A stretch of DNA of 34,250 bases from Alphaproteobacteria bacterium (lineage in GTDB: Bacteria > Pseudomonadota > Alphaproteobacteria > Micavibrionales > Micavibrionaceae), in assembly GCA_002401695.1 (NCBI GenBank), contig NVTV01000010.1:1-34250 (forward strand). Reading direction: 5' to 3'. The position numbers and the translations under genes were made by a program. A model generated the notes under the pieces. The model searched no databases. It was not told the DNA's origin and saw only the letters and a program-made list of their open reading frames with translations. This document shows positions 1 through 34,250 of the stretch, piece after piece (the stretch's first letter is position 1; each line of letters begins with the position of its first letter).

Positions 1-53
1 CAATGACAGGTAAACCACAATATAGGACTTAACACACCCAATATGGCTATTTG

Positions 54-87
54 TACAGATATATATAAATATACAGCCTATATATAT
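54..87. promoter_or_regulatory. AT-rich inverted/direct repeat region upstream of candidate late promoter
   Basis: Two alternating AT runs, ATATATATA at 59-67 and TATATATAT at 79-87, flank a short spacer and can pair as an inverted repeat. TACAG also occurs twice, at 54-58 and 72-76, 18 bp apart. The block abuts the TTGACA hexamer at 87-92, so it could act as an UP element or as a binding site for a late-gene regulator. The repeats are seen directly; the role is inferred. Confidence 0.4.
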
Positions 88-115
88 TGACAGTTACCTC
101 TAGTTCTGGGACACT
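87..115 (+). promoter_or_regulatory. Candidate sigma-70-like late promoter
   Basis: A perfect -35 hexamer TTGACA (87-92) is followed after 17 bp by GACACT (110-115), which matches the -10 consensus at only three positions. A strong -35 with a poor -10 is common in phage promoters that depend on a phage factor. Transcription would start near 122 and meet the hairpin/T-tract at 148-173 before reaching the lysis genes. No other convincing promoter was found for the 31 kb late operon. Confidence 0.35.
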
Positions 116-147
116 TATCCCTAGTGTCGAATTCCGAGCATGAAACC

Positions 148-173
148 AAGCCAGCCATTGAGCTGGTTTTTTT
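148..173 (+). terminator. Intrinsic terminator upstream of lysis genes
   Basis: The stem CCAGC (151-155) / GCTGG (162-166) has a 6-nt loop and extends by weak pairs to 148/169. It runs into a continuous T tract ending near 173. It lies about 30-50 bp downstream of the candidate promoter at 87-115 and 30 bp before the first late gene. It either ends an operon entering from the left or acts as a tR'-like conditional terminator. Confidence 0.65.
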
Positions 174-202
174 ATGCCCAAAATAAAGTCTAAGGATAAA
201 GC

Positions 203-403
203 ATGGATGTACCAACGTGGAGTCTAGTGATTTCAATACTAGCGGGTGCTGCCGGTATTATTTGGCACGCCTCAAGGGTTAAGGCAAACGTTGATACCCA
301 CGGCAACGCTATTGGAGAGCTGAAGACCAAGCAGGATGCACAGGAGAGAGCTATTAATAATCACCACGGCAGAATTTCAACGCTGGAAGGCCATCGGAAA
401 TGA
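203..403 (+). CDS. Small one-TM phage protein, holin-like
   Basis: This 66-residue protein has one hydrophobic N-terminal segment (about residues 6-22) followed by a polar, probably coiled-coil C-terminus (about 28-63). The start is supported by AAGGAT about 6 nt upstream. The stop overlaps the next start as ATGA. The position directly before an M15 peptidase gene, plus the single-TM and coiled-coil layout, suggests a holin or another membrane protein of the lysis cassette. No family-specific motif is visible, so a membrane-anchored accessory role is also possible. Confidence 0.6.
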   Translation: MDVPTWSLVISILAGAAGIIWHASRVKANVDTHGNAIGELKTKQDAQERAINNHHGRISTLEGHRK

Positions 404-717
404 TGCTCAAGAGTGGCGTTAATCCCCTGGGTATGAAGACTGAAACCCTTTTAGCTGCAATCGTAGCCAACGAGGTCTACGCCTTACATGGTCACAGCCT
501 GGTTATTACCTCCATCACTGATGGAAAGCATGGGGTTGGCTCATATCACGGGCTTGGCTGGGCAATAGACACCCGCACAAGACACCTTACTGATTTAGAA
601 ACAGAAACCATAGCAGACGAAATTTCCGAGAGGCTTGGCCAATTCTATGACGTTGTTATAGAGATCGACCATATCCATATCGAGTTTGATGCAAAGCGCG
701 CGTCATGCCCTTCCTAA
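400..717 (+). CDS. M15-family peptidase, endolysin candidate
   Basis: This 105-residue protein carries the zinc-peptidase signature of the M15 (D-Ala-D-Ala carboxypeptidase/VanX-like) family. SYHGLGWAID holds the ligands H50 and D57, and a C-terminal E88-x2-H91-x-H93 supplies the catalytic Glu and the last His ligand. It is a bare catalytic domain with no cell-wall-binding domain and no signal peptide, so it would need the upstream holin-like protein to reach peptidoglycan. It overlaps its upstream neighbour by 4 bp and the DUF1353 gene by 13 bp, which suggests coupled translation. The likely role is peptide-bond cleavage in host peptidoglycan at lysis; the exact bond is unknown. Confidence 0.8.
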   Translation: MMLKSGVNPLGMKTETLLAAIVANEVYALHGHSLVITSITDGKHGVGSYHGLGWAIDTRTRHLTDLETETIADEISERLGQFYDVVIEIDHIHIEFDAKRASCPS

Positions 718-1064
718 CCGAACTAAAACTAAGGCCAAGTGATGGCGACAAGTGGCGGCTATTGGATCATCTGGTGTATGAAACCAATGATGGTGATCTT
801 GTGGTTGTGCCTCCAAGTTTTCCAACTGACCTTGCTAGTATTCCTCGCCCTTTGCGTCTTCTTTATCCTGTGCATGGCGCACATACAAGAGCCGCTGTTA
901 TCCATGATTACCTCTACCACACCAAAGAAATTGACGACGACCCTATTACTCGTAAAGAAGCGGATCAAATCTTTTATGAGGCTATGAGATGGTTGGGCGT
1001 TAGGTGGAGCAAGGCAAAAACTATTTATTTCGCTGTCAGAATTGGCGGCTGGGCTTCCTGGTAA
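705..1064 (+). CDS. DUF1353 family phage protein
   Basis: This 119-residue protein matches the DUF1353 pattern. It has a VPPSFPTDLASIPR segment near the middle, an AAVIHDYLYH motif (around residues 63-72), a conserved R/D pair in RKEADQIF, and a C-terminal YFAVRIGGW. DUF1353 proteins are frequent next to phage lysis or tail genes. The His and Asp residues suggest a hydrolase-like site, but no activity is established. The start overlaps the M15 gene by 13 bp. Family assignment is confident; function is unknown. Confidence 0.8.
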   Translation: MPFLTELKLRPSDGDKWRLLDHLVYETNDGDLVVVPPSFPTDLASIPRPLRLLYPVHGAHTRAAVIHDYLYHTKEIDDDPITRKEADQIFYEAMRWLGVRWSKAKTIYFAVRIGGWASW

Positions 1065-1071
1065 AACAAAT

Positions 1072-3414
1072 ATGAGAAACACCATTATTTTATGTGTCGT
1101 TTTGGCCTTCTTTATGAATATGGCCAGAGGTGACGTTGAGCAAACATGGCCACAGTTGATTGTTGCTGATGAGAGCGGAGTGGCGATTGAAGGCGTATCT
1201 AAATCGGTCAGTCAGGTTAATGCGCTAGAGAAGGTATTAAATCTGCCATGTGGTACGCATAAGATTATTCGTCCTGACGCGACAATCATTACAAGTTGTG
1301 CTGTTGTTGATCCTGATCCTGATCCGACTCCCGACCCTATTCCCGATCCTATTCCCGACCCTGATCCTTGCAATCCTGATGGATCAGAGAACTGTGGTGA
1401 AAATCCAGTACCAGTGCCAGACCCTACCGAATCAGTAGCCTATACACAGAAGAACCTAGCGGGTTGTATAGATACTTTAGGGGCTGCTGGCGGTTGGTGT
1501 AAAATGGAGGTGTCTGTTGATGACCCTAGTATCTCCAGCGTATACCCAGCAAAGCTGGCACGGCATTATGGAAGGCAGGGCTCTACGCTGAATGCGTGGT
1601 GTGGCGCTGCCTTTGATGAAGCAGACAAGGTTCTGTACTTTACCTGTGGCGGTCATGCAGACTATCCAGGCAACGAGGTTTACTCATTTAATCTTATGGC
1701 GGGGAAGTGGGAACGACTAACAAACCCCTCCCCACTAGACTACGTTACCTACAATGGCCCTATTAAAACAAGGTATATCTGGACTCCTGACCTACGCAAA
1801 GTTCCCAGTGCATCCCATACTTACGATGGATTAGTATATCGTCCCGATACTGGCACAATCCTCTATACCATGCGTCGACCTTCAAACGGTGCAAGGGTTA
1901 CTACAGGGGAGGATGATACAAGTCCTCTATTTGTCCTGAGTGTTGCAGAGCCACAGGTGTATGAGTTCAACCCCTCAAAGGTAGATACTCGTAATGGCTT
2001 GGCTCCTCTGTCATGGCGGCTATTAGGAGGGGCTCCTTTCTCGTATCTTAAAGCTACGATGCTCCCTGACGCCTCAGTCCTTGTGGATTCTAAAACTAGG
2101 CTTTACAGGGTTACATTCCCTGATAATGTATTCAGTTATTCTGAACTTGCCCGTCATGCTGATTATGGCGATGGGAATATGATCTACGACCCTAGTCGTG
2201 ACCTGGCTTGGATTGTATCAAGACATGATGTGCGCAGTATCAACCCAGTAACAGGAGCTAAAGTTCACGGCTTCCTAATCGAACCCTCACTTTCTGGTAA
2301 ATCTTTAGCCCTCGATGCTGATAACAATATCGTTATGTGGGATGGCTGCACGAAGGTAAGCACGTATAACCCCGAAACAGATGAGCTTACAACGCAGGAT
2401 TGGGGACTGTCAGGCCCAGCCAAGTGCCTTTCTTCGGGCCGTATCTACAGTAAATGGGTTCATTTGGGAGATAACGTGTTCGCCGGGGTTCGTAACGAAG
2501 ATCAGCCTGTTTGGATTTATAAGCACGGCCAAGCCCCCGCCCTACCAGTTGGGCAGGTTGTCAACACTCCTAGCACAGAGCTTTTTCATGCTTCCTTCGA
2601 CACAGATGACTGGTTCTTGGACTTCCAAAAGAGTGGTAATGACGGGCCTCAAACGCGCCTAGATGGCAGTAGGTACCTTAATGATGCCTCTATAGTTTCT
2701 GAGGGTTGCGTGGCAGGCGGCTGCTTGAAGATCGACTTCCAGTCTCTTGAGTGTTGTGGCATCGCCATACACTATGACATCCCCGGAGAACAACAGAACG
2801 CAATTGTTGAATATTGGTTAAAACTAGCCCCTAACTTTAGATCGGAGATATACGACGACACAGGAATACGATCCGGTTCAGGGGGTAAGTTACCGGGGCT
2901 TGCTGACATATCACAATACCCGCTGGATCAGTGCGGAAACGGTGGAGCAAGTGCTGATGGCATAGAGTGTTGGTCAGCTAGGACTAAGTTTGGTAATTGC
3001 AATGGCGCCCCTTCCTGCACAGGGACAAATAAGACTCGCATTGGAGCCTATATTTACTCCGCTGAGAACCAAAATATCACGGGAGACGTTGGCTACTTTG
3101 ATGGGGATAGCACCTCAACTGGCTATTTAAACCGTGGTATAGGAACTCATGGACAGCTTGAGCCTGATCGCTGGTACAAGATCAAGATTCAAGTAGCGAT
3201 GAACACTCCTGACGTACACGATGGGGTGTATCGGGCGTGGATAGATGATGTTCTGGCCTATGATAAAACAGACATGCTGTGGCGCTATTCTGGGCATGAA
3301 AACCTGCATGTTAGTACCTTCTGGATGAACGCCATGTTTGGTGGGTCGGGAGTAGGCCCGCTAGAGGACACCTACATTATGATAGATGAACTGAGAATAT
3401 TTGGTGAAGATTAA
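1072..3414 (+). CDS. Secreted-type kelch/galactose-oxidase-like protein with lectin-like C-terminus
   Basis: I place the start at ATG 1072 rather than an in-frame TTG at 1042, because it gives a clean signal-peptide-like N-terminus: MRN, then a hydrophobic stretch to about residue 15, then an ARG-D cleavage-like site. The product is 780 residues. A Cys-containing N-domain is followed by a Pro-Asp linker (about residues 80-102), then a region with kelch/galactose-oxidase character (for example CGGHADYPGNEVYSFN, around residues 193-208). The C-terminal portion (about 500-780) looks like a jelly-roll/concanavalin or polysaccharide-lyase-type domain. Many Cys residues fit an oxidising compartment. 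It opens the fibre block and is probably a glycan-binding adhesin or depolymerase. An export signal on a phage fibre-cluster protein is odd. Confidence 0.65.
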   Translation: MRNTIILCVVLAFFMNMARGDVEQTWPQLIVADESGVAIEGVSKSVSQVNALEKVLNLPCGTHKIIRPDATIITSCAVVDPDPDPTPDPIPDPIPDPDPCNPDGSENCGENPVPVPDPTESVAYTQKNLAGCIDTLGAAGGWCKMEVSVDDPSISSVYPAKLARHYGRQGSTLNAWCGAAFDEADKVLYFTCGGHADYPGNEVYSFNLMAGKWERLTNPSPLDYVTYNGPIKTRYIWTPDLRKVPSASHTYDGLVYRPDTGTILYTMRRPSNGARVTTGEDDTSPLFVLSVAEPQVYEFNPSKVDTRNGLAPLSWRLLGGAPFSYLKATMLPDASVLVDSKTRLYRVTFPDNVFSYSELARHADYGDGNMIYDPSRDLAWIVSRHDVRSINPVTGAKVHGFLIEPSLSGKSLALDADNNIVMWDGCTKVSTYNPETDELTTQDWGLSGPAKCLSSGRIYSKWVHLGDNVFAGVRNEDQPVWIYKHGQAPALPVGQVVNTPSTELFHASFDTDDWFLDFQKSGNDGPQTRLDGSRYLNDASIVSEGCVAGGCLKIDFQSLECCGIAIHYDIPGEQQNAIVEYWLKLAPNFRSEIYDDTGIRSGSGGKLPGLADISQYPLDQCGNGGASADGIECWSARTKFGNCNGAPSCTGTNKTRIGAYIYSAENQNITGDVGYFDGDSTSTGYLNRGIGTHGQLEPDRWYKIKIQVAMNTPDVHDGVYRAWIDDVLAYDKTDMLWRYSGHENLHVSTFWMNAMFGGSGVGPLEDTYIMIDELRIFGED
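1309..1368 (+). repeat. Hexamer-type repeat encoding a Pro-Asp linker
   Basis: Repeated variants of GATCCT/GACCCT/ATTCCC encode alternating Asp-Pro (plus Ile-Pro and Thr-Pro) residues between the N-domain and the kelch-like region of the 1072-3414 gene. Because units are multiples of three, copy-number change would alter linker length without shifting the frame. Confidence 0.7.
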
Positions 3415-3443
3415 TTTGCCCGCGCCAGATTGGAGTCTCGACA

Positions 3444-3923
3444 ATGATCGTTCTTGAATTAGAGCACAGACCACAACGATCGGGCCAAGTCAGAACTCGG
3501 TATCTTTTCACTTTCGACGATGGGCGAGAGTTCCACAGGCCCATCAATGCTGAGTCGGAAGCTATGTTGCCGCAGGCTATAGTGCTTGCTCAAGCTCAGT
3601 GCATTAATTTTGTTATGAAGGTGGATGCCCTTGATGCTGTTGTGTCGGGCATTAAAACAGCACACAAAACCGCGTCAGCTAACCAGGTTCAGTATGCGTG
3701 GATGCAAGCAGCATTCAACGAAGAAGACCCCATAGCGGCTTATGAAATCATGAGTGAAGTTGCCCCCGCTTTGGTGTCGCTTGGTTATACCGCAGCACAA
3801 TACGCCGCCATATTTGGTGGTAGTGAAGCTGAAGTTCAACGGCTATTGGATCGCTGGGAATATCTGTCGAACAATGCGGCAGAGTTGGGGGCATTTAAAA
3901 CCGTCCGAGAAGGCGACCTATAG
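3444..3923 (+). CDS. Hypothetical phage protein in fibre cluster
   Basis: This 159-residue protein follows a GGAG site at 3432-3435. The N-terminal ~50 residues look beta-rich (IVLELEHRP and FTFDDGREF). The rest is helical, with an Ala-rich segment around residues 95-130. No known motif or signal peptide is visible. It ends in TAGTG, with the next gene's GTG start sharing the G. Its place between two adhesin-like genes suggests an assembly or linker role for fibres, which is inference from position only. Confidence 0.65.
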   Translation: MIVLELEHRPQRSGQVRTRYLFTFDDGREFHRPINAESEAMLPQAIVLAQAQCINFVMKVDALDAVVSGIKTAHKTASANQVQYAWMQAAFNEEDPIAAYEIMSEVAPALVSLGYTAAQYAAIFGGSEAEVQRLLDRWEYLSNNAAELGAFKTVREGDL

Positions 3924-5281
3924 TGTCTTATTTTCCAGTTAAGACAGGAGGGGCGAGGACTTCAGGTGGTGGAATCACAAAGCCGTCCGGTAGTTTCGCT
4001 TCTCTAGGCTCCGCTGCTATATATGCTGACAGAGGCTTAGCTATTGCTGATGGTGCGGGTAGCGGGGATATTGTTATTGTCTCTGATGCTCATATCGATA
4101 CTTCACCCCCTACTATGGCAGGGCCAACTACAGGGGATTTTCTAAGAACGATAGTTGTTGAGGATTTAAACTGTGATGTGTCTGTAACAAGCACATCCGC
4201 AAATGAATCGTCATCAGCCGATATTTCTCATACAGGTCGGCACCACGTTTACGGTATTTATTACAGTGTTGGTGATGATTTTATAATTGCTAGCTCGAAC
4301 TCTATGTTCATTGGGGAGGAGTGTACTTTCCATGCAACAGGTACGGGCGATAAGTGTATTTCTGCCGTCACTGATGGCGTATATACCAAACTAATCAACT
4401 CTAAACTTTCTGCTGGAAATGCCGGAGTGATACCCGTTGTTATATCAAATGGTGCCATTTTTGACATCACAGGTGGGGCTTTAATTGGCACGGCTGTCAC
4501 CAAGTTTATATCTTCCTTTTTTGTCAATGGTGGTGGAGCGTTAAGCGCTCGTGGTTTTGACCTAACCAACCTCACAAGTGGTTACGTCCTTAATGGCGTA
4601 GGTGGCGGCGCGGCTGACGACAATATTAATGTTTCTCTGTACGATTGCCCGGTCAATGCTGGGCTAACTGGGTTTGTTGACGAAACCTTTATAAGCCCAG
4701 GGAAAACCTTTGAAGCATATGGTTGCGCCGCTATTTCAGAAGCTAAAGCACATCAATTTCACATTGAAGGTTATGGTGGTTTTGTTGATGACCAGGATGA
4801 TGCTGGTATTCATAGAGACGAATCAGAGCCGACAGAATTTGGTATAAAAGTTTCGATGCACTGCGTTACTAATGCGAACGCATCAATAGCCGCTCCCTTC
4901 AACTTCAAACTAACAAGAAAGTTTGTTGCGTTGAGTGGTGCCAAGAAAAAGCTTCGTTTTTATATCGCAAGCGAGACAGCGCTAACCGACCTTGATGTAT
5001 TTATTCAAGGCATATTAATGGATGGCACGACTAAACATATTCCCGTTTTAATTAATACACGCAACAGCGATAGATTAGCCGTTACAGGTACAGCGCTGCC
5101 AACAGATTCAGGTTCAACATGGAAGGACGGGGCCAGCGATCTGACGGGTTATTACGAGCGTTACATAGAAATAGATACCACAGCTCTAGCGGTGTCAGAT
5201 GGTGTTATTGATTTAGGCATGTACGTGACCAAGCCGAGTATAGTTCTTTACGTTTGCACTAAACATGACCAGGTAGCTTAG
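3923..5281 (+). CDS. Fibre/tailspike-like protein, probable beta-helix
   Basis: This 452-residue protein starts with GTG overlapping the previous stop. The first ~40 residues are Gly/Ser/Thr-rich. Residues ~45-260 show many short alternating hydrophobic/polar strands with Gly/Asn turns, as expected of a right-handed parallel beta-helix. The C-terminal ~170 residues look like a separate beta-sandwich. There is no signal peptide or TM segment. By composition and context it is probably a receptor-binding or tailspike-like virion protein; no catalytic residues can be assigned. Confidence 0.6.
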   Translation: MSYFPVKTGGARTSGGGITKPSGSFASLGSAAIYADRGLAIADGAGSGDIVIVSDAHIDTSPPTMAGPTTGDFLRTIVVEDLNCDVSVTSTSANESSSADISHTGRHHVYGIYYSVGDDFIIASSNSMFIGEECTFHATGTGDKCISAVTDGVYTKLINSKLSAGNAGVIPVVISNGAIFDITGGALIGTAVTKFISSFFVNGGGALSARGFDLTNLTSGYVLNGVGGGAADDNINVSLYDCPVNAGLTGFVDETFISPGKTFEAYGCAAISEAKAHQFHIEGYGGFVDDQDDAGIHRDESEPTEFGIKVSMHCVTNANASIAAPFNFKLTRKFVALSGAKKKLRFYIASETALTDLDVFIQGILMDGTTKHIPVLINTRNSDRLAVTGTALPTDSGSTWKDGASDLTGYYERYIEIDTTALAVSDGVIDLGMYVTKPSIVLYVCTKHDQVA

Positions 5282-5282
5282 T

Positions 5283-6281
5283 GTGGGTAGGTTCGTTGTT
5301 GGCCCAGGGTTTCTCTACGAAGAGACGGGAGAAAGGCTAACTATTTCCGGCGGGCTGATCTATGAAGAGACGGTCGTTGGTGGTGGTGGGGGGGTAACAC
5401 TAGACGGAACCCTGCAAAGCATCTCATTTACAAGCAACCCTGCTGCGATTGCTCTAGATGCAGAGCTGGCCGCTGCTCTAGCCAGTATGCTGTTATCAGA
5501 CAATAACGCCATAGTCGCTCTTGATAGAAGTATTACTGCTTCAATAGAGAATATATCTGTTGCTGAAAATCAAGCCGGGGCTTCATTAGATATAGCTGTA
5601 TCTGGTAACACAGAGGCTATCCAGGTCGAAGAAAAGACGGCAAGTATTTCTACAGACATATCAGTATCTGGAAGCCTTGAATCTATACAAGTAACAGAGA
5701 ATCCCGCAGGCATTGCCGTTGACGTGTCCATAGCCAGCACACAAGAACAGATCACTGTTACTGAAAATCCTGCCTCTTTAGGTTTGGGTGTTAATGCAGT
5801 AGCAGAGCAAATCACCTTATCCGAATTTGTTGCTAGTGTTAGCACCGACAGGGCTATAACCGGTAGCTTGGAGACAATTCAGGTTGTTCAACCGCAGGCT
5901 TCGGTAGCTGTTGGTTTTAATGCAACAGCTGAATCCATTGTATTAACAGAGAACCAGTCAACGGTTCGGCTAGATACGGCTTTATCGGCCAGTCTAGAAA
6001 CAATTGTGCTAAATGAATTAGCGGCACAGATTGATCTCAGTCAAAACATAGATGCCAGCCTTCAAAGCTTAACGCTCACCGAGGCTGGTGCAATAATTAC
6101 ATTTGATTCGGGTATCTCCGCAGTATTGGAGAGTATTTCCTTATCAGCCCTTAGTGCAACGATCTCCTCATCCACTCTTGCCCCAACTATTGCGGGATTA
6201 GAGTACACGATGTCCGGGTCAAAGATGCACTTCACACTGCCTATCAACAGGCTTCACTACACTTTTAAAAGCGAGGATTAG
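5283..6281 (+). CDS. Repeat-built fibre protein (about 12 x 22 residues)
   Basis: This 332-residue protein starts with GTG one base after the previous stop. Its N-terminus (1-40) contains two LxYEET copies and a Gly run. Residues ~42-299 consist of about twelve imperfect 21-22-residue units with consensus (S/A)xLExIxVTENxAxIxxDxxI, for example SLESIQVTEN at 131-140 and SLETIVLNE at 237-245. The C-terminus (300-332) is distinct and aromatic (LHYTFKSED at the end). The alternating hydrophobic pattern suggests stacked beta-strands (a beta-solenoid or elongated shaft). No known family is recognised. In the fibre cluster it could be a fibre shaft with N- and C-terminal connectors. Confidence 0.65.
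   Translation: MGRFVVGPGFLYEETGERLTISGGLIYEETVVGGGGGVTLDGTLQSISFTSNPAAIALDAELAAALASMLLSDNNAIVALDRSITASIENISVAENQAGASLDIAVSGNTEAIQVEEKTASISTDISVSGSLESIQVTENPAGIAVDVSIASTQEQITVTENPASLGLGVNAVAEQITLSEFVASVSTDRAITGSLETIQVVQPQASVAVGFNATAESIVLTENQSTVRLDTALSASLETIVLNELAAQIDLSQNIDASLQSLTLTEAGAIITFDSGISAVLESISLSALSATISSSTLAPTIAGLEYTMSGSKMHFTLPINRLHYTFKSED
5406..6179 (+). repeat. Tandem divergent ~66-bp coding repeats
   Basis: About twelve units of 63-66 bp encode 21-22-residue repeats with a conserved LExI-x-(V/L)-TEN core. Units are strongly diverged at DNA level, so the array looks old or under diversifying selection rather than a recent expansion. Confidence 0.7.
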
Positions 6282-6283
6282 TC

Positions 6284-6742
6284 ATGGCAGCTGGTGACGT
6301 AGTATTTTTTCAGCAATGGTTGGTCGATGTGCAAGAAGCACTGCATGACGGCGAAAACGATGATTTCCGCTATTCGATAGTCGATAGCACAATTACCCCT
6401 TTAACCACTACGTCAGACCCTCGGTGGGGGGCGGGCGGGTCAACTGATCTTAGTGTTAATGAAGTCGCCACTGGTGGCAACTATACGGTGGGAGGCATAG
6501 CTATTGCTAACCCCTCCGTGACCTTAGTGTCAGGGGAGGCTGTGTGGGATGGAGACGACTTCGCTGTAACACAACACGCCTCCAATCCAACAGATGGAAG
6601 ATGGGGAATTATTTGGAATAACACGGCGACAGGAAAACAGGCGGTCGGCTTTCAGGACTTAGGGTCGGTCACTGATCTTTCGGCTGGGGCTTTTTCTAAC
6701 ACATGGAATGCGGCTGGCATTTCCAAAATGTCGAGGGTGTAG
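6284..6742 (+). CDS. Phage structural protein, fibre-associated
   Basis: This 152-residue protein has the layout of a small beta-rich phage structural protein. The N-terminus has a helix-like FFQQWLVDVQEALHD. The middle is dominated by beta-strands with VWDGDDFAVTQHASNPTDG, and the end is SNTWNAAGISKMSRV. Segments such as GRWGIIWNNTAT and DLSAGAFSNTWNAAGI resemble a protein class often seen beside fibre genes in phages. No enzymatic motif is present. The start lies 2 bp after the upstream stop. Confidence 0.6.
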   Translation: MAAGDVVFFQQWLVDVQEALHDGENDDFRYSIVDSTITPLTTTSDPRWGAGGSTDLSVNEVATGGNYTVGGIAIANPSVTLVSGEAVWDGDDFAVTQHASNPTDGRWGIIWNNTATGKQAVGFQDLGSVTDLSAGAFSNTWNAAGISKMSRV

Positions 6743-6744
6743 AA

Positions 6745-6936
6745 ATGAAGGGAACAATTAACGCAAGCCCAGAGGTTAAAGCATTACGCAATGTAGGCAG
6801 AATCAAAACATTGAGGCTGAATATAGCAAAACGTAAGAGTAGGGGTATGGACGTAGCTTCTCGTGAGGAAGAATTATCTCGCAGGCTCGCAGAAGTACAA
6901 GCTCTTAAAGATGCGCTGGCTGAGCTAGATGACTGA
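6745..6936 (+). CDS. Small coiled-coil protein
   Basis: I place the start at ATG 6745, 2 bp after the preceding stop, rather than at an in-frame ATG inside the upstream gene. The 63-residue product is highly charged and helical: a basic segment (RLNIAKRKSR), then EEELSRRLAEVQALKDALAELD with heptad-like Leu/Ala spacing. It overlaps the next gene by 8 bp. It may help trimerise or assemble neighbouring fibre proteins; no family is recognised. Confidence 0.55.
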   Translation: MKGTINASPEVKALRNVGRIKTLRLNIAKRKSRGMDVASREEELSRRLAEVQALKDALAELDD

Positions 6937-7252
6937 TACAGCACCAGAGGTACACAGTCTATCGTTAAATGAAACGCGGAATGTTGCGGTTTCCATGGTG
7001 GGAAAGCTGGATAGTGGGGAGACCTTAACCGGCACACCCACTATCGCCGAGGTGGACACCTCAGACCTAACGCTCACAAACAAGGCAGTTAGTACTAAAA
7101 AACTGACCATAAACGGCGAAGAGATTAACGCAAGTCTGGCGCTGCAATTTACTGTATCAAGTAGCGCAAAGGGAAACTACACCGTCAATCTCAAATGCAG
7201 TACTGATGGTTCTCAAATCATAGACGGCGATGTAACAATCATTGTTTGTTAA
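6929..7252 (+). CDS. Small Ig-like beta-sandwich phage protein
   Basis: This 107-residue protein has alternating beta-strand pattern throughout, with DSGETLTGTPTIAEVD and later AKGNYTVNLKCSTDGSQIIDGD. The pattern is like an immunoglobulin-type decoration or fibre domain that presents one sandwich. It starts inside the upstream gene (ATGACTGA overlap). It is likely a virion surface or fibre accessory protein, inferred from fold pattern and context. Confidence 0.6.
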   Translation: MTDTAPEVHSLSLNETRNVAVSMVGKLDSGETLTGTPTIAEVDTSDLTLTNKAVSTKKLTINGEEINASLALQFTVSSSAKGNYTVNLKCSTDGSQIIDGDVTIIVC

Positions 7253-7286
7253 TCCAAAGCGTTATTGCTCGATCAAAGGAGGTTAA

Positions 7287-8852
7287 ATGTCTATAAGGTC
7301 ATATCTAACCTCGACCCTAGGCGTTACTCATTGTTTTGATCTGGATAATAGTACGGTAGAGATTGCGGGTGTGGGGTCTCCAAGCCCTACAGATATTCAA
7401 GCTGGGGCGGGCTATTCTTTTGTATCAGACCCGGTTTGTTATGGCGTGACGCAAAGCCTGCTTAGCACAAACAGTGCGGATTTTACGACCCGTACTGACG
7501 GTGCAGTTATAGATCGCCGCAAAGACATCAACAACTCTTCTGATGGAACAGATGCTTCCGCATTTGATTACGTCAGCAACTCTCGCACAATGGCTCTGTG
7601 GTTTAAGGGTAGCGACTTTTCAACGCCCTCGTGTATATATGAGCAAGGCGGTGGCACTAATAATTTCGCATTCGTTAGCGGAATTGCAAAAGCCATTACA
7701 TTCCAGGCCGCAGATGCGGGCACACCATTTTTAATCGTGCAATCTAACTTTTTAGGTGTAGCTAATAGACCGTATTTTATCGTCGGTATATGGGAGCACT
7801 CCAGCGAACACGCTGGGTCGGGCAATCGGTGCTTGCTTCATATAAATGGTGTGTTGCAGGAGATAGTAGAAGTTAACACCACAGCATCATTTCCCAACCA
7901 CAGTGGCGATATTACACTTGGAAATACAGCTGAAAGTCTCAAAGCCTATAACGAAGATACAATTCCCTACGCGACCAGAAGCAAGAACTGCAACTTCTTA
8001 ATAATGGTCAACAATCGCACATGGACAGTTGCAGAAAGTAGAGAGTTTTTTGAGCGTACAGTTATTCCGAATATTGTCATTGCAGCTGATACCGTAGCCA
8101 ATCAGCAAATAGCCCTTGACGCCTTAACAGGCAATAACTATTCAGCCGACAATTGCGCGATACAAATAAGACAAGCGACCGACGCAACAGATTACCGTTT
8201 GTTCATTGATAACATTAATTTTGTGCGTGACACGGCACTGGATGATATAGCTGTGATGTACGTTGGCCCTAATACGCTAACTATAGAAAATACGAATGGG
8301 TCTGATGCTTATCAACTAGCAACGCCAGTCGAGGTTGATTTGGATGGATCGACTGTATTAGCGGGGGGCGGCACCCTTACCCTGGTTGAAAAAACAATTA
8401 GATATATTGCCGCTGGCATAACTGTAACGAACTCGCAAGATACAAAAATGGTTGTTGAGGCTGTCGGTTCTTACACGATTAGCGGGGGCATCCTACAGAC
8501 ATTTGAGAATATTTCCGGTGGAGCTGTAACGCTTAATTTATCTAATGGCGCGGCTACTCCGACTATCATAAATAGCTCTGGTTCTACTACAGCCGTCCTA
8601 ACCAGTGCCACGATCACAATTACAGGTCTTACTACTGGCAGCAGAGTAAAAGTAACTCGTGACGATACTAGCGCAGTGATCCTTAATGCAATTGAGGTCG
8701 GTGGGCAGGCTAGCTTAATAACTAGTTATACCGGGATTTTCACGGTAACAGTTAGAAAAGCATCGACAGCCCCATATTACAAAGAATGGATAGGCGGCGG
8801 CTCAACAGCTAACGGCTCGACTAGCGTCAACGCACTTCAAGAATTAGATTAA
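7287..8852 (+). CDS. Fibre/adhesin with LamG/concanavalin-like domain
   Basis: This 521-residue protein has the strongest Shine-Dalgarno in the fibre block (AAAGGAGG at 7275-7282). Residues ~90-260 look like a laminin-G/concanavalin-type sandwich: SRTMALWFKG, FIVGIWEHSS, HINGVLQE and a late GDITLGNT. Residues ~270-340 are helical then beta. The C-terminal ~170 residues are Thr/Ser/Gly-rich beta repeats. This composition fits a glycan-binding tail-fibre protein. No catalytic motif is visible. Strong translation signals suggest a major fibre component. Confidence 0.65.
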   Translation: MSIRSYLTSTLGVTHCFDLDNSTVEIAGVGSPSPTDIQAGAGYSFVSDPVCYGVTQSLLSTNSADFTTRTDGAVIDRRKDINNSSDGTDASAFDYVSNSRTMALWFKGSDFSTPSCIYEQGGGTNNFAFVSGIAKAITFQAADAGTPFLIVQSNFLGVANRPYFIVGIWEHSSEHAGSGNRCLLHINGVLQEIVEVNTTASFPNHSGDITLGNTAESLKAYNEDTIPYATRSKNCNFLIMVNNRTWTVAESREFFERTVIPNIVIAADTVANQQIALDALTGNNYSADNCAIQIRQATDATDYRLFIDNINFVRDTALDDIAVMYVGPNTLTIENTNGSDAYQLATPVEVDLDGSTVLAGGGTLTLVEKTIRYIAAGITVTNSQDTKMVVEAVGSYTISGGILQTFENISGGAVTLNLSNGAATPTIINSSGSTTAVLTSATITITGLTTGSRVKVTRDDTSAVILNAIEVGGQASLITSYTGIFTVTVRKASTAPYYKEWIGGGSTANGSTSVNALQELD

Positions 8853-8863
8853 GGAGATAACAA

Positions 8864-10306
8864 GTGGCAATTGGTGATGACTTCAGTGTAGCAGTCAATG
8901 GCGATATTCGGCATACGAGCGGTACAACTGTTTATTCAGACTTGGACTTGCACGAGTGGCTTCAAGATTTAGCCGATGACGGGAGTATTACCACCTCTGG
9001 TGATAACGTTTCTATTTTAACCGGTAACCCATCCAAATTAGATGGCCCACGTTCTGCTATTAAGCCGATGCTACTCAACTTGCTCGGAACTTATAATATT
9101 GATGATACGGCTGCCCAGTTCTTTAATTTTGGATCGGTTCAGCAGGACGGGACGGATGAACTTTATACCGGTGTTAAAACCATTGGCTCTCCATTGGTCG
9201 CTGGATCTCCGATGTACATCGTTCAAAATGGCGCTAAATTAACTAGCTACTGGCCTGATGGTCACGTACAAATAATGGTCAAAGCCAAAACGGGCGGCAC
9301 CTTAATTGATAGCGGTGACATCCGGGTTTTCTCACGTAAATACGGTCAAGATTATGGTGATTTTGCAGCCAACTTGGTGGCGGGTGGCGAGCAACCAGCG
9401 GCAATTTCGACATCGACCACGAGCTGGACACCCTTAGATTTAGTAACCTCATTAGCGCTGTCTTCTGATGTAGTTATTGCAGTCGGCGAGGTTACAGAGG
9501 ACACCGGTGACGGTAGCGGCTCTAAAGTATACAAAGGGACTATTACATTATCTAACGGTATAACTGTTGCTGAAGCAGCTCAATATTGCCAAGCGATTTG
9601 TGATCAAGCCTCCGTTGTAACCATCGACGGTAGTTTAGGCTGGAAATATAGAGTGTTAGGCGCGTTTGGTTATACGCCTAACGGTAAGGCACCCTTTGGG
9701 GCTGTTGCTGGTGGTAAGTGGTTCGTATCTCAAGGCTGGTTCATTGAGGGCGCTCTACCAGGTGATCTACAGAATTATCAGATGGTTTCGCATGACGGAA
9801 CAACTGTGGGTAATCCGGTTGTTGCCGGGATCTCCATTGGTGGAGTTACGATTGGTTCTAGAATTATCGTTGGTCGTGATGCAGCCACCATATCAGGGTT
9901 TGATGACACTGAATATTCACTCTCTGCGCCCACCACCTCTGGTGGCAATACATGCGTAGTTGTCGAAGCTATTAACACAGATACCCCCGACACAGGGTTC
10001 ATTAGAATAAACGCAATACCCTATGCTTACACAGCACTGGACAGAGTGACTAAAACATTCACCATTTCAGGCACGTTTGGCCAGATTCACGCTTCGTCTT
10101 CTCCTGCCTGGTGTCCGTTCATCGACAAGATAGCGGTCGGTACAACTGAGTCATCTAGCAGCTATACGTTTGACGCCGATTTCACAGCAAGACTCAAGGT
10201 TAGAAAGGGGACAAGCGGATCAAGCTTGCAGCCATTCGAGACAACATTTGCTGCAACATCTAGTGCAACTAACGGCACAAATGCCATTGCTACGCCTGAT
10301 GAGTAA
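8864..10306 (+). CDS. Large fibre/tail-associated structural protein
   Basis: This 480-residue protein starts with GTG preceded by AAGGAGA (8851-8857). It begins MAIGDDFSVAVNGDIRHTSG. The sequence is beta-rich with many Gly-Thr-Ser turns and lacks signal peptide, TM segments or known catalytic motifs. Aromatic-rich segments (KWFVSQGWFIEG) may bind a ligand. The pattern resembles conserved, unnamed structural proteins in fibre clusters of other phages. Its role in the fibre or baseplate is inferred from position and size. Confidence 0.6.
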   Translation: MAIGDDFSVAVNGDIRHTSGTTVYSDLDLHEWLQDLADDGSITTSGDNVSILTGNPSKLDGPRSAIKPMLLNLLGTYNIDDTAAQFFNFGSVQQDGTDELYTGVKTIGSPLVAGSPMYIVQNGAKLTSYWPDGHVQIMVKAKTGGTLIDSGDIRVFSRKYGQDYGDFAANLVAGGEQPAAISTSTTSWTPLDLVTSLALSSDVVIAVGEVTEDTGDGSGSKVYKGTITLSNGITVAEAAQYCQAICDQASVVTIDGSLGWKYRVLGAFGYTPNGKAPFGAVAGGKWFVSQGWFIEGALPGDLQNYQMVSHDGTTVGNPVVAGISIGGVTIGSRIIVGRDAATISGFDDTEYSLSAPTTSGGNTCVVVEAINTDTPDTGFIRINAIPYAYTALDRVTKTFTISGTFGQIHASSSPAWCPFIDKIAVGTTESSSSYTFDADFTARLKVRKGTSGSSLQPFETTFAATSSATNGTNAIATPDE

Positions 10307-10308
10307 CT

Positions 10309-10731
10309 ATGACAATCTCAATAGACTGGCCTAATAAACTGGTCTTATCGACAGAAAGTATCACTGATATTGTCGCGTTTAAAGATGTCTTGCGCGACTC
10401 TGAAGACGATGCTGATGGCGTGCTTAATGACCCAATAATTAACTACAAGAAACTCAACCTGGGTGGTGGTGGATTCTTTCACGCGGTTGATTTTATCAAT
10501 GGGTATCAGTTGAAGTTTCCTATAGCTGGCAACTATACAATCATCGGCAATATTGGCGCTGTCATTGTGCCTGTTGCTGGAGTCTTTGTTGATAGAACGA
10601 CATCAGCTTCATTCGCTTCATTTGCAAGTGGCTCCGGCGTATTGCCATCAGACGTTGTGGATATTGCAGAAGCGGTGCGGAAAACCTTACTTGATACCTC
10701 TGGCGAGGCTGCTGGGGTCTACTCCCCATGA
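10309..10731 (+). CDS. Tail/fibre-associated protein
   Basis: This 140-residue protein begins MTISIDWPNKLVLS and has a central FHAVDFINGYQLKFPIAGNY followed by GNIGAVIVPVAG. This organisation resembles a family of phage proteins associated with the tail and fibre, where a beta domain sits before a helical C-terminus (VVDIAEAVRKTLLD). It starts 2 bp after the previous stop and overlaps the next gene by 4 bp (ATGA). It is probably a connector or assembly factor in the fibre system; function is not established. Confidence 0.6.
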   Translation: MTISIDWPNKLVLSTESITDIVAFKDVLRDSEDDADGVLNDPIINYKKLNLGGGGFFHAVDFINGYQLKFPIAGNYTIIGNIGAVIVPVAGVFVDRTTSASFASFASGSGVLPSDVVDIAEAVRKTLLDTSGEAAGVYSP

Positions 10732-11003
10732 CGCTATGGGAAACGATCGCCGGGAACTCCTCTTTAGATGTCTCTCCAACGAATACGTTATGGGATCACC
10801 TGAACAACATTCAGGCCGGAAGCGGGCTATCTCAAATATTTGGCATGGTGTCTATTGATGCAAGTGCTAGTGAAGTGGAAGCGGTATGTAGTGCTAACCC
10901 CATAAGCGCAACAGTCAAGACCGGCAAGCAAACAGTGTCTATAACAGACAACAACATAACAGCAACCAAAGCAGGGTCGGTAAATGTCAGACACAAATAT
11001 TGA
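10728..11003 (+). CDS. Small hypothetical fibre-cluster protein
   Basis: This 91-residue protein is coupled to its neighbour by an ATGA overlap at the start and shares 20 bp with the next gene at its end. The N-terminal half is helical (TLWDHLNNIQAG); the C-terminal half is a run of beta-strands (ISATVKTGKQTVSITDNNIT). No motif is recognised. Tight packing between two structural genes supports it as real. Confidence 0.55.
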   Translation: MTLWETIAGNSSLDVSPTNTLWDHLNNIQAGSGLSQIFGMVSIDASASEVEAVCSANPISATVKTGKQTVSITDNNITATKAGSVNVRHKY

Positions 11004-11310
11004 TGTTGTGCGCGGTGATTCCGTACCTATGGGCTTCACCTTCACGAATGACGACGGGAGTGCCCACGTTTTAACGGGAGCTTCTGTATTGCTAACAGTA
11101 AGCACCGAGGCAGCACCAAAAGACACAAATAACCAAGTAGCTCAGATTACACTAGTGATTACAGATGCAGCGGGTGGCGTGGCAACAGCAGACTTTTCAG
11201 CGCTCGATACGGGCCAGTACTACTACGACGTACAAATAACCAACAGCCTCTCGCAGGTATTAACGCCGCTATTTGGCGAGATCACCGTTAGGCAAGATAT
11301 TACAAAGTAA
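10984..11310 (+). CDS. BppU-N-like baseplate/fibre domain protein
   Basis: This 108-residue protein opens with IDVVRGDSVPMGFTFTNDDG and continues LTGASVLLTVST, then DTGQYYYDVQI near residues 76-86. That is the pattern of the Ig-like N-terminal domain found in BppU-type baseplate proteins and many siphophage fibre adaptors. It is a stand-alone domain without the usual C-terminal fibre part. It overlaps the upstream gene by 20 bp and is followed 34 bp later by terS. It probably docks a fibre onto the tail tip. Confidence 0.65.
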   Translation: MSDTNIDVVRGDSVPMGFTFTNDDGSAHVLTGASVLLTVSTEAAPKDTNNQVAQITLVITDAAGGVATADFSALDTGQYYYDVQITNSLSQVLTPLFGEITVRQDITK

Positions 11311-11344
11311 ATTAGCTTTGAGAGCTAAAGGCCGGAGGCCGACA

Positions 11345-11911
11345 ATGTTAAACGACAAACAGACGAGGTTTTGTGAAGAATACATCATAGACCTTAACGC
11401 AACACAGGCTGCTATTAGGGCTGAGTACAGCGAAAGAACGGCATATTCTCAAGGCCAGCGGCTGTTGAAGAATGTTGAAGCTCAAGAGTTAATCACTGAA
11501 TTGAAAGCAAGCAGGTCTGAGCGCACTAAGATAGATGCCGACTGGCTACTGAAAAGGCTGGCTGAAGAAGCTGAAGCCGATGTGGCTGACTTGTATAGTG
11601 AGAACGGTGGGTTGCTGCCTGTTAACCAATGGCCAGAAATATGGCGCAAAGGTTTGGTGGCAGGAATAGACACGCATCAAGAATACACTTTCGAGGGTGG
11701 AGAGAAGATTCCTGATGGTGTGACGGTGAAGATTCGCCTGTCTGAACGCATTAAACGATTAGAGTTAATAGGCAAGCATGTAGACGTTCAAGCCTTCAAG
11801 GAAAAGATCGAGCACTTAGGTGTTGTCACAAATAATATTATGGTTCTCCCTGGCTGCACAAATATAGATGATTGGGAAGCCAAAGCAAAAGAACATCAAG
11901 GTAGTGAGTGA
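11345..11911 (+). CDS. terS: Terminase small subunit
   Basis: I choose ATG 11345, preceded by GGAGG at 11334-11338, over an in-frame upstream TTG. The 188-residue product has the Terminase_2 N-terminus LNDKQTRFCEEYI followed by NATQAAIRAEY and LLKNVEAQELI, the helix-turn-helix DNA-binding part. A helical middle (DWLLKRLAEEAEADVADLY) leads to the oligomerisation and C-terminal portions. It recognises the packaging site and hands DNA to TerL. The end overlaps the terL GTG start (GTGA), and its last codons form the first copy of a 15-bp direct repeat. Confidence 0.9.
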   Translation: MLNDKQTRFCEEYIIDLNATQAAIRAEYSERTAYSQGQRLLKNVEAQELITELKASRSERTKIDADWLLKRLAEEAEADVADLYSENGGLLPVNQWPEIWRKGLVAGIDTHQEYTFEGGEKIPDGVTVKIRLSERIKRLELIGKHVDVQAFKEKIEHLGVVTNNIMVLPGCTNIDDWEAKAKEHQGSE

Positions 11912-11924
11912 ACATCAAGGTAGT
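11891..11924 (+). repeat. 15-bp direct repeat across terS-terL junction
   Basis: GAACATCAAGGTAGT occurs exactly at 11891-11905 and again at 11910-11924 (19-bp period). The first copy encodes the last residues of TerS; the second begins on the last base of the terL GTG start. It may be a packaging-recognition element or a small duplication that set the gene overlap. Confidence 0.9.
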
Positions 11925-13458
11925 TTGGAAGCCTCTGCCAGGGTCGCAATGTTTAGCACTTAGTTGCCCCTGTGATGAGATTTTATACGAAGGAACGCGC
12001 GGGCCAGGAAAGACGGCGGCACAGCTTGCCCGATTTAGATCGAAGGTTGGGCTGGGTTATGGTTCGTTCTGGCGTGGAGTTATCTTTGATACTGAGTACA
12101 AAGACCTTGCCGATTTAATTGTTCAGTCAAAGCGGCTGTTCAATGCCTTTAATGATGGGGCCAAGTTTCTAAGTTCGGCTACTGAACTGAAGTGGGTTTG
12201 GCCTACTGGTGAAGAGCTGCTGTTTAGGCACGGTAAGTCAGAAGATGACTATTGGGGCTATCACGGGCAAGAGTTTCCATTCATAGGGTTTAACGAGCTG
12301 ACAAAGCAGAAAGATGACGGCCTTTATATGGCTATGTTCTCCTGTATGCGGTCTTCGTTTCGCCCACAAGATCATCCATTGCCGGATGGCAGTTTGCTTC
12401 CGTCCATTCCTCTTGAGATGTTCAGCACTACCAACCCTTACGGTGTTGGTCATGCTTGGGTTAAGCGGCGGTTTATTGCTCCAGCTCAAAGAGGGGTAGT
12501 TCAGAGGCATACACAGACAGTATTTAACCCTCAGACAGAGCTTGAAGAGGACATAACGTTAACCTGTGTGGCCATACACGGCTCATGGAGAGAGAACCCC
12601 TACTTAGACCCTAAATACATTGCCATGTTGATGGCGATCAAAGACCCAAACAAGAAGAAAGCTTGGGTTGATGGCTCATGGGATGTCACTAGTGGAGGCA
12701 GATTCGATCACCTTTGGAATGAATCAATTCACGTGGTTGAGCCTTTTGTCATTCCTCCAACATGGCGGGTCGATAGATCACACGATTGGGGTGAATCAAA
12801 ACCCTTTGCTAACCTTTGGTGGGCAGAATCGAATGGCCGTGAAGTTGAAGTGGCAGGACAGACCAGGAAGTTTCCTAGAGGAACATTGTTTCTTATCGGT
12901 GAATGGTACGGATGCCATCCAGATGAGCTAAACAAGGGTCTCAATATGCCGTCGCTTGAAGTGGCTAACGGCGTTAAATGGATTGATAGACGTATGTCAG
13001 GGCGGGAGTGCATTCAGCCTGAATGTGTCAGCAAGGGTGTAGCAAATATCATTCCCGGCACATGCTCCAGAGTTGAAGCTGGCCCCGCTGATTCATCAAT
13101 ATTTAATACTGGTGATAACGAATTATCTATCGGCCAGAAAATGAAGACTAAAGGGGTTCAATGGACAAGCTCAAACAAGAAGCCCGGTTCTAGAATTAAC
13201 GGAGCGTCCTTATTCTGCGACATGCTGGACGCTTCAGTGAAAGCCAAGGATAGCGAATCTGGAATGCCGGAGGAGCCAGCCTTTTATGTGTTTAACCACT
13301 GTCGCGGATGGATTAGCCGAATCCCCATTCTTCCGAGAGACACGAAGAATCCAGACGACGTTAATACCGACGCTGAAGATCATGATTGGGATGCAACGCG
13401 GTATCGCGTTCTCGCTATTACACGAGCACCTACCAGAGTGACCGAACTAAGATTATGA
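11908..13458 (+). CDS. terL: Terminase large subunit
   Basis: This 516-residue packaging motor starts with GTG overlapping the terS stop. The ATPase half has Walker A at residues 29-36 (GTRGPGKT) and a Walker B-like FPFIGFNEL at 123-131, where the usual acidic residue before the catalytic Glu is Asn129. A coupling-type TTNP lies further on. The RNase-H-like nuclease half has DRSHDWG (around 287), AGPADSSIFN (around 391) and a C-terminal EDHDWDATRYR (around 491-500) that supply metal-binding acids. It drives DNA into the prohead and cuts the concatemer. The stop overlaps the portal start (ATGA). Confidence 0.93.
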   Translation: MNIKVVWKPLPGSQCLALSCPCDEILYEGTRGPGKTAAQLARFRSKVGLGYGSFWRGVIFDTEYKDLADLIVQSKRLFNAFNDGAKFLSSATELKWVWPTGEELLFRHGKSEDDYWGYHGQEFPFIGFNELTKQKDDGLYMAMFSCMRSSFRPQDHPLPDGSLLPSIPLEMFSTTNPYGVGHAWVKRRFIAPAQRGVVQRHTQTVFNPQTELEEDITLTCVAIHGSWRENPYLDPKYIAMLMAIKDPNKKKAWVDGSWDVTSGGRFDHLWNESIHVVEPFVIPPTWRVDRSHDWGESKPFANLWWAESNGREVEVAGQTRKFPRGTLFLIGEWYGCHPDELNKGLNMPSLEVANGVKWIDRRMSGRECIQPECVSKGVANIIPGTCSRVEAGPADSSIFNTGDNELSIGQKMKTKGVQWTSSNKKPGSRINGASLFCDMLDASVKAKDSESGMPEEPAFYVFNHCRGWISRIPILPRDTKNPDDVNTDAEDHDWDATRYRVLAITRAPTRVTELRL

Positions 13459-14876
13459 CAAATACTGTCCGTACTCCAGATGAGCGCCATAACAGGATGC
13501 TTCCCGATATTGAGCTGGCGAACGCCTTGCTTGGTGGTAGTGTTTCTATGCGAAAGGCGCAGGAAGACTATCTGCCCAAGAACGAGGCAGAGACTGACGA
13601 AAAATACAGCAGTCGTTTAAAGCGGTCATTCCTATATAACGTGTTTGAGAACACTACAGACACGATGGCTGGGAAGCCCTTCTCTAAAGACGTTACCGTT
13701 CAGAATGTCCCAGATTCAATGATGGCCAATTTAGAGAACATAGACCGCCAAGGTCGAGATTTAACTTCGTTTGCTTGTGATTTACTACATCAAGCGTTAT
13801 CCAAGGGATTGACGTTTATCCTTGTCGAGTTTCCCCAGGCTCCAGCAGAGGGCGAAAGGTCGCGCCAGCAAGAAATCGATATGGGGTTAAGCCCTTATTG
13901 GGTTCACATCAAACCAGAAAGTATGCTTGGTATTGATTACGATTATTACAACGGGGCGCTGGTTGTTCACAGCCTAAGAATACTTGAAACCTATGAATCT
14001 CGTGGAGCCTCATTTGACCGCAAAACCGAGGAGCAAGTCAGGGTTATTTATCCCGACAGATTCGAGGTGTGGCGCAAGGCTGAAGCCGAATGGGTTATGT
14101 TTGAAGAGGGTCTTCGAAGCGTAAATAAGATAACGCTTGTTCCTGTGTATGCCAAACAGGTTGGGCCGTTTGCTGCTAAGAACCTGTTAAAGCCTCTAAT
14201 GGAGAAGAACTTAGAGCACTGGCAGTCATCTAGTGAGCAGAGAAACATCCTTCACGTGGCTAGAGTGCCGCTGTTATTTGGTCGAGGATTAAGAACTATA
14301 GACGACGAAGGCAACCCCATTAAGCTGACCTCAGATTCTATTATCACCTCCGATTCTTCTGACGGCGATCTCAAATATGTAGAGCATTCTGGCAGGGCTA
14401 TATCTTCAGGTGAAAAAGACTTAGAGACGCTAGAAAACCAAATGGAAGCGCTGGGGGCCATTCTTCTCCAGGCTGACGAAACAAGAACAGCCACGGCACA
14501 AAGATCAACCGACTTTAAAGGTAATTCCAAGCTTCACACAGTAGTTGGAAACCTTAAATCAGCATTAGAACAAGCGCTGGCATTTAGCGGTGATTGGATA
14601 AATGTAAAGATTGACGCTGAAGTAACAATCTTTACTGAGTTCTCATTAATCAACCCTGACTTTATGACTGCTGATGATCTGCTTAAGGCCAAAATGGCTG
14701 GGCTAATTTCTCACAAGTTGTACATCGAGATCATGCAGCGTCGCGGGGTGTTTTCCTCGGATATTCCCTCCGAAGATATTGTTGAAGAAGCGCTAGAGGA
14801 CATCCCCAGCATCGAAGGGATAGATGACAGCATAGATGACGATGAAACTGACGGCGAAACCGATGGCTCTGAATGA
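13455..14876 (+). CDS. Portal protein (DUF4055 family)
   Basis: I place the start at ATG 13455, overlapping the terL stop, rather than at an in-frame TTG 69 bp upstream. The 473-residue product has the DUF4055-type N-terminus ALLGGSVSMRKAQEDYLP and YNVFENTTDTMAGKPF, a central LLHQALSKGLTFILVEFP, and a long helical C-terminal part. The last ~25 residues are very acidic (EGIDDSIDDDETDGETDG). It forms the dodecameric DNA gate at one capsid vertex. Placement directly after terL and before the MuF-like gene is canonical. Confidence 0.88.
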   Translation: MTNTVRTPDERHNRMLPDIELANALLGGSVSMRKAQEDYLPKNEAETDEKYSSRLKRSFLYNVFENTTDTMAGKPFSKDVTVQNVPDSMMANLENIDRQGRDLTSFACDLLHQALSKGLTFILVEFPQAPAEGERSRQQEIDMGLSPYWVHIKPESMLGIDYDYYNGALVVHSLRILETYESRGASFDRKTEEQVRVIYPDRFEVWRKAEAEWVMFEEGLRSVNKITLVPVYAKQVGPFAAKNLLKPLMEKNLEHWQSSSEQRNILHVARVPLLFGRGLRTIDDEGNPIKLTSDSIITSDSSDGDLKYVEHSGRAISSGEKDLETLENQMEALGAILLQADETRTATAQRSTDFKGNSKLHTVVGNLKSALEQALAFSGDWINVKIDAEVTIFTEFSLINPDFMTADDLLKAKMAGLISHKLYIEIMQRRGVFSSDIPSEDIVEEALEDIPSIEGIDDSIDDDETDGETDGSE

Positions 14877-15921
14877 TGACATTCTTGATGCAGAGGTTCG
14901 CCACGCTATTTACCTCCAGCGATACGGCGGCGGTGTTAGCAATCGCATTCTAGCCCTGTTAAACCGTACAGAAGCTGACGTTATACAAAAGATGGCGCGG
15001 CTTGAAGGTATCACTGACTTTAAATCTAAGCGCTTTAACACGCTGCTAGACAGCATTAGAGCCACTCGAAAAAAAGCCTATACCGAGGCAGGAGAATCGC
15101 TCAAAGATGAAGCGGTAGACCTTGCTCAATATGAGGCCGGTTTCCAGGTGGCTTTACTGAATAAAACTATTCCTATCCAGTGGAACGTTGTGCTTCCCTC
15201 TAAAGAATTATTGAGGGCAGCGGTAACATCAAGACCGTTCCAGGGGCGCCTGCTGAAAGAGTGGGTAAAGGGCATGGAGGCCAGAGAGTTTGTTCTACTA
15301 AAAGACCAGCTCAGAATAGGCATGGTTGAGGGTGAAACATTACCTCAGATAATTCGCAGAGTTAGGGGCACGAAAGCCTTGAATTATGTTGATGGATTGT
15401 TTGGAAAGTCTCGCCGTGAAGTTGATGCGCTGGTAAGAACTGCTGTTAATCATGTCCACAATGCAGCTAGAAATGAAGTGGGGATAGCCAACAGAGACCT
15501 TATAAAAGGTGTTGAATGGGTCTCCACTCTAGATGGCCGGACAACGGCAATTTGCAGGGCCAGGGATAACAATGTTTACCCTGTTGACTCAGGCCCGAGA
15601 CCTCCAGCTCATATTCGATGCCGCTCCACAGTGACGTTTGTTACAAAGTCGTGGAAAGAGCTAGGCATAAATTTACAGGAAGCCCCAGCAGGCACCAGAG
15701 CCAGCATGAATGGCCAGGTGCCTGATAATTTGTCTTATGGCGGCTGGTTGAGAAAGCAGCCTCGGAGCTTCGTCACAGAAACTCTAGGCAGCAGGAAGGC
15801 CAAGCTGTTCCTTGATGGCAATCTAAAGATAGATAAGTTCGTGGATCGACGTGGCAATACGTTGAACCTGGATCAACTGAAAATTAAAGAATCAGCGGCA
15901 TGGGATAAGGCAGGGCTTTAA
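14863..15921 (+). CDS. MuF/SPP1-gp7-like head morphogenesis protein
   Basis: I prefer ATG 14863 (14 bp overlap with portal), though ATG 14836 is possible; neither has a strong RBS. The ~352-residue product is mostly helical at first. It then carries the MuF-domain signature: TAVNHVHNAARNE, VEWVSTLDGRTTAICRARD, and GPRPPAHIRCRSTVTF around residues 247-262, with paired Cys and His. Such minor head proteins bind the portal and often accompany DNA or aid head assembly. There is no C-terminal toxin or protease domain beyond about 80 extra residues. Confidence 0.85.
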   Translation: MALNDDILDAEVRHAIYLQRYGGGVSNRILALLNRTEADVIQKMARLEGITDFKSKRFNTLLDSIRATRKKAYTEAGESLKDEAVDLAQYEAGFQVALLNKTIPIQWNVVLPSKELLRAAVTSRPFQGRLLKEWVKGMEAREFVLLKDQLRIGMVEGETLPQIIRRVRGTKALNYVDGLFGKSRREVDALVRTAVNHVHNAARNEVGIANRDLIKGVEWVSTLDGRTTAICRARDNNVYPVDSGPRPPAHIRCRSTVTFVTKSWKELGINLQEAPAGTRASMNGQVPDNLSYGGWLRKQPRSFVTETLGSRKAKLFLDGNLKIDKFVDRRGNTLNLDQLKIKESAAWDKAGL

Positions 15922-15936
15922 GTCTATAATGGCCGG

Positions 15937-16155
15937 ATGGATCGGCTGAAACTTATTCAAGGCGGCGGGCAGAAGAAAGCCCACCACAAACAACATAAAA
16001 ATGATGTTGAGCTATGGGTGTGCCGGTTAGATAAGACCAGTGAATCTATAGAGGTGTGCCTACCTTACTTCAAAGGAAACCGTACCAACAAGGGTGATAA
16101 GCGCCTGATCTGTTTACGGTGCTTTGTTGATGGGAGAATTACCGAGGTTCAATAG
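15937..16155 (+). CDS. Small Cys-containing hypothetical protein
   Basis: This 72-residue basic protein has a Gly/Lys/His-rich N-terminus (GGGQKKAHHKQHK) and Cys residues in WVC, VCLPY and ICLRC, which might make a small metal site though spacing is irregular. It starts 15 bp after the MuF stop and is followed by an intrinsic terminator at 16180. The context suggests an accessory (moron-like) gene closing the terminase-portal-MuF block. No function is recognised. Confidence 0.6.
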   Translation: MDRLKLIQGGGQKKAHHKQHKNDVELWVCRLDKTSESIEVCLPYFKGNRTNKGDKRLICLRCFVDGRITEVQ

Positions 16156-16179
16156 CTCAAACAGTATAAAGTTAACCAT

Positions 16180-16202
16180 AGCCCGCTCAGTGCGGGTTTT
16201 TT
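16180..16202 (+). terminator. Intrinsic terminator-like hairpin
   Basis: Stem CCCGC (16182-16186) / GCGGG (16192-16196), 5-nt loop, then TTTTTT (16197-16202). It lies between two same-strand genes and forms the left boundary of the Maf-like/methyltransferase/ParB-like cassette. Confidence 0.85.
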
Positions 16203-16216
16203 AATGCGCGGAGTTT

Positions 16217-16819
16217 ATGTCTACAACCTGGATATGTATAGCTTCCGGGCCGTCGCTAACGAGGGCCGATGTTGATTTGGTTCGTGGCTATAACACGATT
16301 GTTATCAATGACAGCTATCGCTTAGCCCCGTGGGCCAAAGTCCTCTACGCCTGTGACCTGAAGTGGTGGGATCAACATCACGACGACGTAAAGCGTAAAG
16401 GCTTTGCTGGTGACAAGTGGGCGTGGGAGAGTAACCGCGACAATGTAGAAAAGGTTAAAGCTCACGGACTAAAGACAGTCTCTATTGCGGGTGAAGCGGG
16501 CCTATCTAGAGAGCCTTACAAAGTATATTCAGGTGGTAACTCGGGGTATCAGGCAATCAATCTAGCCTATCACTTTGGGGCTAAGAGAATCCTCCTCCTT
16601 GGCTACGATATGCAGGCCATTGATGGCAAGAAACACTGGTTTGGTGATCATCCTAAAGAGTTAGTTAACACTGACGAGAAGACTTATATCACCTGGCGAA
16701 ACAACTACAAGATATTGGCCAAAGAGTTGGAAATTGAAGGAGTTGAGGTCATCAACTGTTCCCGACAAACCGCTTTAACCTGTTTTACACGGACAAGTAT
16801 TGAGGCCGCTTTATGTTAG
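16217..16819 (+). CDS. Maf/DUF115-like Rossmann protein (putative glycosyltransferase-type)
   Basis: This 200-residue protein has IASGPSL at residues 9-14, ACDLKWWDQHH at 45-55, SGGNSGYQAINLAYHFGA at 105-122, and ILLLGYDMQ at 125-133. This series matches the core of DUF115/MAF_flag10 proteins, which include Campylobacter Maf flagellin glycosyltransferases and MptE-like pyrophosphokinases. It is much shorter than a full Maf, being a single core domain. The gene follows a terminator and overlaps the methyltransferase gene by 7 bp, so the two are probably made together. Possible roles are glycan modification of virion or host surface, or nucleotide/pterin chemistry. Which one cannot be told. Confidence 0.7.
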   Translation: MSTTWICIASGPSLTRADVDLVRGYNTIVINDSYRLAPWAKVLYACDLKWWDQHHDDVKRKGFAGDKWAWESNRDNVEKVKAHGLKTVSIAGEAGLSREPYKVYSGGNSGYQAINLAYHFGAKRILLLGYDMQAIDGKKHWFGDHPKELVNTDEKTYITWRNNYKILAKELEIEGVEVINCSRQTALTCFTRTSIEAALC

Positions 16820-17385
16820 ACCAGGATAGGGGGGCTGAAGTTGAGAAATACGAAGCCGCTTACCTAGAAGATTATTACCGTATGGGTGATGCCCGTAAGG
16901 CTTATGCAGAAGAAAATATAGCCTCTGCCAAAGATTGTAAAACCCATCTTGATGTGGGCTGCGGTCGTGGTGAAATGGTGGACTTTGCCGAATCTATTGG
17001 GCTGAAGTCTCAAGGAGTTGAAGCCGTAGATTATCTGGCTGATAGAGCCAACATTATTCACGGTTTCGCTTGGGATTTACGCTTTGATAACAACAGTGTC
17101 GATCTGGTAACAATGTTCGATGTGATTGAGCATGTATTACCAGAAGATACTGAGCGCACCTTGAATGAATTGAAAAGGGTGGCCAAGAAACAGTTGTTCA
17201 TTACAGCAGCCAACTACTCCAGTTTTCACGATGGACAAGAGTTGCATATCAACAAACGACCCTACGAAGAATGGGACGCTCTGTTCAGGCAGATATTCCA
17301 TGATGCGACGGTGACATGGTTGCCTCTTAAGTACGGAATAGGGTCAGAGACCTGGAGAATTAAAGTATGTCCTTGCCAAAAGTGA
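16813..17385 (+). CDS. Class I SAM-dependent methyltransferase
   Basis: This 190-residue protein has a classic motif I, LDVGCGRGE (46-54), an acidic end of beta-2 in GVEAVD, and the motif VDLVTMFDVIEHV (about 96-108) typical of Methyltransf_11/23-type small-molecule, lipid or sugar methyltransferases. No DNA-methyltransferase motif (NPPY/DPPY or PC) is visible, so a small-molecule or glycan substrate is more likely than DNA. It overlaps the upstream gene by 7 bp and the ParB-like gene by 19 bp. The substrate is unknown. Confidence 0.85.
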   Translation: MLDQDRGAEVEKYEAAYLEDYYRMGDARKAYAEENIASAKDCKTHLDVGCGRGEMVDFAESIGLKSQGVEAVDYLADRANIIHGFAWDLRFDNNSVDLVTMFDVIEHVLPEDTERTLNELKRVAKKQLFITAANYSSFHDGQELHINKRPYEEWDALFRQIFHDATVTWLPLKYGIGSETWRIKVCPCQK

Positions 17386-17720
17386 GGTTGAGCGAATTTA
17401 CCATAAATGGCCACTCGTATACTTACGAAGACAAGCAGTACCCTGTTGTGGACATAATCAAACTGGCAAAGGAGATTGAGTCGTTTGATCTTCCTCTTGC
17501 AGGAATCAATCTATCCTGTGCCCCTTGGGGCGAACAGAACATTATGTCAATTTGTGGTCATATGAAACGAGTGAATGAGGCTGATATGTCTCACCCCATT
17601 ATCTTGGATGACGAGGGGTATATTTGTGATGGGTGGCATCGTGTCTGCAAAGCCATTTTAGAAGGACGGGAAATAATTAAGGCCGTTCGTCTGGAAGTAA
17701 TGCCCGACCGAGTAGGATAA
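17367..17720 (+). CDS. ParB/sulfiredoxin-like domain protein
   Basis: This 117-residue protein has a C-terminal HPIILDDEGYICDGWHRVCKA (76-96) that matches the ParB/Srx fold motif: a strand, an acidic turn, Gly-(Y/x)-x-x-DG-x-HR, then a helix. The motif binds nucleotides (CTP or ATP) in known families. The N-terminal ~60 residues are less conserved and hold two Cys. There is no partition HTH domain, so plasmid-type segregation is unlikely. It overlaps the methyltransferase gene by 19 bp and may serve the same modification pathway. Fold assignment is reasonable; function is unknown. Confidence 0.65.
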   Translation: MSLPKVRLSEFTINGHSYTYEDKQYPVVDIIKLAKEIESFDLPLAGINLSCAPWGEQNIMSICGHMKRVNEADMSHPIILDDEGYICDGWHRVCKAILEGREIIKAVRLEVMPDRVG

Positions 17721-17731
17721 GGATTTATGCA

Positions 17732-17917
17732 ATGAAAACAGATGAGCTAAAGACCCTTATAAATGCGGCTGAAAGTTTGGGCCATAAAAACATAGAACTG
17801 GTCATTAATCATTCTCGTGACGGGGTTTCATCTATGCCGCTTGCTCGAGCAGAGTTAATACAGACCGGCTCGCAGATGGACCCATGCGTGACGCTGGTTT
17901 TCTCACTAGAACCTTAA
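17732..17917 (+). CDS. Small hypothetical protein ending the cassette
   Basis: This 61-residue protein begins MKTDELKTLINAAESLGHKN and continues with ELVINHSRDGV and a C-terminal strand VTLVFSLEP, a short helix followed by a beta-hairpin pattern. It begins 11 bp after the ParB-like stop with AAGGA upstream and is followed by an intrinsic terminator at 17939. No family is recognised. Confidence 0.55.
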   Translation: MKTDELKTLINAAESLGHKNIELVINHSRDGVSSMPLARAELIQTGSQMDPCVTLVFSLEP

Positions 17918-17938
17918 GACAAACAATTTAACCAACAG

Positions 17939-17960
17939 CCTCGCTAATGCGGGGTTTTTT
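17939..17960 (+). terminator. Intrinsic terminator-like hairpin
   Basis: Stem CCTCGC (17939-17944) / GCGGGG (17949-17954), TAAT loop, then TTTTTT (17955-17960). It closes the cassette before the scaffold gene. The 3' arm and tail (GCGGGGTTTTTTATTGCC) are nearly identical to the hairpin at 27208. Confidence 0.85.
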
Positions 17961-17961
17961 A

Positions 17962-17976
17962 TTGCCCGGTGGGCAA
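17962..17976 (+). promoter_or_regulatory. Second hairpin in scaffold leader
   Basis: TTGCCC (17962-17967) and GGGCAA (17971-17976) form a perfect 6-bp inverted repeat with a 3-nt loop, just 3' of the terminator and 23 bp before the scaffold start. It may protect the 5' end of the capsid mRNA or block an upstream in-frame GTG at 17969. Confidence 0.5.
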
Positions 17977-17998
17977 CAACGTGATCGGAGATCATTCC

Positions 17999-18739
17999 AT
18001 GAACCTAGAAGAACTTTACGAGCAAAACCCTGAAGTCAAAGACCTGGTTAACCAACAGATTCAAGATCAGGCAACCACATTAGCCGAGAAAACTTCACAA
18101 GGCTTAATGAACAAAAACAACGAACTGATGGATGAGCTTAAGCCGCTTAAACAAAAAATGAAGTTGCTTGATGGCATTGACCCCGAGAAATACCGGGAGA
18201 TGCAGCAATCCATTAAAGATAAAGAAACACAGGGCTTTGTAGATAAGGGTCAGATTGACAAAATCATTGAGGCTCACAACACCGAGAAACTATCTTGGGG
18301 TCAGCAATACGAGCAAACAACAACTGAGCTTAACGGCACCATTAGCACGCTAAAGAGCAGTCTAGAAAAAGAGGTAATTGACAATCAATTGCTTGCTGCT
18401 CTATCGCCCATCGCGGTGGATGAGCCAAGCCTTGAATACCTAATGATGAAAACACGCGGCCAGGTAGAAATGGTTGATATAGAAGGCCGAATGGTGGCTC
18501 GTGTTAAGAACGGAATAAACGGGGATGGTAGTTACAAGATGATTCCCGACCTAGTACAAGAAATAGCCGGTAATGAGCTGTATGCACGGTTCGTTAAAGG
18601 CACCCAAGGAACTGGAAGCGGCGCTAATGGTTCCGATGTACCCGCTGGTGGCAATGGTGCAGCACCCAAGACGTGGGCTGAATGTAAAACAGTCCAAGAA
18701 AAACAAGCCTTTCTCAAGGCACAAAAGAAAACCCAGTGA
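17999..18739 (+). CDS. Capsid scaffold protein
   Basis: I place the start at ATG 17999, with GGAGAT at 17986-17991, over an upstream in-frame GTG that lies in the hairpin. The 246-residue product is acidic, Gln/Lys-rich and largely coiled coil (about residues 10-140). A Gly/Asn-rich linker around 200-222 is followed by a basic C-terminal helix (VQEKQAFLKAQKKTQ) of the kind that binds the capsid shell. It lies directly before the major capsid gene, with 8 bp between them. These features are standard for a tailed-phage scaffold. No protease domain is seen. Confidence 0.85.
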   Translation: MNLEELYEQNPEVKDLVNQQIQDQATTLAEKTSQGLMNKNNELMDELKPLKQKMKLLDGIDPEKYREMQQSIKDKETQGFVDKGQIDKIIEAHNTEKLSWGQQYEQTTTELNGTISTLKSSLEKEVIDNQLLAALSPIAVDEPSLEYLMMKTRGQVEMVDIEGRMVARVKNGINGDGSYKMIPDLVQEIAGNELYARFVKGTQGTGSGANGSDVPAGGNGAAPKTWAECKTVQEKQAFLKAQKKTQ

Positions 18740-18747
18740 GGTAAATT

Positions 18748-19707
18748 ATGTCTTTATCACAAATGCAGGTCTTCAATGACTTTGCGTATTTAACGTATAC
18801 AGAAACCCTTCGTCAGCAAATTGAATTATTCAATGCTGCATCTGGCGGGTCTCTGGTTCTTTCATCTGTTGCCAATACTGGCGACTTCTCTGAAGAGGCT
18901 TTCTATAAAAAGCTCTCTACGGTAACCCGTCGGCGCGATCCTTATGCTACCGGTGTAGTGGCTCCGGTTAGTTTGACTCAAGACAACCATGTAGCCGTCA
19001 AGGTTGCTGGTGGTACGCCGCCTATCGCCTTTGATCCAGCGCAGTTTGCGTGGATTCAAAAGTCACCTGAAGAGGCTGGCATTGTTATTGGTGAACAGCT
19101 ATCGAAAGGTATTCTGGCTGACCAAGTGAACAGCTCTGTAGCGGCGCTACAAGCAGCACTAGCAAACACGGCTGCGGTTAACTATGACGCAACAGCCGGA
19201 ACACTGACCTTGAACGCGCTTAACCGTGGTGCGGCAATGTTTGGTGATCGAGCAATGGACATTAAAACGTGGGTAATTCACTCCACGCCTATGCACGATC
19301 TGTTTGATACGGCGCTGACTAATGGCAATGATCTCTTTAAGTTTGGTGATGTCGCCATTATTCAAGATGGCTTTGGTCGCCGGTTTGTAATGACCGATTC
19401 CCCATCGCTGTTTAATGCTACTGCGTCTCCCGATCAATACAGCACACTCGGTTTATCCGAAGGCGCTGCGATTGTTGAAGACAATGGCGATCTCTACACC
19501 AATATCGAGGAATCGAACGGTGACGAGAATATCAACCGCACCTTCCAGGCTGAATACTCCTTCAACCTGAAGTTGAAAGGGTTTGCGTGGGATAAAGCTA
19601 GTGGTGGTAAGGCGCCAAATGATGCAGAAATTGCAACAGGTTCCAACTGGGATCAAGTAGCAACGGACGCGAAAGATTTGGCTGGTGTTGTGGTTACTTC
19701 TCAGTAA
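18748..19707 (+). CDS. Major capsid protein
   Basis: This 319-residue protein begins MSLSQMQVFNDFAYLTYTE and ends with a GVVVTSQ strand. It has the size, composition and place (after scaffold, before neck genes) of an HK97-fold shell protein. Central segments such as RGAAMFGDRAMDIKTWVIHSTPMHDLF and RRFVMTDSPSLF resemble conserved parts of phage capsid proteins that lack a cleaved delta domain. GAGG lies just upstream of the start. A stable UUCG hairpin follows the gene. Assignment rests on pattern and synteny. Confidence 0.85.
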   Translation: MSLSQMQVFNDFAYLTYTETLRQQIELFNAASGGSLVLSSVANTGDFSEEAFYKKLSTVTRRRDPYATGVVAPVSLTQDNHVAVKVAGGTPPIAFDPAQFAWIQKSPEEAGIVIGEQLSKGILADQVNSSVAALQAALANTAAVNYDATAGTLTLNALNRGAAMFGDRAMDIKTWVIHSTPMHDLFDTALTNGNDLFKFGDVAIIQDGFGRRFVMTDSPSLFNATASPDQYSTLGLSEGAAIVEDNGDLYTNIEESNGDENINRTFQAEYSFNLKLKGFAWDKASGGKAPNDAEIATGSNWDQVATDAKDLAGVVVTSQ

Positions 19708-19723
19708 TCACTAAGTCAATTAG

Positions 19724-19746
19724 AGGGGGGCTTCGGCCCCCTTTCT
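19724..19746 (+). terminator. UUCG-loop hairpin after major capsid gene
   Basis: GGGGGC (19726-19731), loop TTCG, GCCCCC (19736-19741), extended by G-T and A-T pairs, then a short pyrimidine run TTTCT. The very stable tetraloop stem may be a partial terminator or a 3' stabiliser that raises capsid mRNA level relative to downstream genes. Confidence 0.75.
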
Positions 19747-19759
19747 ATTGGAGGATTTT

Positions 19760-19990
19760 ATGAGTAAAGATGTGAAAATTTGGCTAGTTCCTCACCCGAC
19801 CTATCAATATAACGAAAACATTCAAGAGCTGGCTAAGAAACACAAATTAACTGTGATCGACGCACGGCACAAAGCATCAATCAACCCCAGCTTAGTAGTC
19901 GATGGGCCAAAGCTGACTATTAAGGGCAGTAAACCACAGAAGAAGCCCGTCAAAAGACAGGCAGTAAAAGCCACTCAACCTGACGAGTAA
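19760..19990 (+). CDS. Small head/neck-region protein
   Basis: This 76-residue protein is read from ATG 19760 with GGAGG at 19750-19754; an in-frame TTG inside that RBS is rejected. It has an N-terminal beta-alpha unit (VKIWLVPHPTYQYN, then NIQELAKKHKLTVID) and a basic Lys/Pro-rich C-terminus (KPQKKPVKRQAVKA). It sits between capsid and neck genes and 5 bp before the next start. It could be a capsid-associated or linker protein. No family is recognised. Confidence 0.6.
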   Translation: MSKDVKIWLVPHPTYQYNENIQELAKKHKLTVIDARHKASINPSLVVDGPKLTIKGSKPQKKPVKRQAVKATQPDE

Positions 19991-19995
19991 AGCCA

Positions 19996-20490
19996 ATGTC
20001 TATTACGGCCACACCTGGAGCTTCGGCAAATTCCTATATCTCTGTCGAAGCAGCCAACGATTATTTTCATACGCGAATGCACTCGGAACCGTGGGCAGCC
20101 GCTGATGTTTACTCAAGAAATAAGGCGCTTACAACAGCCACACGCATTCTTGATGGTATGGCGTGGTGTGGTCTTAAATCTGATAGCGCTAATTCATTAC
20201 GCTGGCCTAGGTCGGGTGTTTTGGACAAAGACGGTTACACGCTGAGTAGTTCGACTATTCCCTCATTTTTGGAGCAAGCCACAGCAGACCTGGCGCTAGA
20301 CCTTTTGGTAGAAGATGCCAGCAAAGCCAACCCCCAAGCTATAGCCCCACTGAAGAAAGCCAAGCTTGGCGCTTTAGAGGCTGAGTGGGCGGTGTCTGAA
20401 CCTGAAGAAGAAAACACGATCCAGTCCGGCGTCAGAGTGTTAATTGGGTTTTATTTAGCGGCTCAAGGCCATCGAATATTGAGGGCGTAA
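19996..20490 (+). CDS. DnaT-like neck/head-tail connector protein
   Basis: This 164-residue protein matches the phage protein family annotated DnaT-like (DnaT_2). The markers are NSYISVEAANDYF near the N-terminus, KALTTATRILD, LRWPRSGVLDKDGYTL in the middle, and IPSFLEQATADLALDLL. In phages this family takes the adaptor position between portal and neck, so a head-completion role is more likely than DNA replication. The stop overlaps the next start (TAATG). Confidence 0.8.
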   Translation: MSITATPGASANSYISVEAANDYFHTRMHSEPWAAADVYSRNKALTTATRILDGMAWCGLKSDSANSLRWPRSGVLDKDGYTLSSSTIPSFLEQATADLALDLLVEDASKANPQAIAPLKKAKLGALEAEWAVSEPEEENTIQSGVRVLIGFYLAAQGHRILRA

Positions 20491-20846
20491 TGGGATTAAA
20501 AGAAACCTTTCAGTCAACAGCCGACCAACTGTTCGACGTATTCTCCGACTTTATAAAAACTGTCGATTATTCTCAGTTTGTTACGGGGGCTTATGATCCA
20601 TCAACAGGGAAGTCAGGTGATTATGGGTCGGCTGTTAATGCAGAGATTATTCTAACCTCATATCGCGCTGATCAAATTGACGGCACGGTCATACAGGTGG
20701 ACGACAAGGTTGCCCTTATGCGTAACCCTACATTTACCCCAAGCACCTCTGATAAGTTTGTTCAGAATTCTGAAACATGGAATGTAGTACACGCTGATGA
20801 TGGCGGGTCAGACGGTATCTTGTGGACGTTGCAGGCTAGACGATGA
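20490..20846 (+). CDS. Head-closure/neck protein
   Basis: This 118-residue protein starts on the last base of the previous stop. A short N-terminal helix (ETFQSTADQLFDVFSDF) precedes a beta-rich domain ending TWNVVHADDGGSDGILWTLQAR. Size, all-beta core and position after the DnaT-like adaptor fit the head-closure (stopper) class. The end overlaps the next gene by 4 bp. Confidence 0.7.
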   Translation: MGLKETFQSTADQLFDVFSDFIKTVDYSQFVTGAYDPSTGKSGDYGSAVNAEIILTSYRADQIDGTVIQVDDKVALMRNPTFTPSTSDKFVQNSETWNVVHADDGGSDGILWTLQARR

Positions 20847-21214
20847 GCTGGAGTAAACCTCCCACCAAGTTCACTGCTGACGTTACCAGAGATCACCGGA
20901 TTATTACTATCAAAACTGCACTGGATATTGATAGGCGGCTGGTGAACAAAACACCGGTTGATACAGGAATGGCCAAGGGTAACTGGGTTCCCTCAATAGG
21001 GTTGGCAATTTTCACTCCCATTAATTCAGCAGATAAAAGTGGTGGGGCAACCATTTCCAAAGCGGTTGCTGTGTTCGCCTCTGCTCCCAATTACCCCGTT
21101 TTATACATTACTAATAACTTGCCTTACATACGAGAACTGAACAATGGTTCTTCTGTTCAGGCACCCAAAAACTTCTTCGAACAATCGGTGGCTGAAATAA
21201 CAGATGTCCTCTGA
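20843..21214 (+). CDS. HK97 gp10-like tail completion protein
   Basis: This 123-residue protein has the family hallmark TPVDTGMAKGNW (48-59), then strands and IRELNNGSSVQAPKNFF near the C-terminus. It is the usual gp10-type neck/tail-completion protein made after head closure. It overlaps both neighbours, by 4 bp (ATGA) upstream and 11 bp downstream. Confidence 0.85.
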   Translation: MSWSKPPTKFTADVTRDHRIITIKTALDIDRRLVNKTPVDTGMAKGNWVPSIGLAIFTPINSADKSGGATISKAVAVFASAPNYPVLYITNNLPYIRELNNGSSVQAPKNFFEQSVAEITDVL

Positions 21215-21611
21215 ATCATTAAGAAAAACGCTTGAAACAAAAATGGCTGGTGGGTGGACAACCACGCCTGTCAAATATGAAAACAATCCATTTACTAAGC
21301 CCTCCAAAGAATGGGTCAGGTTCACCCTGATCGAAGGAGAAGGGCGTACCGCTGGAGGAGGGTCATCTGTGTGTGTCAGAGATTCCGGCCTTATCTCACT
21401 GCAAATATTTGTTCTTGAGAATAAAGGCACAGCGACATCGAACACACTGAAAGACAGTTTTAAAACTCTATTTGAACACAAGCGCATTACCGATTTAAAC
21501 GGTGGGCGCGACATTAAAACCTACTCAGCCTCAGTGATCCCTGTAGGGGTATCTAGTGGCTGGCACCAAACCAACATAACCATCCCTTACAGGAGAGACC
21601 GCAATGTCTGA
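21204..21611 (+). CDS. Tail terminator/minor tail protein
   Basis: This 135-residue protein has a pattern like the DUF4128/gpU class of tail terminators: an N-terminal helix (SLRKTLETKMAG), WVRFTLIEGEGR, a SLQIFVLENKGT strand, TLKDSFKTLFE helix and a C-terminal strand WHQTNITIPYRR. It lies between the gp10-like gene and the tail-tube gene, where tail terminators are found. It would cap the tail tube and join it to the head. Confidence 0.75.
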   Translation: MSSESLRKTLETKMAGGWTTTPVKYENNPFTKPSKEWVRFTLIEGEGRTAGGGSSVCVRDSGLISLQIFVLENKGTATSNTLKDSFKTLFEHKRITDLNGGRDIKTYSASVIPVGVSSGWHQTNITIPYRRDRNV

Positions 21612-22527
21612 AGCGAATCGCGTCAGTGTAAAATCCATCCCAGAAGTTGCCTATGGCACGACCCCCGTGGGTACGTCATCGGTATGGCAGGCGTTGCGTT
21701 TTACGTCTGAAAACTTCTCTGGAAAACCAAGAACCCAAGAGTCAAACGAGATCAACTCCAACCGACAGATTTCCGATCTGTTCGTGGTGGGTCAAGATGT
21801 CGATGGTGCGCTTGATTTTGAATGGTCAGCCGATACCTATGATCGATTTATGGAAATGGCTATGTCGGACGCGCCAGTCGGAGGCGTCTATAAAATTGGA
21901 ACAGACAGATATTCCGAATCGGTAGAAGTCGGCTTTGAAGACTTTTCCCCCATTCAGTTCCTCCAGTTTAAAGGGTTCCGGGTTAGTCAGTGGGACATGA
22001 GCTTTGAATTCGGGCAACCAGTAACAGGTAACTTTGCGTTTGCGGGTAACTTTGCTGGCGATAGCACAACATCACTTGTGGGCGCTGGCTCTACTACAGC
22101 GTCAACCGTTACCGACGTTATGAACGCCACCGCTGACGTATCGAATATGCAGATTGACGGGGCAGGATCGACTATCTGCTTTCAAAGCCTCAACTTTAGT
22201 CTGAATAACAATCTTCGGGCCAAAGAGTGTATTGGCTCAGCGGCTCCAAGTGATCAGCTTTATGGGTCGGCAACTATTACTGGCTCTGTAAATGCGTATT
22301 TCGAGGACATTAGTTTTTATAACAAGCTAATCAATAATACAGCGTTATCCCTATCCTGGGACGTGTCAGATGGCACCACAACTTATACATTCTTTTTGCC
22401 AAAAATTAAGTTTTCGTCCGGCTCTCCAGATGCGACAGGTAAGGACACAGATGTATTCCTAAATATGGACTTCACTGCACTTTACGACGCAACAGAAGCC
22501 TCAACTATGACAGTTACTAAGGTTTAA
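21604..22527 (+). CDS. Major tail tube protein
   Basis: This 307-residue protein begins MSEANRVSVKSIPEVAYGT and continues SSVWQALRFTSENF, ESNEINSNRQISD and VVGQDVDGALDFEWSAD, which are characteristic of the Phage_tube_2 tail-tube family. A second beta-rich half (VSNMQIDGAGSTIC onward) may be a surface domain. GGAG lies upstream of the start. It forms the long non-contractile tail tube. Confidence 0.88.
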   Translation: MSEANRVSVKSIPEVAYGTTPVGTSSVWQALRFTSENFSGKPRTQESNEINSNRQISDLFVVGQDVDGALDFEWSADTYDRFMEMAMSDAPVGGVYKIGTDRYSESVEVGFEDFSPIQFLQFKGFRVSQWDMSFEFGQPVTGNFAFAGNFAGDSTTSLVGAGSTTASTVTDVMNATADVSNMQIDGAGSTICFQSLNFSLNNNLRAKECIGSAAPSDQLYGSATITGSVNAYFEDISFYNKLINNTALSLSWDVSDGTTTYTFFLPKIKFSSGSPDATGKDTDVFLNMDFTALYDATEASTMTVTKV

Positions 22528-22529
22528 TA

Positions 22530-22928
22530 ATGGACATTAACAACTTCAAAACGGACGTAACCAAAGCTGAAGAGGGGATTAAAGTCCCCCTCAGTGACGG
22601 GGTATGGATTCAGGTACGGCGCAAAGGTTGCGAACAGTTCCAGAAATGCTATGAACGTCTCCAAAAGCCTTATGCCTTGCAGATTCGCAAGAAGCAATTG
22701 GACGAGGAAACGGCAGCTCGCATTTTGTGGGAGGCGGTAGCTGAAGGATTAGTTGTTGACTGGAGTGGGTTTGAAGAGGGCGGCAAGACTCTAAAATTCT
22801 CCACTGATAATGCTAAACGATTCCTCTGTAATGATGCCTTCACTGAGTTGAGAGAAATTGTTCTAGATGCGGCTGGCGACATGGACAGCTTTAGAGCTGA
22901 AGTGGTCGAGGGCGGCGTAAAAAACTAA
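22530..22928 (+). CDS. Tail assembly chaperone, short (gpG-like) form
   Basis: This 132-residue protein lies between tail tube and tape measure, the conserved place of the gpG/gpGT pair. It has a beta-rich start (VPLSDGVWIQVRRKG) and a helical body (QIRKKQLDEETAARILWEAVAEGLV). Its last codons are GTA AAA AAC TAA, so the A AAA AAC slippery heptamer sits just before the stop. It would coat the tape measure during tail assembly. Confidence 0.88.
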   Translation: MDINNFKTDVTKAEEGIKVPLSDGVWIQVRRKGCEQFQKCYERLQKPYALQIRKKQLDEETAARILWEAVAEGLVVDWSGFEEGGKTLKFSTDNAKRFLCNDAFTELREIVLDAAGDMDSFRAEVVEGGVKN

Positions 22929-23248
22929 CAGACTGGGTAAAGTGGCAGGTTGAATTGTCGGCAAAGATAGGAGATGACCCCAGCGGTAAAAAGCTGGCCT
23001 TCTTGCAGTCAATGGCTTCTCAGGGGCGCAAAGTCCCTATGCTTGAAGCCGAAACCGAGCTTTACCCAGACCTCTACGTTGTATGGCAAGCCTATGTAGA
23101 CTTGTCATCCTCACGAAACGAGAACGGGTCTATCCCCGCGTCTGAAGTGATTACCTACAACAACCATTTTGATGTTTGCGAAACCCGCGAATTGCTTCGG
23201 TATGTCCGGGCTATGGATGCTGTGGTCAATCGAAAATCATCTGAATAA
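22530..23248 (+). CDS. Tail assembly chaperone, long frameshifted (gpGT-like) form
   Basis: A -1 shift at A AAA AAC (22919-22925) joins frame 22530 to the open frame that runs from 22925 to the TAA at 23246-23248. The fusion would have 239 residues: 132 shared plus 107 from the second frame, starting LTDWVKWQVELSAK. The second frame has no good start of its own (only a TTG at 22955 with a weak site) but is open right up to the slip site. Its C-terminal part (ELYPDLYVVWQAYVDL, NNHFDVCETRELLRYVRAMD) is helical and would bind the tape measure or tube. Slip efficiency is not known. Confidence 0.85.
22919..22925 (+). promoter_or_regulatory. Programmed -1 frameshift slippery site
   Basis: A AAA AAC in the correct X XXY YYZ phase lies immediately before the in-frame TAA of the short chaperone. 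Both tRNAs can re-pair after the slip. No clear downstream pseudoknot was found at the usual distance by eye. Confidence 0.88.
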
Positions 23249-23256
23249 GGCTCCCA

Positions 23257-26200
23257 ATGGAAACTAGTTTATCCGTCAAAATTGATGGCCGCAGGGCTGT
23301 GTCGCAAGCTAACAAGATAAACAGCAGTCTTGGAAAAATGGAGAAGAGTGGTAATAGAGCCGCTAAATCCACCGTCAACCTACAACGAAAACTAGGGCTG
23401 CTAACAGGCACTCTTGCGGGTGTTGTTGCAGCACTGGGTGTGCGGCAATTAGTACAGTATGCCGATACCTGGACGGAGGTAGGCACTCGCCTGCGGCTGG
23501 TAACTGACAGCACAGCAGAATTGACGGAGGTTCAGGAAAAACTGTTTGCCGTGTCTCAGGACACACGGTCTAACTTTGAAGCCAACGCTATTCTTTATTC
23601 GAGAATGGCTTTGGCAACGGAAGCGCTGGGAATATCTCAAAGTGATTTAATTAAAGTCACAAAGACATTAAACCAGCAAATTCTTTTAGGTGGGTCGAAC
23701 GCAGCAGAGGCCAAAGCGGGTCTTATTCAGCTGTCCCAGGGCTTGGCGGCAAACCGGTTGCAGGGCGATGAATTACGGTCTGTCATGGAAAACCTACTGG
23801 GGGTTTCTGGTGGGCTGATAGAGGGGTTTAAGAAATTAAGAGAGAAGGGTCAGATTGATTTTGATGTGACCCGTGAAAACATCCGAGACTTGGCGGCTGA
23901 CGGCGTATTGTCTGCTGATCTCTTGCTAAAAGCGCTGCTAGAAGTAGCAGACAGCACAGATCAAGCCTTTGGTAAGGTTGCGTTGACTGTGGGTCAGTCC
24001 GTGGCAGTGCTAGACAACTCTATAGGCCGGTTAATTGGCTTAAGTGACAGTGTGGGAGGCTTGTCTGGCTCTTTGGCTTCGAGTATTCAGAGCTTTTCGC
24101 AGACTATTGATAAGTTCACCACAGAAGAGATTGAAGAGGGATTAGACTCTATAGCCATTGCGGCGAAACTAGCGGCTGTTGTAATTGCAGGAAGGCTGGG
24201 TGGCGCGCTTCTCGGTAGTGTTTTTCAAATCGCGGCGATGGGCCTGGCTTCAACTAAGACCGCCATTCAAATGAATGCAATGGGCACAGTTATTGGCCGC
24301 ACCACTCTGGCCACGCGGGCGGCAACAGTATCGGTGGCAGGGTTAAGTGGCGCAATGGCATTTCTTGGCGGCCCAGTAGGTCTGATCATCACGGCGGCGG
24401 CGGCGTTAGCATTGTTTGCCTTCCAGGCTGATGAGGCGGTCGAGCCGTCTAAGTTGCTTGCCTTGTCTGCTGATGACTTAACAGAAAGTCTCAGCAAGCT
24501 TTCAGAAGCCAAGCTAAAACTTAACATCCAGACGCTGGAGGGTGATGTTGCAACTCTCCGGGGGGCAAGGGACGAGCTGAATGAGCTGGTCAATGCTGGC
24601 CGTAAATTCGGGAAGAAAGGCGGCTTTACTGGCGAGTTTCATATCAGCCTTACCAGCGAAGAAGCGATTAGAGAGGTGGTTGCGTTAGAGGATGCCGAAA
24701 CTGACCTGGCTAAAGCAGAGAAAACCCTCCTCGAAGTTAGAGAGAAGCTTAAAAACTTTGGCAAAAGTCCTGCTGCGGGCATAAAACCAGAAACAATTAA
24801 AGCTGCATCGAAAGCCTTCACCACGCTACAAACGCAAATAAAGCAGCAGATATTTTTGCTAGGGAAAACAGGTCTGGCCTCTAAGGTCTTATATGAATCT
24901 GCGGTTAAAGTTATTTCGAAAAAGCTGTTACCAGCAGAAGCAAAACAACTGATTGCATTAGCAAAAGAATTTGACGCTAAAAATGACCTTATCTCTAAAA
25001 ACAAAGAGCTGGCTACGCAAGAAAAAGACCGTGCCGACGCTTTAATTGAGAAACAACAAGAAATACTCAGTGAAGCTGACGGTATTGTCGAAAACTTGCA
25101 GCGCCAGCTGGCTCTATACGGCACCACGGGCTCAGCGGCTGGAGTTGCCTACGATAACGCCAAGGTAAGTCTAGAGGGGCTAACAGAGGCGCAGAAAGCC
25201 TCAGCTAAAGCCAGTCAAGCAACGGCCCTGGGTCTTGCTAAGCAGTTAGATTCAGCACAAGGAAAAGAATCTCTTAAAGCGCTAGAAGACGAACTTCGTA
25301 CGCAAGAAGAATCTCTAGTTGCATCACAAAAACGCCGTGTTGAAATCATTATTCATAATACGGCAGAGGGTAGCCAAAAAAGGGCTGACCTCCTTCTTAA
25401 AGCTGAGCAAAAACTAGCTGAAGACTTAAATGGGCTTGACCCCTTTTCACAGTTTGCCGAGCAAGCCGCTAGCAATATACAAGACACCTTTGCTGAGTTC
25501 CTGTTCGACCCGTTTGCAAATGGCTTGGAGGGAATGGTTGACGGCTTTCTTAAGGCTAACCAGAGGATGGTTGCTGAAGTCGCGTCAGCTCAATTACTTG
25601 GCCCTGACGGGTTAAACCTTGAAGGAGTCATTAAGTCTGGGTTTGGTTCTGGAGCAAAAGACAAAGCGGCAAGTATTACCGCTGACGCTGTGGAGGGAAC
25701 GGCGGAGTCGGCGCTGCTTACTGCATCTGCTACCGCGTTAACGGGTTCGGCTACAGCTCTGACAGGCTCGGCTACCGCAGTGACTACAGCTTCTACGGCA
25801 TCTTCAACGGCGATAACTACAGCATCTACCACTTCTGTCACAGCTATATCCACCGCAGCTACAACATCAGCAGCGACAATCGTGGGGTCTATTACGTCGG
25901 CTTCTGCTTCCTTAGTTGCGGCGGCAACAGCTCTTTCGGCGGCGGCGGCAGCTATGACGGCGGGTTCTGCTAGCTCTGGTGCTTCGGGCCTTTTGGGAGC
26001 CTCTAGTCTTTTTGGTGGAGGTAAAGCCAGCGGCGGCAACGTATTCCCAAATCGGATGAACGAGGTCGGAGAATTCAATAAACCTGAATTACTGACCCAG
26101 GGCGGTCGGTCATACCTCATTCCTGGAAACAAGGGAAAGGTTCAGCCTGTGGGGCAGTCAGGAAGTAACACCACCAACAATATCTATTTCACTGCTGGCC

Positions 26201-26286
26201 CAGATAAGCGAGAAAATAGTCGGGCCATTGGCCAGATTAAGCGAGAGCTTGCAGGCGGCGTAAGTAAAGCGGCTAGGTACACATAA
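23257..26286 (+). CDS. Tail tape measure protein
   Basis: This 1009-residue protein is the longest gene after the tail-tip protein. It begins METSLSVKIDGRRAVSQANKI and then has coiled coil, with hydrophobic segments near residues 48-62 and 300-390. A long helical middle is followed by an Ala/Ser/Thr-rich stretch with ATALTGS-type near-repeats (about 820-930). It ends with a GGNVFPNRMNEVGEFNKPELL and RSYLIPGNKGKVQPVG tail that recurs in gpH-like tape measures. It sets tail length and enters the host on infection. No peptidase motif is visible. Confidence 0.92.
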   Translation: METSLSVKIDGRRAVSQANKINSSLGKMEKSGNRAAKSTVNLQRKLGLLTGTLAGVVAALGVRQLVQYADTWTEVGTRLRLVTDSTAELTEVQEKLFAVSQDTRSNFEANAILYSRMALATEALGISQSDLIKVTKTLNQQILLGGSNAAEAKAGLIQLSQGLAANRLQGDELRSVMENLLGVSGGLIEGFKKLREKGQIDFDVTRENIRDLAADGVLSADLLLKALLEVADSTDQAFGKVALTVGQSVAVLDNSIGRLIGLSDSVGGLSGSLASSIQSFSQTIDKFTTEEIEEGLDSIAIAAKLAAVVIAGRLGGALLGSVFQIAAMGLASTKTAIQMNAMGTVIGRTTLATRAATVSVAGLSGAMAFLGGPVGLIITAAAALALFAFQADEAVEPSKLLALSADDLTESLSKLSEAKLKLNIQTLEGDVATLRGARDELNELVNAGRKFGKKGGFTGEFHISLTSEEAIREVVALEDAETDLAKAEKTLLEVREKLKNFGKSPAAGIKPETIKAASKAFTTLQTQIKQQIFLLGKTGLASKVLYESAVKVISKKLLPAEAKQLIALAKEFDAKNDLISKNKELATQEKDRADALIEKQQEILSEADGIVENLQRQLALYGTTGSAAGVAYDNAKVSLEGLTEAQKASAKASQATALGLAKQLDSAQGKESLKALEDELRTQEESLVASQKRRVEIIIHNTAEGSQKRADLLLKAEQKLAEDLNGLDPFSQFAEQAASNIQDTFAEFLFDPFANGLEGMVDGFLKANQRMVAEVASAQLLGPDGLNLEGVIKSGFGSGAKDKAASITADAVEGTAESALLTASATALTGSATALTGSATAVTTASTASSTAITTASTTSVTAISTAATTSAATIVGSITSASASLVAAATALSAAAAAMTAGSASSGASGLLGASSLFGGGKASGGNVFPNRMNEVGEFNKPELLTQGGRSYLIPGNKGKVQPVGQSGSNTTNNIYFTAGPDKRENSRAIGQIKRELAGGVSKAARYT
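25730..25965 (+). repeat. Low-complexity Ala/Ser/Thr coding tract in tape measure
   Basis: Degenerate short repeats encode ATALTGS, ATAVTTAS and related units. The reverse strand is also open here by composition, so the antisense frame is not a gene. The tract could be a flexible or length-variable part of the tape measure. Confidence 0.65.
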
Positions 26287-27188
26287 TGTTTGTAGATGAA
26301 AGAATTACAGAGCGAATCTTGTATGGGTCAAGCATGTCTGATGGGTTCCGAAACTCAAAACACAATGTTCTTTCTGGGAATGACCAGAGGGCGCTGTTAG
26401 ACCCCTATGTCCTATTTCGCAGTGACATGCTGACGTTAGATATGGATGCTGTTATCCAGCAGGACGTTGTTAAGTTTCACAGGAGGATGGGTGGAGGGTT
26501 TAAATCCTTTAGGGTTAAACACCCTCATGACTACAGCACCAACGATGGTGACGGCGTACCCACAAGTAACGATGGTCGATGCGAAGAAGACATTCCGGGC
26601 TGGTGCATTACCGCTTGGTATGACGATGATTCTATCCCCACTGCTACACGCAGGCGCGTCAAAAAGCCTAATGTTGGAACCGTGGTTGTTGGTATTCGTG
26701 ATGATTTCAATAACCCCCATCAAATCGTTGAGATAACGGATATTCCCGACCCTGATCCCGATGTCATTCGGTGGACGGTAGATAACACCACAGGGATTAT
26801 TAACTTCACGGCTAACAGCCAAAATGTAGTTACCAATATCACCCAAGCAGCACAAGCCGTTATTACGTTAGGCGCGGCTCATGGTCGCGTTGTTGGTGAC
26901 TCTTTCCATGTCTCAATCGTAGTCGGTATGACAGAAATCAATGGTTTACGTTGTACCATTCTTGCTATTGGTCTGACCACAGTGACGGTGGATATAGATA
27001 GCACATTGTTTACAGCTTATACCTCTGGAGGGGAGACCAATACTGCCCCGCAAGATAGCGAAACTATTACAGCAGGTTGTTATTTCGACATTCCTTGTGT
27101 GTTTCAAGACCCGGAAATGGAAATTGATTTTATAAACTTTCAGATTCTATCCGCTAATTTCGGTGTGATTGAAACCTACAATCCTTAA
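26286..27188 (+). CDS. DUF2460 tail/baseplate protein with inserted FCCH-like domain
   Basis: This 300-residue protein starts on the last base of the tape-measure stop. It has the DUF2460 start (FVDERITERILYGSSMSDGF) and C-terminus (YFDIPCVFQDPEMEIDF), with FKSFRVKHPHDY between. Residues ~190-255 (LGAAHGRVVGDSFHVSIVVG, GLTTVTVDIDSTLFTAY) form an inserted small beta-barrel of the type labelled ubiquitin-activating FCCH-like in many phage proteins. DUF2460 is a distal-tail/hub partner in phages and gene transfer agents. Cys residues cluster in residues 98-107. Confidence 0.85.
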   Translation: MFVDERITERILYGSSMSDGFRNSKHNVLSGNDQRALLDPYVLFRSDMLTLDMDAVIQQDVVKFHRRMGGGFKSFRVKHPHDYSTNDGDGVPTSNDGRCEEDIPGWCITAWYDDDSIPTATRRRVKKPNVGTVVVGIRDDFNNPHQIVEITDIPDPDPDVIRWTVDNTTGIINFTANSQNVVTNITQAAQAVITLGAAHGRVVGDSFHVSIVVGMTEINGLRCTILAIGLTTVTVDIDSTLFTAYTSGGETNTAPQDSETITAGCYFDIPCVFQDPEMEIDFINFQILSANFGVIETYNP

Positions 27189-27207
27189 CTAAACCTCTCC
27201 TCTACGG

Positions 27208-27229
27208 AACCCGCTACGGCGGGTTTTTT
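27208..27229 (+). terminator. Intrinsic terminator-like hairpin before DUF2163
   Basis: AACCCGC (27208-27214), UNCG-type loop TACG, GCGGGTT (27219-27225), T tract to 27229. It lies only about 8 bp before the DUF2163 start, leaving no room for a normal RBS after it. Confidence 0.82.
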
Positions 27230-27236
27230 ATTGCCT

Positions 27237-28127
27237 ATGAAAAGTGCTGTAGCAGACCCAGAAACGCCACTCTATTGTGCGCGAATCGTTGCGGTAACAG
27301 GTGAAGAATTCCATTTTGCTTGGTACCCACATAACGTAAAAATGTCCAATGGACAATTCTACCTATCTGATCCTTTTTTCCAACCCACCGATTTAGCGTC
27401 AACCTCTGATTTATCCCCCTCCGTATTTGACTCCCAAGGTTTTTTTGATGCCGCAGGTATTACCCGCGATCAACTGTTATCTGGATTGCTCGATAATTCG
27501 AAAGGCTATTACTTTAAATCCTCGTGGACTAATCCGATTGAAGACGAAGAGCCGCTAAAGAAAACGATTCTTGGTGCTGGCCAGATTGATGATGAGGTTT
27601 ACACGCTAGAGCATATGAACCTGAAAGACGCGATGTCTCAAACAGTCGGATCTACCGTGGTATCAAAATGCACATGGACGTTATTCGACGAAACGTTAGA
27701 TGGCGACATTATTGCCACTGACCGCTCTCGATGCACTGGCCCCAGAGCTGCCACAGATGGCCCCCTGCTAGCTGATTACGAAGTTACCGGAACCGTTACC
27801 CATGTTACCTCTAACGGAGTGTGGCGCGATTCTGGTAGGTCTGAAGCTGAAGGTTATTTCAACTTTGGATCGGTCAAATGGCTGACGGGATTAAACGCTG
27901 GGTTGAGGTCAACAGAGATCAAGTCTTCTCTGGCTGACGGGACTATTACCACTCATCTAGCAGCGTATTACACCGTCCAAGTGGGCGATACCTACAAAGC
28001 ATCTCCAGGTTGTGACCACCTTCGCGATGGCGACTGCTTCACCAAATTCAATAACAACATCAACTGCAATCACATGGCTGATGTCATCACCAAATCTGAG
28101 TACACCAAGCATGGCACAAACCAATAA
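27237..28127 (+). CDS. DUF2163 tail-tip/hub protein
   Basis: I choose ATG 27237 over an in-frame TTG 6 bp upstream; neither has a Shine-Dalgarno, since the T tract of a terminator abuts it. The 296-residue product has a DUF2163 N-terminal part (FHFAWYPHNVKMSNGQFYLSD) and a C-terminal domain ending SPGCDHLRDGDCFTKFNNNI, the Cys-containing signature of the DUF2163/BR0599 family. These proteins form the tail hub next to DUF2460 and NlpC/P60 genes in phages and GTAs. Translation without an SD suggests coupling or hairpin read-through. Confidence 0.85.
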   Translation: MKSAVADPETPLYCARIVAVTGEEFHFAWYPHNVKMSNGQFYLSDPFFQPTDLASTSDLSPSVFDSQGFFDAAGITRDQLLSGLLDNSKGYYFKSSWTNPIEDEEPLKKTILGAGQIDDEVYTLEHMNLKDAMSQTVGSTVVSKCTWTLFDETLDGDIIATDRSRCTGPRAATDGPLLADYEVTGTVTHVTSNGVWRDSGRSEAEGYFNFGSVKWLTGLNAGLRSTEIKSSLADGTITTHLAAYYTVQVGDTYKASPGCDHLRDGDCFTKFNNNINCNHMADVITKSEYTKHGTNQ

Positions 28128-28518
28128 AATTATTGAGCTTGCCCGCGAATGTCTGGGTACTCCTTTTGTTCACCAAGGTCGAATTTGTGGCGTTGCCATG
28201 GATTGTGCGGGGGTATTGGTTCACGTTCTCAAGGGATTAAATCTCCCCTATAACGACCAGAAAGGCTACCCATGCAGACCCTATAAAGGCTTGCTGGAAA
28301 AAGGCTTATCTGAACAGCCCCACCTTCAAGAAATACTCCTATCTGAATTATCCGCTGGTGACGTTGTGCTGTTTCGTATTGAGACCGCGCCACGTCATTT
28401 GGGCATCTACACCGGAGAAAATGTTATTCACGCGTACAAAGATACCGGACGTGTAATCGAGCAATCATTCAAGCCCTGGACTTCCCAATTGAAACACGTT
28501 TATAGGATTGTCGAATGA
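28111..28518 (+). CDS. NlpC/P60 family tail peptidase
   Basis: I choose ATG 28111 (17 bp overlap with DUF2163) because upstream in-frame codons are a shadow of that gene. The 135-residue product is a bare NlpC/P60 domain: MDCAGVL with catalytic Cys32, RHLGIYTG with His96, and VIHAY with His107. In GTA-like tail modules it cleaves peptidoglycan peptides during DNA entry and is part of the tail tip. The stop overlaps the next gene start (ATGA). Confidence 0.9.
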   Translation: MAQTNKIIELARECLGTPFVHQGRICGVAMDCAGVLVHVLKGLNLPYNDQKGYPCRPYKGLLEKGLSEQPHLQEILLSELSAGDVVLFRIETAPRHLGIYTGENVIHAYKDTGRVIEQSFKPWTSQLKHVYRIVE

Positions 28519-31500
28519 GTACGGGCCAGATAGTTGGCGGTGTTGTCGGCGGTATTGTTGGATTTGTTGCGGGCGCAGGAACTCCTGCCGGTGTAGCGCA
28601 AGGCGTAGCTTACGGGGCAGCTATAGGTGGAGCATTAGACCCGCCTCCAGGCCCGAAACTAGACGGCCCGCGCATAGATGACGACTCCGCGCAAACGTCA
28701 GAATACGGCGCACCCATTGCCCATATAAACGGCAAAATTGATGCTATAGGGAAGGTTATCTGGGTTGAAGGCGGCAAGATGAAAATCATTGCTGTGGAGA
28801 CTGATAACGAAGGGAGTAAGGGCGGCGGGGACGCTGGCACCACTGAGACTGATGAGGCTTTCTGGACGGGTACTGTTGTTCTAGCAGACCACCTAGTAGA
28901 CGGTATTGGTCGCGTATGGTTTGGCTCTAATCTTGTTTCAAATGGATTAAGTGAAGACCTTGATACAGCCATTGCTTCGGGTGAGTTATTCCCCACATTC
29001 TCTCTACAGTCAGATACAGGTTTATTAAAGTCCAGCCTTAACACTAACCCAGAAAGTGGGACGATTAGGGTTTATCCTGGCTATGATGATCAGCCCGTAG
29101 ACCCCAGATATGAAGCATCGCTGGGAGCAGGGAAAGCCTCTGCGTGGCGCGGTTATACGACTATGTTTGTCTATAATATGCCGTTAAAAGATTACGGTAA
29201 TTCGATTGCAGGAATGCCTATAAAGGTTGAGTTAATCGTTAATGGGGCGAACGAAGCACCTTTATTACTGAACAGCATAACCGTTGATCACCCAGAGCCA
29301 GATAGCAATATTAGCTATTGGGGCAATTGTGCCTATCTCAATTCATCAGAAGCCGTTATATGGTTTCCTTACAATAGCGGGGCACCAGAAAAAGCGTATA
29401 AGGTTGAGGTCTCCGCAGACGGCTATACCCGTATTGGAATATCTGTCTATTCTGCATCGGGTCGAGGTTTTGGTCAGGGCTGGTCAGATAATGATAACGG
29501 GCCTTACAGCAAGAAACCATTAGCGGCATGGCCTTTGGCTATCCTTGATGACACCAACGGGCGGTTTGTGTTTAAGAATGGCGTGGAATACGGACGCAGC
29601 GTCTTTACCGGGAAAATTTATGCCGGGCCTTATAGCCTTACCACGCCGCCAGACACCTACGCAATGGCTGTTGATGACAGTGGTAATGTCTATTTGGTGC
29701 TTTCTACCGGCATCTCCAAATATGATTCCACGCTAACGCTAATTTCTACCAAAGCTATTACCTTTTCGGAGTCTTACGCTAATAGAGACGTAGAGGCAAT
29801 GTGGGATAGCGGTACCGGCTTGCTGTGGCTTATGTTTGCCTCTGCCGAGCATTTTTATGCGGTGGACTATGACTCCAGCATCACATCCACCCTGGTTGTA
29901 TTGCCTGCAATAACCCCAGCCCCGGAGGCTAACCCAAAGTTTCATATTAACGGTGGAGTTTTAACGCGCTTCTACTACGACCACAACCCGAATTATATTG
30001 CCACATTAGAGCGTTGGCGCTTGCCTGTGGTTGATGGCAGTGGTCAATCCCTTGCGACTGTTACACGTGAACGACTAGAGCAGTCGAAGTTGATAGAGCC
30101 TGATGATATTGATGTGACGCTATTAACCGATACGGTGAAAGGGTTTAAAACGTCTGGTTATGGTTCTATTCGATCCGCTATTTCTGTTCTAACGGCTGGT
30201 TATCCTTTCGATATGATTGATGCAGGTTATCAATTAAAGTCAGTTCCCCGTGGTCAGTCGTCAGTGATGACTATTGATTACAATGATCTTGATGCGAGAC
30301 CTGATGGAGCCTCCCCCGGCGTTGCTTTGCCCAGCAAATACGAGATGGCAAAACAGTTGCCACGGAGAGTGGATCTAGGCTTTTTGGATTCTGCTCGCAA
30401 CTACGATAAAAACGTTCAGCCCTCTATTGAGCGACTAGCCTCCACTGCTGTAAATATTGAATCATTCGACCTTGCATTAGTGTTTGATGTTGATGAAGCG
30501 GCACAGAGAGCAAATTATGAAATCGATAGAAAGTCGTTGGAAAGGCGTTCCTTTGGGCCGTTCTTTTTACCGCAAACCTATCAAGCCCTTGAAGCTGCTG
30601 ATGTCATTACTATCCCCGCACCAGAAGCCACTTACGAGCTGAGATTGACCGAGGTTAACCATCTTGCAGACGGGCGCGTACAGTGTGCCGGTGTACCTAA
30701 TGACTCCACCATAAACATACAAAATGCTGTAGGTGGACAGGGCGTTCTAGGTGATACAACAATATCCTATGCAGGCCCGTCCATTATGCACTTATTGGAC
30801 ATTCCTTTAATTCGTGATGAAGATAACAAGGCTGGTTTTGCCGCTGCATTGAGTGGTAAATCTTCGGGTTGGCCTGGTGGCAATATCACGCGTTCTTTAG
30901 ACAGCGGGCAAACGTGGAAGTCTATCCAGAGTTTTAGAAGCCATGTAACAGCGGGCGTTTGTAGAGATTCACTTCCAGCCCATGATGGTTGTGTCATTGA
31001 TCGATCGAGTATATTAACTGTAGATTTATACAGCTCTGCCATGACGATTTCTTCTATTACAGAAGATCAAATGATGATAGGAAAGAACTACTTTGCCTAT
31101 GGCGTGGATGGTCGATGGGAGATAGGGCGCTTTGTTAATGCCACCCTAAATGTTGATGGTTCTTACACTCTAGATACCTTCATTCGAGGGGCCAAAGGTT
31201 CTGAGTTATATACCGATGATCATATCGACGGGGATAAATTCATCTTCTTAGCAGATGCAGACGCGGCCTTTATTGCAGCCAATGTGTCAGATATAGGCGT
31301 AGATCGTTTATATCGCGGGGTGACGACTGGAAAGAATATCGACACCGCTACAGATACCACATTCAAATATGCCGGAGTTAATTTAAAACCTCTTTCTCCA
31401 GTTCAATTGTCAGGGTCTATTGATGGCTCTAATAACTGGGATTTAACCTGGCTAAGACGCTCCAGATTGTCTTCTAGCTGGTGGGTGACTGGTGTTGCGC

Positions 31501-31712
31501 CTGTTGTGGGTGAGGATTCAGAAGCCTATGAGATCGACATTGTGAACGGGTCAACGGTGGTTAGAACATTGACTGCTACAACCGGCGCTGTGGAATATAC
31601 GTCAGCAGACCAAGTAACCGATTTTGGATCAAATCAAACAACCCTCAATTTTAGAATCTACCAACTATCGACGATTGTCGGGCGTGGATTCGTTGCAGAG
31701 ATAACCCTATGA
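28515..31712 (+). CDS. Large tail-tip/host-specificity protein
   Basis: This 1065-residue protein has a Gly/Ala-rich hydrophobic N-terminus (about 6-42, GGVVGGIVGFVAGAG-like) that may insert in membrane or pack in the tip. A head domain GAPIAHINGKIDAIGKVIW follows. The middle (about 270-500) looks propeller- or beta-like, the next part holds a Phage_tail-type domain (KSVPRGQSSVMTIDYND), and the C-terminus has a fibronectin-III-like segment. It takes the place of lambda gpJ/GTA tail-tip proteins after NlpC/P60, and likely contacts the host surface. Confidence 0.85.
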   Translation: MSTGQIVGGVVGGIVGFVAGAGTPAGVAQGVAYGAAIGGALDPPPGPKLDGPRIDDDSAQTSEYGAPIAHINGKIDAIGKVIWVEGGKMKIIAVETDNEGSKGGGDAGTTETDEAFWTGTVVLADHLVDGIGRVWFGSNLVSNGLSEDLDTAIASGELFPTFSLQSDTGLLKSSLNTNPESGTIRVYPGYDDQPVDPRYEASLGAGKASAWRGYTTMFVYNMPLKDYGNSIAGMPIKVELIVNGANEAPLLLNSITVDHPEPDSNISYWGNCAYLNSSEAVIWFPYNSGAPEKAYKVEVSADGYTRIGISVYSASGRGFGQGWSDNDNGPYSKKPLAAWPLAILDDTNGRFVFKNGVEYGRSVFTGKIYAGPYSLTTPPDTYAMAVDDSGNVYLVLSTGISKYDSTLTLISTKAITFSESYANRDVEAMWDSGTGLLWLMFASAEHFYAVDYDSSITSTLVVLPAITPAPEANPKFHINGGVLTRFYYDHNPNYIATLERWRLPVVDGSGQSLATVTRERLEQSKLIEPDDIDVTLLTDTVKGFKTSGYGSIRSAISVLTAGYPFDMIDAGYQLKSVPRGQSSVMTIDYNDLDARPDGASPGVALPSKYEMAKQLPRRVDLGFLDSARNYDKNVQPSIERLASTAVNIESFDLALVFDVDEAAQRANYEIDRKSLERRSFGPFFLPQTYQALEAADVITIPAPEATYELRLTEVNHLADGRVQCAGVPNDSTINIQNAVGGQGVLGDTTISYAGPSIMHLLDIPLIRDEDNKAGFAAALSGKSSGWPGGNITRSLDSGQTWKSIQSFRSHVTAGVCRDSLPAHDGCVIDRSSILTVDLYSSAMTISSITEDQMMIGKNYFAYGVDGRWEIGRFVNATLNVDGSYTLDTFIRGAKGSELYTDDHIDGDKFIFLADADAAFIAANVSDIGVDRLYRGVTTGKNIDTATDTTFKYAGVNLKPLSPVQLSGSIDGSNNWDLTWLRRSRLSSSWWVTGVAPVVGEDSEAYEIDIVNGSTVVRTLTATTGAVEYTSADQVTDFGSNQTTLNFRIYQLSTIVGRGFVAEITL

Positions 31713-32101
31713 CTACACCCTATTTAAACGCGACAGAGCTTTCAGCAAGCCAAGTAGACGGTTACGCAACATCTAACGAGCTTGATAGAGTAATAGAGAA
31801 AGCTATTTGTGGGCGCATCACCGTAGATTTCACCTCTGATGCAGATCGCATCCTTGACGTAGACACAGCAGCAGGGACAGAGGAATGGCGTGATAAATTT
31901 ATAACGTTTACAGATACCACCGCGCTAACAGCAGGCCGTGACGTTACCTTCCCGAGTGAAGAGGGGCCAGAGTATATTATTAAAAACTCTACAGCCCAGA
32001 CTTTAACCTTAAAAATATCAGGTCAGTCCGGGGTCACGATAGCGACAACAGTGATAGGGCGTTATTACTACGATGGAACGGATATAGTGGCTGGGCCTTA
32101 A
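31709..32101 (+). CDS. Small tail/fibre-associated protein
   Basis: This 130-residue protein begins by an ATGA overlap with the tail-tip gene. It carries ITFTDTTALTAGRDVTFP and STAQTLTLKISGQSGVTI, patterns of a common beta-rich domain in phage tail and fibre proteins, then a C-terminal GRYYYDGTDI. It ends the + strand late operon and overlaps the convergent - strand gene by 4 bp. It may be a tail-tip decoration or a fibre part. Confidence 0.7.
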   Translation: MTTPYLNATELSASQVDGYATSNELDRVIEKAICGRITVDFTSDADRILDVDTAAGTEEWRDKFITFTDTTALTAGRDVTFPSEEGPEYIIKNSTAQTLTLKISGQSGVTIATTVIGRYYYDGTDIVAGP

Positions 32102-32343
32102 TCCACCAGCATAAGGTGGTCTGGCGTTAGGAGGTATTTCCCTGGCATTACCGCATCTATTGTATCAAGCTTTTTTGCGACCTCGCTCCAACCTGAAGAC
32201 ACAGATGCCTTTATAGCTTCAGCAATGGTGTCTGCTATCAAGAAATTCAACATCTTTCTTCCTATCATCGCAGCTTCAGGAGGGTCGCTATATTCCATCG
32301 TCTCTACAAACTCCGACTCTCCATATTCAATAATGCAAATCAT
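32098..32343 (-). CDS. Small hypothetical protein, last gene of minus operon
   Basis: This 81-residue protein reads leftward and overlaps the + strand tail gene end by 4 bp. AAGGGA lies 7-8 bp before its start. It has a beta-hairpin start (MICIIEYGESEFVETM) and helices (AAMIGRKMLNFLIADTIAEAI). No family is recognised. Candidate promoter and repeats lie directly upstream, so it may have its own regulation. Confidence 0.6.
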   Translation of the reverse strand: MICIIEYGESEFVETMEYSDPPEAAMIGRKMLNFLIADTIAEAIKASVSSGWSEVAKKLDTIDAVMPGKYLLTPDHLMLVD

Positions 32344-32378
32344 GCTGTTTTCCCTTGTTCGTATATTTTAGCTATCAA

Positions 32379-32408
32379 ATTGTATTGTGTATCATCAACA
32401 ACACTCAA
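32379..32408 (-). promoter_or_regulatory. Candidate promoter for 32098-32343 gene
   Basis: On the - strand TTGAGT (32403-32408) and TACAAT (32379-32384) are separated by 18 bp. The -10 matches consensus at 5 of 6 and the -35 at 4 of 6. It lies ~36 bp before the start codon. A repeated element lies within the spacer. Confidence 0.4.
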
Positions 32409-32465
32409 GCCCCTTTGTGTATCATATATTGGGTTTCATGCGACACAAGGCCCCTTGTCTCTCAT
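32385..32465. repeat. Three operator-like direct repeats
   Basis: TTGTGTATCAT occurs at 32385-32395 and 32415-32425, and as TTGTCTCTCAT at 32455-32465. One copy sits between the candidate -35 and -10 and the others lie upstream, as expected for repressor or activator sites controlling the - strand gene. Confidence 0.6.
32442..32461. promoter_or_regulatory. Palindromic operator candidate
   Basis: ACAAGG-CC-CCTTGT (32445-32458) is a perfect 6-bp dyad with a 2-bp centre, extended by GA/TC at the outer ends after one mismatch. It has the size of a dimeric repressor site. Confidence 0.45.
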
Positions 32466-32510
32466 ATCTCACTCCACAGTAGATATAAGGGGTTGATCAC
32501 TGCTTATAAT

Positions 32511-32645
32511 CTATGTGGCCAGAACAAGCCAATATGCTTTAGCTCTACTCCGGGTAATAAAGTAGTGCAGCAGCCACGCTCTCGATAAATCATCTGGCGT
32601 TGTATTCTTTAGCCTGCACACTGCGTTCACTAATAACTTCTTCAT
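32511..32645 (-). CDS. Possible small ORF (44 residues)
   Basis: This short ORF reads leftward from ATG 32645 with AGGTAG about 8 bp upstream. It encodes MKKLLVNAVCRL... with Arg/Lys-rich helix-like content and ends with AYWLVLAT. It begins 30 bp after the Cys-rich gene's stop in the same direction. It has no known family and could be chance. The rest of 32344-32674 holds the promoter/operator-like elements and no convincing gene. Confidence 0.35.
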   Translation of the reverse strand: MKKLLVNAVCRLKNTTPDDLSRAWLLHYFITRSRAKAYWLVLAT

Positions 32646-32674
32646 AATCTATCTACCTGTATTGGGTTAAGGGG

Positions 32675-32950
32675 TTAATAGGTCTTCCTGTAGCAAGTTA
32701 GGGGGAATGAATCTGCCCCAACCAAGGCTTCACAGTTACAGGCTTCGCCGCAAGGGTTTTGCATTTCAACTGTTTTCAGTATTCCAAACGTGGAGGCCAA
32801 TTCTTGAAGCTCTACACCATCGAACCCCCCTCCGTCGAACACATGCTCCAATACTTCATCCATAAACCCCTCGAAGTCTGGTTTTGTATTTAGGCACTTG
32901 TCGCAATACCCACCCTCGCCACAATTTCCTCCGTCAAAGCATTTTTTCAT
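32675..32950 (-). CDS. Small Cys-rich protein
   Basis: This 91-residue protein reads leftward with AGAGGTAA before its start. Its N-terminus has Cys at 4, 9, 15 and 18 (CFDGGNCGEGGYCDKC), a small metal-binding or disulfide knot pattern. The middle is acidic and the C-terminus has NPCGEACNCEAL then FPLTCYRKTY. It belongs to the minor phage genes of the - strand operon. A metal-binding role is suggested by the Cys only. Confidence 0.65.
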   Translation of the reverse strand: MKKCFDGGNCGEGGYCDKCLNTKPDFEGFMDEVLEHVFDGGGFDGVELQELASTFGILKTVEMQNPCGEACNCEALVGADSFPLTCYRKTY

Positions 32951-32962
32951 TCGCTCATTACC

Positions 32963-33016
32963 TCTGCAAGTACGTTTATCTACTTCCTATTTATTGCTGT
33001 TTTCTGCAAGTACGTT
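32963..33016. repeat. 14-bp direct repeat in minus-operon leaders
   Basis: TCTGCAAGTACGTT occurs exactly at 32963-32976 and 33003-33016, 40 bp apart. One copy lies just upstream of the Cys-rich gene's RBS and the other covers the stop of the 55-residue gene, so on the - strand both come before a gene leader. Confidence 0.85.
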
Positions 33017-33182
33017 AAGTATTCATCCACTGAAAAACCTTCCCAGCGTCTTCTTCACTGATACTCCTGCCCTCTAACCTCCCCAGTATTTCGTCTGCGG
33101 TTATTTCGCATACTTCGTCACTTAACTGCTCGGCTAAATCAATTAGCATTTGCCCGACAATCATTACTCTGTCTTTTGTCAT
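33015..33182 (-). CDS. Small acidic protein (55 residues)
   Basis: This short gene reads leftward from ATG 33182 to TAA at 33015-33017 and fills what would otherwise be a gap. The product begins MTKDRVMIVGQMLIDLAEQL and ends GKVFQWMNT; it is helical and acidic. A CCGGAGTAACGAGCG leader supplies GGAG ~10 bp before the start. It lies in line with its neighbours and is probably real. Function is unknown. Confidence 0.6.
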   Translation of the reverse strand: MTKDRVMIVGQMLIDLAEQLSDEVCEITADEILGRLEGRSISEEDAGKVFQWMNT

Positions 33183-33188
33183 CGCTCG

Positions 33189-33422
33189 TTACTCCGGGTT
33201 ACTGTCCAATCCTGCGCGAGTTCTAAGCTCTGACCTCCACCAGTATTTTTTCTCAGGCCCGTGATATTCATCTCTATCCGGCTGCGAGGGAAACTCACCG
33301 TTTTCACCAAGCGCCCACTCAATTGCAGAGAGATACTTTGAAGCCTCTTTTTCCATTTCAACCAGCAAGTCTTTGAGCTGGTCTTCTGTCGCTGATCGGA
33401 TAATCATTTCTGCTAAACTCAT
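33189..33422 (-). CDS. Small hypothetical protein (77 residues)
   Basis: This protein reads leftward with TTGGAG ~6 bp before the start. The first ~45 residues form an acidic helix (MSLAEMIIRSATEDQLKDLL, then EMEKEASKYLSAIEWAL). The rest is polar with YHGPEKKYWWRSELRTRAG. The ATG is 27 bp after the RNA ligase stop in the same direction. No family is recognised. Its leader resembles that of the RNA ligase gene. Confidence 0.65.
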   Translation of the reverse strand: MSLAEMIIRSATEDQLKDLLVEMEKEASKYLSAIEWALGENGEFPSQPDRDEYHGPEKKYWWRSELRTRAGLDSNPE

Positions 33423-33448
33423 AACTACTCCAAATATTCATAGGTGTT

Positions 33449-33997
33449 TTAGGGCTGGGTTAATGCTGCCAATGACTTTGGAATTTCGTCTTTGTGGATT
33501 GTCTTCTTAAACCCAATGTTTGCTGCGGTATGAAAGACAATTACACCCTCTGGGTTCATAAAGCCTGGGCTGGCGAGGCTCCCCAATTGTTTTAGTCCGT
33601 CAAGGCACAGCTCAATATTTGATTGTGAAAAATCTCCTCGATACAGTATTGGCACAACGTCACAACATTCCGGTCTTTCCGCTGCCCATCTTGATACGTT
33701 AAACAATGAGAAAGCCTTTCTATCCATATCATATCTACGCTGGATTCCTTGCCCCCACCATTCGCCAAAATGTCTACCGTGGCCAAGAGTCATAAGATCA
33801 TCTTTGTTCTCATGCGCCCACCGAGCAAAACCATAATTATCGTCTTCTGGTGTTATCCATCGCTTTCGACTACCGACCAAAAACTCACCATTTTCGCCAA
33901 TGCAAATCTGTGCATTAGTGCCATCTATTTTTTCTGTGATAATAATTTCCCTAGACAGTCTTGCCATTTTTGGGAAGGCTTCAAAATCAAGGCTCAT
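33449..33997 (-). CDS. Compact RNA ligase-family protein
   Basis: This 182-residue protein shows the covalent nucleotidyltransferase motifs in order: motif I EKIDGTN (22-28, nucleophile K23), VGSRKRW (41-47), HFGEWWGQG (76-84), KAFSLFNV (94-101), motif IV PEGVIVF (149-155) and motif V GFKKTI (162-167). It matches the RNA_ligase family. It has the adenylation core only, without a C-terminal domain. TTGGAG precedes the start. Such phage ligases can reseal tRNA cut by host anticodon nucleases. No polynucleotide kinase is present in the window. Confidence 0.88.
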   Translation of the reverse strand: MSLDFEAFPKMARLSREIIITEKIDGTNAQICIGENGEFLVGSRKRWITPEDDNYGFARWAHENKDDLMTLGHGRHFGEWWGQGIQRRYDMDRKAFSLFNVSRWAAERPECCDVVPILYRGDFSQSNIELCLDGLKQLGSLASPGFMNPEGVIVFHTAANIGFKKTIHKDEIPKSLAALTQP

Positions 33998-34046
33998 GTA
34001 TTACTCCAATGGTTAGTGTTGAATAGGTAAAGTGGTGCTGAGAAAT

Positions 34047-34064
34047 CGCAACGAAGCGCAACGA
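34047..34064. repeat. 8-bp direct repeat near att site
   Basis: CGCAACGA occurs at 34047-34054 and 34057-34064 (10-bp period, one helical turn). It lies ~100 bp from the tRNA-like core and could be an arm-type binding site. The region 33998-34164 holds no gene on either strand that I can support. Confidence 0.6.
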
Positions 34065-34120
34065 GGAATGGGTGGCATAGGGGGGCAGAGGGTGCAATGT
34101 GTAGACAAAATGCAGAGAAA

Positions 34121-34142
34121 AGCACTGTATAAGCACTGTATA
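34121..34142. repeat. Tandem 11-bp repeat next to att core
   Basis: AGCACTGTATA occurs twice back-to-back (34121-34131 and 34132-34142), 22 bp before the tRNA-like core. Tandem short repeats beside an att core are the typical form of integrase arm sites; this use is inferred. Confidence 0.7.
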
Positions 34143-34164
34143 AAGCGGCTTTAAAGGGGGCTAG

Positions 34165-34214
34165 CAATACTGGCAGTGTTGAGGTCAGCGGTTCGATCCC
34201 GCTAGGCTCCACCA
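34165..34214 (+). tRNA. 3' half of tRNA-Ala(GGC), likely attachment site core
   Basis: Anticodon stem CAATA (34165-34169) / TGTTG (34177-34181) encloses a 7-nt loop CTGGCAG with T33 and anticodon GGC. Variable loop AGGTC, T arm AGCGG-TTCGATC-CCGCT (34187-34203), acceptor 3' strand AGGCTCC, discriminator A and encoded CCA (34211-34214) follow. Upstream bases 34141-34164 have no D arm or acceptor 5' strand, so this is a partial gene. The last base of the 5' anticodon stem strand is a normal A-T pair and the fourth is a U-G wobble. It is an attP or attR of a phage that integrates in a tRNA-Ala gene. Confidence 0.85.
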
Positions 34215-34250
34215 GATATACCAAGGGTTTCAGGGGGTTCACTTGTTTTG

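Follow-up and report, generated by a model that had tools for sequence, protein, structure and literature searches.

What are four non-structural genes doing in the middle of a phage head gene cluster? The window that we analysed (the whole stretch, which is the first 34,250 bases of a contig of 51,088) contains phage head and tail genes. The four genes lie on its + strand between the gene for a MuF-like head morphogenesis protein (14836..15921, +; phrog_241, E 7e-140), which is followed by a 72-aa ORF (15937..16155, +), and that for a head scaffolding protein (17969..18739, +; phrog_206, E 2e-24). Beyond the latter comes a Gp13-like major capsid protein (18748..19707, +; Pfam and PHROG). The four encode a 200-aa glycosyltransferase-like protein of the Maf/CstII fold (GT; 16217..16819; phrog_4603), a 190-aa class I SAM-dependent methyltransferase (MT; 16813..17385), a 117-aa ParB/Srx-fold protein (17367..17720) and a 61-aa protein (17732..17917) whose ORF begins 12 bases downstream of where the ParB-like gene ends. 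A terminator-like site stands on each side, both on the + strand: one upstream at 16180..16204 (stem 16180-16198, 7 pairs, then TTTTAA) and one downstream at 17937..17962 (stem 17937-17956, 8 pairs, then TTTTATT). ORF, terminator and PHROG searches confirmed this layout, which had been described in an earlier note on the same DNA, as well as the overlaps among the first three genes (7 bases between GT and MT, 19 bases between MT and the ParB-like gene).

The earlier note had likened the first gene to DUF115/Maf-type proteins on the strength of the motifs GPSL, GGNSG and LLLGYDMQ. All three are present in the product, and the structure comparison that the note called for bears the assignment out: among the leading matches the best is the Maf flagellin glycosyltransferase MAF_flag10 (structure 5mu5), and GT shares both the fold of the solved Maf and the CstII-type (GT42) fold. 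The enzymes at the top of these structural matches are transferases that act on proteins or glycans. GT also matches phrog_4603, annotated as an alpha-2;3-sialyltransferase, over essentially the full length of the profile (E 4e-55, positions 1-173 of 178). Foldseek alone gave no match for GT at E<=1e-3, and the alignment of the GT profile with CstII is weak (E 0.4), with no placement in it for the CstII catalytic residues. The match to Pfam MptE-like PF01973 covers residues 99-133 only and lies below the cut-off (26.6 against 34.6 bits); many close GT homologues carry this domain in precomputed annotation. A pterin or thiamine-type diphosphokinase of the MptE-like kind, with the pair making a small molecule, strikes us as an extremely improbable reading of GT. 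Homologues of GT number 4,365 at E<=1e-3, and over 58 aligned rows GPSL, N31 and NSG are kept or nearly kept. The otherwise conserved H145 is a Tyr in both aligned rows of a divergent MptE-like family, GTb, which precedes MT in L083, L085, L100, L103 and their kin, in head-tail modules that by eye resemble those of short-tailed phages; the GTb member of L085 has no Pfam or PHROG match.

The reading of the second gene as a SAM methyltransferase is upheld by its match to Methyltransf_11 (45.3 bits against a cut-off of 21.2) and by an alignment of 39 MT rows in which SAM motif I, E70 and D103 are kept. In NCBIfam every match falls far short of its cut-off; a mycofactocin oligosaccharide methyltransferase (E 3.8e-6) leads and a pseudaminic-acid-associated methylase (E 9e-5) is among them, with quinone and other methyltransferases scoring nearly as well; these matches do not settle a substrate. 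When the MT model was run over 58 genomes (its own and 57 relatives), 25 had a match, all of which, apart from the genome's own MT, were at 40 bits or below and look like generic methyltransferases. No match to MT was found by tblastn against phage records at E<=1e-5, nor to the cassette by nucleotide search against phage records. PADLOC returned for MT a weak hit to part of the mad2 profile (25.9 bits) and no model for the other three genes, and the idea that the cassette is an anti-phage defence system was rejected for want of a well-fitting model.

MT is found together with GT far beyond the window. Two viral-contig scans with MT and one bacterial-genome scan yielded 107 loci, the window included, in which the MT match exceeded 100 bits (the refetched window copies L001 and L133 were dropped; some contigs were fetched twice); they fell into 65 clusters at 90%. 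GT or GTb lies within 150 bases upstream of MT in 43 of the 65 clusters, is fused with it in one ORF in 4 and lies within 2 kb in 12, while 5 have neither and one is cut by a contig edge; MT is therefore linked to GT or GTb in 59 of 64 evaluable clusters, eight of the 59 resting on matches below 100 bits (the lowest is that of L251, at 29.7). The contig end truncates two of the fused ORFs, in L097 and L109; that of L110, from the L109 cluster, is whole. On the MT tree, where the run had not settled, the fused label needs at least two changes, and the window groups with L234, L232 and L025 at bootstrap values of 99-100. Around generic methyltransferases GT or GTb was found in 0 of 74 loci, an imperfect control since these loci are bacterial and not from phages. 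Two of the five negative clusters have a weak, uncounted MptE-like stretch after MT, in L278 as a C-terminal fusion (10.2 bits) and in L287 in the next gene (14.6 bits). In the other direction, 80 loci anchored on GT gave a strong MT neighbour only in L025, and five others had MT-model matches of 22-41 bits within 5 kb. Because 59 of 64 MT clusters are linked to GT and so few GT-anchored loci have an MT neighbour, MT goes with GT, but GT mostly occurs without this MT.

The earlier note had taken the first three genes as a modification unit carried together and had proposed a search for their order in other phages. In the loci scanned the trio turned up in no second sequence; it is the GT-MT pair that recurs, so the notion of a unit stands for the first two genes and fails for the third. 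The ParB/Srx-type fold of gene 3 was itself borne out. Its model, run over 293 sources (292 loci and the window), matched only the window, its two refetched copies and four isolate loci that had been fetched for that gene, and these four have no GT or MT match. A viral-contig scan with the ParB-like protein found no relative, and a PDB sequence search with its profile gave nothing useful; the 61-aa ORF has no significant family match in Pfam or PHROG. Conversely, L234, the closest relative of the window, has the pair and no match to either protein. We accordingly rejected the trio as the unit: the ParB-like gene is accessory to the conserved pair, and it and the 61-aa gene are probably later passengers of the cassette.

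The terminators are likewise a local feature. Both sites are the best + strand sites of the regional scan, with a - strand site at 19962 ranking between them, and come out on top in the half-window scans; the regional scan gave 12 sites against 6.3 +- 2.7 in shuffles, and by look the two resemble each other. In L234 neither cassette edge has a + strand terminator-like site, a - strand site lies between MT and the scaffold gene, and the upstream 72-aa ORF overlaps the GT gene. The terminator bracket is thus not conserved. This absence from the L234 edges led us to reject the idea that the terminators mark out a mobile cassette, and the records of YuA and Sonora, which annotate terminators round their own scaffold and capsid genes, count against it too. 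The cassette shows no sign of recent foreign origin, since its GC content (0.457) is close to that of its flanks (0.467-0.480).

What, then, does the position of the pair say about its role? Four loci, L233-L236, have portal, MuF (E 6.6e-169), 72-aa ORF, GT, MT and scaffold genes in the order of the window, with the 72-aa ORF kept next to the pair, GT 63% identical to that of the window in L234 and L236, and no match to the ParB-like or 61-aa proteins; L233 to L237 fall into one MT cluster. Six annotated isolates with a related MuF (PS-1, DMCA, phiES15, Sonora, YuA and CN2) were matched by the GT, GTb, MT and ParB-like models in 0 of 6 stretches, and a viral-contig scan with MuF gave seven loci, none with a GT or MT match. 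Since L233-L236 carry the pair at this place and the six isolates do not, the position is an accessory slot in the head gene cluster. The head setting extends to the 108 flanking genes in our census (chosen by hand from 223, with short, antisense and some other ORFs left out), among which Pfam recognises 21 Phage_capsid proteins, 9 head completion proteins, 8 gp6-like connectors and 3 portals, with PHROGs in agreement.

Across the wider GT family the gene usually, though not always, has a head position. Homologues found by tblastn in D3 (orf7), P1 (pmgO), Psp6, Eowyn, S20 and CcrSC belong to the GT family by model (136-180 bits). The gene lies between major capsid and connector genes in D3 and Psp6, directly after portal and protease genes in S20, after tail genes in CcrSC, among mostly hypothetical neighbours in Eowyn, and in the pmg region of P1 beside tail and baseplate genes. 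An annotated methyltransferase is found within about 2.5 kb in all of these except P1 (5 of 6). P1 has in its place pmgP, which is another MptE-like gene (20.9 bits, below cut-off), along with genes for a phosphatase and a glycosyltransferase. Where tested, however, the methyltransferases of the five fall into other PHROGs (6564, 24759) than MT, and that of S20 matches the MT model at only 23 bits. In S20 (Tetraselmis viridis virus, L127) the genes for portal and protease are followed by several that are glycosyltransferase-like, along with two MptE-like ones and a methyltransferase, which may together form a larger glycan cluster.

A place in the head module, together with the annotation of the P1 pmg genes as putative morphogenetic, would also suit GT and MT as assembly factors, that is, catalytically dead enzyme folds that aid head morphogenesis. 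The retention of the SAM motif across the MT rows and of GPSL, N31 and NSG across the GT rows makes this decidedly unlikely, and so does the lack of both genes at that place in the six isolates viewed. Furthermore, CRISPRi and a previous deletion survey are both reported to class pmgO, pmgP, ppp and pmgQ as non-essential in P1 (PMC10695390); the non-essentiality of pmgO and pmgP is expected of a decoration and also compatible with other roles. The terms pmgO, pmgP, pmgQ, ppp and 'glycos' do not occur in the main text of a further P1 paper (PMC9024508).

A change to the host surface and the exclusion of other phages were among the functions that the earlier note had raised, beside a change to the virion. 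On that reading the pair would modify the LPS core, the Kdo region or the capsule and so block superinfecting phages. Glycosyltransferases and methyltransferases do both occur in surface-glycan synthesis, and the terminators could insulate the cassette. The element also looks temperate, since the contig has a repressor-like gene (Peptidase_S24; outside the window, with SSB and NinB genes) and an integrase-like ORF, judged by eye, adjoining a tRNA-Ala. Against this, head genes surround the pair both in the window and in sister loci, where it is even split by a connector-like gene, and the promoter scan found no sigma-70-like site on the + strand within the cassette. We found no direct support for surface change or superinfection exclusion, which we judge unlikely; the head-gene position points rather to the virion.

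If the pair decorates the virion, which sugar would it use? In 36 of the 65 MT clusters the next 1.4 kb or so after MT also encode a protein of about 270 aa; the best PDB matches of its profile are KpsC (E 0.0029) and 5fa0 (E 0.0081), both beta-Kdo transferases using CMP-Kdo. This third partner occurs in 12 of the 80 GT-anchored loci and is absent from the window. Kdo-transferase-like proteins also stand beside GT in loci that do not have this MT (L128, from CcrSC, L005 and L015), and in L075, which likewise does not have it, the third partner and GT form one ORF. Both the fold family of GT and this third partner suggest CMP-activated acid sugars. In the genome assigned to the host, KdsA scores above its cut-off (427.9 bits) and a KdsB-like gene below its own (136.4 against 155.2 bits; CTP_transf_3 146.9 bits, above cut-off), with no match to the NeuB family of sialic-acid-type synthases at a completeness of 93.8%; CMP-Kdo is therefore the donor that would be available. 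This argument would fall if the contig were misbinned, as it could be. Maf enzymes are reported to use CMP-activated acids as donors and protein Ser/Thr as acceptors, and in E. coli they can transfer Kdo to flagellin, a shift of +220 Da (PMC11339370).

We consider the chances about even that GT and MT act in turn to put an O-methylated sugar on a head protein; the sugar may be a Kdo-type acid derived from host CMP-Kdo. GT would move Kdo or a related sugar onto the phage head protein, for which the Gp13-like major capsid protein is a candidate acceptor, and MT would then methylate the transferred sugar. From the folds and families, the linkage and fusion, and the place among head genes, we infer the activities, donor, acceptor, order of action and the position of the methyl group on the sugar. 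MT could also act on protein rather than sugar; methylated virion proteins have been reported in Cellulophaga phages (PMC13288928). A sharper version, in which phages adopted a reduced Maf-type enzyme that glycosylates the capsid directly with host Kdo, an acid sugar of the LPS core, and a dedicated, sometimes fused MT caps it to give a methyl-Kdo coat, is tentative and rather unlikely as a whole. Modification of phage DNA or nucleotides, with a sugar or methyl group on the base, seems to us very unlikely. Phage glycosyltransferases acting on DNA are known (PMC12619734), and the contig encodes a dATP/dGTP diphosphohydrolase N-terminal domain (60.2 bits; L311:15379-15744, +). However, Pfam recognised no base-hypermodification enzyme among 28 chosen window and contig proteins, many of them matchless, and both the head module and the protein- or glycan-directed best structural matches of GT speak against it.

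The closest known counterparts of GT are the Maf flagellin glycosyltransferases, which it resembles in fold. Unlike these it consists of the GT42-like core alone, which takes up all 200 aa and leaves no N- or C-terminal Maf domains, and it stands among head genes instead of in a flagellar setting, with a methyltransferase that is separate or fused; the Maf N-terminal domain itself is described as weakly recalling methyltransferases (PMC11339370). With the GT42 enzymes Cst-I and CstII it has the fold in common at 14-18% identity in structural comparison, and the host genome lacks a NeuB match. Chlorovirus capsid glycans carry methylated sugars. There, as in the proposed pair, a glycosyltransferase and a methyltransferase serve one capsid glycan, but the virus is eukaryotic and uses other enzyme families in a multi-step pathway of its own. 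Mycobacteriophage virion glycosylation was reportedly shown by experiment by Freeman in 2023. Glycans have been reported on the capsid and tail tube proteins of mycobacteriophages (PMC12619734); a probably different enzyme type and the dedicated methyltransferase would be what is new here. The lipid-linked glycans of an enveloped phage (PMC8402811) have no bearing on the pair, and we found no account of it in the open-access PMC literature. If the proposal is true, it describes a new route to sugar-coated phages, gives a function to a large phage family (the 4,365 homologues, with P1 pmgO and D3 orf7 as relatives) to which the records viewed assign no role, and shows that direct glycosylation of proteins by Maf-type enzymes reaches beyond flagella to virus particles. 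A coat of this kind could affect how phages adsorb, how stable they are and how antibodies recognise them.

Elsewhere on the contig, a search for direct repeats in two end regions was fruitless; it compared sequences within each region only and is no test of the termini. Beside a tRNA-Ala lies a 182-aa ORF (33449-33997, -) that matches an RNA ligase PHROG (phrog_548, E 6.4e-31). Near the other end of the window, a 790-aa protein (1042-3414, +) has a C-terminal Polysacc_lyase_14 match (40.7 bits against a cut-off of 27) and is likely a tail-spike depolymerase.
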